Shown: positions 1 to 64,000 of the stretch, in pieces | How positions within the stretch are numbered: the stretch's first letter is position 1 | How the letters are laid out: the number at the start of each line of letters is the position of its first letter | Origin: Bacteroidota bacterium | GTDB lineage: Bacteria; Bacteroidota; Bacteroidia; Palsa-965 | Reading direction: 5' to 3' | NCBI GenBank assembly: GCA_020402865.1 | Contig: JADBYT010000028.1 | Span: 1 to 64,000, forward strand | Length of the DNA stretch: 64,000 bases | Program-made: the position numbers and the translations under genes | Notes under the pieces: model-generated | Databases searched by the model: none | Seen by the model: the letters and a program-made list of their open reading frames with translations, nothing else | What the model was told of the DNA's origin: nothing

Positions 1-290
1 CACATCCCCATACCGAGCCCGCTAGGCGCACATCTCCCACAGCGAGCGCAGCACACATCCCCATGCCGAGCCCGCGAGGCACACATCCCTCACAGCGAGC
101 GCAGCACACATCCCCATGCCGAGCCCGCGAGGCACACATCCCCCACAGCGAGCGCAGCACACATCCCCATACCGAGCCCGCGAGGCACACATCCCCCAAA
201 GCGAGCGCAGCACACATCCCCATACCGAGCCCGCGAGGCACACATCCCCATGCCGAGCCCGCGAGGCACACATCCCCATACCGATTCCCG
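1..290. repeat. Compound tandem repeat array (25/28 bp alternating units)
   Basis: Eleven units each begin with CACATC, at positions 1, 29, 54, 82, 107, 135, 160, 188, 213, 241 and 269. Two unit types alternate. The 28-bp type carries CCGAGCCCGCGAGG and the 25-bp type carries CAGCGAGCGCAGCA, giving a 53-bp higher-order period. The last three units are all of the 28-bp type and the final one decays. Copies differ by only one or two bases. The array runs off the left edge, so its full size is unknown. Open frames through it are low complexity and are not genes. It lies downstream of the minus-strand bshB1 operon. Confidence 0.9.
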
Positions 291-293
291 TAA

Positions 294-312
294 GGGCGCG
301 ACGCTCGCGCCC
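294..312. other. Perfect inverted repeat beside the array
   Basis: An 8-bp perfect stem (GGGCGCGA / TCGCGCCC) has a 3-base loop and sits just right of the tandem array. There is no T-run on either side, so it is not a typical intrinsic terminator, although it could stall transcripts leaving the bshB1 operon. Between 313 and 412 I see nothing else recognisable. Confidence 0.5.
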
Positions 313-412
313 AGCCACAATGCCCAAACAAAAAGCAGCGAGTCACAGACTCGCCGCAGCACCCTCAAAAACGGATCGAAGATCCACAAAAAAAAATCAC
401 CACATCCAAAAA

Positions 413-1132
413 TCACTTCAACCCAAACAAATCCCCCACCAACGGCACACGCTCCACGGTAAACCCTTCCGCAAATTCCACCCCCGCATCACGTCCGAAC
501 ACACGCATCCGCGCTTCCACCACACTCAAAAAATCAGGCCGTGAAATAGGCGTGGAAGGTTCCTGCGAATTAGCGTCCCAGAACTGCGACTTAAACGCTT
601 TTATCGCTTCAAACTTCTTCTCTACAAACGCCGAAACATCTACCACAAAATCGGGCTTGATGTAGCGGTCCTGAATGTAATGGTACACAGCCTCCGGCCG
701 CCACGCCTCCTGCTCCTGCCCGTTGAGTTCGGTTTCAATTCTGCGCAAACCGCTGTAGAAACAAGCATCAGAAATAAGCTTGCTGGCGCGGCCGTGATCA
801 GGATGGCGGTCGCTTATGGCGTTGGCAAGTACAATGCGCGGACGGTATTGCCTGATTTTTTGAATAAGCATGCGCACATGGCGCTCGTCGTTGGCAAAAA
901 AGCCATCGGCCATGGTGAGCTGATCGCGGTACGCAACGCCAAGAATGATGGCCGAATTGGAGGCTTCAATGGTGCGTAGTTCCGCGCTGCCACGTGTACC
1001 TAATTCGCCAAGCGTAAGATCGAGTATGCCTACGTGGTGACCCATTGACACATGTTTGGCCAGCGTGCCGGCACAACTCAGTTCCACATCGTCGGGGTGA
1101 ACGCCAATGGCGAGAATGTCTGTATTGCTCAT
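413..1132 (-). CDS. bshB1: Bacillithiol biosynthesis deacetylase BshB1 (PIG-L/LmbE family)
   Basis: A 239-aa protein of the PIG-L/LmbE zinc deacetylase family. By family knowledge BshB1 removes the acetyl group from GlcNAc-malate in synthesis of bacillithiol, a cytosolic low-molecular-weight thiol. The zinc and catalytic motif HPDDVE is at residues 12-17, followed by the family-typical LGELGTRG stretch near 42-49 and HPDHGR near 109. Length matches BshB1, and the GTRG/ANAISDRHPDH pattern favours it over generic LmbE proteins. It is the last gene of a minus-strand run that starts at 4856, 62 bp after the membrane protein. bshA and bshC are not in the window. Confidence 0.88.
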   Translation of the reverse strand: MSNTDILAIGVHPDDVELSCAGTLAKHVSMGHHVGILDLTLGELGTRGSAELRTIEASNSAIILGVAYRDQLTMADGFFANDERHVRMLIQKIRQYRPRIVLANAISDRHPDHGRASKLISDACFYSGLRRIETELNGQEQEAWRPEAVYHYIQDRYIKPDFVVDVSAFVEKKFEAIKAFKSQFWDANSQEPSTPISRPDFLSVVEARMRVFGRDAGVEFAEGFTVERVPLVGDLFGLK

Positions 1133-1194
1133 TTGCGGTAAAGGTAGTGGATACGTGAGGAAATGTGCACGCAGTGATGCAAGTTTCCGGGTGT

Positions 1195-3132
1195 TTAATC
1201 AGGATACCGGAAACGAAGCAAACGTAGTCCGGCATTTTTATCTTCTGCCACCCATTCGTATTTGCCCATTTCGGCCGGAATAACCGCATTGCGTGAGGCA
1301 AATACATAATTGATTCTGAATTCCCTGAAGAAGCGCATGTACTCTTGCGGAGTAAGTTTGTCTTTTGGGGAAAGATCAGGGCTGTGACGTTTGGTGTAAT
1401 TGTAGAGTAAACCCATTTTTACACCCGCCAGACATTGTGCTTCAAGTTGCGGTGTGCTTGCTGTTTTGCGATTCATTTCGCCCACGCCGATCAATTGGCA
1501 GTTTTGCAAGGCGGGAATTGTGCTTAACAAAGAAATGCTGAAATGCGGATAGCAGTGAAACGGATCCTGATAGGCTTCGGGCGACCAGATGAATCCTACA
1601 GCCTGCTCATACTCTACTCGGGGCGTGGCTGAGGTAATGAAGGTATCATCGGGTTTTCCGGCTAAAATCAGTTTTCTGTGCTGCGAAATGGTAGAAACCG
1701 TATTTACGCATCCGGCCAAAATGAGCGCAAAAATCACCAGCCTCACGGCAAACACAATCCGCGTAGTGGGCGAATCCATCACTACACCCATCCACACCGC
1801 AGCCGCCACCGCCAGAAAACCGCTGCACACCGACATCAGCTGCACCGAATTCAGTGCGGTGTTGAGCAAGCCCCAGGCGGCGGCACCCGCGCCCAGTGCT
1901 CCGCACGCAAATACCGCCGCCTGCATCGCATACGCGGGCAACTTACGGCGTTGCGGCCACACAGCCATGCCCACAGCCCCCACAAAGGGCAACAGGAAAG
2001 CCGCGGCAGCCACCAAACCGGCCGCAAAAATCTTCAGCATCATCGCCATACCGCTGCCCGCCCGAAAACTGTCCACATTCACCCCTTCGCGCGAAACTTC
2101 CGTGCCCGGCATCACCACATAAAACAGCACAACACCTGCCGGAATAAGCAGCGGCAGCAAATCGGCCCAAAAGTGCAGCGTAATAAACCGAAAACGCCGC
2201 AGCGAAAAATGATGCCACACCACACACAGCAGCCAGGCACCGCATACCGCCGGCAATGTGGTATAGGAAATCACCGCTATGCTGCACAGCCACACACCCG
2301 CCAGCCTGAAACGCCCGCTTTGCCGGTAACTCAGAAAAGCCGCCGCCGCCAGCAATGCCGGAAAACCAAACTTGGCCGTGTTGAAGCAAAACACCGAATG
2401 AAATACATAGTCGTATTGCCCCAACTGCGGCAGGCTACTGAGCGGCCAAAGCAACAACCACGAACTGCCAGCCACCAGTAATGCCAAACCATAATTGCGC
2501 AGCACAGGCAGCTTTGCTTCATTGCCTTTACAAATCAGTTCATACAACGCCTGCACCAGCAATACAGAAATGAGCGGCGTGGCAAACAGCAGCAATGCCC
2601 GCATGCCACCAGATAAATGCGCCGCCGAAGCCAGCCAGAGCTCGCCGTAGTGATAGGGCGATACACCTTTGTACGCATCGTCCAGACCGGCCAGAAAATG
2701 GTATTCGTTTTCCTGTCCCGTACGCGAAAGCGCGTCTGCAATGCGCGCATAAAAGGCATTGTCCGGGATAATGCTTTCGTAATCGAAAAGCAGGGCGGCT
2801 TTGGCGGCAAAGAGTATGCTCAGAATCAAAACCGGAAGCCAGTATTTGCGCAGCGCGCGAAACGCCTCGCGTAAATGCAGCTTAAAGTTTTGGGGGCGCA
2901 TACTTCCCGAAACCAGCAACAGTGGCAGCAACAGCCACGTTACGGTTTTGCCGCCGGTTTGTAAAATGGCGTAACCAGCAATCCAAAGCAGCATGCCAAG
3001 TATAGCAGGTAATGCAAATGAAGGCATTTTAGCTGTTTGGCGTAGCGACAAAATGGCAATTCCTGTGCAATAAAAAAGATGCAGCGTAAGCCACAATAAT
3101 AGTGTATTAAATGCTATTGAAGCGATAATCAT
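1195..3132 (-). CDS. Polytopic integral membrane protein, unknown function
   Basis: A 645-aa protein with about 12-14 hydrophobic segments through residue 480, then a soluble C-terminal domain of about 160 residues. I do not recognise a named family. The overall shape (multi-span membrane part, extracytoplasmic tail) and the position directly after a polyprenyl-phosphate-type GT2 and a methyltransferase suggest a lipid-linked-sugar glycosyltransferase of the GT-C kind. This is inference, as no clear DE or DD catalytic motif was assigned. The ATG is 1 bp from the end of the methyltransferase gene, so translation is probably coupled. Confidence 0.7.
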   Translation of the reverse strand: MIIASIAFNTLLLWLTLHLFYCTGIAILSLRQTAKMPSFALPAILGMLLWIAGYAILQTGGKTVTWLLLPLLLVSGSMRPQNFKLHLREAFRALRKYWLPVLILSILFAAKAALLFDYESIIPDNAFYARIADALSRTGQENEYHFLAGLDDAYKGVSPYHYGELWLASAAHLSGGMRALLLFATPLISVLLVQALYELICKGNEAKLPVLRNYGLALLVAGSSWLLLWPLSSLPQLGQYDYVFHSVFCFNTAKFGFPALLAAAAFLSYRQSGRFRLAGVWLCSIAVISYTTLPAVCGAWLLCVVWHHFSLRRFRFITLHFWADLLPLLIPAGVVLFYVVMPGTEVSREGVNVDSFRAGSGMAMMLKIFAAGLVAAAAFLLPFVGAVGMAVWPQRRKLPAYAMQAAVFACGALGAGAAAWGLLNTALNSVQLMSVCSGFLAVAAAVWMGVVMDSPTTRIVFAVRLVIFALILAGCVNTVSTISQHRKLILAGKPDDTFITSATPRVEYEQAVGFIWSPEAYQDPFHCYPHFSISLLSTIPALQNCQLIGVGEMNRKTASTPQLEAQCLAGVKMGLLYNYTKRHSPDLSPKDKLTPQEYMRFFREFRINYVFASRNAVIPAEMGKYEWVAEDKNAGLRLLRFRYPD

Positions 3133-3133
3133 G

Positions 3134-3901
3134 CTATCCCTTTTTTTGTCCGGCCGCCATCAGCGAAACACCCGCCGGCAGTTTCACCTTACCGCAAAGC
3201 AAAGCCGTTTCCGATTTGAAAATGCGGTAAAACAGTTTGCCACTCAAACCGCCGGTTTTGTAAGTGTCAAAATCCGACTGCAACGTGGCTTCTTGCTTTT
3301 TACCACGCAGTTTTTCAGTCAAACGCGAAAGCACGCGCACCGCAGCAACCGGCAAAAACAAAAACGCATTGAAATACGAGGCATAGTCTGCCTGCAGTCC
3401 GGCGGCGCTGAGGTGTTGCAGCAGCTGGCGGCGGCGGTAGCGGCGGTAGTGATGGTTCACCACATCGTGGCTGCTCCAGAGCAGTTGAAACGCGGGCACG
3501 GTAACGTGAAAATGCCCGCCGGGCTTAAGCACACGCTTAATTTCGCGCAGGGCCTGCACATCGTCTTCAATGTGCTCTATCACATCGTAGGCGCACACCA
3601 GATCAAAACTGGCATCGGCAAACGGGAGTGCGGTGAGTGAAGCCTGCACCACTCCGGGCAATACATTTTCGCGCAAAAATTCGCAGCAGTCCTGATCGTA
3701 TTCAACCGAAGTGACGTCGCCAAACTCGTTAAGCATAAGCGATGTGGCGCCTGTGGCCACACCGGCGTTCAATATGCGCAGCGGCTTTCCGTCTTTGGCA
3801 AAATGACTGTTTACAAAGCTGCGCAAAATATGCAGCCGCGCCGTAAACCACCAGTGCTCACGCTCCAGCTGGTAATAGGCTTTGTAGTAGGCCTTATCCA
3901 T
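3134..3901 (-). CDS. Class I SAM-dependent methyltransferase
   Basis: A 255-aa Rossmann-fold methyltransferase. Motif I reads ILNAGVATG near residue 43, with an acidic residue ending strand 2 (VEYDQD). The post-motif AYDVIEHI and the RVLKPGGHF motif near 125 are typical of the Methyltransf_11/UbiE-like group. The substrate cannot be read from sequence. It overlaps the upstream GT2 gene by 8 bp and abuts the downstream membrane protein, which places it in a surface-glycan or glycolipid modification operon. The start is the ATG at 3901. Confidence 0.85.
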   Translation of the reverse strand: MDKAYYKAYYQLEREHWWFTARLHILRSFVNSHFAKDGKPLRILNAGVATGATSLMLNEFGDVTSVEYDQDCCEFLRENVLPGVVQASLTALPFADASFDLVCAYDVIEHIEDDVQALREIKRVLKPGGHFHVTVPAFQLLWSSHDVVNHHYRRYRRRQLLQHLSAAGLQADYASYFNAFLFLPVAAVRVLSRLTEKLRGKKQEATLQSDFDTYKTGGLSGKLFYRIFKSETALLCGKVKLPAGVSLMAAGQKKG

Positions 3902-4856
3902 TTTGCTGCTGCCTGTTTTTAATTACGTGGCGCACAATAAACAGCGGACGGTTTTTCACCTGAAAGAAAATGCGCAGAATATATTCGCCGATAATGCCAA
4001 TGGCAATGAGCTGCACGCCGCCAAAGAGGATAATTACAAACAGCAGCGCCGAAAAGCCTTCGGGCACAGTATCGTACACTAATTTTTTGATGAGTGTAAC
4101 GAGGAAGTAAATGACTGACGAGGAAATGGTGAGAATACCCAGTGTGGTAATGAACTTGATGGGATATTCGCTGAAATTGAAAATGCCGTTGAGTGCAAGG
4201 CCGATGAGTTTGCGCAGGGTGTATTTTGATTCGCCTGCCGTGCGGCCGGTGCGTTCGTAGGGAATACCGATCTGATTGAAGCCCACCCAGCTGCGCATGC
4301 CGCGAATGAAGCGGCTGGCTTCGGGCATCTGGTTCAGTTCATCGGCCACCTGCCGCGAAATGAGAGAAAAATCGCCCGAATCGAGCGGAATGTCGATGTA
4401 GGAAATTCGTTTCAGCAGTTTGTAAAACGTATTGTATGCGGTGCGTTTGAAGATGTTTTCCTTGCGTTTTTCGCGCACGGCATACACTACTTCGTAGCCG
4501 TTTTTCAGTGCTGCGTAAAACCGGCCCAGCAGTTCGGGCGGATCCTGCAAATCGCCGTCAATAATAAGCACGGCCTCCGTAGCGTCTATCTGCTTCAGTC
4601 CGGCCGTAAGCGCCAGCTGGTGCCCGAAATTGCGCGAAAGGAAAACTGCGTGAAAGCGTTCGTCGCTCATGGCCAATTGGCGCATCAGCAGCGGCGTGGC
4701 ATCGCGGCTGCCATCATCCACCAGAATAGCCGTAATGCGCATCGGCTCGTTGTCCATGAGCGCGGTGAGCCGTTTTACGAGCTCCGGGAACGAGGCTTCT
4801 TCGTTGTACAATGGCACAACGATGTTTATTTGCGGGGGGGGCAGTTCGGTGGTCAA
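3894..4856 (-). CDS. GT2 family glycosyltransferase (GtrB/DPM1-like, membrane anchored)
   Basis: A 320-aa GT-A fold transferase. It opens with NIVVPLYNEEASF, has DDGSRD near residue 47, DGDLQDPP near 100 as the metal and sugar-nucleotide motif, and two C-terminal membrane spans (about 235-255 and 270-295). This architecture matches polyprenyl-phosphate glucose or mannose synthases such as GtrB and ArnC. No ATG or GTG lies between the upstream in-frame stop and the conserved start of the domain, so a TTG at 4856 is the likely start. A run of eight G on the plus strand (4834-4841) encodes prolines 6-8 and is a slippage-prone tract. It is the first gene of the 4856-413 operon. Confidence 0.85.
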   Translation of the reverse strand: MTTELPPPQINIVVPLYNEEASFPELVKRLTALMDNEPMRITAILVDDGSRDATPLLMRQLAMSDERFHAVFLSRNFGHQLALTAGLKQIDATEAVLIIDGDLQDPPELLGRFYAALKNGYEVVYAVREKRKENIFKRTAYNTFYKLLKRISYIDIPLDSGDFSLISRQVADELNQMPEASRFIRGMRSWVGFNQIGIPYERTGRTAGESKYTLRKLIGLALNGIFNFSEYPIKFITTLGILTISSSVIYFLVTLIKKLVYDTVPEGFSALLFVIILFGGVQLIAIGIIGEYILRIFFQVKNRPLFIVRHVIKNRQQQNG

Positions 4857-4907
4857 GCGTAAAACTGAATTGGGTCGCTACGAAAATAGGGAATTGCCTC
4901 CAAACAG

Positions 4908-5321
4908 TTAAGTGATACCGGTGATATAGATTTCCGGTGTGGAAACAGAAATGGCGGCCTTCTTATAATCCTTTATATTCCGCGTAAGCAGAACCTGTAC
5001 TTTATTTTGTATGGCCGTGTTATATTGAATTGCGTCTTCAAAGTCTCGCACATCGCTGGCAATGGCAAGTTCAATTACTTTATCATCAACCGGCAACACA
5101 TTCACAAGTGTTTTAAATCGTGCCAGAATCATGCGCGAATCACGGCGTTTGTATTGCGACTGCAAAATATAGTCGATATGCGAAAAGGTAAGCGACGATA
5201 CATGAATACGCAGATTCCCTCTGTCGGCAAAAGTAAAAAGCCGCTCTGCGGCGGCATTGTGAGGCTGTCGTCCGGTAAGCAGATCTAAGCACACATCAGT
5301 ATCTGCAAAAACTTCAATCAT
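4908..5321 (-). CDS. PIN domain protein, VapC-like toxin
   Basis: A 137-aa PIN-fold protein, the usual size for VapC-type RNases. The N-terminal FADTDVCLDLL supplies the first acidic residue. An SDVRDFEDAIQY segment near residues 89-100 gives the central acidic cluster, followed by LLTRNIKDY near 112-120 with the last acidic residue. Its ATG (5319-5321) lies 1 bp after the stop of the putative antitoxin, the classic toxin-antitoxin layout. By family knowledge such proteins cleave tRNA or rRNA when not bound by the antitoxin. The target is unknown. Confidence 0.82.
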   Translation of the reverse strand: MIEVFADTDVCLDLLTGRQPHNAAAERLFTFADRGNLRIHVSSLTFSHIDYILQSQYKRRDSRMILARFKTLVNVLPVDDKVIELAIASDVRDFEDAIQYNTAIQNKVQVLLTRNIKDYKKAAISVSTPEIYITGIT

Positions 5322-5322
5322 A

Positions 5323-5577
5323 TTATTTGGAGTATTTGCGTTTCAAATGTTTTTTGTATGAAACCTTGTCGGCTTCCAATTGCTCGGCATTTACAACCCC
5401 CGATAAACTTTTTACAAGTGGCGAAACCTCATCAGGTTCAATACCCGCTGTAAGCCTGTCTAAATAGGTTTCAATAATAAAAGAAAGGCTAACACGCTCT
5501 TTATAAGCATATTGCTTTGCCTTTGCAATTACCGGCTCAGCCAGTTTAAGCGTGAGTTTTGTGTCTATGCTTTCCAT
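5323..5577 (-). CDS. Putative antitoxin (DUF6364-like ribbon-helix-helix)
   Basis: An 84-aa protein starting at ATG 5577. A good Shine-Dalgarno-like AGAGGA lies 7-12 bases upstream, so the longer in-frame extension to 5844 is rejected. The N-terminus TKLTLKLAEPVIAKAKQYA resembles a short ribbon-helix-helix DNA-binding segment, and the C-terminus is basic and charged (HLKRKYSK), as in antitoxins that wrap the toxin. It precedes the PIN gene with 1-bp spacing. It likely represses its own promoter through the TATACGTACA repeats just upstream. Confidence 0.75.
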   Translation of the reverse strand: MESIDTKLTLKLAEPVIAKAKQYAYKERVSLSFIIETYLDRLTAGIEPDEVSPLVKSLSGVVNAEQLEADKVSYKKHLKRKYSK

Positions 5578-5588
5578 CTTATTCCTCT

Positions 5589-5621
5589 TATACGTACAAA
5601 TATACAAAAAATATACGTACA
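5589..5621 (-). promoter_or_regulatory. Toxin-antitoxin promoter with operator-like direct repeat
   Basis: TATACGTACA occurs twice, at 5589-5598 and 5612-5621. Starts are 23 bp apart, about two helical turns, and each copy contains the palindrome TACGTA. Between and overlapping them, the minus strand carries TATATTTG (5597-5604), a match to the Bacteroidota -7 element TAnnTTTG. A repressor bound to the repeats would cover the promoter, consistent with antitoxin autoregulation. Confidence 0.55.
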
Positions 5622-5667
5622 CCCACATTCTTCCATAATTTTTACTCACACCATGTAACTTAGCAAA

Positions 5668-6135
5668 ATGAAATATCTGCTTTACATACTTCTTCCGGCC
5701 ATATTCACCTCCTGCACCCCAAAAACCGAAACACCTCCTCCGCCCCCGTTCGACCCGGTAAGCGTGCAACCCGTAATCGAACAACTTAACGCATCCACCA
5801 CCAAAGGCATACAGGATAAAAACGCCGCCCTCATTGCCGCGCACTACGACAAAGCCGCCCGCCTCTGCCCCGATAACGACACCTACGTAAACGGCCAGAC
5901 CGCCATCGAAAACTGGTGGAAAGAAAGCGTAGCCATGCTCAACAACATTACGTTCACCACCATTTCACTCGAAGGCACACGCGAGGTGCTTTACGAAACC
6001 GGCATGGCCACTACTACTATCAATATGAATGATTCAGTGTGGGTGCAGAACGACAAGTTTGTGCACGTGTGGCGCATGCAGCCCGACAGTGGTTACAAGC
6101 TGGTGGTGGATGTGTGGAATGGGATCGGGAAGTGA
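5668..6135 (+). CDS. Lipoprotein with DUF4440/SnoaL-like domain
   Basis: A 155-aa protein with a short signal peptide ending in a lipobox (FTSC, Cys16), so it is probably lipid-anchored. After a proline-rich linker, residues about 35-150 have the pattern of NTF2-fold SnoaL/DUF4440 proteins. An early helix carries DKNAALIAAHYDKAARLCPD, there is a GQTAIENWW segment, and the domain closes with W-containing strands. Such domains are often found in uncharacterised secreted proteins. It is divergent from the TA operon and immediately upstream of the S41 homologue. Confidence 0.72.
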   Translation: MKYLLYILLPAIFTSCTPKTETPPPPPFDPVSVQPVIEQLNASTTKGIQDKNAALIAAHYDKAARLCPDNDTYVNGQTAIENWWKESVAMLNNITFTTISLEGTREVLYETGMATTTINMNDSVWVQNDKFVHVWRMQPDSGYKLVVDVWNGIGK

Positions 6136-6140
6136 GAATT

Positions 6141-7685
6141 ATGAAAACAATTCGAATAACAAACAGAAATATTATGAGGTATTTAAAAGCTCTTTTAAAT
6201 ACTTTGTATTGTTTATTTTTCCTAATTGGATGTAATAATTCCGGTAATGAGGTTTCTATACCCGGTATGAAAAAAATGTGCAACAACTGTAAAGATGGAA
6301 TTGCACAATATGAAGATCTCTGTAACCCAATTTTGTCTGTGGAAGAACAGAGAAAAGACTTCTTTATAATCCGCAAAACGATAACAGAAATGCTGCCAGA
6401 TCTGCTCCTTCGATTTTCTACCAATCGAGTGAATCAGCTTATGGACAGTATGAATAGTACATTTTCATCGCCACTTTCTACACTTGATTTCTACCGGAAA
6501 ACGGCACCTTTTCTTGATCAGTTTGCGTGTTCACACACGAATTTTGAACTCAGTAGCACCTTAATTGATAGTCTGACCCGATGCGCAAATTTTATGCCTA
6601 TCCCACTTTACTTCACACATCAGAATATTTTCTATAACGACAACTTTCAAAGTAACTGTACGGGTGGTAAAATACTTACAATTAATGGAGAAAAAATAGA
6701 GCGCCGAATTGAGAAATTGGATAAGTATATTTATACCGACCTCCCTGTTTCTGCGCAAAGATATTGTTTGAGAAACAAGCTGGCCTATTTAAATTATATC
6801 GCTTACAGTGACGAAAAAAATATCAGTTTACAATTATTTTCAGATAGTATAAGGCAATCCGGAACTTATTTTCGAAGCTTCAATACAATTTCAGATGGGG
6901 GGCTCCATCAGCTAAACTATCAAAACGACTGTGTTATTGATGATTCTCTTGGAGTAGCTAAACTTACACTTACTTCATTCGAACCTTATAATTATGTAAG
7001 TAATAACTTTGACAATTTTCTGGAAAACTCAATGGAACTTATCTGTCTTAAGCAAATAAAAAAATTGATTATTGACTTAAGAGATAATGCAGGAGGATAT
7101 GACCATCATGAACTTAAACTACGATCTTTTTTCACTGCCGATAATGTTAATGTTGTAAAAAAAGAAAAAATACGTACTAAAAAAATTCCGCTATTCGAAA
7201 TAGCTATCAGAACATTTCAATCGAATAATACTAACCTAAGCGAACTTAATTTAAAAGTAAATAGACAATTTATCCCAGCAAAAGACTGGGGTTATGAATG
7301 CATTACTGATTCAATTTTCAAAATGGCACCTCAAAAAAATCAATTTGAAGGAGAAATACTACTTCTGGTAAATGAAGGAACCGGATCAGCTGCATTGAGA
7401 TTTGCATACTTCCTGCGCTCATTTACAAATTGTAAAATCGCCGGTCAATCACCTCCAAATCGTGCTACATTTTCCAATGGAGGCTATACTATTAAATATA
7501 AATTACCCCATAGCAAAATTATACTAAGCATACCTTATTACTATAGAGAGAACATCGGGAATACAGACTATACACTCCCGAACGGACAATTAAAAATTGA
7601 CTATCAAATCTATTTTAGCAGAGATAACTTTGTGAATAGAGTTAATCCTTACGACACTTTTGCAGATACCTACTTCAAAAAATAA
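6141..7685 (+). CDS. S41 family peptidase-like lipoprotein (AT-rich)
   Basis: About 514 aa from ATG 6141, with a second possible start at ATG 6174. The frame extends upstream to 6039 only inside the previous gene, so that start is rejected. A signal peptide ends in a lipobox FLIGC. The C-terminal half resembles C-terminal-processing/tail-specific proteases. IIDLRDNAGG near residue 320 is the typical strand before the active site, and LLVNEGTGSAAL near 415 carries the candidate serine nucleophile. The usual downstream Thr-x-Gly-Lys segment is replaced, so the catalytic lysine is not evident. The gene is clearly more AT-rich than its neighbours, suggesting recent acquisition. Confidence 0.75.
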   Translation: MKTIRITNRNIMRYLKALLNTLYCLFFLIGCNNSGNEVSIPGMKKMCNNCKDGIAQYEDLCNPILSVEEQRKDFFIIRKTITEMLPDLLLRFSTNRVNQLMDSMNSTFSSPLSTLDFYRKTAPFLDQFACSHTNFELSSTLIDSLTRCANFMPIPLYFTHQNIFYNDNFQSNCTGGKILTINGEKIERRIEKLDKYIYTDLPVSAQRYCLRNKLAYLNYIAYSDEKNISLQLFSDSIRQSGTYFRSFNTISDGGLHQLNYQNDCVIDDSLGVAKLTLTSFEPYNYVSNNFDNFLENSMELICLKQIKKLIIDLRDNAGGYDHHELKLRSFFTADNVNVVKKEKIRTKKIPLFEIAIRTFQSNNTNLSELNLKVNRQFIPAKDWGYECITDSIFKMAPQKNQFEGEILLLVNEGTGSAALRFAYFLRSFTNCKIAGQSPPNRATFSNGGYTIKYKLPHSKIILSIPYYYRENIGNTDYTLPNGQLKIDYQIYFSRDNFVNRVNPYDTFADTYFKK

Positions 7686-7691
7686 CCAAAC

Positions 7692-7729
7692 AAAAACCGC
7701 CTGAAAACAAACGTCTTCAGGCGGTTTTT
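7692..7729. terminator. Bidirectional intrinsic terminator
   Basis: A 14-bp perfect stem (AAAAACCGCCTGAA / TTCAGGCGGTTTTT) has a 10-base loop and T-runs on both strands. It lies between the convergent S41 gene and the peroxidase gene and would serve both. Confidence 0.88.
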
Positions 7730-7747
7730 CCTTCATCTGTTTCACCC

Positions 7748-8299
7748 TTACTTCTTCAACCAATTCACAATCTGATCACACATCGGGCTTTCCTGCGGGC
7801 CCACATGGCCTAAGTATTTCCCGTTTTCATCAATCATAAACTTCTGGAAATTCCATTTAACCGGCGCATCTTCCACACCATTCTGTGCTTTCTCGGTGAG
7901 CCAGTGGTAAATGGGGTGCATGGTTTCGCCTTTTACGTCAATCTTTTCCATCATCTGAAACGTTACGCCGTAGTTTTTCTGGCAAAAGGTCTGGATTTCG
8001 GCATTGGTGCCGGGCTCCTGGTGCATGAAATTGTTGGCAGGAAAGCCCACAATCATAAACTTGCCGTCTTTGCCATAGGTATCGTAAAGTTCCTGCAGTT
8101 GTTTGTATTGCGGGGTGAGTCCGCACTCCGAGGCGGTGTTTACAATTAATACTTTTTTGCCTTTCAGCGTGCTGAAGTCGAACGGCTTACCGTCGATGCT
8201 GTTGGCTTTGAAATCGTACAATGATTTTGTGGCAGTTTGTGGTGTTTGCATGGCGTAGGCTGTAACGGCTAAGGCCGCGATAACGAGAATGTGTTTCAT
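7748..8299 (-). CDS. Glutathione peroxidase-like protein, exported
   Basis: A 183-aa thioredoxin-fold peroxidase of the GPx family with an N-terminal signal peptide. The peroxidatic cysteine is Cys59 in NTASECGLTPQY, at the position of selenocysteine in animal enzymes. The tryptophan and asparagine of the catalytic tetrad are present in VKWNF (149-151). The tetrad glutamine is replaced: the conserved FPCNQF is FPANNF here (86-91), and the resolving-type cysteine of that loop is also gone. Such bacterial enzymes usually use thioredoxin and act on hydroperoxides. Minus-strand TATGTTTG at 8322-8329 is a possible -7 element. Confidence 0.88.
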   Translation of the reverse strand: MKHILVIAALAVTAYAMQTPQTATKSLYDFKANSIDGKPFDFSTLKGKKVLIVNTASECGLTPQYKQLQELYDTYGKDGKFMIVGFPANNFMHQEPGTNAEIQTFCQKNYGVTFQMMEKIDVKGETMHPIYHWLTEKAQNGVEDAPVKWNFQKFMIDENGKYLGHVGPQESPMCDQIVNWLKK

Positions 8300-8371
8300 T
8301 TCCGGATGTTTTTCCTGTTTACAAACATACGTAAAGCGGAAATGTTCGGATGTGTGGCTGCGAATTCGTGT

Positions 8372-8379
8372 TAACTTTG
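8372..8379 (+). promoter_or_regulatory. Candidate -7 element (TAACTTTG) of the ccm operon
   Basis: TAACTTTG matches the Bacteroidota TAnnTTTG element and sits 7 bases before the ccmB ATG at 8386. That supports 8386 over the upstream in-frame start at 8350. The -33 part is not clear. Confidence 0.4.
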
Positions 8380-8385
8380 CGGCCT

Positions 8386-9045
8386 ATGGTGCTGGCACAA
8401 ACCCTGAGCCTTTTTCGTCGCGAGCTGCTTACCGAGCAGCGCCGCAAGTATGCGTTTTTCGGGGTGCTGCTGTATGTGGTGGCTACGGTGTTTGTGAGCC
8501 GCTACAGCTTTCGCGTGGTGCGCGATGTGCCTACGTGGAATGCGCTGTTCTGGATTATTCTGCTTTTTGCCTCGGTAATTGCGGTGGCGCGGAGTTTTGC
8601 GCAGGAAAGCAGCGGACGCATGCTCTACCTCTACACCCTGGCCGATCCGCGTGCCGTGCTGTTTGCCAAACTGCTTTATAACTCGCTTTTAATGGTGGTG
8701 CTGGGGCTTACCGGGCTGGCCGTGTTTGGCATTGTGGTAAACTATCCGGTGGCCGATACGCCGCAGTTTCTGCTCACGCTGGTGCTGGGCTGTACGGGGC
8801 TGGCGGGCACGTTTACGCTCATTTCGGCCATTGCGTCAAAAGCGGGCAACAACTTTGCGCTTATGTCGGTGCTGGGCTTTCCGGTGGTGCTGCCTATGCT
8901 GCTGGCCATTATCCGCGCTTCGAAAATGGCGGCCGATGGGACGGGCTGGGATGGCGCAGCCATGTATCTGGGGATAATAATCGCGTTAAACGTGATCGTT
9001 GTCACGCTTTCCGGCCTGTTATTTCCGTACCTTTGGCGCGATTAA
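8386..9045 (+). CDS. ccmB: Heme exporter protein CcmB
   Basis: 219 aa with six hydrophobic segments. It starts VLAQTLSLFRRELLTEQRRK, the characteristic CcmB amphipathic N-terminus, and contains FAQESSGRMLYLYTLADP near residues 65-82, a CcmB signature. CcmB is the membrane subunit of the CcmABC(D) complex that releases holo-CcmE during cytochrome c maturation. ATG 8386 is chosen because the upstream start at 8350 lies before a promoter-like element. First gene of the ccmB-C-D-E-F run. The ATPase gene ccmA is not adjacent and must be elsewhere if present. Confidence 0.88.
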   Translation: MVLAQTLSLFRRELLTEQRRKYAFFGVLLYVVATVFVSRYSFRVVRDVPTWNALFWIILLFASVIAVARSFAQESSGRMLYLYTLADPRAVLFAKLLYNSLLMVVLGLTGLAVFGIVVNYPVADTPQFLLTLVLGCTGLAGTFTLISAIASKAGNNFALMSVLGFPVVLPMLLAIIRASKMAADGTGWDGAAMYLGIIIALNVIVVTLSGLLFPYLWRD

Positions 9046-9062
9046 AAAAGGCAACTGTATTT

Positions 9063-10094
9063 ATGAAACTATCCTGGTGGAAATGGGCTTGTGTTGTGCT
9101 GCTGATCTACACCTTTGTCGCCGGCCTGCTTGTGCCGATGGCGCCGGGCATTCTCCGCGTTTCGCCCGATAACCTTTCCACCGCCGCAGCGCCGTTTACG
9201 GTAAAAATTACCGGCTACAACACCCGCTTTGCTTCCAACCAGCAAAGCCTTCAGGCCTGGCTGCTCAACGATACAACGAAGGTGGCCGCCACCACCGCCA
9301 AAGCCCTCAGCGAAACAGAAGCCGAACTTACCTTCCCTGCCCTCGCCCCGCTCAAAAACCCGCTTTTTGATCTTTTCATAAACGATGATGCCGACGGCAC
9401 AATGGTAATGGCCAGCGCCATAGCCACATCCGACAGCGTTTCGGCCATAAGCCCCGTTAGCCGGATTAAGGTTAAAAACGTGGATGAAGATTACTTCGCT
9501 TTCCCTTTCCAGCACATCCTTTACGAATCCATCCGCAACCTGTTTTTCCACGTACCCATGTGGTTTGCCATGATTGCGTTAATGGCTTGGGCCGTGTTTA
9601 ACAACATCCGCTACCTGCGCGGCGGGCAGCTGAAGCATGATATGATGGCCGCCGAAGCCGTAAACGCAGGTCTTTTGTTTGGCGTACTCGGCTTGCTTAC
9701 CGGTTCGCTCTGGGCGCGAGCTACATGGGGCAGCTGGTGGGTGGATGATATTAAACTTAACGGCACCGCCATAACCATGCTGGCCTACATGGCTTACGTG
9801 GTGCTGCGCGGCGCGGTTGACGATGAACAGAAGCGCGCACGCATATCGGCCGTGTACAGCATTTTTGCGTTTGTAATGATGCTCGTGCTTATTGGCGTGC
9901 TGCCCCGGCTTAGTGGCAACGACTCGCTGCATCCCGGCAACGGCGGCAACCCCGCTTTCGGACAGTATGATCTCGACAGCCATTTGCGCGCTGTGTTTTA
10001 TGCTGCCTGTATGGGCTGGATTTTACTCGGCTTCTGGGTTTATACGATCCGTTTCCGCATCCGTTTACTTTCCGAAAAAATACATCACGCATAA
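9063..10094 (+). CDS. ccmC: Heme handling protein CcmC (CcsA-superfamily)
   Basis: 343 aa. CcmC places heme on CcmE in the periplasm. The C-terminal two thirds carry six membrane spans and the tryptophan-rich heme-handling motif WATWGSWWVDD-like at about residue 219. Compared with proteobacterial CcmC (about 245 aa), this protein has an extra extracytoplasmic domain of about 100 residues after the first span, a form common in Bacteroidota. ATG 9063 is used; the upstream in-frame ATG at 9033 lies inside ccmB. 17 bp separate it from ccmB. Confidence 0.85.
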   Translation: MKLSWWKWACVVLLIYTFVAGLLVPMAPGILRVSPDNLSTAAAPFTVKITGYNTRFASNQQSLQAWLLNDTTKVAATTAKALSETEAELTFPALAPLKNPLFDLFINDDADGTMVMASAIATSDSVSAISPVSRIKVKNVDEDYFAFPFQHILYESIRNLFFHVPMWFAMIALMAWAVFNNIRYLRGGQLKHDMMAAEAVNAGLLFGVLGLLTGSLWARATWGSWWVDDIKLNGTAITMLAYMAYVVLRGAVDDEQKRARISAVYSIFAFVMMLVLIGVLPRLSGNDSLHPGNGGNPAFGQYDLDSHLRAVFYAACMGWILLGFWVYTIRFRIRLLSEKIHHA

Positions 10095-10096
10095 AC

Positions 10097-10333
10097 ATGC
10101 GCAAAATGATAAAACGCTTTTTACTTTTTCTCGCTCCGGCATTGTTAACGGCTCACACAGCCACTGCACAAAATGCCGATCAGCAAATTGCCCGATCGCT
10201 GCAGGAAAATGGATCGTTTAACGTCGTGCTGGTTTGTATTGGCATTGTGCTTATCGGCCTGCTCATTGCCATTATCCGCCTCGACCGCAAAGTATCAAAA
10301 CTCGAAAAAGAACAACAAGCCAGGCAGTCATGA
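10097..10333 (+). CDS. ccmD: CcmD-like small membrane protein
   Basis: 78 aa: a signal-like first hydrophobic segment (residues 7-24), a short polar stretch, a single membrane span (about 44-61), then a charged coiled-coil-like tail (LDRKVSKLEKEQQ). Size, topology and position between ccmC and ccmE identify it as the CcmD-type partner that helps release holo-CcmE. It starts 2 bp after ccmC and overlaps ccmE by 4 bp (ATGA). Confidence 0.75.
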   Translation: MRKMIKRFLLFLAPALLTAHTATAQNADQQIARSLQENGSFNVVLVCIGIVLIGLLIAIIRLDRKVSKLEKEQQARQS

Positions 10334-10725
10334 AAAAGACGCACATCATAAGCATTATTATTATTGCAGCCGCCATTGTATTTCTGGTGAGCATGCTCAG
10401 CAACTCAAGCACCTACGCCGATTTTAATGAGGCCGCAAAACTTGGCCCCGATGAAGACGTACACGTAGCCGGCCAATTAGTGCGCACAAAGCCTATGGAA
10501 TACAACCCGCAGGTTGATCCCAACCGCTTTGTGTTTTATATGACAGACCGCAACAACGTGGAGCGCAAAGTGGTGCTGCTCAAATCAAAACCGCAGGACT
10601 TTGAGCGCACACCGCAGGTAGTAGCCATTGGTTCCATGAAAGGCAATGAATTTGTGGCCAAGGATGTATTGATGAAATGCCCGTCGAAATACAACGACGG
10701 TAAAGGCGAAATGGCCAATAAATAA
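10330..10725 (+). CDS. ccmE: CcmE heme chaperone, cysteine (CXXXY) type
   Basis: 131 aa from ATG 10330, which overlaps the ccmD stop. An N-terminal membrane anchor (5-24) is followed by the OB-fold periplasmic domain, with VHVAGQLV and FYMTDRNN strands typical of CcmE. In classical CcmE heme is bound covalently through a histidine in an HXXXY motif. Here the corresponding site reads KCPSKY, with Cys117 and Tyr121, so this is the CXXXY variant. That variant is known in some anaerobes and archaea that use reduced Ccm systems. The longer upstream frame is rejected. Confidence 0.88.
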   Translation: MKKTHIISIIIIAAAIVFLVSMLSNSSTYADFNEAAKLGPDEDVHVAGQLVRTKPMEYNPQVDPNRFVFYMTDRNNVERKVVLLKSKPQDFERTPQVVAIGSMKGNEFVAKDVLMKCPSKYNDGKGEMANK

Positions 10726-10739
10726 GCAGCACAAGGAAT

Positions 10740-13481
10740 ATGGAGTACATCGGCGAGCAGCCATTGTGGGGAATTGTAGGGCACTGCAGCGTGGTGCTGG
10801 CTTTTGTAACGGCTCTCTTTTCGGCAATTGTAAACTTCCTGCGCACACGCGATAAGCTGGGCGAGGACAACTGGCGGAAACCGGCACGTATTATCTATTA
10901 CACCCATTTCATCGCCGTAGCCAGCATTTTCTTTACGCTGCTGCTTATGATCTGGAACCACCGTTTCGAGTATCAGTATGTATGGCAGCACTCCAAGCGC
11001 GACATGGCCATGAACTATATCCTGGCCTGCCTCTGGGAAGGACAGGAAGGCAGCACGCTGCTCTGGCTTTTGTGGCATGCGGTAATCGGACTTATACTGA
11101 TACGTACAGCCAGAGAATGGGAAGCGCCTGTAATTACAGTGGTTTCGCTGGTGCAGGTTTTCTTAGCCATGATGCTGCTGGGCTGGTATTTTGGCGATGT
11201 ACATGTGGGCAGCAGTCCGTTTACACTCATCCGCGAGCGCGAAGAAAACATTGGATTGCCGTGGACCTTCAAAGCCGATTACCTCACTACCATTCCCGCA
11301 TTTGCCGACGGGCGCGGACTTAATCCGCTGCTGCAGAATTACTGGATGACCATTCACCCGCCCACGCTGTTTCTGGGTTTTGCGCTGGTAACCGTTCCTT
11401 TTGCGTTTGCCCTGAGTGCGCTCTGGCTCAAGCGCTGGAACGACTGGCAGCGCCCTGCCCTGCCCTGGGCCTTTACCGGTGTGGGCATTCTGGGAATCGG
11501 CATTCTTATGGGCGGTGCGTGGGCGTATGAATCGCTGAGCTTTGGCGGTTTCTGGGCGTGGGATCCGGTTGAAAATGCGTCGCTCGTGCCCTGGCTAACG
11601 TTGGTAGGCGCCGCGCACGTAATGCTCATTTACCGCATCAAAGGACAATCGCTGTTTACCACACTTTTCCTCAGCATTATTTCCTTTTTGCTCATTGTGT
11701 ATTCCACCTTCCTCACCAAAAGCGGCGTACTTTCCGAAACATCGGTACATGCGTTTACCGAAGACGGACTGAATCACGAATTGGTGTGGTTTATGTCGTT
11801 TTTCCTCTGGCTCTCAGTCTTGCTGTTTTTGCCAAACCGTATTTCACGAATGATTTATTCGGGCGCAGCGGTGATGTTCGGGGTGTTGTTTGCAATGAAT
11901 ATGATTGCGCCGGCCATGCTGGTTTTTCTGATTATTTCGCTGGCCGGTCTTATTTACGGCTACCGCAAGCAGTTTAAGCAACCGGGCGAGGAAGAAGAAC
12001 TCTGGTCGCGCGAGTTCTGGATGTTTATCGGGTCGCTGCTGCTTACGTTTGTGGCAGTTATTGTAATTGTGTACACTTCATCGCCGGTAATTAACCGCTT
12101 CCTGCGCATCGGGCCTGTGCACGATATGTTTCACTGGCTGTATGATCTGGCGCCCGGCAACGGTATGCTCAAACAGCTTGCCGAGGCTAAAATGGCGCCG
12201 GGCAACGATGTGGTGGATTTTTACAACCGGTGGACCATTCCGTTTACCGTGCTCATTGTGTTGCTGGTGGCAGTAACGCAATACTTCAAATACAAAAAAG
12301 ATGAATTCGGGGTGTTTGCGAAAAAGATACGCCGCTCGTTCTTTATCAGCGCAGCCATTTCGCTGCCCCTGATGGTGTTTTTGTATTTCAATGCCGATTG
12401 GAGCGAGCCCGGTTTCGATCGCGGATACATGAGCATAATGAATGCGCTGCTGCTGTTTGCCTCGGTGTTTGCGGTGCTTTCGAACAGCGATTACTGGTAC
12501 AAAATCCTGAAAGGCCGCATCAAAAGCGCAGGTGCTTCCATTGCGCACATCGGTTTTGGTTTGCTGCTGCTGGGCGCGCTTATTTCGACCTCAAAGAAAG
12601 ACACCATTTCGCAGAACACATCGGATATTGATGTGCGCTCCATTGATCAGAGCGGCGACAATGCGGCCAATATTTTCCTGCGCCGTGGCGATGTAATGCC
12701 GATGGGCGATTACATGGTGCGCTACACCGGCCGCGAATACAAGCTGGTTGACGGCACGCCTTATGTGTATTTCAATGTGGATTACATGAAAAAGGATGCG
12801 GCAGGTCAGCTTGAAAACGCCTTTACCCTACGCCCGTTCATCCAGCTCAACGAGCGTATGGGCAATGCCGCCGAGCCCGATACGCGCCACTACCTGCACA
12901 AAGACATTTACACCTTTATCAAATTTGTGCCCATGACCTCGCTGCAGCCTCCCGGCAAAGACGAAAACAGCGATTACAGCACACCCAAAAACCACACCGT
13001 GGTGCCCGGCGATACCATTGCTGCCGACAACAGCATTGCCGTGCTCGATTCCATTTACTCGGTACGCAACAACAGCGAACTCAACCTTGCACAGTCCGAA
13101 GTAGCCATTGCCGCCCGCTTCCGCGTTACAGGCCGCTCCAATGCCGAGGGCGATCTGAAAACCACCACGCTAACCGGCTATTTCGTAGCCGACACCGCCA
13201 CCGGCCGCACACGGCAAATTGATGCCCGCGATAATGACCTCGGCCTGAAACTCACATTCTACAAGGTAAATCCGCAAAACGGCCGCATTGATGTGTACGC
13301 CTCCGAGCAAAACAACGTAAAGCGCGATTTCATTGTAATGGAAGCCACCATTTTCCCGGCCATCAATATTCTGTGGATTGGCTGTCTGGTGATGTTTTTT
13401 GGAACGATGCTGGCCGTGCGCGAACGCTGGAAAACACTGCGTAAAAAGCCGGCAGACACATTGCCCGAAAACCAGGCCTGA
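10740..13481 (+). CDS. ccmF: CcmF-type cytochrome c heme lyase
   Basis: 913 aa, a large polytopic CcmF/CcsA-superfamily protein that with CcmH normally attaches heme from CcmE to apocytochrome c. The WWD domain GGFWAWDPVENASLVPWL is at about residue 265. Flanking histidines include HPPTLFLG near 205 and NHELVWFMSFF near 345. The C-terminal part has a large extracytoplasmic domain (about 640-870) and a final membrane span. It begins 14 bp after ccmE. No ccmG or ccmH follows. A longer-than-proteobacterial CcmF (about 650 aa) is usual in this phylum. Confidence 0.92.
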   Translation: MEYIGEQPLWGIVGHCSVVLAFVTALFSAIVNFLRTRDKLGEDNWRKPARIIYYTHFIAVASIFFTLLLMIWNHRFEYQYVWQHSKRDMAMNYILACLWEGQEGSTLLWLLWHAVIGLILIRTAREWEAPVITVVSLVQVFLAMMLLGWYFGDVHVGSSPFTLIREREENIGLPWTFKADYLTTIPAFADGRGLNPLLQNYWMTIHPPTLFLGFALVTVPFAFALSALWLKRWNDWQRPALPWAFTGVGILGIGILMGGAWAYESLSFGGFWAWDPVENASLVPWLTLVGAAHVMLIYRIKGQSLFTTLFLSIISFLLIVYSTFLTKSGVLSETSVHAFTEDGLNHELVWFMSFFLWLSVLLFLPNRISRMIYSGAAVMFGVLFAMNMIAPAMLVFLIISLAGLIYGYRKQFKQPGEEEELWSREFWMFIGSLLLTFVAVIVIVYTSSPVINRFLRIGPVHDMFHWLYDLAPGNGMLKQLAEAKMAPGNDVVDFYNRWTIPFTVLIVLLVAVTQYFKYKKDEFGVFAKKIRRSFFISAAISLPLMVFLYFNADWSEPGFDRGYMSIMNALLLFASVFAVLSNSDYWYKILKGRIKSAGASIAHIGFGLLLLGALISTSKKDTISQNTSDIDVRSIDQSGDNAANIFLRRGDVMPMGDYMVRYTGREYKLVDGTPYVYFNVDYMKKDAAGQLENAFTLRPFIQLNERMGNAAEPDTRHYLHKDIYTFIKFVPMTSLQPPGKDENSDYSTPKNHTVVPGDTIAADNSIAVLDSIYSVRNNSELNLAQSEVAIAARFRVTGRSNAEGDLKTTTLTGYFVADTATGRTRQIDARDNDLGLKLTFYKVNPQNGRIDVYASEQNNVKRDFIVMEATIFPAINILWIGCLVMFFGTMLAVRERWKTLRKKPADTLPENQA

Positions 13482-13574
13482 TTTACACAACCGTTAAATT
13501 CGCCGCTGTACGGAAGCGTACAACGCAGGACGTTGGTATGAATTAGCTTTGCTGCAGTAAACTACTGTTGCAAA

Positions 13575-13925
13575 ATGCCCGGACAAATTTTCTTTTACAC
13601 CGGCCTTGCCCTGCTTGCCGTGCACGAACTGGACGCCATGCGTTGCCGCGAATGGCGCATCTTCCCCGGCCTCTCGCTGCTGAGCGATAAAACCGGGCAG
13701 CTCATTTTTATTCTTGCACATGTGCCGCTGTTTGTATGGATTTTCATGCAACTTGGCAGCAGCAATCAGGCTGTATTTATGCAGCGTTTCAGCGTGTTTA
13801 TGATTATTCACCTGGTTTTGCACGTGCTGTTTCTGATGCATAAAAACAATGCATTCAAAGATATACTTTCGTGGGCGATAATTATTGGAGCGGCGGTTTG
13901 CGGGAGTTTTTACCTTTTGCTGTGA
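13575..13925 (+). CDS. Small four-span membrane protein (possibly DUF6713)
   Basis: 116 aa with four hydrophobic segments and a conserved-looking N-terminal HELDAMRCREWRI stretch that could hold a metal or acidic pair at the membrane edge. I recall similar short proteins under DUF6713, with low certainty. No function is known. TAGCTTTG at 13544-13551 upstream matches the -7 promoter consensus. It is 93 bp after ccmF and may be independent of it. Confidence 0.65.
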   Translation: MPGQIFFYTGLALLAVHELDAMRCREWRIFPGLSLLSDKTGQLIFILAHVPLFVWIFMQLGSSNQAVFMQRFSVFMIIHLVLHVLFLMHKNNAFKDILSWAIIIGAAVCGSFYLLL

Positions 13926-13957
13926 CAAACAATAGCGCCGCAAAGCAGTTGTGAAGT

Positions 13958-14797
13958 TCAATTACTTTCCACCTCCATACTCACTTTCCCTGTTTTCGCA
14001 TCGAGCGTAATGTATAGTGTTTCAGGGCGCAGGAAGCGGTATTCGATGCGGAAGTATTGTTTGGTAATGATATATGTAACTTTTTCCGGGGACTCAATGA
14101 AAATAATCCCTTTTTCAAAGAGCGAATCCGTTTCGGTAGTTACAGACGAATGCCCTACACGTATATCAAAACAATAACCGGAACCCATTAATAAATGGAA
14201 TGGCCTTCCGGCTGTATTGAAGGTATCGCCTCGAATAAACACCCCGGTAGTCCAGGTAATATGTTCGTCCCCAAAAGTTCCAATAAGTGTATCCGTTTTG
14301 CGGGCATTAATTACCCTGAATTTCACCACACCCCGTTCAAGATGATTTATGTGAATGGAGTCATCAATACCTTTCCAATACAGAAATGGAAGTTGATATG
14401 TTAGTGGCGAAAGTGAATCAAGCAATTTCTTTTGCTCAGGGGTGTAATTTACCGTTCCTGAGAACCCCAAATCGTCGCAACATTGATAAGGGAAAAAGAA
14501 ATAACCGGAATCAGGCTGAAACCGTGTTAAAATCACCCGGTCGGGCCGGTCTTTATCTTTCACAACCACCGTATCAAATCGTGGCCAATGAACTGCGATC
14601 AGCTTCGCTGAATCGCCCGGGAGTAGAGCCACACCATTCACAAACCATTGCAGGTAATCATTAAACGGAAGGTGATCGAGTTCATCCTGCGGATTTTCGT
14701 CGAGGTAAAACCGAGCCGCTTGTTTTTGCGCTGACGCGCCCATTGCGCAAAACCAAAATAAAACTACTGCAAGATGAATGCGCGATGCCTGAAGCAT
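13958..14797 (-). CDS. Secreted protein of unknown function
   Basis: 279 aa with a clear signal peptide (MLQASRIHLAVVLFWFCAMGASAQ), so exported. The mature part is beta-rich and contains no motif I recognise. It mentions no lipobox and no T9SS sorting tail. It stands alone on the minus strand, convergent with the small membrane protein at 13575. Confidence 0.65.
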   Translation of the reverse strand: MLQASRIHLAVVLFWFCAMGASAQKQAARFYLDENPQDELDHLPFNDYLQWFVNGVALLPGDSAKLIAVHWPRFDTVVVKDKDRPDRVILTRFQPDSGYFFFPYQCCDDLGFSGTVNYTPEQKKLLDSLSPLTYQLPFLYWKGIDDSIHINHLERGVVKFRVINARKTDTLIGTFGDEHITWTTGVFIRGDTFNTAGRPFHLLMGSGYCFDIRVGHSSVTTETDSLFEKGIIFIESPEKVTYIITKQYFRIEYRFLRPETLYITLDAKTGKVSMEVESN

Positions 14798-14820
14798 GGG
14801 GTTAGAATTTCACCGAATAT

Positions 14821-14868
14821 AAAAAACCGCACCATCCTGCACAAAAAGCCATGCAGAAATGGTGCGGC
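14821..14868 (-). terminator. Intrinsic terminator for the SDR remnant
   Basis: A stem of about 9 bp (CCGCACCAT / ATGGTGCGG on the plus strand) has an inner CTGCA/TGCAG helix. On the minus strand it is followed by T6. It lies directly downstream of the truncated SDR copy at 14894. Confidence 0.75.
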
Positions 14869-14893
14869 AAATTACATAACCGGCAAAGCGGAC

Positions 14894-15250
14894 TTAGTAA
14901 GTCGCTTTCACAAACGCATCCAGTCCGGTGGCTTTGCGGCCGAGCAACTGTTCAAGCGTATCGCCTGCATTATCGAAATCGCCGTTTTTCATGGCGGCGG
15001 CAAAGCCGGTTGACATGACCACAACGTGATCGGGCAGGCCTGCGCCTTTGAGTACATTTTCAAACACATCGGCAGGCGCATCGGTGCAGGCAACTGTTTT
15101 GCCGCAGTGCGCACTCAGGCTGGCAGCCACATCGGCAATGCTGCAGGATGAAATTTGAACAGCCTCTAAATCCCGGTAAAGAAAATAGAATCCCCTGTTA
15201 ATTCTATTCGCTGCGTAAACAAAACCCGTATAAAATCCGTTTTGAAACAC
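14894..15250 (-). pseudogene. Truncated NmrA/SDR-family copy (C-terminal remnant)
   Basis: The frame encodes only the last 80 or so residues of an NmrA-like oxidoreductase. From IADVAASLSAH to LEQLLGR it matches the intact gene at 17666-18523. The DNA at 14944-15143 matches 17717-17916 with six differences in 200 bases. The Rossmann N-terminus (GATGHLG) and most of the protein are missing, and the first 35 codons to 15250 are unrelated. The final 13 codons differ more from the intact copy than the core does, so the tail may belong to an older paralogue. It retains a terminator at 14821-14868. Confidence 0.85.
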
Positions 15251-15252
15251 TG

Positions 15253-17592
15253 ATGAGCAGCATCCGGATTTACATAGTTGTTATCATTCTTTTTCAGTCT
15301 ATCCCAACGCCTGTGAACGGGCAAAATGGAGTGTGGACCTGGATGAAGGGAACCACTGTACCCGATTTTCCCGGTAATTACGGAATACAAAATGTACCTT
15401 CTCCGGCTAATGAACCACCTGCATTGTATGAAGCTGCTGAATGGACAGACCTGAACGGGAACTTCTGGATTTTTGGCGGCATTCTGACGGGTAGCAGCGG
15501 CGGAGTCTATAATTCGGCACTGTGGCGTTTTGACCCGATAACGAACAACTGGACGTGGATGAAAGGCCCTTCGTCATTTTCAGCCACAAGTGTTTTTGGC
15601 ACTCAGGGCGTGCCTTCTCCAGCCAATTATCCTTCGGGGAGAGGCTTTGGTGCTGTAAGCTGGACTGACCTTGCCGGCAATCTCTGGCTTTTTGGCGGAT
15701 GCGGTCTTGACGGTAACGGTTCCGATACCTATCTCAATGAATTGTGGATGTATAACATTACCACCAATGAATGGACTTGGATGGGCGGATCGCTTACGGG
15801 AAATTCACCGGGAAACTTTGGTACGCAAGGTGTACCTGCTCCTTCAAACTGGCCTCCCGGAAAGTGCGAAACATCGGTTTCCTGGGTTGATGGAAATGGG
15901 GATCTATGGACATATGGAGGACTATCTTTACCACCTGTAAATAGTTATGATGATGTCTGGCGCTACAACATCGCAACAAACACATGGACCTGGATGAGCG
16001 GTCAGACACCGAACCCGTCAATTTCGTTTACCCAGCCTAATTACGGCATACTTGGAGTTCCCTCGCCGGCAAATACACCGGGAACCCGTCAGGCATACGC
16101 GCACTGGCAAGACACTCAGGGCCGGTTCTGGATGTTTGGCGGTTATCCGGTTGCGGGAAGTCCGCTAAACAATACAGCTGATATGTGGATGTATGATCCA
16201 ACAACCTTGCTCTGGACCTGGATGGCGGGAACGTCAACGACCTCATTTTCTCCCACTTTCACATCAACCTGTTTACCCGGAGGCGTTCCGGCAGGAACAC
16301 TGGAAGACAGAGCGTGCTGGACAGATGCATGTGGAAGATTTTGGTCGATGTCAACCTCCGGGATCTCCGGCAATTATTCGCACCTCTGGTTTTTTGACCC
16401 AACCAACCTGCAATTTACCTGGGTAACGGGTACACTATCCAATTCGCCTCCGGCTGTTTACGGCACACAGGGTGTTCCGGCTCCTGCAAATTATCCGGAC
16501 GGGATTTTAGGTTCAAACGGATTTGTATCGGCACAAGGCGATTTGTGGCTGTTTGGTGGTCTTTTACAATCTGGTGCAGGCTCAGGCACCAACTTGCTCT
16601 GGCGATATCAGCCGGATGCACAATGCTCCGGAGGCGGTATAATTGCAAATCTTACCGTAAATGCCGACAGTACAGGATGCGCTCCTTTTTCGATGCCATT
16701 TTCGGCTTCCGGTGCTAATGCGGGACTCGTTTTTGAATGGGACTTCGGTGATCCGGCTGTGAACTCAGATACAGCCACGGGCAGCAATCCGTTTTATGTA
16801 TATACCACACCCGGGATTTATACGGTAACGCTGGTTACCTCAGTTACAGGATGTGCAGGTGCGGGAGACACCAGCACATTGCTTATTCAGGTGCTGCAAC
16901 CTCCTGCAGTATCACTCGGCAACGATACCATTCTTTGTCCCGGTCAAACACTTACGCTTACTGCCGGAAACCCCGGAAACATTTACAGTTGGAACACCGG
17001 AGCTACTACTCAAACCATTTCCGTTGATCAAACCGCCCTGTATGCGGTAAGTGTGAATGCACAAGGCTGCATCGCAACCGACAGTATTTCGGTTACACTG
17101 CTTCCCGGCTCAGAATTGCCCGCTGCCGCTACGCTTTGCGGTTCATTAACTGGTCTTATTCTTGATGCCGGAAATTCAGGCACAGCTTACCTTTGGAACA
17201 CTGGCGATACTTCCCGTGCCATTACAGTAAATGAGCCGGGCATATACAGCATAACGTTTACAACCGCAAACTGCATCATTACCGACAGCATTGAAGTAAC
17301 CGGCAGCGTGGGCGAAGGAAATGTTTACATCCCCAACAGTTTTACCCCCAACGGCGACGGCTTAAACGACCGGTTCAGCGGTGTTGGTGAAGACTTTACC
17401 AGTTACCACCTCGTAATTTTTAACCGCTGGGGCGAGTTGATTTTTGAAACCCCTGACCCAGACGGCTGGGATGGAAATTATGCCGGACAGCGCGCCGAGA
17501 GTGATGTGTATGTATATCTGTTTTCTTACTCCAGCGCCTGCACAGGAGGGAAAGTAGTTGACCGCCGCGGAGCAGTGACGCTTATCCGGTAA
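15253..17592 (+). CDS. Kelch-propeller, PKD and CHU_C (T9SS type B) secreted protein
   Basis: 779 aa with a signal peptide. Residues about 25-450 hold six to seven Kelch-like repeats, each with a W-T-W-M/FGG pattern and a GTQGVPSPANYP-type linker. Residues about 466-543 form a PKD domain (VFEWDFGD), followed by two Ig-like segments with SWNTGATTQTI/LWNTGDTSRAI. The last 90 residues are a gliding-motility-associated C-terminal domain (SFTPNGDGLNDRF, then FNRWGELIFE and GWDGNYAG), which by family knowledge is the type B signal for T9SS export. It lies between the truncated and intact SDR copies. Confidence 0.88.
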   Translation: MSSIRIYIVVIILFQSIPTPVNGQNGVWTWMKGTTVPDFPGNYGIQNVPSPANEPPALYEAAEWTDLNGNFWIFGGILTGSSGGVYNSALWRFDPITNNWTWMKGPSSFSATSVFGTQGVPSPANYPSGRGFGAVSWTDLAGNLWLFGGCGLDGNGSDTYLNELWMYNITTNEWTWMGGSLTGNSPGNFGTQGVPAPSNWPPGKCETSVSWVDGNGDLWTYGGLSLPPVNSYDDVWRYNIATNTWTWMSGQTPNPSISFTQPNYGILGVPSPANTPGTRQAYAHWQDTQGRFWMFGGYPVAGSPLNNTADMWMYDPTTLLWTWMAGTSTTSFSPTFTSTCLPGGVPAGTLEDRACWTDACGRFWSMSTSGISGNYSHLWFFDPTNLQFTWVTGTLSNSPPAVYGTQGVPAPANYPDGILGSNGFVSAQGDLWLFGGLLQSGAGSGTNLLWRYQPDAQCSGGGIIANLTVNADSTGCAPFSMPFSASGANAGLVFEWDFGDPAVNSDTATGSNPFYVYTTPGIYTVTLVTSVTGCAGAGDTSTLLIQVLQPPAVSLGNDTILCPGQTLTLTAGNPGNIYSWNTGATTQTISVDQTALYAVSVNAQGCIATDSISVTLLPGSELPAAATLCGSLTGLILDAGNSGTAYLWNTGDTSRAITVNEPGIYSITFTTANCIITDSIEVTGSVGEGNVYIPNSFTPNGDGLNDRFSGVGEDFTSYHLVIFNRWGELIFETPDPDGWDGNYAGQRAESDVYVYLFSYSSACTGGKVVDRRGAVTLIR

Positions 17593-17621
17593 TTAGTTGT
17601 ATTGAGAAAATAGCAGACAAA

Positions 17622-17655
17622 CAAATCGGCCTGAACATTCATTCAGACCGATTTG
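17622..17655. terminator. Bidirectional hairpin terminator
   Basis: A 13-bp stem with one mismatch (CAAATCGG-C-CTGAA / TTCAG-A-CCGATTTG) lies between the convergent Kelch/CHU_C gene and the SDR gene. The T-run is weak. Confidence 0.55.
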
Positions 17656-17665
17656 CTTTGCCAGA

Positions 17666-18523
17666 CTAATATGCAGTTTTCAGGAAATCGCTTACTGATT
17701 TAGGCGCTCTGCCCAGCAGCTGTTCAAGCGTATCGCCTGCATTATCGAAATCGCCGTTTTTCATGGCGGCGGCAAAGCCGGTTGACATGACCACGACGTG
17801 ATCGGGCAGGCCTGCGCCTTTGAGTACATTTTCAAACACATCGGCAGGCGCATCGGTGTAGGCAACTGTTTTGCCGCTGTGCGCGCTCAGGCTGGCAGCC
17901 ACATCGGCAAAGCTGTGGGCACGGCTGCCGGCCAGCGGATAGGCTTTGTTTTCGTGGCCGCTGCCGGTGAGTACATTGGCCGCCACCTCGGCCAGATCAA
18001 GCCGCGATACAAGTGCTGTTTTGCCTTCGCCCGCCGGGAAAAACACGCCGGTTTCAAACACCTTTTCGCCGAGGAACATGGGCAGCACTTCCATGTACAA
18101 CCCGTGCTGCAAAAACGTGTACGTAAGTCCGCTGGCTTTGATGTACTCCTCGGTAGTAAAATGATCGGCCATGAGCCAGCCTATGGCCGAATTGCCTGCA
18201 TTGTTCATGCTCACACTGGTGTAGAAAATGTGCTTCACACCGGCCTCTTTGGCCGCATCCACCACATTGCGCTGCTGCCCCGGACGATCGTTAAAATCGC
18301 TCGACGAAATGAACAGGAGTTTGTCCACACCCTGCATTGCTGCCAGCAGCGCAGCTTTATTGTGGTAATCGCCCTCGCGAATGCTTATGCCTTTGGCGTG
18401 GAGTGATGCGGCTTTGTGAGGATTGCGCACCAGCGCAGCAATTTCTGATGCGGGAATTCGGGTGAGCAGTTGATCAATTACAGCCTGGCCCAGATGGCCG
18501 GTGGCACCGGTTACAAGAATCAT
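17666..18523 (-). CDS. NmrA-family NAD(P)-binding oxidoreductase (QorB-like SDR)
   Basis: 285 aa from ATG 18523; the longer frame to 19000 runs through the promoter and the opposite gene and is rejected. The N-terminal GATGHLG dinucleotide motif, VRNP at the end of strand 2 and YTSVSM in the active-site region match atypical SDRs such as quinone oxidoreductase 2 (QorB). Family members reduce quinones with NADPH or sense redox state. It is divergent from an HxlR regulator, the common arrangement for QorB-like genes. Its 3' part is duplicated at 14894-15250. Confidence 0.86.
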   Translation of the reverse strand: MILVTGATGHLGQAVIDQLLTRIPASEIAALVRNPHKAASLHAKGISIREGDYHNKAALLAAMQGVDKLLFISSSDFNDRPGQQRNVVDAAKEAGVKHIFYTSVSMNNAGNSAIGWLMADHFTTEEYIKASGLTYTFLQHGLYMEVLPMFLGEKVFETGVFFPAGEGKTALVSRLDLAEVAANVLTGSGHENKAYPLAGSRAHSFADVAASLSAHSGKTVAYTDAPADVFENVLKGAGLPDHVVVMSTGFAAAMKNGDFDNAGDTLEQLLGRAPKSVSDFLKTAY

Positions 18524-18575
18524 ATTGCGTTTTTTAGTGATGAATAATTTTACAAAGGCAAAACTATTTACCTTT

Positions 18576-18628
18576 GCTATACAAAAGGAAGCATTATACA
18601 TTAGTATAGTGCTATACAAAAGTATAGT
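18576..18628. promoter_or_regulatory. Operator-like repeats between SDR and HxlR genes
   Basis: GCTATACAAAAG occurs at 18576-18587 and 18611-18622 as a direct repeat with a 35-bp period. GTATAG/CTATAC hexamers flank the second copy as inverted repeats (18604, 18612, 18622), ending at the hxlR ATG. Symmetric sites of this kind fit a dimeric winged-helix HxlR repressor controlling both divergent genes. Confidence 0.55.
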
Positions 18629-19030
18629 ATGAAAAAGCCGAAGCACCAACTCCCCTACTCGCTCGAACTTACGCAGCGCTGCACCGCTACATACATGCTT
18701 GCGCTTAACGATACGCTTAATGTGCTGCAGGGCAAATGGAAAGTGCCGGTTATGGGTGCGCTTTCTGTGGGTAAAAAACGGTTCAGCGAAATTGAACGCG
18801 AAATTCCCGGCATCAATCCACGCATGCTTTCCAAAGAACTCCGCGAGCTTGAAGTAAACGGCATGGTTAACCGCACGGTTTACGATTCGTTTCCCGTTAC
18901 CATCGAATACTCGCTTACGCCTTCCGGTATTTCCTTTAAGCGTGTGCTGGATGTAATGGTAGAATGGGGCGTTGAACACCGCACGGCAGTACTGGCCCAA
19001 AACAGCCGCCGGAAAAAGTCGGCCGCGTAG
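18629..19030 (+). CDS. HxlR-family winged-helix transcriptional regulator
   Basis: 133 aa. The HxlR core is evident: LNVLQGKWKVPVMGAL, RFSEIEREIPGINPRMLSKELRELE as the recognition helix region, and YSLTPSGISF as the wing. Regulators of this type often respond to electrophiles or quinones through an N-terminal cysteine. Here Cys18 (TQRCTATY) precedes the helix as in such sensors. Divergent from the SDR gene with operator-like repeats between them, it is the likely repressor of that gene. Confidence 0.9.
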   Translation: MKKPKHQLPYSLELTQRCTATYMLALNDTLNVLQGKWKVPVMGALSVGKKRFSEIEREIPGINPRMLSKELRELEVNGMVNRTVYDSFPVTIEYSLTPSGISFKRVLDVMVEWGVEHRTAVLAQNSRRKKSAA

Positions 19031-19065
19031 CCGTATTGCTCAATTTCATTTTGCATCTTTAAGGC

Positions 19066-20664
19066 ATGATCCGCTCTGTCATAGCCGTTATTCTGCCCTG
19101 CCTGTTTTCTTTCACGCTGTTTGCCCAGCCCGGCCCGCAGCCTCCGTTTACCATTGAGTTTGAAGCCGTGGCTACGCCGCAACCGTTGCCGGGGCTGCAT
19201 TCGTTTGCCTTTGCAAAGGATGGTTCGCGCTGGTTGTTTGCGGGCGGACGTATAAACGGGCTGCACGGGTTTTCGACCAACGATAATTTCCCGGTGCAGT
19301 ATGCCAATGGCAACCTCATTGTAATTGATACCGCCACCTGGCAGGTGTATCAAAGTCCGGTTTACCCGCTGGGCCTGCAAATGGCCGATCCGCTGCGAAG
19401 CACCAACATGCAGTTTACACAGCGCGGCAACTATTTGTACATGACCGGCGGCTTTGGCTGGGACAGTATTGCCAATGGCTACCGCACCTTTCCCACGCTT
19501 ACTGCGCTGCGGGTTGACAGTGTAATTGACGCGGTAATCAACAGCACGCCGCTTGCGCCGCACATCCGCCAGCTTGTGGATACCAGTATGCGCGTATGCG
19601 GGGGCGAAATGGCTTTGCTGGGCAATGAATTTTACCTCTGCTTCGGTCACAATTTCAGCGGGCGTTATTCTGATCCGCCCACGCCCACATTTATACAACG
19701 TTACACCGAGCAGATTCGCCGCTTCGAAATTGTTGATAACGGCATTTCGCTGCAAATTGCCAATTACACGGCCTTTACAGACACGGCCCACTTTCACCGC
19801 CGCGACCTGAATCTCGGCCACATTATCAAACCAAACGGCAGCGAGGCGCTGATGGCGTTCAGCGGCGTATTCCAGAAAAACGTAAACCTGCCCTGGCCCG
19901 CGCCGGTTCTCATCGACAGCAGCGGCGGCACTTTGCAGGCCGGCTTTACGCAGTTGCTCAACAACTACACCTGCGGCATGGTGCCCGTGTTTGATTCGCT
20001 GCAGGGCGATATGTACACGGTGTTTATGGGTGGCATGGGCTGGTACACCTACAACGCCAGCAGCAATGCGTGGGACTATGATTCGCTGGTGCCGTTTGTG
20101 AGCGATATTGGCGTGGTTACACAGTATGCAAACGGGCAGCTGGCGCAAAGTGTATTGCCACTGCGCATGAACGGACTGCAAGGCTCCAATGCAAAGTTTA
20201 TTGCCGCTGCGCCCGCCATGCAGTATGCAAACGATGTAATTAATCTGCGCCGTATGCCAGGGCGTGTGCTGGCCGGCTACCTGTATGGCGGCATACAGTC
20301 GCAACTGCCCAACCTCTCGCCCACTACCGTGGCGGTGGACACCGTGTACCGCGTGTGGATTACGCCCGATCAGTTGCTGCTGCAGGCCGGCGAACAGCAT
20401 GCGGGCCTTGCGTTTATGCGTATTTTCCCGAATCCGGCCGCAGGCCAGGCCTGTGTGCGCATAAAAACCACGCAAACCGAGGTACTGCGCATTTCGCTGC
20501 TTGACATGCAGGGGAAAATGCTGCAGCAGCATCAGCTGGCCGCCTCAGCCGGATTGCAGCAGGATTTCTGGCTTTCCACCGCGCAGCTTTCGTCGGGTTT
20601 ATATTTTGTGAAAGTTGAAACCGCCTCAGGTGTGCAGATGCAGCGGCTGGCGGTGCAGCAGTAA
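19066..20664 (+). CDS. Secreted propeller-like protein with T9SS type A sorting domain
   Basis: 532 aa, signal peptide of about 20 residues (ending in LFAQ). The mature part contains repeated FAGGR/YMTGGFGWDS/MGGMGWYTYN segments resembling Kelch-type blades. The last 80 residues form a T9SS type A C-terminal domain: MRIFPNPAAGQ at about 450, then ISLLDMQGKML and LSSGLYFVKVE. By family knowledge it is exported through type IX secretion and anchored or released after cleavage of the tail. A 550-residue antisense frame across it is a shadow. Confidence 0.82.
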   Translation: MIRSVIAVILPCLFSFTLFAQPGPQPPFTIEFEAVATPQPLPGLHSFAFAKDGSRWLFAGGRINGLHGFSTNDNFPVQYANGNLIVIDTATWQVYQSPVYPLGLQMADPLRSTNMQFTQRGNYLYMTGGFGWDSIANGYRTFPTLTALRVDSVIDAVINSTPLAPHIRQLVDTSMRVCGGEMALLGNEFYLCFGHNFSGRYSDPPTPTFIQRYTEQIRRFEIVDNGISLQIANYTAFTDTAHFHRRDLNLGHIIKPNGSEALMAFSGVFQKNVNLPWPAPVLIDSSGGTLQAGFTQLLNNYTCGMVPVFDSLQGDMYTVFMGGMGWYTYNASSNAWDYDSLVPFVSDIGVVTQYANGQLAQSVLPLRMNGLQGSNAKFIAAAPAMQYANDVINLRRMPGRVLAGYLYGGIQSQLPNLSPTTVAVDTVYRVWITPDQLLLQAGEQHAGLAFMRIFPNPAAGQACVRIKTTQTEVLRISLLDMQGKMLQQHQLAASAGLQQDFWLSTAQLSSGLYFVKVETASGVQMQRLAVQQ

Positions 20665-20756
20665 TTTATCGTCAACAGAATAAAACCTGATTAACCGGTA
20701 TTAATCTTTAGCAATGCGCAGCCCCGTTTTCCTTTTTTGCAATAAATTGCCCCGTA

Positions 20757-21527
20757 ATGATGTCTGAGCATCCCCATAACTGTCTGAACTGCGGTCATAC
20801 CCTTACGGGCCGCTATTGTATAAACTGCGGTCAGAAAGCCGATACACACCGCATTACGCCCAAACACTTTTTTATGCACGATGTGCTTCACGGTACGCTG
20901 CACATCGAAAAGGGATTGTTTTTCACGGTTATTCAGGTGCTCAGGCACCGCGGACAGACCGCGCTCGATTACATTTCGGGCAAACGCATCCGTTATTACA
21001 ATGTATTTTACCTCTCGCTTATCCTGCTTAGTTTAAATATTGTAGCGGTGGTTTACAAACACCGCATTTTACCCGATACTGCGGTGAAATACTCGGGCGA
21101 TGTGAGCACTGTATTTACGTTTGCTGCGGGAAATATGAAGTTTATTGTACTCACCTTCATTCCGTTTATGGCGCTTAATACATTTCTTCTGTTTCGCCGT
21201 AAAAAACACAATTACGCCGAACATGCAGTAGCCGCCGGATTTTGCATGGTGGCTGCTTTAACACTGGCACTCATTGCCAATCTTTTCCTGCTGCTTGGTA
21301 ATTATTCGCTTTTCTCATACCTCGGCATTGGTTTTGGCTGGCTGGTTTTTCTTACACCCTTGTTTTTTTATGTACGCTATGCAGCCCCGCATTACCGCAT
21401 ATTCGGCTACAGCTGGCGCATACTGGTGTTTTATATACTGTTTATTGTTGAGGTATTAATGCTGATATTGCTGCTCTCCTACCTGTATACTGGCGAACTG
21501 AATATCAGCGGCGAAATCACGCTGTAA
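20757..21527 (+). CDS. DUF3667 membrane protein with N-terminal zinc ribbon
   Basis: 256 aa. The N-terminus has two CxxC-type pairs (CLNCGHTLTGRYCINCGQ), a treble-clef/zinc-ribbon as in DUF3667 proteins. Then comes the family-typical HDVLHGTLHIEKGLFFT and SGKRIRYYNVFYLSLIL, and five to six membrane spans. The molecular role of DUF3667 is not known. The start could be ATG 20757 or 20760. Confidence 0.82.
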   Translation: MMSEHPHNCLNCGHTLTGRYCINCGQKADTHRITPKHFFMHDVLHGTLHIEKGLFFTVIQVLRHRGQTALDYISGKRIRYYNVFYLSLILLSLNIVAVVYKHRILPDTAVKYSGDVSTVFTFAAGNMKFIVLTFIPFMALNTFLLFRRKKHNYAEHAVAAGFCMVAALTLALIANLFLLLGNYSLFSYLGIGFGWLVFLTPLFFYVRYAAPHYRIFGYSWRILVFYILFIVEVLMLILLLSYLYTGELNISGEITL

Positions 21528-21699
21528 TAACGCAAATAAACTTCATCCTGTTCCGGCTTTCAGCTTGCTCAGTGTCAATTGTGCAACTGACCAGTATCAG
21601 TGTGTATCCGTTTTAAGCTGCGGAAAGTTGCTCATCCCTGAACCAAGCTAAAAATTTAGAAAATTGCCCTGTTCTTGTGCAAATAAATAGCATAAGCCA

Positions 21700-22086
21700 G
21701 TGAACAGACAATTGATAAGGTTTTTATTACCTCTACTCACAGCTGTGATCACATTTCAGTTTGCTCAATGTGACAATAAAAAAAATAGTGAGTATGCAGA
21801 ACAAGAGTTGAAATTGGCACTTAAAGATACTCTTCAGGATAGTCAATTTTATTTCACCGGTAAGGTCACTGATGAATCTTCAGCCATTAAAGCTGCTGAA
21901 CCAATACTATTTAACATTTACGGAGAAAAGAATATCAAGCAACAACGTCCCTATCAGGTTTATAACACTCAAAAATATTGGGTAATCTGGGGTACACTTA
22001 ACGAAGAATATTCTTTAGGTGGTGTGTTCCTGATTATTCTGAATGCTCAAAATAATCGTGTACTCCGTATTATTCACGGGAAATAA
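21700..22086 (+). CDS. NTF2-fold immunity-like lipoprotein (YbbC/YhhH family)
   Basis: 128 aa with a GTG start. A signal peptide precedes FAQC, possibly a lipobox. The C-terminal 75 residues show the NTF2-fold immunity pattern: AIKAAEPILFNIYGEKNIKQQRPYQVY, then YWVIWGTL, GGVFLIILNAQN and LRIIHGK. Such proteins usually neutralise a contact-dependent or secreted polymorphic toxin, but no cognate toxin is in the window. AT-rich compared with its surroundings, which suggests acquisition as an orphan immunity gene. Confidence 0.72.
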   Translation: MNRQLIRFLLPLLTAVITFQFAQCDNKKNSEYAEQELKLALKDTLQDSQFYFTGKVTDESSAIKAAEPILFNIYGEKNIKQQRPYQVYNTQKYWVIWGTLNEEYSLGGVFLIILNAQNNRVLRIIHGK

Positions 22087-22103
22087 ATAATGATTACCAA
22101 TAA

Positions 22104-22553
22104 GTGAAAGCTGACTTTCTCAACAAAATTATTAAATGGTTGTTTTCGTTAGAAAACCCCACGCAACTCAACCGGGAGTTAAGAAATCGTCTTGACAACC
22201 AATTCGGTCATTTTAATTACTATTATCCAACCTACAGCGATGTAAAACATGAACACGCGATATGTTTCCTGCTCGATGATTATAACAACTATTTGGGAAC
22301 AGATAAAACGATTGAAATTCTTCAGCGTCTCGGTGAAAGTACTGTACATGTTCTTAGTGCCTCAAGTGGCGATTATACAATCGACATTAATGAGGTGACA
22401 ATTACAAATCATGATGATGTTTTTTGTGATGATCAGGCCACCTGGTTCATTTTTTGTTCACACGACAGGACAGTTACTGTGGGAGGAATAATATTGATTG
22501 AAAAAATTCAGCGGGAATGGACTGATTGGGAAAGTTACACACATCGGATTTAG
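22104..22553 (+). CDS. Hypothetical protein, possibly immunity-like
   Basis: 149 aa with a GTG start 17 bp after the NTF2-fold gene. No signal peptide and no recognised domain. It is acidic, with short aromatic-rich segments (WLFSLENP, HFNYYYPTYSD, ATWFIFCSHD, REWTDWESY), a composition common in small cytosolic immunity proteins. It shares the low GC of its upstream neighbour and was probably acquired with it. Function unknown. Confidence 0.6.
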   Translation: MKADFLNKIIKWLFSLENPTQLNRELRNRLDNQFGHFNYYYPTYSDVKHEHAICFLLDDYNNYLGTDKTIEILQRLGESTVHVLSASSGDYTIDINEVTITNHDDVFCDDQATWFIFCSHDRTVTVGGIILIEKIQREWTDWESYTHRI

Positions 22554-22721
22554 TAAATTCGGCACTCTCCGAACATTTTATTGCCGATGCCCGCCCCACC
22601 ACCTGATAAACATCAGTGTGTATTTGTCACATTCATACTAAACTTGCCGCTAAACACAACCCGCACAATCTGCATCTGCGCTTATGTGACCAAAGTAACT
22701 GTACGCGCAGAATTGCCGGTC

Positions 22722-22729
22722 TAATTTTG
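22722..22729 (+). promoter_or_regulatory. Candidate -7 element (TAATTTTG) of the sulfur operon
   Basis: TAATTTTG matches TAnnTTTG and lies 26 bp before the ATG at 22756. AAAGGAGTGAA at about 22742 is an adequate ribosome-binding site. The -33 element is weak. Confidence 0.4.
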
Positions 22730-22755
22730 CATCAACAATACAAAAGGAGTGAATT

Positions 22756-24180
22756 ATGAAAGTGGAACAGCTTTATACCGGATGCCTTGCACAGGGCGCA
22801 TATTATATAGAAAGCAACGGCGAGGCCGCAATTATTGATCCGCTGCGCGAGGTGCAGCCTTATATTGACATGGCAGAGAAGCGTGGTGCGAAGATCAAAT
22901 ACATTTTCGAAACACATTTTCATGCCGATTTTGTGAGCGGCCATGTAGATCTGGCGCGTAAAACCGGTGCGGCTATTGTGTATGGACCTACCTCGCTTAA
23001 AACCGGTTTCGATGCCGTGATCGGATTCGACGGGCAGGTTTTTGAATTGGGCGATGTAACCATTAAGCTCATTCACACACCCGGCCATACCATGGAAAGC
23101 TGCTGCTTTTTGCTCAGCGACGAGCAGGGCAATGCACAGGCCATTTTTACCGGCGACACGCTGTTTATAGGCGATGTGGGGCGTCCTGATCTGGCGCAGC
23201 ATGTAATTGCCGATCTTACGCAGGAAAAATTAGCCGCGCATCTTTATGAATCGCTGCAACACAAAATTCTGCCCCTGCCCGATCACCTGATTGTGTATCC
23301 GGCCCACGGCGCGGGCAGTGCCTGCGGCAAAAACATGAGCAAGGAAACCTCAGACACGCTGGGCAACCAGAAGAAAACCAACTATGCGCTGCGCCCCGGT
23401 TTAAGCAAGGAACAATTTATGGCCGAACTGCTCAACGGCCTTACACCGCCTCCCGGCTACTTTCCCAAAAACGTGCTCATGAACGTGCAGGGCTACGACA
23501 AGGTGGAAGATGTGCTGAGCCGGGGTACACAGGCGCTTTCGGCCGCAGCGTTTGAAGCAGCCGCCAACGAAGCCGGCGCCGTAATGCTCGACACGCGCGA
23601 TGCCGCAGAATTTGCTGCCGCACACCTTCCAGACAGCATAAACATTGGCATTGGCGGCGATTTTGCCGTTTGGGCGGGTACACTCATCAGCGATATCAAA
23701 CAACTTATTCTGCTTATCACTGCACCCGGCCGCGAGGAAGAAGCCGTAACACGCCTTGCCCGCGTAGGCTACGACCACGCCATTGGCTATTTGCAGGGAG
23801 GCATTGAAGCCTGGAAAAACGCTGGCAAGGAACTGGCACAAACAAAAAGCATAAGCGCCGAAGAATTTGCTGCCACTGTACAGAACAACCCGAATGCTGT
23901 TATTCTCGATGTGCGCAGAGCAAGCGAGTACAACTCCGAGCACATCATTGGTGCCGCCAATCTCCCGCTCAATTACATCAACGAACACCTGCACGAAGTA
24001 AACCGCCACGAAACCGTATATGTACACTGCGCCGGCGGCTACCGCTCCATGATCTTTGTATCGATTCTCGAAACACGCGGCTTTACCAATCTTGTAAATG
24101 TGGCCGGAGGTTTTGCCGCCATCAAAGCTACCGGCAAACTACCCGTAACCGAGTATGTGTGCCCCACTACCATGCTGTAA
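22756..24180 (+). CDS. MBL-fold persulfide dioxygenase-like protein fused to two rhodanese domains
   Basis: 474 aa. Residues 1-250 are a metallo-beta-lactamase fold of the ETHE1/Blh type, with THFHADF at 53-59, HTPGHTMES near 113, and TGDTLFIGDVGRPDL near 132. ETHE1-like enzymes oxidise glutathione persulfide to sulfite using iron. Two rhodanese domains follow. The first (about 260-355) lacks a cysteine at its active loop, where ITAPGREEEAV is found. The second (about 365-465) has Cys425 in HCAGGYRS. The fusion suggests that sulfane sulfur is passed between domains. First gene of a four-gene operon. Confidence 0.88.
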   Translation: MKVEQLYTGCLAQGAYYIESNGEAAIIDPLREVQPYIDMAEKRGAKIKYIFETHFHADFVSGHVDLARKTGAAIVYGPTSLKTGFDAVIGFDGQVFELGDVTIKLIHTPGHTMESCCFLLSDEQGNAQAIFTGDTLFIGDVGRPDLAQHVIADLTQEKLAAHLYESLQHKILPLPDHLIVYPAHGAGSACGKNMSKETSDTLGNQKKTNYALRPGLSKEQFMAELLNGLTPPPGYFPKNVLMNVQGYDKVEDVLSRGTQALSAAAFEAAANEAGAVMLDTRDAAEFAAAHLPDSINIGIGGDFAVWAGTLISDIKQLILLITAPGREEEAVTRLARVGYDHAIGYLQGGIEAWKNAGKELAQTKSISAEEFAATVQNNPNAVILDVRRASEYNSEHIIGAANLPLNYINEHLHEVNRHETVYVHCAGGYRSMIFVSILETRGFTNLVNVAGGFAAIKATGKLPVTEYVCPTTML

Positions 24181-24404
24181 TGAAAAAACTGTTTCTGAAA
24201 TACCGCAAATCAATACTTGGCGCCTTGCTTGGGGCGGTTGGCGGATACGCCTACTACTATTTTGTAGGCTGCAGCAGCGGCTCCTGCGCCATTACATCAA
24301 AACCGCTCAACAGCACGCTTTATGGCGTACTTATGGGTGTATTGTTAGTCAATAGTTTCAATACAAAATCAGACCATGCATCAAACACCGAAAACAATAA
24401 TTGA
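24180..24404 (+). CDS. Small membrane protein (DUF6132-like)
   Basis: 74 aa from ATG 24180, which overlaps the preceding stop (TAATG). Two hydrophobic segments enclose GGYAYYYFVGCSSGSCAITSKP, a cysteine-pair motif I associate with DUF6132 proteins that travel with rhodaneses. The paired cysteines in a short loop could bind or relay sulfur, by inference. It overlaps the next gene by 29 bp. Confidence 0.72.
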   Translation: MKKLFLKYRKSILGALLGAVGGYAYYYFVGCSSGSCAITSKPLNSTLYGVLMGVLLVNSFNTKSDHASNTENNN

Positions 24405-24633
24405 TGTGCGCACGCCTGCCGAATTTATGGGTGGTCACGTGGCGGGAAGCATCAACATTCCGCTCAACGAACTTGACGAACGCGTGGAAGAAATACGCGC
24501 CATGCCGCAGCCCATTGTGCTTTGCTGTGCCAGCGGAGGCCGCAGCGGCAGTGCCACAGCCTTCCTCAGCCGCGAAGGTATTGACTGCTACAACGGCGGC
24601 AGCTGGCTCGATGTAAATGGCATGGACGTATGA
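24376..24633 (+). CDS. Single-domain rhodanese
   Basis: 85 aa, a minimal rhodanese with DVRTPAEFMGGHVAGSINIP and active-site loop CASGGRS starting at Cys51. Such proteins carry persulfide sulfur in the cytosol. It starts inside the end of the upstream DUF6132-like gene and its stop overlaps the next ATG (ATGA). Confidence 0.9.
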   Translation: MHQTPKTIIDVRTPAEFMGGHVAGSINIPLNELDERVEEIRAMPQPIVLCCASGGRSGSATAFLSREGIDCYNGGSWLDVNGMDV

Positions 24634-24878
24634 AGAACCAGTTGATGAATTTAGTGTCAAAGCTCAGCCTCTTGCGTATTATGCGTTTCGGACTGGGCGT
24701 TTTTATGGGCATACAGGCTTTTCACGGACAGGATATTCTTGCAGGAATACTGAGTGCAGTTTTGCTTTGGCAGGCTTACAGTAACGCAGGCTGTGCGTGG
24801 GGCGCATGCAATGTGCGGGTGAATAATGCCGGAGGCAACCCTGAAATTGAAGCGGAAGAAGTGAAGGCGAAAAAGTAA
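24630..24878 (+). CDS. DUF2892/YgaP-like small membrane protein
   Basis: 82 aa, two membrane segments and a GCAWGAC loop near residue 54 with two cysteines, then a charged tail. It resembles the membrane part of YgaP-type rhodanese proteins (DUF2892). Here the membrane unit is a separate gene translationally coupled to the rhodanese by an ATGA overlap. The stop at 24876-24878 directly abuts the convergent CHU_C gene. Confidence 0.72.
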   Translation: MKNQLMNLVSKLSLLRIMRFGLGVFMGIQAFHGQDILAGILSAVLLWQAYSNAGCAWGACNVRVNNAGGNPEIEAEEVKAKK

Positions 24879-26750
24879 TCAGCGCATCAGCGTAACAAAG
24901 CCAGCCTTTTCTTCGGCATTTCCCAAACAATCGGTAGTACGCAAACGCCAGTAATACACACCCTCCTCAGCAGGCGAACCATTAAACGTTCCATCCCAGC
25001 CCTGCGCCGGATTGCTGCTGCGGAAGAGTGAATTGCCCCAGCGGCTGAATACCTCCATATCGAAACCGCTGGCCGCAGCATTGGTAAAGCCAAAAGCATC
25101 GTTTATGCCATCGCCGTTGGGTGTAAATACGTTAAGATTTTCAGCGCTGCCGCCTGTGCCGAAATCAACACGCACGGTATCGTTAACCACGCACGAGCCA
25201 TTGGTTATGGTTACAGTATATACGCCTGCGGTGCTTACCTGAATAACTGAAGAAGTATCGCCGTTGTTCCAGTTGAATGAACTCCCTGGAGCCATTGGCG
25301 ATTGCGGTGCTATTCCTGCGGGAGTAATACACGAAAAAATTTCCTGCGGATAGCTGCCCTGAAGCAATTGCGAAACAATAAGCGTATCGCTGTCGGTTAA
25401 GTTGCAAACGGTATCGTTTACAGTAAGCACATAACTGCCAGGCCCAGATACCACAATGCTTTGCGCATTACTGCCGGTTGACCATGAATAAGTATATTGC
25501 TGTGATGCCGGGGCATTCAGGGTAAGGTTTACAGCTCCCGCGCAAAACAAGGTATCGTTACCAAGCGATGCATTTAACGTTGCCCCATCGCTGTCGTCAA
25601 TTAAATTAGGCAGCCCGAATGTGCCTGAGCCGAAGCTGAGCGTAACAGCGCCTGCCTGAAAACCGCAACCGGCGCCGGGCACATCCGGATTATTAATTAC
25701 ACTGAGCTGATTGGTTAAATCAACCATATAAATTTTATCATCAGGGCCAAGCTGCAATGCGCCGTAAATACTTGTTCCGCCTATTGGTGACGTAGCCACA
25801 ATTTGCACCGACGCCTGAATGGCTGCTGATGAGCCTGCGGTAAGGTCATACTGCCTTACTTCGTTGGGTTGTGCCACAATGCCGGTAAAACCCACATACA
25901 ACAAATTGCTGTTAGGCGAAAAAGACAATCCGTAAAAACTGTCGAATCCATTTTGTGTGTTCGAATTTAATGTGGCTATCGGATTTGATACAATACCTGT
26001 AGAAGCATCAAAATCAAATACCTCCGCAAAACCCGGTGTGCCATAAACGGACACAGCTACCTTACTTCTGTCGGGCGAAATTTTCAGGTGACCGATGGTC
26101 TCGTTAAACTGCCCCGAAGTGTTAAGGTGCGGTGTACCGACGTTTGAAACAACGGGCGGCAGCACGCCGTTTGCTGTAACCTGAAATGCCTGAAACTGAT
26201 TATCGCCAAAGCTGTGAGTCAACACCCAGTAATCAGAACAGTTGTTGTGGCGGCAGGCGCTTAGTTTTTCTGTAGCCGGCGGAGCAAGCAACAGTACATT
26301 GGTAGTGGTTAAGCCGCCCAGTCCGCTGTTCAGCGCCATATCCACAATAGAATAATGCACACCCAGATTGGGTCCGCCGTATCCGCCCTGATCGGCTGTG
26401 AATACATAATACTCAGTGGCGCTTGCGGGCTTGGGAACAATTATTGCCGACTGTGTAGAAGAGCCGTTGCCAAGCAATACCACATTATTCGCATTCATAA
26501 TCTGGTTATTCCGGTTCCACACCAGCGAGCCATCCGTATAAAACAACAGGTTTCCTGAGGCGTCACTTACCGAAGCACAACCTTCGTTGGTATTAATGGC
26601 GCTGCCGCTAATGGAAACCGGTGTACCAGAATTAAAACTCACCGCAGCCAGTGTGCCAAAATACCAGTTGTTGTTTTGCCCCTGCGCATTAACTATTTGC
26701 AAGCCACCGAGCCACTGAAAAACGGTAAAATAAAAAAGCAGTCGCATCAT
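24879..26750 (-). CDS. Secreted beta-propeller protein with CHU_C (T9SS type B) domain
   Basis: About 623 aa from ATG 26750 (ATG 26747 is equally possible); the frame to 26804 adds residues before the signal peptide. The signal peptide ends near VNAQG. Residues about 25-400 look like a propeller (repeated short blades with LLFYTDGSLVWN, YYVFTADQGG, KISPDRSKVAVSVYG), followed by Ig-like SWSTGSNAQSI and NWNNGDTSSVI repeats. The final 90 residues are a gliding-motility-associated C-terminal domain (VFTPNGDGINDAFGF, FSRWGNSLF, GWDGTFNG). Likely type IX-secreted surface protein. Confidence 0.86.
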   Translation of the reverse strand: MMRLLFYFTVFQWLGGLQIVNAQGQNNNWYFGTLAAVSFNSGTPVSISGSAINTNEGCASVSDASGNLLFYTDGSLVWNRNNQIMNANNVVLLGNGSSTQSAIIVPKPASATEYYVFTADQGGYGGPNLGVHYSIVDMALNSGLGGLTTTNVLLLAPPATEKLSACRHNNCSDYWVLTHSFGDNQFQAFQVTANGVLPPVVSNVGTPHLNTSGQFNETIGHLKISPDRSKVAVSVYGTPGFAEVFDFDASTGIVSNPIATLNSNTQNGFDSFYGLSFSPNSNLLYVGFTGIVAQPNEVRQYDLTAGSSAAIQASVQIVATSPIGGTSIYGALQLGPDDKIYMVDLTNQLSVINNPDVPGAGCGFQAGAVTLSFGSGTFGLPNLIDDSDGATLNASLGNDTLFCAGAVNLTLNAPASQQYTYSWSTGSNAQSIVVSGPGSYVLTVNDTVCNLTDSDTLIVSQLLQGSYPQEIFSCITPAGIAPQSPMAPGSSFNWNNGDTSSVIQVSTAGVYTVTITNGSCVVNDTVRVDFGTGGSAENLNVFTPNGDGINDAFGFTNAAASGFDMEVFSRWGNSLFRSSNPAQGWDGTFNGSPAEEGVYYWRLRTTDCLGNAEEKAGFVTLMR

Positions 26751-26869
26751 AATATTCTTGTGTAAGGTTAAAATACACGAAGAATACACTGAAAACGACT
26801 GCAATGTTTTGGCCGTTGCATTAATTCACACAACTGGCATTTAGCCGCCAATAAGTGGCTTGTATCCGT

Positions 26870-28342
26870 TTACTCGGCAATCACCATCGGTATGCTGTTT
26901 ACCCCTTCGCGGGTAATTACAGTAACGAAATAGGTGCCCTGTAAAAGGCCGAGTGTCTGCGCCGAAATTTCGAGCTGCTGTTTGCCTGCGCCGGTGGCGT
27001 TTACCTGCATTTCAGCCACTTTACGGCCGGTAATGTCGGTAATAAATACCTCGGCCTGCTGTGCGGTTTGGGTAGTGAATGCCAGTGTGGTAATGCCTGC
27101 GTTAGGATTGGGAGTAAGTTGCAGGGTTTGGGTTTCGGGGGCAGTGGTTTCGGTAGCAAGCCCCTGCGGACAGATGCGGTAGATTTTGCCGTTGGTGGTA
27201 TATCCGCCTTTCATGGCATAAATGCAGCCATCGCTGCCTTGCTTAATGGTGGTAAGGCCGCCGCTTTCTGAAACCACATCCATCCACTGCGTGCGGCTCA
27301 CAAACGAATCGTAGGCAGGTGCATTGCCCAGCGTAATGTCGTAAATGCGGCCATAGTCGTTGTCGGCCACCAGCACGTGGTTATCGAATTCGGGCATTAC
27401 CTGGCTGCTGTAGAACAAAATGCCGGTAAGCGCAGGCAGCGGCGAAAGCCAGTCTTCAATGGGCGCAGTAGCATTGGCGGCGGCACAAGGTGTAGATGTG
27501 CTGCTGTTTACAAAAAATCCTTCGCAATCAGCCCAGCCGTAAAATTTGCCGGGCGAAACCTGGTTCATTTCATCCGACGCATTCCAGCCGTTTTCGGAAG
27601 AATACATGGAATCATTCACCGGACTGAAGCAAAAATCGAACGGATTGCGGTGGCCGTAACTCCAGATCCAGTCGCAGTTGCCGGTAAGCGGATTGCCATC
27701 GTCGTAAAACGGATTGTTCATCGGTACAGTACCGTCTTTATTGATACGAAGATGTTTTCCGTACGGATTGGTGAGCTTATTGGCATAATTAAGCGTGGGA
27801 TTGCCCTGCTGGTATGCCAGATCGCCGATAGTGAGAAAAAGATGCGTGGTATCGTTATGCATGAAATGAATGTTGCCGCCCACGTGGTTTCCCGCAATAT
27901 TATTGGCTACATCCAGATCGAAAATAATGGCGGGATTTGTCCCCACATTATTTACTTCGGTAAAACGTACCACGCGGATACGCTCATCGCCATTGTAGCG
28001 ATGATTATAGAACAGATACACATAATTGTTGGTGGTGAAATTCGGATCGAGCGTAATGCCCAGCAGGCCGCGCTCAAAATCGGCATTCACGGAATCGGAA
28101 AGGTCACAGAATGTGCCCAGCAGCACACCGCCAGCCGAATAGACTTCTACTTTTGCTGTTCCCGGACTTGCCGGTGTCTGGTTATCACCTTTGAGGGTGC
28201 AGAAGAAACGTCCGTCAGGTGTTATGTCGAACGCAACCGGATAGTCCATACCCTGAACCAGCGTAGTGGTGGTGTAGGTTTGAGCCGGTAGAATCAGGGA
28301 GAGGCCGGTTAGCAGGCCAAGGCTGAGTAAGATCTTTTTCAT
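26870..28342 (-). CDS. PQQ-dependent sugar dehydrogenase (GSDH family) with T9SS type A tail
   Basis: 490 aa, signal peptide of 20 residues. The mature part is a six-bladed propeller of the soluble glucose/sorbosone dehydrogenase family, with RGLLGITLDPNF, GGNIHFMHNDTTHLFLTIGD, NPYGKHLRINKDGT and YGHRNPFDFCF. Members oxidise sugars or related alcohols using PQQ in the periplasm or outside. The C-terminus from about residue 405 (LTPNPNAG, VFITDITGRKVAE, LLQGTYFVTVIT) is a type A sorting domain. It has a good promoter at 28366-28395. Confidence 0.86.
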   Translation of the reverse strand: MKKILLSLGLLTGLSLILPAQTYTTTTLVQGMDYPVAFDITPDGRFFCTLKGDNQTPASPGTAKVEVYSAGGVLLGTFCDLSDSVNADFERGLLGITLDPNFTTNNYVYLFYNHRYNGDERIRVVRFTEVNNVGTNPAIIFDLDVANNIAGNHVGGNIHFMHNDTTHLFLTIGDLAYQQGNPTLNYANKLTNPYGKHLRINKDGTVPMNNPFYDDGNPLTGNCDWIWSYGHRNPFDFCFSPVNDSMYSSENGWNASDEMNQVSPGKFYGWADCEGFFVNSSTSTPCAAANATAPIEDWLSPLPALTGILFYSSQVMPEFDNHVLVADNDYGRIYDITLGNAPAYDSFVSRTQWMDVVSESGGLTTIKQGSDGCIYAMKGGYTTNGKIYRICPQGLATETTAPETQTLQLTPNPNAGITTLAFTTQTAQQAEVFITDITGRKVAEMQVNATGAGKQQLEISAQTLGLLQGTYFVTVITREGVNSIPMVIAE

Positions 28343-28365
28343 GCAGCGTGTTGTTAGAAGCTGCT

Positions 28366-28395
28366 CAAAGATAAACTGATTGGCAGAACCTCAAA
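28366..28395 (-). promoter_or_regulatory. Bacteroidota-type promoter (TTTG-N18-TATCTTTG)
   Basis: Read on the minus strand, TTTG (28392-28395) is followed after 18 bases by TATCTTTG (28366-28373). This agrees with the phylum consensus TTTG-N19-TAnnTTTG, about 24 bp before the sugar dehydrogenase ATG. Confidence 0.65.
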
Positions 28396-28446
28396 AAAGA
28401 TTCGGCAGGCAGCACGAAAATACTGTTGGCTGGCAAAAAGCTGAAC

Positions 28447-29148
28447 TTACTCTCCGGTGCCGGTTTCTGCAGCCCCCTGCTTTTTAATAAACCCAAAAAG
28501 CACATGAATGCCGAGGTTAAGCTGAACCAGATTTCCATTCAGATCTGATTCAATATAGGCTTTATGCTGGTCGAGTTCAAGTTCGTAGGGATCGAAACCG
28601 AAGTTGGTAAACGTAACCCCCGTGTTAAGCCCGATGGCAAAATTACCTTCCGTGAAAAAATATACACCAAAACGCATTTCACCATAATTGTACGAATAGC
28701 TGTCCACTACCCCGGCCGGATCAGCCGCAAGTGCCGAATCGGTTTCATAAACCAGACCGGTAAAACGCGTAAAGGCGCGCCCGGCAGTTAACGATGCGCA
28801 GGCAATAGCTGTGCGCGAAAGCCGTTTGTCGTAGCCAAGCTGAAGGCCTACGCCATTGGTTTGCATATTGGTGTTGATGCCCTGAATTTTGTTATCAGGC
28901 GTGTTCCAGAGCGCATTCCGATAGGAAACGCCAAGCGAAAAACCTGAAAACAGTTCTACCGAAGTAGCAAACTGCAATTCATACACGCCCGTAAAACTCC
29001 GCCTGAAAGCCTTGTTACTCAATCCGTGCGGCACTGAGCCTTCAAGTCGCACATTCATCCGATACGGCAACTGCTGATCGGGCTTCTGGGCAGAAACAAT
29101 CAGCGGCAGAAACAATAAACCACATAAAAAACGAAAAATCAGGTGCAT
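28447..29148 (-). CDS. Putative outer-membrane beta-barrel protein
   Basis: 233 aa with a signal peptide ending VSAQ. The mature chain consists of alternating-hydrophobicity strands with short turns (VRLEGSVPH, FSLGVSYRN, GVGLQLGYDKRL, MRFGVYFFTEGNFAIGLNTGV, NLGIHVLFGF), the look of an 8-10-stranded outer-membrane barrel. No named family is recognised. Minus-strand TATTTTTG (29161-29168) upstream is a possible -7 element. Confidence 0.68.
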   Translation of the reverse strand: MHLIFRFLCGLLFLPLIVSAQKPDQQLPYRMNVRLEGSVPHGLSNKAFRRSFTGVYELQFATSVELFSGFSLGVSYRNALWNTPDNKIQGINTNMQTNGVGLQLGYDKRLSRTAIACASLTAGRAFTRFTGLVYETDSALAADPAGVVDSYSYNYGEMRFGVYFFTEGNFAIGLNTGVTFTNFGFDPYELELDQHKAYIESDLNGNLVQLNLGIHVLFGFIKKQGAAETGTGE

Positions 29149-29254
29149 AGGCTAGTCTCTCAAAAATACACTTTTAGGGATTACTAAATACAGATACGTA
29201 TCGATATGACGGAACAAAAACAATAAAGTTGTGCGTTTAATCTGAATTTAAAAT

Positions 29255-29287
29255 AAAAAAGCCGCCTCTGAAAAAGAAGCGGCTTTT
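29255..29287 (-). terminator. Intrinsic terminator of the tRNA gene
   Basis: The stem AAAAGCCGC / GCGGCTTTT has a 13-base loop. On the minus strand it is followed by a T6 run and starts immediately after the CCA end of the tRNA. Confidence 0.85.
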
Positions 29288-29289
29288 GG

Positions 29290-29363
<74 letters not shown>

Positions 29364-29390
29364 CTGTCCGTAATTATTGAAAACGGAGCG

Positions 29391-29420
29391 CAAATGTAGT
29401 ATTTTTCTTCTTCCGGTCAA
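29391..29420 (-). promoter_or_regulatory. Promoter of the tRNA gene (TTG-N19-TACATTTG)
   Basis: On the minus strand TTG (29418-29420) and TACATTTG (29391-29398) are separated by exactly 19 bases, the phylum consensus. The tRNA 5' end is 28 bases downstream of the -7 element. The remaining stretch to 29637 shows no other gene. Confidence 0.7.
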
Positions 29421-29637
29421 TTGACACGCATTTTTTTTAGCTTTTGTCTTTCTTTAACACTTTAATCCGCCCTCCCAAACTATTAATTCACAATAAATTA
29501 ATTGTAGTTTTCGGGCTTGAGCCGAGTTATTAACAAGACAAGTAGATGAACAGAATGATGAGCGGGCTTGCGTGTAATAGTTTTTTTTCTACTTTTCCCC
29601 TCGATTTGTGAGTTAAGTATCCGTTTCACATTCATTC

Positions 29638-30639
29638 ATGGCGAAAAAGACGACTAAAAAACCGGAAAAATCAACAGGTAAGCCCAATGCTAAGCCTGCC
29701 GCATCAAAAGCGAAAGCGGCTTCATCAAAAGATAAGGCAAAGGCTAAACCAACCCCGAAAGCTGCCCCGAAAAAAGCAACTCCTCCTGTAGCATCCAAAT
29801 CTTCGGGCACAGGCAAAGTGTCTGGTAATAAGTCTAAACCCGTTTCCAAAGCACCGGCCAAGCCGGTTACAAAAACGGCAAAACCTGTGAATAAGCCCGC
29901 CGCGCCCGCTCCTAAAGCTGCGCCGGCCCCGAAAACGGCTCCCGCACCCAAATCAGCCAAAACCGAAAAACCAGCCGAAAAAGTCGCTAAAGCACCTCAG
30001 GCCAAGCCCGTTGCACCCAAGTCTGAAGGCAAACCTTCATCGAAAAAGGCAAAGAAAACCGAAGGTGATGAGGATGAACCCGTTCCGGAAATCATTCCCA
30101 TTGAACAACTTCCTATCCTCCCCTCAGATATTCACTACAAACGCCCCAAAGGAAAAGTAGCTCCCGGCACCAAACGACTGGTAAAAACCGAGACCATCAA
30201 CCCGCATATTATAAAAGACAAACCCATTGAACCCGAAAAAGCGGCCAAAAAGAAAGAACCCGCCGGTAAGTTTGAAATGGAGTTTATTCTGCATGCGCCC
30301 ATCGGGCTTTTGTATGATTTTCTTACCACGCCTAGCGGACTGGCCGAATGGTTTGCCGACGACGTGGATCTGAAAAACGATATTTATACGTTCGACTGGG
30401 ACGGAAGCAAGCAGCATGCAAAAATTGTGGCTGCCAAGCTCGATAATTTCATCCGCCTGCACTGGCTCGATAAGCCCGATGGCACTTATTTTGAGTTCCG
30501 TATCCTTGCCGATGAGCTTACAAACGAAATATCGCTCATGGTAACTGATTTTGGGGATGGTGATGATGATATCCGCACCTCTCGTCAGCTCTGGCAGGCC
30601 CAGATACAACGCCTCATCAAGTCGATGGGCACATACTAA
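29638..30639 (+). CDS. START-like domain protein with long histone-H1-like basic tail
   Basis: 333 aa in two parts. Residues 1-195 are low complexity, dominated by Lys, Ala, Pro and Ser (KKTTKKPEKS, PKAAPKKA, APAPKAAPAPK), very like histone H1/Hc1-type tails. Residues about 208-333 are a complete START-like/AHSA1 domain (FEMEFILHAPIGLLYDFLT, LAEWFADDVD, IRLHWLDKP, SRQLWQAQIQRLIKSMG), which in other Bacteroidota occurs as a stand-alone protein of about 130 aa. The fold binds hydrophobic ligands. The basic tail may bind nucleic acid or acidic partners, which is inference. Confidence 0.8.
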   Translation: MAKKTTKKPEKSTGKPNAKPAASKAKAASSKDKAKAKPTPKAAPKKATPPVASKSSGTGKVSGNKSKPVSKAPAKPVTKTAKPVNKPAAPAPKAAPAPKTAPAPKSAKTEKPAEKVAKAPQAKPVAPKSEGKPSSKKAKKTEGDEDEPVPEIIPIEQLPILPSDIHYKRPKGKVAPGTKRLVKTETINPHIIKDKPIEPEKAAKKKEPAGKFEMEFILHAPIGLLYDFLTTPSGLAEWFADDVDLKNDIYTFDWDGSKQHAKIVAAKLDNFIRLHWLDKPDGTYFEFRILADELTNEISLMVTDFGDGDDDIRTSRQLWQAQIQRLIKSMGTY

Positions 30640-30669
30640 CCGCAGCTTAAGCCGCTTTATCAGTAACGA

Positions 30670-31326
30670 ATGACAGCTTTGCGTGCGCTGCTGAAAGAAC
30701 TACGCTTCTTCCTTCTTCCCTGGCTTGTTTTTCTGGCTGCCGGCCTTATTTTTTTAGTAATTGCCGGTAAGGCGGGTGCCCATCTTTTCATCAGCGGACA
30801 CTGGTCGGATGCAGCCGACCACATTTTCAAATTCATGACCTGGTTTGGCGATGGGGTGGCCTATGTGATTTTTTGCCTGCTGCTTTTTGCCTGGCACCGG
30901 GGCACGGGGCTGATTACTTCGGTTTCCTGCATTGTGGCATCACTCATTACTCAGCTGCTCAAACAATTTGTGTTTGATGATGTGGTGAGGCCGATTACGT
31001 GGTTTCACCAGCAGGGAATGAATACGCTGATACGTGAAGTGCCGTTTGTTGAAAATGCTTATTTCAATTCATTCCCGTCAGGGCACACCACCGCAGCATT
31101 TGCCTTTTTCTGTTCGCTGAGCATACTTGCCCGCCGCCATCCGCTGCTTCAAACAGGCTTCTTTTTGCTGGCGGCCGGCGTAGGTTATTCGCGCATGTAT
31201 TTGTCGCAGCATTTTCTGGCCGATGTGCTGGCCGGCTCATTTATTGGCACTGGTACTGCCGTGCTTGTGGTATATTTGGCACAGCGGTACATGAAGTTTA
31301 AAATTCCCACCCGCGCCGAGTTGTAA
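30670..31326 (+). CDS. PAP2-family phosphatase
   Basis: 218 aa, five to six membrane spans. All three PAP2 motifs are present: KQFVFDDVVRP near residue 98, FPSGH near 138, and SRMYLSQHFLAD near 176-187. Such enzymes dephosphorylate lipid phosphates, including undecaprenyl pyrophosphate, on the outer face of the inner membrane. Its stop overlaps the ATG of the GT39 gene (TAATG), suggesting joint expression with lipid-linked sugar metabolism. Confidence 0.9.
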   Translation: MTALRALLKELRFFLLPWLVFLAAGLIFLVIAGKAGAHLFISGHWSDAADHIFKFMTWFGDGVAYVIFCLLLFAWHRGTGLITSVSCIVASLITQLLKQFVFDDVVRPITWFHQQGMNTLIREVPFVENAYFNSFPSGHTTAAFAFFCSLSILARRHPLLQTGFFLLAAGVGYSRMYLSQHFLADVLAGSFIGTGTAVLVVYLAQRYMKFKIPTRAEL

Positions 31327-33062
31327 TGCGTAATCTGCCCGTTATTTCACTGCTTATTGTGGCGCTTTCGCTGGCGCTGGTGGTGCCGTTTCTGGGGCAC
31401 TCGCAATTGTTCGACTGGGATGAGATCAACTTTGCCGAGTGTGCCCGCGAAATGATAGTGACGGGTGATTATACCACCGTACAAATCAACTTTGAGCCGT
31501 TTTGGGAAAAGCCTCCGCTGTTTATCTGGATGCAGGTGCTGTGCATGAAAATGTTCGGCGTAAATGAATTTGCCGCACGTTTGCCCAATGCCATAGGCGG
31601 TATTGTTACACTGCTGGTGCTCTGGCGGCTGGGCCGCAGGCATTTCGACCGGCGCTTTGCCGCACTTTGGGTGCTGGCGTATGCCGGCTCGCTCCTGCCC
31701 CAGTTCTACTTCCACTCCGGCATTATCGATCCCTGGTTCAACCTGTTTATCTTTCTCAGTATTTACCAGTTTCTCGAATACACCAGCCGTTTTTCTGAAA
31801 GTGCTGCACATAAGCTTTGGGACCGCAACATCATGCTTTCGGCCTTGTTTATGGGGCTGGCGGTGCTTACCAAAGGGCCTGTGGCGTTGCTTGTTTTCGG
31901 ACTTTGTTTTGTGGTTTACCGGCTCATCAACCGCCGCCGGATCATGAGCTGGCCGCACTTTATGGTATATGCCGGAATTACCGCGCTGGTGGCTGGATCA
32001 TGGTTTGCTATGCTTGCGGTGCGCGGGGGCGGACATCTGGTACTGGAGTTTATTCTGTACCAGATTCGCCTGTTCAGCACCGAAGATGCGGGGCATGGCG
32101 GCAATTTCTTTTATCACTGGATTGTGCTGCTGGCAGGCTGCTTTCCGGCCTCAGGCTTTGCGGTGCAGGCTATGTTTAAACGCGCTGCCGATACGCCTTA
32201 CGAGCGACACCAGCTGCGCTGGATGCGGATCATGTTCTGGGTAGTGCTCATTTTGTTTTCTATTGTAAAAACAAAAATTGTGCACTACAGTTCGCTCTGC
32301 TATTTTCCCCTTACCTGGCTGGCGGCCTACAGTCTTTACAAACTGCTTGGCGGCCAGTTTGCGCTGAAACGCTGGGTGCTGGTGCTGGTGGCGGTGCCGG
32401 GTCTGCTGCTGAGTGCGGCGCTGGCGGTATTGCCTTTTATCGACAAGTTTAAGGCCGCGCTGCTTGAATCGGGTTCGGTGCGCGATGCGTTTGCGACGGG
32501 CAATTTACAGGCCGACGGTGGCTGGACGGGTGTGGAGTTTCTGGCCGGGGTGTTGCTGTTTATCTGCCTTGTGGCTGCGCTGGTACTTATGCGCCGCCGT
32601 ATGCAAACAGCGGTGTATCTGCTTTTTGGCAGTACGTTGCTGGTTACGGCTTTGGCGGCAGCTTTGTTTGCGCCCCGCGTCGAAAAATACTCGCAGGATG
32701 CGGCCGTGCAATTCTGGAAAAGCAAAGCCGGGCAGGATGTGTATGTAGAAACAATCGGCTATAAAAGCTTTGCCCATTACTTCTATGCACAAACAAAGCC
32801 TGCCGTAAAAAATAATCCGGCTTACCTGAAATGGCGAAACAGTGTGGAACGCCCGCTTCCCGCAGGCAAATCACGTTCTGAATTCGAAACCGAACTCCAG
32901 CGCGAATGGATGCTGAAAGGCGATATTGACCGGCCGGCATTTTTCGTGTGCAAAATTACCCGCGAAGAAGAAGTGAAAACCTATTACCCCTGGCTCATCA
33001 AAACCAACACCAAAAACGGTTTTGTATTCTGGATGCGCGATCCAGCCGTACCGGTTAAATAG
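31326..33062 (+). CDS. GT39/ArnT-like glycosyltransferase
   Basis: 578 aa, about 11 membrane spans in the first 440 residues and a C-terminal periplasmic part. LFDWDEINFAECAREM near residue 29 carries the Asp-Glu motif of PMT/ArnT-type GT-C enzymes, and EPFWEKPPLFIWMQ follows as in ArnT. By family knowledge it transfers sugars from polyprenyl-phosphate donors to lipid A or proteins. Coupled to the PAP2 gene. Its end overlaps the convergent GT2 gene by 8 bp. Confidence 0.86.
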   Translation: MRNLPVISLLIVALSLALVVPFLGHSQLFDWDEINFAECAREMIVTGDYTTVQINFEPFWEKPPLFIWMQVLCMKMFGVNEFAARLPNAIGGIVTLLVLWRLGRRHFDRRFAALWVLAYAGSLLPQFYFHSGIIDPWFNLFIFLSIYQFLEYTSRFSESAAHKLWDRNIMLSALFMGLAVLTKGPVALLVFGLCFVVYRLINRRRIMSWPHFMVYAGITALVAGSWFAMLAVRGGGHLVLEFILYQIRLFSTEDAGHGGNFFYHWIVLLAGCFPASGFAVQAMFKRAADTPYERHQLRWMRIMFWVVLILFSIVKTKIVHYSSLCYFPLTWLAAYSLYKLLGGQFALKRWVLVLVAVPGLLLSAALAVLPFIDKFKAALLESGSVRDAFATGNLQADGGWTGVEFLAGVLLFICLVAALVLMRRRMQTAVYLLFGSTLLVTALAAALFAPRVEKYSQDAAVQFWKSKAGQDVYVETIGYKSFAHYFYAQTKPAVKNNPAYLKWRNSVERPLPAGKSRSEFETELQREWMLKGDIDRPAFFVCKITREEEVKTYYPWLIKTNTKNGFVFWMRDPAVPVK

Positions 33063-33801
33063 TCTTGTACATTTCCGATTTCATCATTCCCCACTTGTTC
33101 AGCCGGTGTTTGAGCGATACGCCCAGACAACCAAAACCATATTTCAGGCTTCGGCGGAAATTAATGGAGGAGGCTTCCTCAAAATACTTGGTTGGACAGG
33201 TAATCTCGGCAATTTCATAACCTGCATACACCACCTGCGAAAGCATCTGGTTATCGAACACAAAATCGTCGGAATTGGCGTCGAGATTGAGTTTCTTCAG
33301 CACCTCGCCCGAAAAGGCACGGTAGCCGGTGTGGTATTCCGAAAGCTTCTGATTAATAAGTACGTTTTGCGCAAACGTGAGGCAGCGGTTAAAAATGTAC
33401 TTATACATGGGCATTCCGCCGCGCAAAGCACCTTTGCCCAAAATACGCGAGCCAAGTACAACAGGATACACCTCATTGGCAATAAGATAAGCCATGGAGT
33501 GAATGAGCTTGGGCGTATATTGATAGTCGGGATGCAGCATAATAACAATGTCTGCACCCAATGAAACGGCTTTGTTGTAGCAGGTTTTCTGGTTGCCGCC
33601 GTAGCCACGGTTTTTTTCGTGACGGATGACATGATTGATGCCGATTTCGCGGGCCAGCTCTGAAGTCCGGTCTTTACTGGCATCATCCACAAGCACCACT
33701 TCATCCACAATATCAAACGGAATTTCGTCATACGTGCGGCGCAGGGTGAGTTCGGCATTATAGGCCGGGAGCACAATTACCAGTTTCTTACCTAAAATCA
33801 T
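33055..33801 (-). CDS. GT2 family glycosyltransferase (dolichyl-phosphate-sugar synthase-like)
   Basis: 248 aa, soluble GT-A fold: LVIVLPAYNAELTL, VDDASKDRT near residue 38, MLHPDYQYTP near 88 in place of the usual DxD, and the SEYHTGYRAFSGE acceptor-loop motif near 153. It lacks C-terminal membrane spans. It could supply a polyprenyl-phosphate sugar to a GT39 enzyme such as the one it overlaps tail to tail. Minus-strand TATCTTTG at 33806-33813 is a likely -7 element only 5 bp before the ATG. Confidence 0.85.
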   Translation of the reverse strand: MILGKKLVIVLPAYNAELTLRRTYDEIPFDIVDEVVLVDDASKDRTSELAREIGINHVIRHEKNRGYGGNQKTCYNKAVSLGADIVIMLHPDYQYTPKLIHSMAYLIANEVYPVVLGSRILGKGALRGGMPMYKYIFNRCLTFAQNVLINQKLSEYHTGYRAFSGEVLKKLNLDANSDDFVFDNQMLSQVVYAGYEIAEITCPTKYFEEASSINFRRSLKYGFGCLGVSLKHRLNKWGMMKSEMYKTI

Positions 33802-33849
33802 GGCGCAAAGATAATTTTGTTTGGCAAACCCGGAACCGCAACCGCCATC

Positions 33850-33884
33850 AAAAAAAAGCGCCGGTTTCTTAACGAAACCAGCGC
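33850..33884 (-). terminator. Intrinsic terminator of the outer-membrane protein gene
   Basis: On the minus strand an 11-bp stem (GCGCTGGTTTC / GAAACCGGCGC, one wobble) with a 5-base loop is followed by a run of T. Confidence 0.88.
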
Positions 33885-33905
33885 CGGTATGATTTGCAGT
33901 GTAAA

Positions 33906-34478
33906 TCAGAACTTGTATGCTAGACCCACACTCAGGTAAGAAATACCGTAACCGAGTTCACCCTGAAGGGCAAATTTTTCGGAAAGGAAATAACGTGCAC
34001 CAAGGAAAGATGACCAGCCCACACTGCTGCCGTAGTTGTTTGATGAATAGTCAAAAGCGGGATCATTATCTTTATAGGTGTAGCCTACATTGTTAAAGCC
34101 AATCATAATACCACCATAAAGATCCCACTTTTCGAGGTTGAGGCCATCGAGTTCCTGTAAGTGCCAGGCAGCACGAACGCCAAAAATGGTGTAACGCCAG
34201 TTTTGCTCGTAATAAAAGCCGTTGGGATAGTTATAACGGTAACTGAAGCCTTTGTAACCAAGATAGCCTCCAAGGCTCAGCACACCAGGTCCGAGCTGGG
34301 CAATGCCACGCTCGTATTGCAGGTTAAAAGCCGGTGTTTGACGGGCTGAATTAAATCCCCAACTGCTGCCCACACCAACACCCAGGCTTACCACGTTTGT
34401 ACCAACCTCGTAAGGAGATGCCTGAGCGTGAAGCAGGGTGCCCAAAGCAAGCATAAAAATTGTAACAACTGTTTTCAT
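33906..34478 (-). CDS. Outer-membrane beta-barrel protein
   Basis: 190 aa, signal peptide ending LHAQA. The mature chain is built of amphipathic strands rich in Gly, Tyr and aromatic residues (VVSLGVGVGSSWG, PAFNLQYERGI, LSLGGYLGYKGFSYRY, WDLYGGIMIGFNNVGYTY, FALQGELGYGISYLSVGLAYKF) and ends in phenylalanine, the usual Bam-recognised C-terminus. This fits a small 8-stranded OmpA/OmpW-size barrel of unknown role. It has a consensus promoter at 34543-34573 and a strong terminator. Confidence 0.82.
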   Translation of the reverse strand: MKTVVTIFMLALGTLLHAQASPYEVGTNVVSLGVGVGSSWGFNSARQTPAFNLQYERGIAQLGPGVLSLGGYLGYKGFSYRYNYPNGFYYEQNWRYTIFGVRAAWHLQELDGLNLEKWDLYGGIMIGFNNVGYTYKDNDPAFDYSSNNYGSSVGWSSFLGARYFLSEKFALQGELGYGISYLSVGLAYKF

Positions 34479-34542
34479 GGTTTTCTTTTGAATGACGCGA
34501 AAAACCTAATGTTTAGGCGCTTCCGCAGTGTTAATTTTGCCG

Positions 34543-34573
34543 CAAATGTAATCACACAAAGCAAGTAAACAAA
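34543..34573 (-). promoter_or_regulatory. Consensus Bacteroidota promoter (TTTG-N19-TACATTTG)
   Basis: On the minus strand TTTG (34570-34573), 19 bases, then TACATTTG (34543-34550). This exact fit to the phylum consensus predicts a 5' leader of about 55-60 bases for the barrel gene. Confidence 0.72.
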
Positions 34574-34657
34574 CAAATTTTAATGCTGCTGACAACAGTT
34601 TGTCAACAGCAAATAAAAGATGAATGCACTGAATGGATTCAGTAGCCTAAAGCGGCG

Positions 34658-34665
34658 TATTTTTG
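34658..34665 (+). promoter_or_regulatory. Candidate -7 element (TATTTTTG) of uvrB
   Basis: TATTTTTG ends 4 bp before the uvrB ATG, predicting a very short or leaderless transcript. The -33 element is not clear. Confidence 0.4.
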
Positions 34666-34669
34666 CAAA

Positions 34670-36727
34670 ATGAATTTTAAGCTCATTTCTGAATACAAGC
34701 CCACCGGCGATCAGCCTGAAGCCATCAGGCAGCTTGCCGAAGGGATAAACAACGGTACTCCCTGCCAAACCCTGCTTGGTGTTACCGGCTCGGGCAAAAC
34801 GTTTACCATTGCCAATGTAATTCAGCAGGTGCAGCGCCCCACGCTTATTCTCAGCCACAATAAAACACTGGCCGCCCAGCTTTACAGCGAATTCAGGTCT
34901 TTTTTCCCGGATAATGCGGTGGAATACTTCGTTTCCTATTACGACTATTACCAGCCCGAAGCCTACATTGCTTCTTCCGATACATACATTGAAAAAGACC
35001 TTTCCATAAACGAAGAAATTGAAAAGCTGCGCCTTTCTACCACCTCTGCCCTGCTCTCCGGACGCAGGGATGTAGTGGTGATTTCGTCGGTTTCCTGCAT
35101 TTATGGTATTGGCAATCCCGATGAGTTCTCGCAAAACGTAATCAAAATAAAAAAAGGACAGACCATAAGCCGCAATAAATTTCTGCATCAGCTTGTGGGG
35201 TCCCTGTATTCACGCACGGAAGGCGATTTTTTCAGGGGAAACTTCAGGGTGAAGGGCGATACGGTGGATGTGTATCTGGCTTATGCCGATTATGCTGTAC
35301 GTGTGTATTTCTGGGGCGATGAAATTGAGGAAATTGAATCGTTTGAAACTTCTACCGGACGGGTAATTGAGAAGTTTGAAGACATGAATATTTATCCTGC
35401 AAATATTTTTGTGACTTCGCAGGATACCATGAAAGGCGCAATCCGCAGCATTCAGGACGATCTGGTGAAGCAGGTGGAATACTTCAAATCAATAGGCAAA
35501 AACCTGGAAGCCAAGCGCCTCGAAGACCGCGTAACCTATGATATGGAAATGATGCGCGAACTGGGTTACTGTTCGGGAATCGAAAACTACTCGCGCTATT
35601 TCGACGGACGCGCAACCGGTTCCCGACCGTTTTGCCTGCTTGATTATTTCCCCGATGATTTCCTGATGGTAATTGACGAAAGCCATGTTACCGTTGGGCA
35701 GATACGCGCCATGTACGGCGGCGACCGCTCACGCAAGGAGGCGCTGGTGGAATTTGGTTTCCGCCTGCCGGCTGCCATGGATAACCGTCCGCTGAAATTT
35801 GATGAGTTTGAAACCATGATTCCGCAGCTTATCTGTGTAAGCGCCACTCCGGCGGAATATGAGCTTCAAAAATCGGAAGGCGTGGTGGTGGAACAGCTTA
35901 TTCGCCCCACCGGTTTGCTGGATCCGATTATTGAAGTGCGGCCGAGCGATAAACAGGTGGACGATTTGCTGGATGAAATTGAAAAAGTGGTGGCGCGCGA
36001 TGAGCGCGTACTGGTAACCACGCTTACCAAACGCATGGCCGAGGAATTGACCAAGTACTTCATCAACCTCGGCATTCGCAGCCGGTACATACACTCCGAC
36101 GTGGATACGCTGGAACGGGTGGAAATTATGACCGACCTGCGCAAAGGCATGTTTGATGTGCTGGTAGGCATTAACCTGCTGCGCGAAGGACTTGATTTGC
36201 CCGAAGTATCGCTGGTGGCTATTATGGATGCCGACAAGGAAGGCTTTCTGCGCTCCGAACGCTCGCTGGTGCAAACCGTGGGGCGCGCGGCGCGTAACGT
36301 AAACGGCCGGGTAATTATGTATGCCGACAGAATTACCGACTCGATGCAAAAGACCATTGATGAAACCGAGCGTCGTCGTAAAAAGCAGATTGAATACAAC
36401 TTTGAGCACGGCATTACGCCTACGCAAATTGTAAAAGACAAAGATTCGCTGGCCATGGTGCTCGAAAAAACGCGCGGTAAAAACGACAAACGCAAAGCGG
36501 CAGAAAAAGAAGGACCAAAACCGTATATCGAACCCGAAACCACTTCGACACTTGCCGCCGAGCCCGTGGTGCTTTACATGACCAACGAGCAGCTTGAAAA
36601 AGCCATTGGCAAAACACGCCGTGCCATGGAAACCGCCGCTAAGGAAATGGACTTTATGGAAGCCGCCCGCCTGCGCGATGAAATGTTTGCATTGGAACGG
36701 GCCCTGAAAGAACGTTCGCAGAAGTAA
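34670..36727 (+). CDS. uvrB: Excinuclease ABC subunit B
   Basis: 685 aa, full length. UvrB is the helicase-like damage-verifying subunit of nucleotide excision repair. The Walker A GVTGSGKT is at 37-44. The beta-hairpin region YYDYYQPEAYI near 90-100 inserts between DNA strands. The DEAD-box-like IDESH is near 338, helicase motif VI QTVGRAARN near 540, and the C-terminal UVR motif from about 640 contacts UvrC. Stand-alone gene followed by a hairpin terminator at 36750-36778. Confidence 0.97.
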   Translation: MNFKLISEYKPTGDQPEAIRQLAEGINNGTPCQTLLGVTGSGKTFTIANVIQQVQRPTLILSHNKTLAAQLYSEFRSFFPDNAVEYFVSYYDYYQPEAYIASSDTYIEKDLSINEEIEKLRLSTTSALLSGRRDVVVISSVSCIYGIGNPDEFSQNVIKIKKGQTISRNKFLHQLVGSLYSRTEGDFFRGNFRVKGDTVDVYLAYADYAVRVYFWGDEIEEIESFETSTGRVIEKFEDMNIYPANIFVTSQDTMKGAIRSIQDDLVKQVEYFKSIGKNLEAKRLEDRVTYDMEMMRELGYCSGIENYSRYFDGRATGSRPFCLLDYFPDDFLMVIDESHVTVGQIRAMYGGDRSRKEALVEFGFRLPAAMDNRPLKFDEFETMIPQLICVSATPAEYELQKSEGVVVEQLIRPTGLLDPIIEVRPSDKQVDDLLDEIEKVVARDERVLVTTLTKRMAEELTKYFINLGIRSRYIHSDVDTLERVEIMTDLRKGMFDVLVGINLLREGLDLPEVSLVAIMDADKEGFLRSERSLVQTVGRAARNVNGRVIMYADRITDSMQKTIDETERRRKKQIEYNFEHGITPTQIVKDKDSLAMVLEKTRGKNDKRKAAEKEGPKPYIEPETTSTLAAEPVVLYMTNEQLEKAIGKTRRAMETAAKEMDFMEAARLRDEMFALERALKERSQK

Positions 36728-36749
36728 CATCAAAATTATATTTATCTCT

Positions 36750-36778
36750 CACAAAGGCCGTTCGTAACGGCTTTTGTG
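36750..36778 (+). terminator. Intrinsic terminator after uvrB
   Basis: The GCCGTT-CGT-AACGGC hairpin is extended by CACAAA/TTTTGTG arms and ends in TTTTG, 22 bp after the uvrB stop. Confidence 0.75.
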
Positions 36779-36855
36779 CATTTACCACCTGATCTGTTTT
36801 CCTCGCAGGCGGAATTGTATCTTGCACATTCTTTCACCTGCTCACGGTTCCGATT

Positions 36856-39741
36856 ATGAAACGTCTTTTTGCCTTGCTCTTGCTGACTGCAATTGTGTTG
36901 CCTTCTGCAGCTCAAAAAAACAATCAGCCCCCCGCCGCCCCCGAGCCCAAACCCACACCAGCCGCCGAACGCATGGCTGCGCTCGAAAAGCGGAAAGCAG
37001 CCGAACAACGCTCGCTGGTAAGCAACATTGCTTTTACCAACATAGGCCCCACCATTATGAGCGGCCGTGTGACTGATATAGATGCCGATCCGAACGACCC
37101 GACCCGCTTTTATGTGGCCTACGCCTCGGGCGGGGTGTTTTTTACCGGCAACAACGGCACCACGTTCTCGCCCGTGTTCGAGCAGGAAACCAGCATTACC
37201 ATTGGCGATATTGCCGTGAACTGGAACAACGCGGCCAGACCCGAAATCTGGGTAGGCACCGGCGAAGCCAACTCCAGCCGCTCGTCATACGCCGGCACAG
37301 GCGTGTATGTGAGCCCCGACGGCGGTAAAACCTGGCAAAACCGTGGTCTGCACGAAACACACCACATCGGCAAAGTGCTTTTGCATCCCTCTCAAAACGG
37401 CACGGCCTGGGTGGCGGCTATCGGCCATTTATACTCACCCTCGGCCGAGCGCGGGGTGTATAAAACCACCGACGGCGGTAAAACCTGGAGCAAAGCACTT
37501 TACATCGACGAAAACACCGGCGTAATTGATCTTACCGCCGATCCGCAAAACCCCGATGTACTTTACGCCACGGCGTGGCACCGGGAGCGCCGGGCATGGA
37601 ATTTTGTAGAAGCCGGAGCCGGCACCGCCATTTACAAAAGCACCGACGGCGGTAAAACATGGAACATCATCACCACCGCAGCTTCCGGTTTTCCGCAGGG
37701 CAACGACATCGGCCGCATCGGGTTGAGTATTTTCCACGGCAATACACAAATCATGTATGCCGTGGTGGATAACCAAACACTGAAGCCCGCTGCGCAGACC
37801 AGCAGTAAGCGCCTCTCGCCTGCCCGTTTCCGCACCATGAGCAACAGCGAGTTTCTGGCGCTCAACGATACTGAGCTCGAAACCTGGCTGCGCAGTAACG
37901 AATTTCCCGCACAGCACACCGCCGCCTCAATTAAAGCGCAGGTACAAAGCGGCACACTAAAACCCGTGGCCCTGGCCGACTTTGTGTCTGACGCCAATGC
38001 CGATCTTTTCAACCGCCCGATTACCGGCGCCCAGATTTACCGCAGCGACAATGGCGGACAAAGCTGGCAGCTCACCGGCAGCGACGAAAACCTGAAAGAT
38101 CTTTTCTATACCTACGGCTATTACTTCGGCAAAATCTGGATTTCGCCGTTTGACGCCAACGAAATATGGGTGGCCGGCGTGCAACTCCTGCACAGCACCG
38201 ATGGCGGGAAAACCTTTGCGCCCACCGACGGCGCCAACCAGCACGGCGACCATCACGCCTTATACATAAACCCCAAACGCCGCGGGCATTTAATCAACGG
38301 CAACGATGGCGGGGTAAATATTTCGTGGGACAATGGCCTGAGCTGGTTCAAAGCCAATACGCCCGCCGTGGGGCAGTTTTACGCCATAAATGTGGACATG
38401 GCTACGCCTTACAATGTATATGGCGGCCTGCAGGACAACGGTGTGTGGTACGGCCCTTCCAATTACGAAGCCAGTTTGAGCTGGTACGACTACGGGCAAT
38501 ATCCTTACCGGTTCATTTACGGAGGCGATGGCATGCAGGTAATGATAGACCCGCGCGACAATGTGACCGTGTACACCGGTTATCAGTTCGGGCATTATGG
38601 CCGGGTGAACCGCCTTACCGGCGAAACGGCAGAAGTGCGGCCCGAAAATGTGCTGGGCGAGCCGCCGCTGCGGTTCAACTGGCAGGCGCCCATCTGGCTT
38701 TCGGTGCATAACCCCGATATTTTATACATGGGTGCCCAGCGTTTGTTCCGCTCCATGAACAAAGGCGATGATTTCACCGCCATTTCCGGCGACCTCACAC
38801 GCGGAGGCCGCACCGGCGATGTACCTTACGGCACTTTAAGCACCATACACGAATCGCCGGTGCAGTTTGGCCTGCTCTACACCGGCAGCGATGACGGGCT
38901 GGTACACGTATCAAAAAACGGCGGCGAAACCTGGACACGCATTTCCGATGCCCTGCCGCAACACCTGCGCGTAAACCGCGTAATTGCCTCGGCACATGTA
39001 AAAAGCCGGGTATATGTGGTGCTGAGTGGTTTCCAGTGGGATCATTTTGCGCCCTACGTATTTGTGTCGGAAGATTTTGGGGCTACATGGAAGCAAATTG
39101 CCACCGATTTGCCGCACGAACCGGTTAATGTAATTCGCGAAGATCCGGTAAACCCCGATCTGATTTTCATCGGCACAGACAACGGACTTTACTGCTCACT
39201 CAACCGTGGCCTCACCACCATGCGCATGAACGGCGGCCTGCCTGCCGTGGCCGTTCACGACATTGTGATTCACCCCCGCGAGCACGAAATTCTGATAGGT
39301 ACACACGGGCGTTCTATTTACAAAGCATACATCGGAGACCTTCAACTTATTAATTCGGTGAAACTATCTAACTATAATACTATCAGCTATTTAAACCAAA
39401 CCACAAACAGAAACGAAAATCAAACCTCGTTCTCCGAAATGACCATTAGCTGGGTAGCTCCGAAAGCCGGAACAGTAACCATACAATTATGTCCGGAAAA
39501 CGACAACCTGATACTGCTGGAGGTAAAAGACACCTGTGAAGCCGGCCTGAACAGGAAAACCCTTTCTACCCGATTAGACACAGCGGAAGCAAACTCATTT
39601 CGGGAATGGTTAATACTGAAACAGGATCCGCGACGCATAAAATCAGGCCACGACGGAAAATCAAATTTGCCGGCCGGTCGCTACGAACTCATCTTCACCG
39701 ATGAAAAAGGCGTCCGTTTTACACAAAAGGTTGATTTATAG
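36856..39741 (+). CDS. Large secreted Asp-box/VPS10-like propeller protein
   Basis: 961 aa, signal peptide of about 19 residues, then a Pro/Ala-rich linker. Residues 55-830 contain many BNR/Asp-box repeats (SPDGGKTWQN, TTDGGKTWSK, STDGGKTWNI, RSDNGGQSWQL, SKNGGETWTR) that build sortilin/VPS10- or sialidase-type propellers. Proteins of this kind are annotated as glycosyl hydrolases, but no catalytic residues can be assigned here. There is no T9SS tail. The last 130 codons (from about 39350) are markedly more AT-rich than the rest and may have been added or replaced. Confidence 0.8.
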   Translation: MKRLFALLLLTAIVLPSAAQKNNQPPAAPEPKPTPAAERMAALEKRKAAEQRSLVSNIAFTNIGPTIMSGRVTDIDADPNDPTRFYVAYASGGVFFTGNNGTTFSPVFEQETSITIGDIAVNWNNAARPEIWVGTGEANSSRSSYAGTGVYVSPDGGKTWQNRGLHETHHIGKVLLHPSQNGTAWVAAIGHLYSPSAERGVYKTTDGGKTWSKALYIDENTGVIDLTADPQNPDVLYATAWHRERRAWNFVEAGAGTAIYKSTDGGKTWNIITTAASGFPQGNDIGRIGLSIFHGNTQIMYAVVDNQTLKPAAQTSSKRLSPARFRTMSNSEFLALNDTELETWLRSNEFPAQHTAASIKAQVQSGTLKPVALADFVSDANADLFNRPITGAQIYRSDNGGQSWQLTGSDENLKDLFYTYGYYFGKIWISPFDANEIWVAGVQLLHSTDGGKTFAPTDGANQHGDHHALYINPKRRGHLINGNDGGVNISWDNGLSWFKANTPAVGQFYAINVDMATPYNVYGGLQDNGVWYGPSNYEASLSWYDYGQYPYRFIYGGDGMQVMIDPRDNVTVYTGYQFGHYGRVNRLTGETAEVRPENVLGEPPLRFNWQAPIWLSVHNPDILYMGAQRLFRSMNKGDDFTAISGDLTRGGRTGDVPYGTLSTIHESPVQFGLLYTGSDDGLVHVSKNGGETWTRISDALPQHLRVNRVIASAHVKSRVYVVLSGFQWDHFAPYVFVSEDFGATWKQIATDLPHEPVNVIREDPVNPDLIFIGTDNGLYCSLNRGLTTMRMNGGLPAVAVHDIVIHPREHEILIGTHGRSIYKAYIGDLQLINSVKLSNYNTISYLNQTTNRNENQTSFSEMTISWVAPKAGTVTIQLCPENDNLILLEVKDTCEAGLNRKTLSTRLDTAEANSFREWLILKQDPRRIKSGHDGKSNLPAGRYELIFTDEKGVRFTQKVDL

Positions 39742-39836
39742 CTTACCGCATCAACGATCCGCCCATCACACCTTTCGATGAACTCACACTATTAACCGAC
39801 CTTTCATATTATTTTTTCGTTTTTTCGACCAAAAGG

Positions 39837-39868
39837 CTTGACAAAGCATATCCGCGGTTATAAATTTG
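39837..39868 (+). promoter_or_regulatory. Promoter of candidate small RNA (CTTG-N20-TAAATTTG)
   Basis: CTTG (39837-39840), 20 bases, then TAAATTTG (39861-39868). It fits the Bacteroidota promoter form found elsewhere in the window and lies in a region with no downstream open frame. Confidence 0.55.
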
Positions 39869-39872
39869 TCTC

Positions 39873-39945
39873 ATTCTTGCACCGCCCGGTGCAGGTACTA
39901 AGCAAAAAGCGATGCAGCTCGGGGTTACTGCATCGCTTTTGCTGT
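39873..39945 (+). ncRNA. Candidate small RNA, about 70 nt
   Basis: It starts just after a consensus promoter. The transcript would hold an 8-bp hairpin at 39876-39895 (CTTGCACC-GCCC-GGTGCAGG) and a second strong hairpin at 39901-39943 (stem GCGATGCAG/CTGCATCGC extended by A/T arms), followed by T5, a good intrinsic terminator. No open frame fits between promoter and terminator. It matches no RNA family I recognise. An alternative reading is a distant terminator of the 36856 gene, but that would not explain the promoter. Confidence 0.5.
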
Positions 39946-39948
39946 TTT

Positions 39949-40161
39949 TGTTCCCTTCGATAAACTCAGGGAACAAAAGCAAACTACGCTTTGCGGGGGC
40001 AACAAGCTCGGGGAATGAAAGCAAACTACGCTTTTAGCTTTTGACTTATACAAGCGCAGGGAACAAAAGCAAACTACGCTTTTCAGCTTTTGACTTATAC
40101 AAGCTCAGGGAACAAAAGCAAACTACGCTTTGCGGGGGCGACAAGCTCGGGGAATGAAAGC
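39949..40161. repeat. Imperfect tandem repeat cluster (AGGGAACAAAAGC-type)
   Basis: Four copies of a roughly 26-bp unit (CAGGGAACAAAAGCAAACTACGCTTT, given here in description only) begin at 39967, 40009, 40057 and 40116, and a fifth partial copy is at 40149. Two linker types alternate: GCGGGGGCAACAAGCTCG and AGCTTTTGACTTATACAAG. The left end also forms a hairpin with TTTGTTCCCT. The ACAAGCTCAGGGAA core resembles a repeat common in many bacterial genomes. From 40162 to 40366 nothing recognisable is seen. Confidence 0.85.
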
Positions 40162-40366
40162 TATGTTTTACTGTAAGCCTTTTTTAATATTTACCCGCTC
40201 ATTTCAAATGAAGGACAACACACTGGGTATTTCCTTAACTAACGTACGCAATTAGCCGCCAGGCAAAAGCCGCTTGAAAACCAAACGCTTAGGCAATATG
40301 AAAAGCCCGTTAAAAAAGGAACAGCCTTTTTCAGCGGTGGCTACTTTACCAAGCAGGCAAGTTGAG

Positions 40367-40374
40367 TATATTTG
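40367..40374 (+). promoter_or_regulatory. Candidate -7 element (TATATTTG) of the BatA-domain gene
   Basis: TATATTTG ends 6 bp before ATG 40381. TTTA lies 18 bases upstream as a weak -33. It argues against the TTG start at 40372. Confidence 0.4.
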
Positions 40375-40380
40375 CAACAC

Positions 40381-42501
40381 ATGAAATTTGTTAACCCGTA
40401 TTTCCTTTTTGCGTTTGCGGCTTTAGCTATTCCGATTATTATTCACCTTTTCAATTTTCGGAAATTCCGCCGGGTTTACTTTACCAATGTGCGCTTTCTG
40501 CGCGAAGTACAGCTCGAAACACAGTCGAAATCGAAACTGAAACACCTGCTGGTGCTGGCCTGCCGCTTACTCGCGCTTTCTTTTCTGGTGCTGGCTTTTG
40601 CCCAGCCTTTTCTGCCCAAAGAAAATGTGAACCTGCGTGCCGGTCAGAAATTGGTAAGTATCTGGATCGACAATTCCTTCAGCATGGATGCCGTAAACAA
40701 AAGCGGCACCCTGCTTGACGAAGCAAAGAAAAATGCCCGCGATATTGCGCTTGCCTATACGCCAGCCGACAGGTTCCAGCTCCTCACCAACGATTTTGAA
40801 GGCCGCCACCAGCGTCTTGTTTCGCGCGATGAGTTTTTGCAGCTGCTTGACGAAGTAAAGACTTCGCCGGCTGTGCGGCAGCTTTCGGAAGTAGTAACCC
40901 GCCAGCAGGATGTGCTCATGGGCGTTGCCGGCATTGCCAGCGGAAACCGGCAGGCTTTTCTCGTTTCCGATTTCCAGAAAAGCATAAGCGATGTACCACG
41001 CATAAATGCCGATACCTCGCTGCGCGTGCGCCTGCTGCCTGTGGTGGCGCAAAACCGCAACAACGTGTATGTGGATTCAGTATGGTTTGATACGCCGGTG
41101 CGCCGCGCCGGACAAACCGAACAACTTCATGTGCGCCTGCGCAGCCGCAGCACGCAAGACATGGAAAACGTGCCCATGCGCCTGTATATCAACGGCGAAG
41201 CACGCACACCCTCAAGTTTCAGCATTGCGGCCGGCAGCACAAAAGACACGGTAATAGCCTTTACCGTGCGCGAAACCGGCCTGCAGCAGGGGCTTATTGA
41301 AATAAACGACTACCCGGTTACATTCGACGACCGGTTCTGGTTTTCGTTTGATGTGGCTGCCCGCATGCCCGTGCTGGCTATACACAACACACCCGAAGGC
41401 AGCGAACTGCAGAGCGAAGGCGCCGCATTTCTCGGCACACTCTTCGGCAGCGACTCCTCGTTTATTTACACCGCCGCCAGCGAAAAACAGCTCGATTACG
41501 GTTCGCTGCAAGCACAACGTTTCATCATCCTCAACTCGCTCAACACCATTTCCACCGGTCTGGCGGTTGAGCTGAAACGCTTTGTGGACAATGGCGGCAG
41601 CCTGTTTGCCTTTCCGGGTACCGATGCCGAGGTAGAAAGCTGGAACCAGCTGCTCACCAGCCTCGGTGCAAACACGCTGGGCGGCAAAGACACCGTGCGC
41701 ACTGCGGTTGACCGCATCAATTACGCGCATCCGCTTTATCAGGGCGTATTTACCCGCACCGATCAGAACATTGATTTGCCCATGGTAAACGATCATTACC
41801 GCATTGGCAACGCCGTACGCACTACCCAGACCGAACTGCTGCGCCTGCGCACAGGCGAAGTGTTTTGCGCGGCTTCTTCCTCCGGTTCGGGCATGGTTTA
41901 TCTTTGCGCGGTGCCGCTGAGCAGCGCGTGGAGCAACTTTCCGCGCCATGCCGTGTTTGTGCCCACACTCTATCAGGCCGCGTTGTTCAGTCAGGCCCGG
42001 CGCCCGCTGTTCTACACCATTGGCAGCAATGCCGTAATTGATCTGGGCGATGTAAAAGTGAGCGGCGATCAGGTTTTTCACCTCACCGAGAAATCGCGCA
42101 ACTTCGATATTATTCCCTCGCACAGCGTGTTTCAGGGTCGCACACGACTTGATCTTCCGCCCCTGCGCGAATCGGGCAACTACCTTGTGATGCAGGGCAC
42201 CACACAACTTACCGGCGCAGCATTCAACTTCAACCGCCTCGAATCAGACATGCAGCCCGCCGGCGAAGAACTGCTGACCGAAAGCATTGCCGCAGCCGGC
42301 CTCACCCACTTCTCGCTGCTGAAAGACGAAGGCAAAGGACTTACGCAAACACTCACCGAACGCGACTACGGCATCCGTCTCTGGAAAACCTGTATCTGGC
42401 TCGCGCTGGCGTTTTTGCTGGCCGAAGTGCTGCTGCTGCGTTTCTGGAATACATCGCCCAAACCTGTTTCGCCCACCACGGCAGGCACACAGCCTGTTTG
42501 A
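40381..42501 (+). CDS. BatA-domain membrane protein with vWA-like domain
   Basis: 706 aa. The N-terminus FVNPYFLFAFAALAIPIIIHLFNFRK is the aerotolerance-type BatA membrane segment, with a second span near 58-75. A vWA-like domain begins at IWIDNSFSMD (about 93-102), giving a D-x-S-x-S-like MIDAS with one change (DNSFS). A long extracytoplasmic region and a last span near 680 follow. Function is uncertain; these proteins are tied to envelope stress in Bacteroidota. ATG 40381 is chosen over TTG 40372. The dihydroorotase-like gene follows after 11 bp, a neighbour pair common in this phylum. Confidence 0.82.
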   Translation: MKFVNPYFLFAFAALAIPIIIHLFNFRKFRRVYFTNVRFLREVQLETQSKSKLKHLLVLACRLLALSFLVLAFAQPFLPKENVNLRAGQKLVSIWIDNSFSMDAVNKSGTLLDEAKKNARDIALAYTPADRFQLLTNDFEGRHQRLVSRDEFLQLLDEVKTSPAVRQLSEVVTRQQDVLMGVAGIASGNRQAFLVSDFQKSISDVPRINADTSLRVRLLPVVAQNRNNVYVDSVWFDTPVRRAGQTEQLHVRLRSRSTQDMENVPMRLYINGEARTPSSFSIAAGSTKDTVIAFTVRETGLQQGLIEINDYPVTFDDRFWFSFDVAARMPVLAIHNTPEGSELQSEGAAFLGTLFGSDSSFIYTAASEKQLDYGSLQAQRFIILNSLNTISTGLAVELKRFVDNGGSLFAFPGTDAEVESWNQLLTSLGANTLGGKDTVRTAVDRINYAHPLYQGVFTRTDQNIDLPMVNDHYRIGNAVRTTQTELLRLRTGEVFCAASSSGSGMVYLCAVPLSSAWSNFPRHAVFVPTLYQAALFSQARRPLFYTIGSNAVIDLGDVKVSGDQVFHLTEKSRNFDIIPSHSVFQGRTRLDLPPLRESGNYLVMQGTTQLTGAAFNFNRLESDMQPAGEELLTESIAAAGLTHFSLLKDEGKGLTQTLTERDYGIRLWKTCIWLALAFLLAEVLLLRFWNTSPKPVSPTTAGTQPV

Positions 42502-42512
42502 ACATAATAACT

Positions 42513-43775
42513 ATGCAAAGCCATCTCTTTCGCAAAGTAACCATTGTTGCGCCCGGCAGTAAACACCACCTGCAAACAGCTGATCTGCTCATCGAAAACG
42601 GACGCATTGCGCGCATTGCCGGAGCCATTGAACATGCCGGCGCCACTGTACACGAGGTAACCGGACTGCATGTATCGCCGGGCTGGATGGATTTGCAGGC
42701 ACACCTCTGCGACCCCGGCTACGAACATCGCGAAACACTCGAAAGCGGCGCTGCAGCCGCTGCAGCCGGTGGTTTTACGGCTGCACTGGTAATGCCCGAT
42801 ACGCTGCCGGTTACGCAAACCAAAGCCGGTATTGAATATGTACTGCGCCGCTCGGCGCATTTTGCCACCGAACTGGTGCCCGCCGGCGCACTTTCGGTAA
42901 ACCTCGAAGGCAAAGAGCTGGCCGAACTTTACGACATGCACCTGGCCGGCGCCAAAGCATTTTCCGACGGAAATCAGCCCGTTCATCATGCCGGATTGCT
43001 GGTGCGCGCACTCATGTATGCGCACAACTTTGGCGGCCGCATACATGTGCGCTGCGACGATAAATCCATTTCGGCAGGCGGGCAAATGCACGAAGGCGTA
43101 ATGAGCACCTCGCTCGGCCTCAAAGGCATTCCGGCGCTGGCCGAAGAACTCATGGTGGCACGAAACATTTATTTAGCCGAGTATGCCGGTACGCCCGTGC
43201 ATCTTATGGCGCTCAGCACCGCACGCAGCGTGCAGTTAGTGCGCGAAGTAAAAGCCAAAGGACTGCCGGTAACCGCCGCCGTGCATGCCGTAAACCTTTT
43301 CCTTACCGATGCCGCGCTGGCCGATTTCGATACAAACTACAAGGTAAATCCGCCCCTGCGCGGCGAGGAAGACCGCCAGGCCCTGCTTGCCGGCCTCGCC
43401 GACGGCACCATCGACTGCATCACCAGCGGCCACCTGCCCGAAGATGCCGAATCAAAAGTGGTGGAGTTTGATCTGGCGCATTTCGGCATGCTGGGCCTCG
43501 AAACAGCTTACGCACTGGCCGCTACAACAAACGCACTTTCAACCGGAAAGCTGGTGGAGTTGCTTTGCATTAACCCGCGCACCATTGCCGGATTGCCTGT
43601 GCCCGTTGTGGAAGAAGGTGCAGCAGCAAACCTTACCTTCTTCTGCCCCGCCAGCAACTGGACGTTTGATAAAACGCATATCCGCTCACTTTCGGCCAAC
43701 ACGCCGTTTACAGGCACGGCGTTTACGGGTAAGGTGTTTGGAGTGTACAACCGCAACATGTTTATTGGCGCATAA
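42513..43775 (+). CDS. Dihydroorotase-family protein, metal site degenerate
   Basis: 420 aa from ATG 42513; a TTG at 42498 overlapping the previous stop is less likely. It is a clear class I dihydroorotase/amidohydrolase homologue: SPGWMDLQAHLCDPGYEHRE, AAAAGGFTAALVMPDT, KVNPPLRGEEDRQAL, and a C-terminal INPRTIAGLP. The metal-binding D-x-H-x-H is D60-L-Q-A-H here, so the first histidine is lost. The late TDHAPH motif reads TSGHLPED, losing the aspartate. Canonical catalysis therefore looks doubtful. It may be the non-catalytic type that scaffolds aspartate carbamoyltransferase, by inference. Confidence 0.82.
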   Translation: MQSHLFRKVTIVAPGSKHHLQTADLLIENGRIARIAGAIEHAGATVHEVTGLHVSPGWMDLQAHLCDPGYEHRETLESGAAAAAAGGFTAALVMPDTLPVTQTKAGIEYVLRRSAHFATELVPAGALSVNLEGKELAELYDMHLAGAKAFSDGNQPVHHAGLLVRALMYAHNFGGRIHVRCDDKSISAGGQMHEGVMSTSLGLKGIPALAEELMVARNIYLAEYAGTPVHLMALSTARSVQLVREVKAKGLPVTAAVHAVNLFLTDAALADFDTNYKVNPPLRGEEDRQALLAGLADGTIDCITSGHLPEDAESKVVEFDLAHFGMLGLETAYALAATTNALSTGKLVELLCINPRTIAGLPVPVVEEGAAANLTFFCPASNWTFDKTHIRSLSANTPFTGTAFTGKVFGVYNRNMFIGA

Positions 43776-43792
43776 ACCTGCAACGAATAAAG

Positions 43793-43832
43793 CACAAGAG
43801 GCTGTTCCCGATGAAAGGAACAGCCTCTTGTG
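43793..43832. terminator. Hairpin between convergent genes
   Basis: A 16-bp perfect stem (CACAAGAGGCTGTTCC / GGAACAGCCTCTTGTG) with an 8-base loop lies between the dihydroorotase-like gene and yebC. There is no long T-run, so termination on either side is likely but not certain. Confidence 0.65.
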
Positions 43833-43850
43833 TTATGGAAGGAACAGTGC

Positions 43851-44582
43851 TTATTCGTCGTCGCCTTCGCTCATGTTGTGAAACACCTCCTGCACGTCTT
43901 CGTCTTCTTCCAAACGCTCAATGAGTTTGTGGAAGAGTTCGAGGTTTTCGCCGGTGAGCGTGTCTTTCATGGTAGTGGGAATGCGGCTGAGTTTGGCTTC
44001 AAGTACTTCTACTTTTTGCGCTTCAAGGCCTTTCTGCATGGCGCCGAAATCGGCAAAGGCACAATAGACCATCGCATCGTTTTCGTCGCCGGGTTCAATG
44101 CTTTCGAGACCGGCGTCGATGAGTTCAAGTTCGAGCGATTCAATATCGTGGCCGGTGGTGTTGATACGGAAAATGCCTTTACGGTCGAAAAGAAAATCGA
44201 GCGAGCCCGACTTGCCCAATTCGCCGCCGCAGCGGTTCAGGTGCATGCGCACATTGGCTACGGTGCGGGTCGGATTGTCGGTAGCGGTTTCAATCACAAT
44301 GGCCACACCGTTTGGACCGTAAGCCTCATACACCACTTCCTGGTAATCATCGCCGGCCGATTTGCCTGCCGCTTTCGCAATGGCGTTATCCACGCGGTCT
44401 TTGGGCATGTTTACCGCTTTGGCGTTTTGCATTACCAGGCGGAGACGGGCGTTTGTATTGGGATCGGGACCGCCGGCACGCACGGCAATGGCAATTTCTT
44501 TCCCGATTTTGGTAAACTGCTTCGCCATGGTGGCGTAGCGTTTAAACATTTTGTGTTTGCGTTTCTCGAAAATACGGCCCAT
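43851..44582 (-). CDS. yebC: YebC/PmpR-family protein
   Basis: 243 aa, full length. N-terminal KHKMFKRYATMAKQFTKIGKEI and ARLRLVMQNAKAVNMPKDRVDNAI, then YEAYGPNGVAIVIETATDNPTRT, are YebC hallmarks. The family was described as DNA-binding regulators. Some members bind ribosomes and relieve stalling at proline stretches, so either role is possible. It shows the slightly variant N-terminus typical of Bacteroidota (MGRIFEKRK instead of the usual MAGHSK). Confidence 0.93.
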   Translation of the reverse strand: MGRIFEKRKHKMFKRYATMAKQFTKIGKEIAIAVRAGGPDPNTNARLRLVMQNAKAVNMPKDRVDNAIAKAAGKSAGDDYQEVVYEAYGPNGVAIVIETATDNPTRTVANVRMHLNRCGGELGKSGSLDFLFDRKGIFRINTTGHDIESLELELIDAGLESIEPGDENDAMVYCAFADFGAMQKGLEAQKVEVLEAKLSRIPTTMKDTLTGENLELFHKLIERLEEDEDVQEVFHNMSEGDDE

Positions 44583-44650
44583 AGTGGGTTTATTTTATGC
44601 GAATGAATGAAAGACAAATTTAGTAAAATCAAACTGTTGCCGCAGTATTG

Positions 44651-45154
44651 TTAAGATACAATACCTGTAAATCTATTTACAGCCTGTTGTTTTTCCATTA
44701 CGGCATACTTTCTGATTCCCCAAATTCGGGCATACGGTGAAAAAATAGTTCTGAATTTATCGTGAATAAGCTGAATATCAGCCTCCTGATTGGGAGCGTG
44801 GATTACAGCATAAAACTCTAATTCATAATTTGCTATCGGAGCCGGTAAACAAGTTTCAAAATCGGCAGCCAATGCTCCTTGCTTTTGCACACAAAGCATT
44901 ATTTGGAGTACATCAATAAACTTTTTAGTCAGATTGAATATTCGTTCGTTGATTTTACCCGAAATTGAACCGGGAGAAGAGAAGTCTTTTAATTCAAAAA
45001 GAAGCACCCGGCTGTTATTAGTATCAATCCAACCAGCATCCATTTCTTTAAAATAATTACCACTAAGTGTTTGATAGCCAAGGCAATTACCAAGTCTGAA
45101 ACCGTTTGCATCAGGAAAAGTTAGCGTGGTTCCGCTTTCAGTAAGAAAAGCCAT
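44651..45154 (-). CDS. Small PD-(D/E)XK nuclease-like partner of the AAA ATPase
   Basis: 167 aa from ATG 45154, two bases after the ATPase stop (TGATTATG); a TTG at 45160 is possible but weaker. DAGWIDTNNSRVLLFELKDF (Asp39, Glu54, Lys56) has the spacing of a D-x(14)-ExK core seen in restriction-like nucleases, with a hydrophobic strand before the E-x-K. No other family is recognised. It is AT-rich like the ATPase gene and translationally coupled to it, so the two probably act together. The nuclease call is motif-level inference only. Confidence 0.55.
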   Translation of the reverse strand: MAFLTESGTTLTFPDANGFRLGNCLGYQTLSGNYFKEMDAGWIDTNNSRVLLFELKDFSSPGSISGKINERIFNLTKKFIDVLQIMLCVQKQGALAADFETCLPAPIANYELEFYAVIHAPNQEADIQLIHDKFRTIFSPYARIWGIRKYAVMEKQQAVNRFTGIVS

Positions 45155-45156
45155 AA

Positions 45157-46218
45157 TCAAGAGTTAAGATCGAGATCAAGTTGCTGATCGGCCATTTTTA
45201 TGGCTTCTTCTGAGATTTCATTTTCAGGAATGGATGTTCTCAGGTCGTGTCTTTGTGAAACTATACCCGATTGCGACTGTCTTAGTTCATAGCATAATGA
45301 GTCAACCTCAAATTGCCTCGAAGACAGATGCAGTTGTTTGAGCATAAAATAGCTGTGTGTGGCCAGAAAAATTTGAACCCCGGCCTTCGACATAAGCATA
45401 AGCATATCGGCCAATTCCCTTATTGCACTTGGATGAAGAGCAGTTTCGGGTTCATCCATAAACAAAATTGAGTTTTGGCTCAATTGTCTGTTTCGGATGA
45501 GTACGTGAAGAATACCTATTTTTTTTATGCCTTCTGCGGTAAGTTGCATCGGGAATTGATTCCTGTTTTTCACAAACACAAAATCATCATCACTATCAGG
45601 TTCAATATGTCCTTCAAACAAATCTTCGAGTTTCGATTTTACATCTTTAAGTTCGAAAGTTGTTTTACCGGAAACAGGAGGCAACACCAATGAACGAATC
45701 AAATCAAGATATGTATCATCAAACCCGGTCATGTGCAAATTATCGCGCGTGGCGCGGATGGCTTTTAAAGCTGTCAGCACTTCTTTAGCCGGAACAAAAA
45801 GCACCTTGCATCTGGAGTCGAGTTCAGAAATTTTATCCTGACAATCGGTTATCGTGGTGGTGGTTGATTCGCCAAATGAAAAATGCAAACGGTCGCGGTA
45901 ATTTGTCCATGGGTGCCTGAATTCAATATCGGTAATAAGTTTGTCTTTTACGGGCTTTCTAACTAATTCGCCAAGGCCTTTTTTGCCGGGCTGAAATGTA
46001 TTTTGAAGTTTTTCGGCCAGAATTTTCTTCAGTACCGGATCGTTTGTGCGTGATTTGAGTGAAAACTCTTCCACACTTTTTGCCGAGGCATACAATAGTT
46101 TCAGCAAGCCGGTTTTCCCGGTATCATTTTTACCAATAAACACATTAATTCCCGAGAATTTTTCGCTTGAAAAATTCTCGTAATTCATAAAATTATTCAG
46201 GTTAACCGACTTAATCAT
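45157..46218 (-). CDS. AAA/ABC-type ATPase of the OLD/AAA_15 group
   Basis: 353 aa from ATG 46218; the in-frame TTG at 46248 overlaps the upstream stop and is rejected. It begins IKSVNLNNFMNYENF, typical of RecF/SMC-like ATPases, with Walker A GKNDTGKT at 29-36. A central coiled or helical insert with DELD-like charged residues follows. The ABC-like Walker B LFMDEPETALHP is at about 252-263 (catalytic Glu256), and the switch ATHSYF near 286. No TOPRIM domain follows, unlike OLD nucleases; the effector is presumably the adjacent small gene. AT-rich compared with flanking genes. Confidence 0.8.
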   Translation of the reverse strand: MIKSVNLNNFMNYENFSSEKFSGINVFIGKNDTGKTGLLKLLYASAKSVEEFSLKSRTNDPVLKKILAEKLQNTFQPGKKGLGELVRKPVKDKLITDIEFRHPWTNYRDRLHFSFGESTTTTITDCQDKISELDSRCKVLFVPAKEVLTALKAIRATRDNLHMTGFDDTYLDLIRSLVLPPVSGKTTFELKDVKSKLEDLFEGHIEPDSDDDFVFVKNRNQFPMQLTAEGIKKIGILHVLIRNRQLSQNSILFMDEPETALHPSAIRELADMLMLMSKAGVQIFLATHSYFMLKQLHLSSRQFEVDSLCYELRQSQSGIVSQRHDLRTSIPENEISEEAIKMADQQLDLDLNS

Positions 46219-46248
46219 ATCGTTGATTATCAATTCAAAAATACGCAA

Positions 46249-48222
46249 TTACTTCGGATAAGCCACACGCACATGGTAAATGCTGCGCAGCTTTTTCTTG
46301 AATATTTTTTTGATGGTGGAAATATCTTTCAGCGTAATGTCGCAATTACTAAACTGCTTCTGTTCCACCTGATGGTCGATAATATCTTCCACTAATTTAT
46401 CAATACTCTCCACATCATATTGCGCCAGACTGCGTGATGAGGCTTCCGTGGCATCGGCCATCATGAGCACCGCTGTTTCTTTCGAATACGGCTCCGGGCC
46501 GGGATAGCGGAACAATTCTTCGTCAACCACCACATCGGGGTTGTTGCGCTTGTAAAGTGTAAGGAAATAGGCCGTGTTGGTGGTGCCGTGGTGTGTGCGG
46601 ATGAAGTCGATAATGATATCGGGCAGTTTGGCGGCTTTTGCTTTTTCTATGCCACGGATCACGTGGTCGATAATGATTTGCGCGCTTTCTTCGAAACTCA
46701 GCTCGTTGTGCGGATTAACGCCCGTGGTCTGGTTCTCCATAAAATAAAGCGGCATGTCGGCCTTGCCAATGTCGTGATAAAGCGCACCGGTGCGCACCAG
46801 CAGCGTACTGCCGCCAATGCTGCGTATGGCAGATTCGGCCAGATTGGCTACCTGCAGCGAATGCTGAAACGTGCCCGGCGCGCGTTCGGCCAGTTCGCGC
46901 AGCAGCGGGTTGTTGGTGTCGGAAAGCTCCAGCAGCGTTACATCTGATACAAAGCCAAACAGTTTCTCGAACGTGAAAATGAGCGGATACGCCAGCAACA
47001 CCAGCAGCGCACTGATGGTGTATTGCGTAAGCACGCGCCAGTCAACCAGCCGCAAATCGCTTTCGGTAATAAATTTGTAGCCGGTAAACAACGTAGCATA
47101 CGCGCCCAGAATAATCACCACCGAAAAGAACAGCTGCGAACGGTTGCGCATGCTGGCAATGCTGAAAATAGCTACAATACCGCTCAGAATCTGAATCATG
47201 GCAAATTCGTACTGATCGCCGGGCAGCGTCATGCTGATGATAAAAATGGTGAGCAGGTGTACAAACAGCGCAATGCGCGTATCGAAAAACGCGCGCATCA
47301 CTACGGGCAGAATGCAAAACGGCAGCGCCAGAATGGGAATGCCTTCAAACAGCACCGGCAGGTACGACATGCACACCGTGAGTACCACAAAAAGCAAAAT
47401 AAACAGCAGCCAGGCATCGTTGGCCAGTACTTCGCGCCGGAACAGCCGAAGAAACTGAAACAGCACAAACAGGCAAAACGCCACCAGCAGCAATTGTCCG
47501 CCAATAAGCTGCAGGTAGCCGCTATCGCCCGCCCCGCGCGAATTGATGTTTTGTTGCAGCGAAAGCAGGCGCTGGTAAATGTTCTCATCCACAATTTCGC
47601 CACGATCCACCAGCAGCTCGTCGCGGCTTACGGCGCCGCGTGTGGAGGAAATATTGCTGAGCGACTGATTCAGAAAACGTTCTGTCAGTGCCTGATCGTA
47701 GCGCACACCGGCCACAATGAGCGAATCGGCCGGCAGGGCTGGAAACTGGCTTCTGAATTTTGCCCGTGCTGCCGTAAGCGGCACAAACTGCGCAACAGGC
47801 TGTTCTTCGGCCACGCTGCCGTTGATGAGCATTATGGCTTCTTCAGCACGCATTTGCTGCGGCCAGGCAATTACGCCTTTGCGGTAAACCGAATCGCAAA
47901 ACGACTTTGCAGCAGTACCGGCCGCCAGTTTACGCGCCTGAGTCACGGCCACCGAATCGACACGAAAATACAGCTTGCGGCTGTTGCGCAACTCCTCGCG
48001 TTCCGTATCCAGCTCGGCCCCGCTTTTGCTGATGGCAAAATCAAACGGCGCCACCAGCTTGTCGTACGGCCACGGCTTGCCCTGCAGTTTGCTCAGGTCG
48101 TAGCGGAAACGCAGATTGTGCGGAAACAGGTACACAATAAGCGCCAGACTGATCAGAAACAGCACACCTTTAAACAGCAGCGAATGCCGGTTGCGGATGA
48201 AATGAAGAAAGCGTTTAAGCAT
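46249..48222 (-). CDS. 7TM-HD family phosphodiesterase (PgpH-like)
   Basis: 657 aa. An N-terminal membrane span and an extracytoplasmic 7TMR-HDED domain (about 50-260) precede seven spans (about 265-450) and a cytosolic HD domain with GALYHDIGKADMP near residue 478-490 and IRTHHGTTNTAYF near 550. PgpH-type proteins hydrolyse cyclic di-AMP. The substrate is inferred from architecture. The ATPase gene starts 30 bp downstream on the same strand. Confidence 0.9.
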   Translation of the reverse strand: MLKRFLHFIRNRHSLLFKGVLFLISLALIVYLFPHNLRFRYDLSKLQGKPWPYDKLVAPFDFAISKSGAELDTEREELRNSRKLYFRVDSVAVTQARKLAAGTAAKSFCDSVYRKGVIAWPQQMRAEEAIMLINGSVAEEQPVAQFVPLTAARAKFRSQFPALPADSLIVAGVRYDQALTERFLNQSLSNISSTRGAVSRDELLVDRGEIVDENIYQRLLSLQQNINSRGAGDSGYLQLIGGQLLLVAFCLFVLFQFLRLFRREVLANDAWLLFILLFVVLTVCMSYLPVLFEGIPILALPFCILPVVMRAFFDTRIALFVHLLTIFIISMTLPGDQYEFAMIQILSGIVAIFSIASMRNRSQLFFSVVIILGAYATLFTGYKFITESDLRLVDWRVLTQYTISALLVLLAYPLIFTFEKLFGFVSDVTLLELSDTNNPLLRELAERAPGTFQHSLQVANLAESAIRSIGGSTLLVRTGALYHDIGKADMPLYFMENQTTGVNPHNELSFEESAQIIIDHVIRGIEKAKAAKLPDIIIDFIRTHHGTTNTAYFLTLYKRNNPDVVVDEELFRYPGPEPYSKETAVLMMADATEASSRSLAQYDVESIDKLVEDIIDHQVEQKQFSNCDITLKDISTIKKIFKKKLRSIYHVRVAYPK

Positions 48223-48344
48223 GGCGTTGAGCCGGTGAAGATAGCAGGTTTTGAGGAGTAAACAGAAGATTCGGCGCTATTGTGCCTGCAGGTTGATTGT
48301 TCCGGTTTTTTTTGCCATCTTTCCTCTTTCCAAAACCCTGCAAC

Positions 48345-49157
48345 ATGCGCAATCGTTTCATTCTATACGCCTGCTTCTCGCTTTTTATTCTGATCAGCGG
48401 ATGCAACTGCCGCGAAAAAGCCGGCTGCCTCAATCCTCAGGCCACAAACTACGATGCCACAGCCACCATAGCCGATAACTGCGCGTGCCGCTACGACGGG
48501 GTGATAAATGGCTGCGGCATACTTAATCCAACCACAATGGTTATTCCCCCCGTGCAGCAGGAAACCGAAGTATGGTGCTGGCTGGCCGTGGGCGAAATGA
48601 TTTTCAGGTACTATGGCCTGCCCACCGTAAATCCGGGCGGCGATTATCAGTGCGGCATTATCGGCGCTGTCGGGTATGCGCAATACGGCGCCTGCGACGC
48701 CTGCAATATCAATTGCGGCAATTGCGTAAGACCGGCCGGCTCAGCATCTATGATTACCTTTATGCTTACCAATTATCCCAAAGTAGCCTGCCGCGAGCTT
48801 TACAACCAGAACCGCACATTAAGCAATACTTTCCTCTCAGGCTGTTTACAGCCATCTGATCTGGTAAATGAGTTGAATCAGAACCGCCCGGTTATTGCAG
48901 GCATCAATCCCGGTCAGCAGTTTGTATTGCCCGGAAATTCGCAGCATGTGGCGCTGATAAAAGGGTATTACTATGATTCAGGAAATAATCTCATCCTGAA
49001 AGTCAACGACCCTTATCCCTACTACGTAACCGGTTTTGATCCGTATGTAGCCAATGGCGCAATAGCCAACGGCGATCTCAGCTATGATATTTCGTATGCC
49101 GCGTTGGTAACTTCGCTGTTTTGGAATACCTCGTGGTACAATATCCGCTGGCAGTAA
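48345..49157 (+). CDS. Papain-like cysteine protease lipoprotein
   Basis: 270 aa from ATG 48345, giving a signal peptide with lipobox LISGC; the upstream start at 48297 would bury it. A short Bacteroidota cysteine motif (GCLNPQATNYDATATIADNC) follows the anchor. The protease core shows QETEVWCWLAVGEM near residue 80 (oxyanion Gln and nucleophile Cys), SQHVALIKGYYY near 206 (His), and KVNDPYP near 225 (Asn/Asp), the order of C39/papain-like peptidases. Several extra CxxC-type cysteines near 120-140 could form disulfides. Substrate unknown. Confidence 0.78.
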   Translation: MRNRFILYACFSLFILISGCNCREKAGCLNPQATNYDATATIADNCACRYDGVINGCGILNPTTMVIPPVQQETEVWCWLAVGEMIFRYYGLPTVNPGGDYQCGIIGAVGYAQYGACDACNINCGNCVRPAGSASMITFMLTNYPKVACRELYNQNRTLSNTFLSGCLQPSDLVNELNQNRPVIAGINPGQQFVLPGNSQHVALIKGYYYDSGNNLILKVNDPYPYYVTGFDPYVANGAIANGDLSYDISYAALVTSLFWNTSWYNIRWQ

Positions 49158-49294
49158 ATTCCTGAAAGGCGCTATACTGGTGCGGAAATGCGCGGCAGCT
49201 GAGGCGTGTCCCTGCCTGGCAAAATAAATTCACCGCCAGCATTATTGCCCGGCCACTATTCAGGGCGGCGCTATTTCCTACCTTCGTACACCAG

Positions 49295-50350
49295 ATGGAA
49301 CCAGCAGACAACCACGATAAACCCCGCCGCCGCCCGCGCTACAAAGGCACGCACCCCAAAGCGTTTAAAGAAAAATACAAAGAGCAGCAGCCCGACCAGT
49401 ATGCCGACCACACCGCCAAAGTAATTGCGCGCGGGCACACACCGGCGGGCACGCACCGCCCCATTTGCGTGCAGGAAATACTCGACGTGCTGCAACCACA
49501 GCCCGGGCAAACCGGCTTGGACTGCACCCTCGGCTACGGCGGCCACACCACCGAACTGCTCAAACGCATCACACCCGGCGGCCATCTTTTTGCTACCGAT
49601 GTGGATCCGCTCGAACTGCCCAAAACCACCGAACGCCTCCGCGCCGCCGGCTTTGGCGAAGACGTGCTCACCACCCTGCCCTTCAATTTCGAGCAAATAG
49701 ATGAAGTGGTGGCGCTCTCCGGCCCGCTGCAGTTTGTGCTGGCCGATCTGGGCATTTCCTCCATGCAGATCGACAATCCCGACCGTGGCTTCAGCTTCCG
49801 GGTTGACGGCCCGCTCGATCTCCGCCTCAATCCCTGGCGCGGCAAACCCGCCAGCGCCCTGCTCAAAACCATAAGCCGCGAAGACCTCGAAGAAATCCTC
49901 CTCGAAAATGCCGACGAGCCCCACCACGAGGTTATTGCCCACGCCATCACCCACCGCCGCCACAAAGGCGAGCAAATAACCACCACCCAGCAACTGCGCC
50001 AGCTCATTGCCGAAGCCCTGCACTTCCTCCCGCCCGAGCACAAGGACACCGACATCAAAAAAGCCTGCCAGCGCGTATTCCAGGCCCTGCGCATCGAAGT
50101 AAACAACGAATTCGGCGTGCTCGACAATTTCCTCGAAAAACTCCCCGGCGCACTCCAGCCCGGCGGCCGTGTAGCCATACTCACCTTCCACTCCGGCGAA
50201 GACCGCCGCGTAAAGAAGTCATTCCAGCGCTTCTTCCGCGAAGGCGTGTATTCCGAAATTTCTAATGAGCCGGTGCGGCCTTCGGCGGCGGAGTGTGCAA
50301 GTAATCCGCGGGCGAAACCGGCTAAGTTGCGGTGGGCGGTTTTGGGGTGA
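49295..50350 (+). CDS. RsmH/MraW-type rRNA cytosine-N4 methyltransferase homologue
   Basis: 351 aa. LDCTLGYGGHTTELL (SAM motif), LADLGISSMQIDNPDRGFSFRVDGPLDLRLNP, the ACQRVFQALRIEVNNEFGVL helix and GGRVAILTFHSGEDRRVKKSF match RsmH, which methylates C1402 of 16S rRNA. Two differences stand out: a basic N-terminal extension of about 50 residues (RRRPRYKGTHPKAFKEKYKEQ), and replacement of the usual YGEE segment by NADEPHHEV. It is also not in a mraZ-ftsL-ftsI cluster. It may be a paralogue of a second RsmH elsewhere. Confidence 0.8.
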   Translation: MEPADNHDKPRRRPRYKGTHPKAFKEKYKEQQPDQYADHTAKVIARGHTPAGTHRPICVQEILDVLQPQPGQTGLDCTLGYGGHTTELLKRITPGGHLFATDVDPLELPKTTERLRAAGFGEDVLTTLPFNFEQIDEVVALSGPLQFVLADLGISSMQIDNPDRGFSFRVDGPLDLRLNPWRGKPASALLKTISREDLEEILLENADEPHHEVIAHAITHRRHKGEQITTTQQLRQLIAEALHFLPPEHKDTDIKKACQRVFQALRIEVNNEFGVLDNFLEKLPGALQPGGRVAILTFHSGEDRRVKKSFQRFFREGVYSEISNEPVRPSAAECASNPRAKPAKLRWAVLG

Positions 50351-50431
50351 GGATGTGGAAAGCAAGTCTATTGAGTTATCAATTTCATTACATATAATTT
50401 ATTAAACTGCTTATTTGCATATCTTAACCCA

Positions 50432-51270
50432 ATGGGAAGCATTAAACTTTTTGAGAACAAAAAGGTTCGTTCTGAATGGAACGCGCATGAACAGAAATGG
50501 TACTTTTCAGTGCAAGATGTAATTGAAGTCCTTACTGATACCGTAAATGTAAAGGACTACATTAAAAAGATGAAAAAACGTGATGCCCAGCTAAACTCCA
50601 ACTGGGGGACAATTTGTCCCCTGGTTGAAATGGAAGCGGCTGACGGCAAAAGACGTAAAATACAAGCTGCTGATACAAAAGGGCTTCTGCGTGTAATACA
50701 ATCCATTCCTTCACCCAAAGCAGAACCATTCAAGCTTTGGCTTGCTCAGGTTGGAGCAGAAAGGCTGGAGGAAATCGAGAACCCGGAATTAGCCACTCAG
50801 CGAACAAGAGCGCTTTACAAGCAGAAAGGTTATCCCGACGGGTGGATTGAAAAACGAATGAGAAGTATTGCCATTCGTGAAGAACTAACCGAAGAATGGA
50901 AAACAGGGGTGTAAAAGAACAGATTGAGTACTCTATTCTCACAGCAGAAATCTCGAAAGCAACATTCGGATTTACACCTTCTGAATACAAAAAAGTCAAA
51001 GGGCTTAAAAGTCAGAATTTACGGGATCACATGACTGATCTTGAGTTGATTTTTTCGATGTTGGGAGAAGCGTCAACTACTGCAATTGTCAAGGAGAAAA
51101 ACCCTGTTGGCTTTATTGAAAATAAGAAAGTTGCTCATCAGGGTGGAAAAATTGCAGGTGATGCGCGAAAAGCATTGGAAATAGAAACGGGCAAGCAAGT
51201 CGTAACATCTGAAAACTATTTGCCTGAAACGAAAAAGAAAAAAGAGTTAAGGAAGGGAAAAGATAAATGA
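50432..51270 (+). pseudogene. Bro-N domain (phage antirepressor-like) gene with frameshift
   Basis: Two overlapping frames together make one protein of about 280 codons. 50432-50914 encodes the Bro-N domain (KLFENKKVRSEWN, WYFSVQDVIEVLT, FKLWLAQVGAERLEE), ending EEWKTGV-stop. 50896-51270 continues in the -1 frame as NRGVKEQIEYSILTAEISKATFG and LRDHMTDLELIFSMLGEASTT. Total length is one base short of 840. A single missing A in the run at about 50900 (TGGAAAACAGG) restores EEWKNRGVKEQ. So this is a recent one-base deletion or a sequence error. AT-rich accessory gene. Confidence 0.82.
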
Positions 51271-51334
51271 CCCAAAATGAAACTTTCATTAAAATAAAAA
51301 CAGAGACTCCACCTAAATAAATATCATTCTTCAA

Positions 51335-51838
51335 ATGAAAATCGAATACAAAACATGCAATGATGATGAAAAATTATTTTACTTTCATTTAGGTTTACTA
51401 TCAACAATGTTTGCTGAAATGGAAGCGAATGTGGTTTCCCTCTTAGGCGGTCATATTACGGATGATCTATTTCTAATCAATCCAATCATTGAAAAAAATT
51501 CACTGAGTTTTAATATTGATCTTTTGAAAAAAGTGAATCTATATAAAGATTTCGAAAAGACAGAAGTAGAAAGGTTAATTGAAAAGATTTCGTGCATAAG
51601 AAAAAACAGAAATCTATTCATCCATGGAATTTGGGGAAAGCCATATAAAAAAGATAATGATGTCATTATTGATTGTTACGAGTTCAAGATAACAGAGGTA
51701 AAGGTTCAATATGGAAAAGTTTTGAGATCAGCAAAACAACATTCTTTCAAATTATCGGAAATAACTTCTCAAATAGATCAGATAGATGAAATTATTAAGC
51801 GGCAAAAATCACTTTTGGAAAAGTTAGAACGGATTTAA
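51335..51838 (+). CDS. Hypothetical protein with HEPN-like RX4H motif
   Basis: 167 aa, mostly helical and lysine-rich, low GC. The sequence RNLFIHGIW (Arg92, His97) fits the RX4-6H signature of HEPN RNases, with the His preceded by a helix (VERLIEKISCIRK) as expected. The C-terminal 25 residues form a short coiled coil (DQIDEIIKRQKSLLEKLERI). No cognate antitoxin is adjacent. I recognise no named family, and many non-toxic proteins share an R...H pair. It follows the broken Bro-N gene in the same AT-rich patch. Confidence 0.55.
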   Translation: MKIEYKTCNDDEKLFYFHLGLLSTMFAEMEANVVSLLGGHITDDLFLINPIIEKNSLSFNIDLLKKVNLYKDFEKTEVERLIEKISCIRKNRNLFIHGIWGKPYKKDNDVIIDCYEFKITEVKVQYGKVLRSAKQHSFKLSEITSQIDQIDEIIKRQKSLLEKLERI

Positions 51839-51886
51839 TATACCAACAGATAAAAGACAGTAATAAATTCAAATAAAACCCGATTA

Positions 51887-51912
51887 TAAAGTGATCGAAT
51901 TCGACCACTTTA
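51887..51912. repeat. Palindromic element, copy 1 (TAAAGTGRTCGAATTYGACCACTTTA)
   Basis: A near-perfect 26-bp palindrome with arms TAAAGTGATCGAA / TTCGACCACTTTA, followed by AAACTAATCTGC. The same element occurs at 52648-52673 followed by TCATTAATCTGC. The two copies, 761 bp apart, bracket the membrane protein gene at 51944-52486. Confidence 0.8.
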
Positions 51913-51943
51913 AACTAATCTGCACAAAGGGTTTACAATTTCC

Positions 51944-52486
51944 TTACGCCTTCACATACCCCAAATAATTCCTCCTCACCCACCAATAATAAACCACACT
52001 AACACTCACCAAAATCCCCCCATACACCAACCCCGCCGAATGCACACTCCGGTAAAACTCCGAAGTCCAGATCAACACCCACATTACCGTAGAAAACACA
52101 CCGGCCACCGAAAGGCTGATGACCATTAAATACCCGAAATACGCATGCAGGTGTGCCGCTTTCTTCGGAAACTGCACCCACATTTTCCACCACGGTGCTT
52201 TTGCGCCGGTGGCCATGTAGCCTGCAAATTGGCTTAAACTGTAGCCTTTTTCGGTGGGGAAAATGCGGTATTTGCCAAACAGGGCTTTGTAGTAGGCAAA
52301 CATCACGTAAGCGCACACCGCTCCCAGCAACAGCAAAATGGGCAGCCAGCTCAGGCCAAAAACGCTGGCCAGCGGACTGGCTTCTTTCTGCAAATCGGGC
52401 GTGTGCTGCCAGGTGGCGTAGGCATCAAACGAGCGGGAAACGAGAATCCATGCCGTGGCGAGGATGTAGCGGGTTGATTTTTTCAT
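51944..52486 (-). CDS. Four-span membrane protein, unknown function
   Basis: 180 aa from ATG 52486; the frame extends to 52795 but passes through the palindrome and shows no coding character. It has a signal-like start, then spans near 45-65, 110-132 and 145-165. There is a conserved-looking amphipathic stretch FPTEKGYSLSQFAGYMATG and KKAAHLHAYFGYLM, where two histidines face a span as in b-type cytochromes (speculative). No family recognised. The 312-bp gap to the thiolase gene holds palindrome copy 2 and a promoter element. Confidence 0.62.
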   Translation of the reverse strand: MKKSTRYILATAWILVSRSFDAYATWQHTPDLQKEASPLASVFGLSWLPILLLLGAVCAYVMFAYYKALFGKYRIFPTEKGYSLSQFAGYMATGAKAPWWKMWVQFPKKAAHLHAYFGYLMVISLSVAGVFSTVMWVLIWTSEFYRSVHSAGLVYGGILVSVSVVYYWWVRRNYLGYVKA

Positions 52487-52647
52487 AAAGCGGTGTTGTT
52501 TAGCGCAAAGAAATAGGCTGCGCGGTAACACGGCGGGCAAATGTGACGGGCGGCTACGCTTCCTGGTTAGTGGAAAACGGCAGGGCGGTTTATTCGGGAA
52601 TTTTAACAAAAGCCGACGTGAAGCGGTATTTACCAGCCAAGCCGCTT

Positions 52648-52673
52648 TAAAGTGGTCGAATTTGACCACTTTA
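52648..52673. repeat. Palindromic element, copy 2
   Basis: TAAAGTGGTCGAA / TTTGACCACTTTA palindrome with shared right flank TAATCTGC, matching copy 1 at 51887-51912. It lies in the gene-free stretch 52487-52798. Nothing else recognisable is seen there except the -7 element at 52759-52766. Confidence 0.8.
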
Positions 52674-52758
52674 TCATTAATCTGCTTGTATTGTTTTGCA
52701 ATTACGCATGAAGTTTTGCGCAGATATACCTCGCCTGCTTCCTCCCAAAGTAAATCCT

Positions 52759-52766
52759 TACCTTTG
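52759..52766 (+). promoter_or_regulatory. Candidate -7 element (TACCTTTG) of the thiolase gene
   Basis: TACCTTTG lies 32 bp before ATG 52799. A CTTC 18 bases upstream is a poor -33. Confidence 0.4.
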
Positions 52767-52798
52767 CCCCGTTTTCTAAATCGCGAAAAAATCAACGT

Positions 52799-53974
52799 AT
52801 GAAAGAAGTATATATCGTTTCTGCCGTGCGCACACCCATTGGCGCTTTTGGCGGGGCTTTTGCCGATGTTCCGGCCACCAAATTAGGCGCGGCGGCCATT
52901 AAAGGCGCTGTAGAACGTGCCGGCATCGACCCGAACATGATTGAAGAAGTGTTTATGGGCAGCGTGCTGCAGGCCAACCTCGGTCAGGCGCCTGCCCGTC
53001 AGGCTGCCAAGTTTGCCGGACTGCCCGACCATGTGCGCTGCACCACGGTGAACAAAGTGTGTGCTTCGGGCATGAAATCGGTGATGTTTGGTGTGCAAAG
53101 CATCCTGCTCGGCGATAACGACGTGGTGGTGGCCGGTGGCATGGAAAACATGTCGGCCACACCTTATTACGTGGAAAAAGGCCGCTATGGCCACAAATAC
53201 GGTCACGGTCAGCTGCTCGACGCCATTGTGAAAGACGGCCTCACCGATGTGTATCACAATAACCTGATGGGCAACTCGGCCGAGCTGTGTGCCTCTACCT
53301 ACTCCATTGGCCGCGAAGCACAGGATGCCTACGCCATTGAATCATACAAACGCTCGGCGGCAGCCTGGGCGGCGGGTAAATTTGCCGACGAAATTGTACC
53401 CGTAACCGTGGCCACCCGCAAGGGCGAAGTGGTGATCAGCGAAGACGAAGAATACAAAAACGTGTTCTTCGACAAAATCCCCACCCTCAAGCCCGTGTTT
53501 CAGAAAGACGGCACCGTTACCGCCGCCAACGCATCAACCATTAACGACGGTGCCGCCGCGCTGGTGCTCATGAGCGCCGACAAGGCTAAGGAACTTGGCA
53601 TTAAGCCGCTGGCCATCATCCGCGGTTACGCTGATGCTGAGCAGGCGCCCGAGTGGTTTACCACCACGCCCTCAAAAGCCATTCCGAAAGCCATTGAAAA
53701 GGCCGGTCTGAAAGCCGAAGACATTTCGTTTTACGAAATCAACGAAGCCTTCTCAGTAGTGGCTTTGGCCAACCTGCAGCTGCTCAACCTCAACGCCTCG
53801 AACGTAAACGTAAACGGCGGCGCGGTGGCGCTGGGCCACCCGCTCGGCTGCTCTGGCGCCCGCATACTGGTTACCCTGCTGCATGTGCTTAAGCAAAACG
53901 GCGCCCGCTACGGTGCGGCCGGCATTTGCAACGGCGGCGGCGGCGGAAGCGCCATGGTCATCGAAAGCGTGTAA
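52799..53974 (+). CDS. Acetyl-CoA C-acetyltransferase (thiolase II)
   Basis: 391 aa, full-length thiolase. The acyl-accepting Cys88 is in NKVCASGMKS, His347 in GGAVALGHPLGCSGAR, and Cys377 in GICNGGGGGSAMV; all catalytic residues are present. It condenses two acetyl-CoA or cleaves acetoacetyl-CoA, and serves fatty acid or amino acid degradation or ketone-body-like synthesis. The length and NEAFSVVALANL motif favour the biosynthetic/AtoB-type class. Stand-alone gene. Confidence 0.95.
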   Translation: MKEVYIVSAVRTPIGAFGGAFADVPATKLGAAAIKGAVERAGIDPNMIEEVFMGSVLQANLGQAPARQAAKFAGLPDHVRCTTVNKVCASGMKSVMFGVQSILLGDNDVVVAGGMENMSATPYYVEKGRYGHKYGHGQLLDAIVKDGLTDVYHNNLMGNSAELCASTYSIGREAQDAYAIESYKRSAAAWAAGKFADEIVPVTVATRKGEVVISEDEEYKNVFFDKIPTLKPVFQKDGTVTAANASTINDGAAALVLMSADKAKELGIKPLAIIRGYADAEQAPEWFTTTPSKAIPKAIEKAGLKAEDISFYEINEAFSVVALANLQLLNLNASNVNVNGGAVALGHPLGCSGARILVTLLHVLKQNGARYGAAGICNGGGGGSAMVIESV

Positions 53975-54028
53975 AACTATGCTGAAAACTGAGCGCGGCT
54001 GCCTTTATGGCGGCCGCGTTCGTTTTTA

Positions 54029-54036
54029 TACATTTG
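54029..54036 (+). promoter_or_regulatory. Candidate -7 element (TACATTTG) of the NlpC/P60 gene
   Basis: TACATTTG lies 6 bp before ATG 54043, inside the longer frame that opens at 54007. This decides the start in favour of 54043. A TTTA 21 bases upstream is a weak -33. Confidence 0.45.
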
Positions 54037-54042
54037 TGCCGT

Positions 54043-54828
54043 ATGTACGGAGTTTGCCACCTCAGCGCCGTTCCCTGCCGCCGCGAATCCTCTGACCGGA
54101 GTGAGATGGTGACGCAATTGCTCTTCGGCGATGCGTTTGAAGTAGTGGAACAACGCGAAAGCTGGCACCGCATCATCACCGCCTGGGATCACTACGAATG
54201 CTGGATAGACCGCAAGCAGTACCTGCCCGTAAGCAAAGCCACGTTCGACAATCTCCGCCGCAATCCGGCCCCGGTTACTACCGATCTTATCACCATCATT
54301 ACCGATACCGAAACACAAATTTCGTTTCCGGTCACACTTGGCAGTTCACTTCCCTACTACCACAGCGGGCAATGCCAGATTGAAGACCGCGTGTTTCTGG
54401 TTGACGGCAACATAAAGCCGTTTGAGCAGGATGCCGTGCCCGACAGGCAGGCGCTGGTTGAAACGGCCCTGCTGTTTATGAATGCGCCCTACCTCTGGGG
54501 CGGCCGCACACCGCTGGGTATTGATTGTTCGGGCTTTGTGCAGCTTATTTTTAAGGCCAACAGTATGCAGCTCAAACGCGATGCCTACCAGCAGGTGGAA
54601 CCCGGCCTTGCGCACAGCTTTGTGGAAGAAGCCCAGGCCGGCGATCTCGCCTTTTTTGATAACGAAGAAGGCCGTATCATCCACGTAGGCATGGTTATCG
54701 ACCAGAACAAAATCATTCACGCCTCCGGCCGCGTACGCATCGATCCGTTCGACCATTACGGCATTTTTACGCCCGAACGCGGGGGATATACGCACAACCT
54801 GCGCATCATCAAAAATATACTTGGATAA
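54043..54828 (+). CDS. NlpC/P60 family peptidase with N-terminal SH3-like domain
   Basis: 261 aa from ATG 54043. Residues 1-60 look like a bacterial SH3 domain (CHLSAVPCRRESSDRSEMVTQLLFGD, WHRIITAWDHYECWI). The C-terminal half is NlpC/P60: catalytic Cys in GIDCSGFVQL near 165, His in IIHVGMVID near 213, and IIHASGRVR near 226. These enzymes cut the D-Glu-mDAP link of peptidoglycan stems. No signal peptide is visible, so it may act on imported turnover products. Its last 37 bases are duplicated at 55158-55194. Confidence 0.9.
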   Translation: MYGVCHLSAVPCRRESSDRSEMVTQLLFGDAFEVVEQRESWHRIITAWDHYECWIDRKQYLPVSKATFDNLRRNPAPVTTDLITIITDTETQISFPVTLGSSLPYYHSGQCQIEDRVFLVDGNIKPFEQDAVPDRQALVETALLFMNAPYLWGGRTPLGIDCSGFVQLIFKANSMQLKRDAYQQVEPGLAHSFVEEAQAGDLAFFDNEEGRIIHVGMVIDQNKIIHASGRVRIDPFDHYGIFTPERGGYTHNLRIIKNILG

Positions 54829-54829
54829 A
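54793..54829. repeat. nlpC 3'-end direct repeat, left copy
   Basis: 37 bp ending the functional NlpC/P60 gene (HNLRIIKNILG-stop). It matches 55158-55194 with three differences, all synonymous in the nlpC frame. It marks the left border of the 54830-55157 cassette. Confidence 0.9.
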
Positions 54830-54858
54830 TTCTACTCTATTCCAATTTACATCTGCGT

Positions 54859-55065
54859 TCAATATTTCCCCTTTATTAATTTACTTAAGGACTTAATATT
54901 ATTCTTCTCAAGGAATGTTTTGAGGTGCATATCACTTCTAACATTGAAATTCCTTCCATATTGCTGTTCAATAGTCCCAATATGAACATCATCTCTTTTA
55001 TCTCGAAGTTGTCCATTTTGATTTCGGCTCCTATTGCCTTTCATACCTTCTGCGTCTTCTGACAT
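54859..55065 (-). CDS. Small charged protein in the cassette
   Basis: 68 aa, very polar: GNRSRNQNGQLRDKRDDVHIGTIEQQYGRNFNVRSDMHLKTFLEKN. The regular spacing of Arg, Gly and Asp, and a C-terminal helix ending LSKLIKGKY, suggest a real conserved small protein; I recall similar short proteins in Bacteroidota but no function. It is the only gene between the duplicated nlpC ends. A -7 element TATTTTTG (minus strand, 55092-55099), with TTTG 22 bases upstream, gives it its own promoter. Low GC. Confidence 0.65.
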   Translation of the reverse strand: MSEDAEGMKGNRSRNQNGQLRDKRDDVHIGTIEQQYGRNFNVRSDMHLKTFLEKNNIKSLSKLIKGKY

Positions 55066-55157
55066 GGTTATTTTTTTTAATTGTTTGTGTACAAAAATAA
55101 TATGACAAAAAGTCGAAATTACAAAAGACTAAACGCGTGTACATTTAGTTAATCTCT

Positions 55158-55194
55158 CACAACCTGCGCATCATCAAAAACATATTGGGATAAA
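55158..55194. repeat. nlpC 3'-end direct repeat, right copy
   Basis: Second copy of the 37-bp nlpC end, immediately followed by a terminator. This copy keeps the original gene-terminator junction, so it is probably the ancestral end and the left copy was gained. Confidence 0.88.
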
Positions 55195-55197
55195 CGC

Positions 55198-55223
55198 AAA
55201 AAAGCCGGATTGCTCCGGCTTTT
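55198..55223 (+). terminator. Intrinsic terminator (ancestral nlpC end)
   Basis: AAAAAAGCCGG-ATTGCT-CCGGCTTTT hairpin follows the right nlpC-end copy. It would also end minus-strand transcripts from 55242-55418. Confidence 0.85.
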
Positions 55224-55241
55224 GAATTATATACATACCTG

Positions 55242-55418
55242 TTAATAGGTCATAAAATTCGTGCTCTTTTTCACGCGTTTGTTTTTCTTGCGTTTCTGGC
55301 TTTTCGAACCGCAGGCGTGCTTTTGCCCGCAGGCTTCTGCTACAAGTGTTACTGCACCAAACGAAAGTGCGAGGATAATGAACTTGCCTGTAATAAAACG
55401 GCTGAGGTGTTTTGCCAT
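55242..55418 (-). CDS. Small exported-like protein with Cys pair and basic tail (58 aa)
   Basis: A short gene from ATG 55418 to TAA 55242. A positively charged start (MAKHLSRFITGK) leads into one hydrophobic segment (FIILALSFGAVTLVAEA), then ACGQKHACGS with two cysteines, then a strongly basic tail (QKRKKNKRVKKS). It could be a membrane-anchored or secreted small protein. The competing 116-residue frame (55174-55524) has no coding features. No homologue is recognised. Followed by the terminator at 55198-55223. Confidence 0.55.
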   Translation of the reverse strand: MAKHLSRFITGKFIILALSFGAVTLVAEACGQKHACGSKSQKRKKNKRVKKSTNFMTY

Positions 55419-55661
55419 GACTTAAAATGGGTTTTTCGGTTAATGGTTTTACAAGTATATCACAATTTGGCACATAAACAAATACCTGATGATTTAAACC
55501 TAAAACGCCGCACCGTATTTTCAAATTGCATTGATTACGAAGGGATTACTCCCTTTATCAGCATCAACCGGCCGTAATGGCGGGTAATGCTTATTTTGCG
55601 GGTGCTTTAATTTACCAGCCTGCGCAACGGAAATACAAACAGCACTCAAACTACTGCCGCC

Positions 55662-56240
55662 ATGAATCCGAAAGTCCATTTTTATTTCGAGAAGGAAAAA
55701 CGTTGGACAGATGAAATAATCAGGCTCCGCGAAATTGTACTGCAAACGCAGGTAAATGAAGAACTGAAATGGGGCTGTCCGTGTTATGTATCTGAAGGAA
55801 AAAACATTGTATTAATTCACACCTTTAAAAATTACTGCGCCCTTCTTTTTTTTAATGGTGCCCTCCTGCCCGATCCGAAAGGTTTACTTGTGCAGCAAAC
55901 GCCAAACGTGCAGGCCGCCCGCCAAATGCGGTTTACGCACCTCAGCGAAATAATTGAACGTGAGTCCGACATCCGGTCGTTCATCAAAAAAGCAATTACG
56001 GCTGAAAAAAATGGCGAGAAAGTAGTTTTAAAGAAAACTACAGATTTTATCATGGCCGATGAGTTTGCCGTGCAGCTGAAAGCAAACCCCAAACTGAAAA
56101 AAGCCTTTGATGCACTCACGCCGGGCCGGCAGCGGGCTTATCTGATGCATTTCTCATCGGCCAGACAAGCTAAAACGCGTGTGGAACGTGTGGAGAAATG
56201 TATTCCGAAAATTCTGAGCGGAAAAGGGCTTGACGATTAA
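55662..56240 (+). CDS. YdeI/DUF1801 family protein
   Basis: 192 aa. The N-terminal DUF1801 fold (EELKWGCPCYVSEGKNIVLIHTFKNYCALLFFNGALL) and a C-terminal YdeI/OmdA-like segment (PKLKKAFDALTPGRQRAYLMHFSSARQAKTRVERVEKCIPKIL) place it in the YdeI family. Family members are small cytosolic proteins linked to peptide resistance in some species; the mechanism is unknown. Single gene. Confidence 0.88.
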   Translation: MNPKVHFYFEKEKRWTDEIIRLREIVLQTQVNEELKWGCPCYVSEGKNIVLIHTFKNYCALLFFNGALLPDPKGLLVQQTPNVQAARQMRFTHLSEIIERESDIRSFIKKAITAEKNGEKVVLKKTTDFIMADEFAVQLKANPKLKKAFDALTPGRQRAYLMHFSSARQAKTRVERVEKCIPKILSGKGLDD

Positions 56241-56249
56241 TACGTGTGC

Positions 56250-58340
56250 TTAGTAGGCCCCGTTTCGTTTGCGCAAAAACCACTCTGCAGCCAGCAAAAG
56301 CAGCAGAACAGCAAACACCCACCAGCGCGTAATCAGATCGTTGAGCTGCTGCGGATTGTAAATTACGGGGCGTATGTCTTCGCGCGCCAGCAGGAGTTGC
56401 TCTAATTTATCTAATTCGCGCGCATTAATCATTGCACCGTTGTGGCTTTGCGCCAGGTTGTAAAGCAACTGATGATTGGCTGTGAGGCTGGCCGCCTCCA
56501 TCACGAGCGGAGCTACACTGAACGAGCCTTTTTGTGTAAATACCTTGCCGTTTACCGTTACACGGCCGGTGTAGCTATAATCGCCCGGCGCAAACTGTCC
56601 GGCGGTTAAGCGATAGGCTGTGGCTGTTTTTGTGAATGTAAACGGAAACTGCTTTCCTTTGGCATTGGTAATGGAGAGTGTTACTTCGGGCTCGGTAATG
56701 AGTTCGTAGCTTTCGTTATACACCTCGGCTTCAAAGCTCACCTGCTGGTTTTCGTCCCAGCTGTTGCGCGTGCTCAGGCGGAAAAGGCTCTTGTCAACCT
56801 TCACGGCCAGATACTGCACCGTTTTGGAAACAATTTCGTTGAAAATATCGTGGTTACCGTGATCGGCAAAGTCGCGCAGGCGCCATTTCCACAGGCCTTC
56901 GCCGGCAAACACCGCCGTTTTGCGGTCGCCCTGCTGGGCAAACACCCAAAGCGGATAATCGGTTTTTAGTGCGCCTATTTTCTGACGCAGAAAAGGCGTA
57001 GCGCCCGGCGAGCTTTGAAAATCGGCAAACGGCGACTGCACGGCGGGAAACTGCGGAATGTATTTCAGTACGTTATCGCCGAGGCTGAAAAGCGGAAAAC
57101 CGTTTACCGGCACTGCTTCACATTCGTTGGCCCGTTCGCCGCGGCTGGTGATGCGCACACCGGCTTTGAGGTTGTTGAAATACGTGTATTGCGGCTGCAA
57201 ACCGGTAATGTAAAACACCGGAATGTTTGCCGCTTCCAGATCAGCCAGCAGCTTTTGGCCGGGCAGGCTTTGCGACGGAATTCCGTGCAATACAGCCAGG
57301 TTATACTGGCCCACAGGCTGGGTAAACTGGTCGAGTGTGAAGGCCTCGGCCTCGTAGTTCTGACTGGTTTCAATGCTTTGTTTCAATGCGCCGATGTCGG
57401 GATGCGGCCCATTGCTTACCAGCAGTACTTTCTGCCGTCCGTCGAGCACATCCACCAGAATTTCGCGCGTGTTGTTGCGCAGGTTTTGCTCACCGTCAAC
57501 AGCGGTCAAACTAACGCGGTAACGCTGCAAACCTACGGCTTTGGCATCAAGCTGCACGGGAATGGTGGTCGAAAACGGATCGCCGGTAAGCGTAAGCGGC
57601 TGCGAAAAAAGCGTTTGTCCGTTTTGCGACACCGTAAGTACAGTGCGCATACCGGCACAGCGATGCGCTTCGGCCACAATTTCGAGCGGAAAAGTGTTGC
57701 CGAGGAACGCAATTTTGTTGTGCAGCACATTGTTCACCAGCAAATCGCGGCGCACGGTGGTATCGCCCATGGCCACGGTAAACACGGGTGCTTTGAGCCA
57801 CGATGCGGCAAACACCGGGCTTTCGCCCTTGTTGTAAAGCCCGTCGCTGGCCACAATTACAGCGCCCAGATTGCGCCCGCTGAAACGGGTTTCAATTTCA
57901 TCAAACAAGGTGCTGAAATCGGTTTGCCTGTCGGTCCATTCCGGCGCAATATTCTCTCTGAATTTTTCGCCGAACGAATACGTTTTCACTTCAAATTTTT
58001 CGGCCAGCTTTTCGGTCAGGCGGCTGAGCTTCTGGCGATATTCGTTGCGGTACCAGGCAGAATCAGCCGTAAGCAGGGTTGATTCGGATACATCCTGCGC
58101 AATCACCACCACCGGTTTTTCCACTTCGCGGCTCACCGTTTTGAGCAGCGGGCTGAGCAGCAAAAAGCAAAGCAGGCTTACCGCCACAAAGCGGAAACCC
58201 GAAAGCAGCCAAAGCATGCCGCGCGAAAACTCGTTCAGGCGGGCATTGCGGAAATACAGCAACGCCGCGTACACGCCACCTGCCAGCAGGCAAAACAGCG
58301 TGTACCACAGCGGTGCTTCAGTAACTATTTTAATGCTCAA
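56250..58340 (-). CDS. vWA-domain membrane protein
   Basis: 696 aa, two N-terminal spans (about 10-28 and 40-62), a vWA-like domain starting VVVIAQDVSESTLL near residue 77 with a D-x-S-x-S metal site, an extended extracytoplasmic beta-rich region, and a C-terminal span (about 670-690) with a basic end. Architecture parallels the BatA-type protein at 40381, and the two could be paralogous envelope-stress proteins. No ATG is present near the domain start. The likely start is TTG 58340, 32 bp after fabG, so co-transcription with fabG is probable. Confidence 0.75.
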   Translation of the reverse strand: MSIKIVTEAPLWYTLFCLLAGGVYAALLYFRNARLNEFSRGMLWLLSGFRFVAVSLLCFLLLSPLLKTVSREVEKPVVVIAQDVSESTLLTADSAWYRNEYRQKLSRLTEKLAEKFEVKTYSFGEKFRENIAPEWTDRQTDFSTLFDEIETRFSGRNLGAVIVASDGLYNKGESPVFAASWLKAPVFTVAMGDTTVRRDLLVNNVLHNKIAFLGNTFPLEIVAEAHRCAGMRTVLTVSQNGQTLFSQPLTLTGDPFSTTIPVQLDAKAVGLQRYRVSLTAVDGEQNLRNNTREILVDVLDGRQKVLLVSNGPHPDIGALKQSIETSQNYEAEAFTLDQFTQPVGQYNLAVLHGIPSQSLPGQKLLADLEAANIPVFYITGLQPQYTYFNNLKAGVRITSRGERANECEAVPVNGFPLFSLGDNVLKYIPQFPAVQSPFADFQSSPGATPFLRQKIGALKTDYPLWVFAQQGDRKTAVFAGEGLWKWRLRDFADHGNHDIFNEIVSKTVQYLAVKVDKSLFRLSTRNSWDENQQVSFEAEVYNESYELITEPEVTLSITNAKGKQFPFTFTKTATAYRLTAGQFAPGDYSYTGRVTVNGKVFTQKGSFSVAPLVMEAASLTANHQLLYNLAQSHNGAMINARELDKLEQLLLAREDIRPVIYNPQQLNDLITRWWVFAVLLLLLAAEWFLRKRNGAY

Positions 58341-58372
58341 TGGAAAAGGTGCGTTGCGTCAGTCTCTCAGCC

Positions 58373-59119
58373 TCAGGTAAGCATACCACCACATACATTC
58401 AGCACCTGGCCGGTAATGTAGGCCGACATGTCGGATGCCAGAAATACGGTGGCATTGGCAATATCGTCGGGCGAACCGCCACGTTTAAGCGGAATACCCT
58501 CGCGCCACTGGTCCACCACTTTCGGGTCGAGTGCGCCGGTCATTTCGGTTTCAATAAAGCCCGGAGCCACCACGTTGCAGCGGATATTCCGCGAACCAAG
58601 CTCAAGCGCCACCGACTTGCTGAAGCCGATAATGCCTGCTTTTGAAGCGGCGTAGTTGGCCTGTCCGGCATTGCCTTTCACGCCCACCACCGAGCTCATG
58701 TTTATGATGGAGCCTTTGCGCTGTTTCAGCATCGGTTTTTGTACCGCTTTGGTAAGGTTGAAAACCGATTTGAGGTTGGCGTTTATTACCTCGTCCCACT
58801 GCTGTTCGCTCATGCGCATAAGCAGGGTATCGCGGGTAATACCGGCGTTGTTCACCAGAATGTCAACCGTACCGAAATCGGCCACCACATCGTTCACTAA
58901 TTTTTCGGCAGCGGCAAAATCAGCAGCATCCGAGCGGTATCCTTTAGCTTTTACGCCAAAAGCGGCAAGCTCCTGTTCAAGTGCCTGCCCTTTTTCAACC
59001 GACGAGAGGTAAGTAAATGCCACATTGGCGCCCTGCTGGGCAAACATAATGGCAATGCCACGGCCAATTCCGCGCGATGCGCCGGTAACGATAGCCGTTT
59101 TTCCTTCAAGAAGTTTCAT
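58373..59119 (-). CDS. fabG: 3-oxoacyl-[acyl-carrier-protein] reductase FabG
   Basis: 248 aa classical SDR. TGASRGIGRG is at 13-22, NNAGITRDTLLMRM near 89-102, a catalytic Ser in INMSSVVG near 139, and Tyr-x-x-x-Lys in YAASK near 152-156. The ITRD and GNAGQANYAASKAG signatures are specific to FabG, the NADPH-dependent reductase of fatty acid elongation. Minus-strand TATCTTTG at 59145-59152 is a likely -7 element. Confidence 0.93.
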   Translation of the reverse strand: MKLLEGKTAIVTGASRGIGRGIAIMFAQQGANVAFTYLSSVEKGQALEQELAAFGVKAKGYRSDAADFAAAEKLVNDVVADFGTVDILVNNAGITRDTLLMRMSEQQWDEVINANLKSVFNLTKAVQKPMLKQRKGSIINMSSVVGVKGNAGQANYAASKAGIIGFSKSVALELGSRNIRCNVVAPGFIETEMTGALDPKVVDQWREGIPLKRGGSPDDIANATVFLASDMSAYITGQVLNVCGGMLT

Positions 59120-59171
59120 AAAATGTATTTAAGTGAAAGAATGCCAAAGATAACCGGAAAACGGTAAAGCC

Positions 59172-60707
59172 TCACGACTTTCGGCGCGATGTGGTTTGGG
59201 CTGGTAGTTTGCTCTGCAGCCATTCGTGCACGGGAATGAGTTCGGGCGAGAGCGGTTTCCAGCTCCAGGGCTGGTTTTTCTCGCTGAGTCTGGCATGCAG
59301 GTCGCGCGGCACTTTTGAAAGATTATCAAACCGGAAGCCGGCTTTGTCGAGCTCCCTGAACAGTTTAAGAATCATCCTGTCGCGCTCATTTACATCGGCC
59401 TTTCGGGCATTGCGTTCAATGTGTTTCTGAAGATTACCCACCATTGGCTGGGCCTCATCGTGCCGGTTCAGCTCAATCATGGTCATTATCCGCAAAATAC
59501 GAATGGCTATTTCCCAGCCCAGCTTATCTTTCGATAGTTCAAACTTAAGGCTCAGCTGCCGCGAACACTCTTTAAAGCGCCCCAGCTTGAAATGCACACA
59601 GGCCTCATAAAAGGCATATTTGGCAATACGGAAATCACCTTGTTTCAGGCGGTTTGTTTTCTGGAGAGTTTCGATTATTAGCTGTGCTTCATGCCATTTA
59701 TTATTCAAAAATAATATCTCAAATTCAAATTGCTTATTCAAATAATAATCAGAAGAGTTTGGGGTGAGATAACCTACCGATTTACGCACATCAATTATTG
59801 CCTGTTCATAATGCCCGAGATAAACTTCACATTCTGCCAAATTTCCATATGCATACCCCATTCGGTTTTTCCTATAAACTGATATATTATTTTGAATTAG
59901 ATTAATTAAACTTTCACACGTTTCTTTAGCTTTATGATAATCATGGATACTTTGGTAATACCCCATCTCAAACATAAGCAAGTAATAACCTACTGAAGGG
60001 GATTGTGTTTGCTGATAATCATATCTGGTTTGTGTTATACAATCAAGATAAAAGGATGTAAGTTTTTTATCCCCAACATTTCCCGAGAAAGAAGTGTGAA
60101 AAATTGTTTTATAATAATTGTCGGTTGCTCTGATATTAGCTTGATTACATTTTTCATAATAATTTATTTCCTCAATGAACTTCTCAAATGTTTTTTGACC
60201 TTCTCGCCATGTTTTCATATACTTCAACTGGTGCAAATGCTCAAGAAGAACAAAATACATTTCGTATTTTCTGGAGGTATAAATAATGTCATTCAGTAAT
60301 TCAATACCAAGCGATTCACGTAGTGGGGTAAATCTGATAATTTGTAAAATTGTTGCTTTCTTTTTTAATCGGATTGTAATGGGATGAATTTCATCTTCAT
60401 ACTCATCTCGCTGAATATTAATATCGATAGCAAGCGAATCGAGAACTTTATTATATAACCGCGTTTTTAATTTATCAATTCGACTATCGCGGGGAGCACC
60501 ATATATAGACTTTGAACAAAAATCAATATCAGGTGCAGATTGTTTTTTACTTAGTAATAAATTGGCCAATTCAAGCATTTTAGTTTCTGCCTCATTACGA
60601 GTCGAAAACCCAACCAGATATTTCTTCAATACCTTTATTTGCTGCCTGTTGAGTGTGTGCAGCAGTTTATATAGTTTATCTAATTCGTTCTGTTTTGAAG
60701 TCGTCAT
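59172..60707 (-). CDS. TPR-like helical repeat protein
   Basis: 511 aa, almost entirely helical with TPR-like pairs (YAYGNLAECEVYLGHYEQAIIDVRKSVG near 290, AKYAFYEACVHFKLGRFKECSRQL near 365). No signal peptide, so cytosolic. It looks like a scaffold or regulatory adaptor of unknown partner. Composition is uneven: codons for about residues 30-350 are AT-rich, while the C-terminal 130 and the first 20 have the local GC, suggesting a mosaic gene. Confidence 0.65.
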   Translation of the reverse strand: MTTSKQNELDKLYKLLHTLNRQQIKVLKKYLVGFSTRNEAETKMLELANLLLSKKQSAPDIDFCSKSIYGAPRDSRIDKLKTRLYNKVLDSLAIDINIQRDEYEDEIHPITIRLKKKATILQIIRFTPLRESLGIELLNDIIYTSRKYEMYFVLLEHLHQLKYMKTWREGQKTFEKFIEEINYYEKCNQANIRATDNYYKTIFHTSFSGNVGDKKLTSFYLDCITQTRYDYQQTQSPSVGYYLLMFEMGYYQSIHDYHKAKETCESLINLIQNNISVYRKNRMGYAYGNLAECEVYLGHYEQAIIDVRKSVGYLTPNSSDYYLNKQFEFEILFLNNKWHEAQLIIETLQKTNRLKQGDFRIAKYAFYEACVHFKLGRFKECSRQLSLKFELSKDKLGWEIAIRILRIMTMIELNRHDEAQPMVGNLQKHIERNARKADVNERDRMILKLFRELDKAGFRFDNLSKVPRDLHARLSEKNQPWSWKPLSPELIPVHEWLQSKLPAQTTSRRKS

Positions 60708-60927
60708 TGAGAAATAAAAGATAATACAATATCTATTGAATTTCCACTTTCAACAAGGCTTCTTTTTCTGAATACCTTATTTCGGTGAGGATTTGGCCAA
60801 ACGGACATTCATAAATAATGGAATCGAAAGTCTTTATTACGCTGAAATGTCTCTTAAAGTTCTATCCAAATGCAATTCCTTTGCAGTGTAATACAAACAA
60901 AAATAACAACTAATCACTCCCAAAAAA

Positions 60928-61221
60928 ATGAAAATGTCTATCAAAATGCTTGCTCTGGCAATTGCCGCACTCTTTGTTACTTCATTTACATCTCTGAATG
61001 CTAACTCAGCTTCTGCAGCAACCCAACAGCACGCATCAAATGCCAGTGCAATAAGTGATGCTGACATTATTGAGTTTATGGCGGATCGGGGGTACACAGT
61101 TCAAACCATCACTCCTGTAGAAGGTTCAACAAATGTTATCGTAACTGTAACTGGCGGCAAAAGATTCATTTTATTCATAGAAGCAGATAACATTCGTGAC
61201 TGGGAAGAGGTGCTCAGCTAA
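60928..61221 (+). CDS. Small secreted protein
   Basis: 97 aa, signal peptide ending near SASA (about residue 29), mature part of about 65 residues with SDADIIEFMADRGYTVQTIT and TNVIVTVTGGKRFILFIEADN, a compact alpha/beta pattern reminiscent of small PepSY- or DUF-type exported domains. No family assigned. It has its own region with a hairpin at 61383-61415 downstream. Confidence 0.65.
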   Translation: MKMSIKMLALAIAALFVTSFTSLNANSASAATQQHASNASAISDADIIEFMADRGYTVQTITPVEGSTNVIVTVTGGKRFILFIEADNIRDWEEVLS

Positions 61222-61382
61222 CCTAATTAACAACTCATCATCATATTTATGGATGTCCACGAACCTATAAACAATAATTTTACGAAAATTAAACCAAATA
61301 CCATAATTTGCTGAATAGCTACCAGTTGCAATAGTAAAAAATCCTTTAAAGAACACCTTCGATTACATTTTCGAATGTCCTG

Positions 61383-61415
61383 AACCTCTCAAAACATACT
61401 CGCTTTTGAGAGGTT
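61383..61415 (+). terminator. Hairpin, probable terminator
   Basis: A 12-bp perfect stem (AACCTCTCAAAA / TTTTGAGAGGTT) with a 9-base loop lies 160 bp after the small secreted protein gene. Only TTT follows it. Confidence 0.6.
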
Positions 61416-61452
61416 TCGGTCTTTACTTAGTACTATCAAAAAAATAAGGCTT

Positions 61453-61914
61453 ATGTACGGTAATCAGTCACGGGAATTTGGGTTTGAGGGGCAGTTAACC
61501 CCTTTTCAAACAATCTGGCACATCGATGCCAATGAAACCGACGTTTTTCAAAGCCGTCTGATGCTTGAGAAACACGGATTGTGCCGTAATTTCGGAGCCT
61601 TCAATTCGGGCCGGGCTGGTATTTTTCACCTTGCTCAGGCCCAAACACTTCCTGATCTTATTCTGCTGGAGTTGTATCTGCCCGGAAAAGGGGGTATCGA
61701 CTTTCTGGAGCGGCTTCAGGAACTTCCGGAGGAAATCAGTTCAAAAACGAAAGTAATTGTACTTACTTCCTGGCTCAACTACAGGCCACTACTCATTAAA
61801 CAGGCATTTGCCTTCCCTCAGGTGATAGCCTGCCTCGAAAAACCGCTCAAAACAGATGTACTGCTCGACGCAGTAATGCAGGTTCCTGAAACGAATTCTG
61901 CCATCCATTTTTAG
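61453..61914 (+). CDS. Stand-alone response-regulator receiver with Asp-to-Glu change
   Basis: 153 aa, CheY-like fold: TIWHIDANETD supplies the acidic pocket near 25-30, LILLELYLPGKGG is the strand-3 phosphoacceptor site, VIVLTSW gives Thr105, and CLEKPL gives Lys130. The phosphoacceptor aspartate is Glu73. A glutamate can mimic the phosphorylated state, so the protein may be constitutively active or an atypical receiver. There is no output domain, and no histidine kinase nearby. Confidence 0.82.
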   Translation: MYGNQSREFGFEGQLTPFQTIWHIDANETDVFQSRLMLEKHGLCRNFGAFNSGRAGIFHLAQAQTLPDLILLELYLPGKGGIDFLERLQELPEEISSKTKVIVLTSWLNYRPLLIKQAFAFPQVIACLEKPLKTDVLLDAVMQVPETNSAIHF

Positions 61915-61955
61915 CCAACTCTCTTTTTGTATAACGTCCTAATTCCCCCTGCACT

Positions 61956-62432
61956 ATGGATCGTTTACATTTACGCCTTTTCTGGGAAGGTACCTGGGAT
62001 CTTTCATCCCGGTCTGTTTCTGAATCTGTGCCCAATACACCCGGCATTTACATTGTATTTGCTCCCAAAAAACCGGGGCTTGTAGCACATGATCACCCGG
62101 ATGCTTACGAACTGTTATACATTGGTGAGTCGGAAAACATGCGCCATGCACTTATCAAATCAAAGAAATGGGGACTTTGGGAACGGAAAAGTGCAACCGG
62201 GCAAATACTTCTTCGCGTCACTAAAACTGATCATGTGCTTTGCCGGCGGACAATTGCTGCGGTGCTGGCTTTCCAGAATAAGCCTGTATGCAACAGCCGT
62301 TTCGTAAATATCTCGCTGTTCCGCTATGTGCATGTGACCGTATCCAATTTTGGTGCTTTTATGCCGCTCATGAATGATGCCGAGCAGCATTACCAGCAAC
62401 AAGCACCCTCCGAGTTTCAGGCTATGGCATAA
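61956..62432 (+). CDS. GIY-YIG-like fold protein, probably not catalytic
   Basis: 158 aa. PGIYIVF at 29-35 and ELLYIGESENMRHAL at 52-66 form a GIY-YIG signature with the following arginine, and NKPVCN near 108-113 matches the terminal asparagine motif. The expected metal-binding glutamate helix reads CRRTIAAVLAFQNKP without a Glu, so nuclease activity is doubtful. It follows the receiver gene by 41 bp and may be co-expressed. Role unknown. Confidence 0.65.
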   Translation: MDRLHLRLFWEGTWDLSSRSVSESVPNTPGIYIVFAPKKPGLVAHDHPDAYELLYIGESENMRHALIKSKKWGLWERKSATGQILLRVTKTDHVLCRRTIAAVLAFQNKPVCNSRFVNISLFRYVHVTVSNFGAFMPLMNDAEQHYQQQAPSEFQAMA

Positions 62433-62541
62433 ACCCATATTCTTTGCCTGTTTCAAAGCAACCGGAAGCAATTTCGGTTGCTTTGTGCTTTGTACGCATA
62501 CGAATCAACTATTCCCGAATCGGGCAGCAGAATATGGCTGT

Positions 62542-63207
62542 TTAACCCAGCCTCAGCCTGATTTCTCTCCCTCCGTTTTCTGCTACAAGAGAAACCGGAT
62601 GCTTTTCAGCGGGAAAACGCCCCATATACCACTCGCGGCCGGGTGGAACCAGTAAAATCAGGCCTTCATCATCACCCAATGCGGTAAAAGCATCGGTGTT
62701 TTCCTGTCGCACAAAACCGGCAATGCCGTGTACTCCCGCAAGCCAGTCGCGGTATGCGGCCAGATCGTCGGTCACAAGTCCTATTTCACTCACACCAAGC
62801 AGCGATGCCGCTCCAAACCGGGGCGCATTGCCCGCCGGGGGTATTGCTGCACGTGCAATTAACTCAACGATATTGCCCGCCGGATCGAAAAAATAAACCG
62901 ACCGGGCTTTCCAGTCCGGAAAATCAATCACATTACCCTGTCCGTTTGACGAAGGAATAAGCTCTACGCCCTTACGCTGAAGCCATTCGGCCGCATCGGG
63001 AAGCTGATCGGGCTTTATGTTGAATGCAAAATGATAGCGTGCATCGGCCGTGCCGGGCACCAGTGTAAAACGTGTGTAACCGGCCTGCATGGCCAGCCCG
63101 TCGCTACCGCCAATCACTTCGTGCTCCGTGAAACCGAGACGTTCTACATAAAAACGCCTGCATTCATCAATAAAAGCGGTGGATATAGTTAATGCCGTGA
63201 TGCGCAT
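62542..63207 (-). CDS. VOC (glyoxalase/dioxygenase) superfamily protein
   Basis: 221 aa with two VOC beta-alpha-beta-beta-beta units: ITALTISTAFIDECRRFYVERLGFTEHE, then YFFDPAGNIVELIAR in the first, and SEIGLVTDDLAAYRDWLAG in the second, shortened one. Metal ligands are not fully conserved, so the substrate cannot be predicted. Stand-alone minus-strand gene. Confidence 0.85.
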   Translation of the reverse strand: MRITALTISTAFIDECRRFYVERLGFTEHEVIGGSDGLAMQAGYTRFTLVPGTADARYHFAFNIKPDQLPDAAEWLQRKGVELIPSSNGQGNVIDFPDWKARSVYFFDPAGNIVELIARAAIPPAGNAPRFGAASLLGVSEIGLVTDDLAAYRDWLAGVHGIAGFVRQENTDAFTALGDDEGLILLVPPGREWYMGRFPAEKHPVSLVAENGGREIRLRLG

Positions 63208-63316
63208 AAACAGTGATTAACAGGGGCAATTTACTGGTTTCTGCGCAACTGTGGCAAGCAAATCGGGTAAAATTACAGCCATACAAGAGAAAAGCCGTAT
63301 TTCTGCCCGCCGCAGG

Positions 63317-64000
63317 TTACGTGGTTTTGAAAAGATACCAGCCATTGCCCAGCGGCTCAATGAGAATATAATTCCGTGCCGAAACCGGTGGAATTTTTGC
63401 CGGGTCGGGCTGATAGAGATAGCCTACCCGGTTATCGCTGGTGCCTCCTATCAGAAAAAGCAGTGTGCCGGGCCAAAGCGGATCAGTAACCACGCTTCGG
63501 ATAAGCAGTTGACCGGCTTTGCGACTGATCTTTTTATTTCCGAAAGCACGTGCAAGCAAGGAATCATTGCTGCACTGCCGTGGATTTTTTGCCAGCGTGG
63601 TTTGCAGGTTCACAAAGGTTTTCCGGTTGCTGATGAAATGTGTTTTCAGCACACTGTCGCAACCAAGAAACAATGTACAATTGGCTTTTTCAAAGGCCCA
63701 GCTGTGACTGTGTGCGGCAGTGTATGCCTTGCCCCGTGCGGCTGGCGGCACTGAATCGAGGCGGGCCAGTGCGGCTTTTACCGGGGCTGTGCCGGTAAGT
63801 GTGCGGATGGCATACATGCTCCACACTTCTTTTTTGCGGAGATAGAAATAATAATCGGTGCTCAGTAGCGAATCATGAAGCCATACCGCTACACAGGCAA
63901 ATGTGCTGTCTTGCCGCACAAGGCGTGTGTGGCGCTGCACACGCAACGGAAGCCGCTGACCAAGCGTAGTATCGGTTTTGCGTTCACCGGTAAGCTCGCC
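63317..64000 (-). CDS. Hypothetical protein, 5' end beyond the window (partial)
   Basis: The minus-strand frame is open to the last base, so only the C-terminal 227 codons are visible. The start is outside. No signal peptide can be judged. The visible part has aromatic-rich segments (YYFYLRKKEVWSMYAIRTL) and a PLWPGTLLFLIGG stretch, but I recognise no domain. Between 63208 and 63316 there is nothing else. Confidence 0.6.
   Translation of the reverse strand, partial: GELTGERKTDTTLGQRLPLRVQRHTRLVRQDSTFACVAVWLHDSLLSTDYYFYLRKKEVWSMYAIRTLTGTAPVKAALARLDSVPPAARGKAYTAAHSHSWAFEKANCTLFLGCDSVLKTHFISNRKTFVNLQTTLAKNPRQCSNDSLLARAFGNKKISRKAGQLLIRSVVTDPLWPGTLLFLIGGTSDNRVGYLYQPDPAKIPPVSARNYILIEPLGNGWYLFKTT

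Follow-up and report, generated by a model that had tools for sequence, protein, structure and literature searches.

A probable small RNA gene in an intergenic gap of a Bacteroidota genome, kept in a second genus

Does the gap between a sortilin/BNR-type gene and a BatA-domain gene in this Bacteroidota genome carry a gene of its own? In the window, by which we mean the whole 64,000-nucleotide stretch that was analysed, direct reading places this gap at 39742-40380; it is free of protein genes and measures 639 bp, in agreement with the value of 640 bp given in a preliminary description. The sortilin/BNR-type gene (36856-39741, PF15902) and the BatA-domain gene (starting at 40381, PF07584) flank it on the same strand. 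Judging from sequence comparison, we consider it highly probable that the gap holds a real and selectively kept gene that stands by itself and encodes a small non-coding RNA (sRNA).

The proposed gene lies on the plus strand. Its predicted promoter consists of a -33-like element, CTTG (39837-39840), a 20-nt spacer and a Bacteroidota -7 box, TAAATTTG (39861-39868), which follows the consensus TAnnTTTG (PMC9723704); this CTTG-N20-TAAATTTG arrangement at 39837-39868 is present just as it had been reported. The -7 box of Flavobacterium promoters, TAnnTTTG, is located at -12 to -5 (PMC9723704). From this placement we infer that transcription starts at A39873 in the window and, in G007, a genome from another genus of the same family, at A1514 of the locus L003. 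These predicted starts precede the first hairpin by one to three bases, and the predicted RNAs are about 77 nt long here (39873-39949, from promoter, terminator and conservation) and about 75 nt in G007. Hairpin 1 (39876-39895), recognized by reading, folding and alignment with G007, is formed by eight base pairs including one G-U, CTTGCACC-GCCC-GGTGCAGG, with GCCC as its loop. The terminator hairpin (39901-39943) comprises 16 base pairs and one bulged A between the arms AGCAAAAAGCGATGCAG (39901-39917) and CTGCATCGCTTTTGCT (39928-39943), and a single G separates its stem from the T5 tract (39945-39949), which is also found in G007 (L003 1584-1588). An 8-bp hairpin and a terminator hairpin with T5 had been described before, and both were recovered by direct reading and by folding. 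The earlier span is right in beginning at 39837, while the end of the RNA falls at about 39949, four bases past 39945, and the predicted length of about 77 nt exceeds the proposed 65-75 nt. As had also been noted, no open frame fits: the frame beginning with the ATG at 39912 continues across the terminator, this ATG is absent in G007, and we found no conserved ORF in the element.

We then asked how far fold and signals depart from chance. The RNA of the element folds with -35.2 kcal/mol (z about -4.9), and none of 200 shuffled sequences was equally stable. When both strands of the window were scanned for the pattern TTG-N19..21-TAnnTTTG, three matches were found compared with 3.6 in shuffled sequences, indicating that the promoter motif alone, although its -7 box matches the phylum consensus, occurs at chance frequency. 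In combination with a strong terminator, defined as a perfect 10-bp stem with a T-rich tail no more than 120 nt from the promoter match, the pattern occurred once in the window and never in 100 shuffles. The window contains five further terminator-like hairpins with a perfect 10-bp stem and a T-rich tail, at 6179, 7695, 52648 and 61384 on the plus strand and at 43828 on the minus strand, and no TTG-N19..21-TAnnTTTG match was found within 120 nt before any of these five.

The strongest evidence comes from comparison with G007, in which a DNA search of 59 genomes identified the one true homologue. Orthologues of the two genes flanking the gap also flank the G007 copy, and next in line in both genomes comes an amidohydrolase (dihydroorotase-like) gene. 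Since the neighbouring proteins of the window and G007 are only about 59% identical, unconstrained DNA between them would be expected to be saturated with changes; the flanks of the gap are indeed unalignable, and the element is 77% identical over about 88 nt. Three blocks are unchanged, namely ATAAATTTG in the -7 box, CTTGCACCGCCCGGTGCA and TCGGGGTTAC. G007 has an A/T-rich tract at the position of the -33 element, which is weak there and not clearly kept. In hairpin 1, 19 of 20 bases are identical, and the single difference keeps the RNA pair (U-G or U-A). The terminator stem carries three double compensatory changes (A-U to G-C) and, close to the loop, two pairs that are mismatched. Both genomes have a T tract after the stem on the plus strand; on the minus strand, G007 has none. 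No double compensatory change appeared in slid controls, and the same compensatory count was reached by 64 of 500 pair shuffles, a control that has low power with two sequences. The motif TCGGGGTTAC (39919-39928), which covers the loop of the terminator plus the first base that closes it, is the same in G007 although the neighbouring stem bases vary, and is a candidate contact (seed) region. In these two known sequences, the window and G007, the pattern reads as purifying selection on an RNA, and not as a promoter match by chance or an ordinary terminator. Conservation of both hairpins in relatives had been put forward as a test of the preliminary description, and both are kept in G007 along with the -7 box, within a narrow distribution. 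The layout of an independent sRNA, as first proposed, is supported by this syntenic homologue in another genus and by the three compensatory changes, and the element shows the features of the class: a predicted promoter of its own, an intrinsic terminator of its own whose stem is maintained, and no conserved coding frame.

Other explanations need to be considered against this comparison. The hairpin with T5 could simply terminate the upstream sortilin-type gene, the promoter-like box being a chance match or a weak start: it lies 160 nt past the stop codon of that gene on the same strand, no other clear terminator comes earlier, and the promoter motif is no more frequent than chance. Such a terminator would leave unexplained why the -7 box and the terminator loop are constant and hairpin 1 nearly constant across genera, and in G002, which belongs to the same genus and is less complete, about 165 bp separate the two genes and the element is missing; we regard this explanation as very unlikely. 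Equally improbable, in our judgement, is a cis-acting leader of the BatA-type gene, an attenuator or riboswitch-like RNA whose synthesis would begin at 39873 and then end at the terminator or continue into the gene. In both genomes the element precedes this gene on the same strand, but the gene starts about 430 nt (window) or about 200 nt (G007) beyond the terminator, and an alternative pairing that is possible in the window, GGTGCAG with CTGCATC, is, on inspection of the alignment, not kept in G007. In both genomes, moreover, the BatA-type gene is equipped with a -7 box of its own, TATATTTG, beside its start, and the element is therefore a unit separate from that gene.

Hairpin 1 might also serve chiefly as a DNA operator for a repressor, with the RNA being incidental, since it is an 18-bp palindrome that directly follows the -7 box, overlaps with the region of the start and has hardly changed. 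The sole change, however, alters the DNA palindrome yet keeps the RNA pair, an exact copy occurs once per genome and no regulon emerges, and the terminator loop would be left without explanation. Versions of hairpin 1 with up to three mismatches were at noise level across the family. We give the operator little credence as an account of the whole element, and consider it possible for hairpin 1 alone.

The sRNA gene appears to be restricted to few genomes. It is single-copy in its own genome, and a covariance model failed to detect it in five near-complete relatives, four of them from the same genus and one, G008, from a third genus. The model was extended to 197 relatives, to the order (12 genomes) and, at class level, to 395 genomes. 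Apart from the present genome and G007, the matches that were read, in G163, G134 and G242, were rejected for being devoid of hairpin 1 and the loop motif, two of them being bare terminators. The weak match in G163 (L036 1501-1572) is a gene-end terminator beside what appears by eye to be a tRNA gene (GGAGAGTTGGCAGAGTGG...GGTTCGAATCCC) and not a homologue. A two-block pattern scan of 84,980 species returned 15 matches, and promoter and terminator were found together only in G007. In the same-genus genomes that were read, the element was beside neither the BatA-type nor the sortilin-type gene, and these two genes are usually apart. No homologue was found in phage, plasmid and viral collections; we rejected a mobile element on the basis of the single copy and this absence from phages, plasmids and viral contigs. 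Either the gene is ancestral and was mostly lost, or it was gained once and passed on.

Directly 3' of the sRNA terminator, at 39955-40161, four imperfect tandem copies of a unit ending in CAGGGAACAAAAGCAAACTACGCTTT are spaced by 42-49 nt. The core of this unit was not found elsewhere in the genome with three mismatches allowed, nor in G006 or G007; since it is confined to this interval, the repeat is a local expansion and accounts for the greater length of the gap in the window. G006, from the same genus, carries upstream of its BatA-type gene (L005 ~1030-1480) roughly three copies of a ~150-bp repeat (GATTGATATTCGGAGATAATATTTC...GCGTTTGCAACGCG), another local expansion beside that gene.

How might the RNA work? 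Going by the conserved parts of the sequence, the product is most likely an sRNA about 77 nt long that acts in trans, is protected by a 5' hairpin and makes contact through a loop. A sigma-A-type RNA polymerase would start at about A39873, and the GC-rich 8-bp hairpin within 3 nt of the RNA start may shield the 5' end; a hairpin at the extreme 5' end is an expected RNA stabiliser. After a short A-rich linker the RNA would end in the intrinsic terminator hairpin, whose invariant loop motif UCGGGGUUAC may contact a target mRNA or protein in trans. Constant between varying stem bases, this loop is our first candidate for the active part. Provided that the gene is real, we give base-pairing to an mRNA about an even chance as its mode of action, trans action itself being presumed. 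Targets were sought as exact complements of the loop motif, in some runs limited to sites just before ATG. Such sites showed no excess over the reversed control in the present genome (G000); in G007 the counts were 33 against 5 in the control for TAACCCCG and 13 against 11 for GTAACCCC, which we read as composition. No orthologous target shared by G000 and G007 emerged from this exact-seed search, in which part of the hits were compared as loci. It is also conceivable, but rather doubtful, that the invariant loops GCCC and UCGGGGUUAC act together, either by loop-loop contact, intra- or intermolecular, or by forming a site for protein binding; as an isolated duplex, CCCG with CGGG has a calculated energy of -7.8 kcal/mol. 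If this were true, the terminator loop, not a 5' single-stranded seed, would be the active part of a class of Bacteroidota sRNAs.

The element matches no Rfam 15 family above the gathering score, and at E up to 1 the only match was 23S-methyl on the minus strand (25.9 bits, with a cut-off of 50). It is a lineage-specific intergenic sRNA of a familiar kind. To a Bacteroidota order that is sparsely sampled (12 genomes) and in which, to our knowledge, no sRNA has been studied, the analysis contributes an sRNA gene that is well supported and unnamed, and it directs attention to the terminator loop as the functional part; the general view of such RNAs is unchanged. Compared by described features, it resembles GibS of Bacteroides thetaiotaomicron, an intergenic Bacteroidota sRNA with its own start and an intrinsic terminator that is kept within a clade (PMC7366714) and comes from a branch of the phylum without obvious Hfq or ProQ (PMC7366714). 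GibS has a long unstructured 5' seed (PMC7366714), whereas the sRNA described here begins with a hairpin and carries its conserved unpaired motif in the terminator loop. On the same terms it is also like Rfp18, a structured, genus-wide intergenic sRNA of Flavobacterium psychrophilum, an organism with TAnnTTTG promoters (PMC9723704). Rfp18 belongs to a different clade and is a different gene, and its deletion alters predicted target mRNAs (PMC9723704); its predicted pairing through the third stem-loop (PMC9723704) resembles the loop-borne candidate region proposed here.
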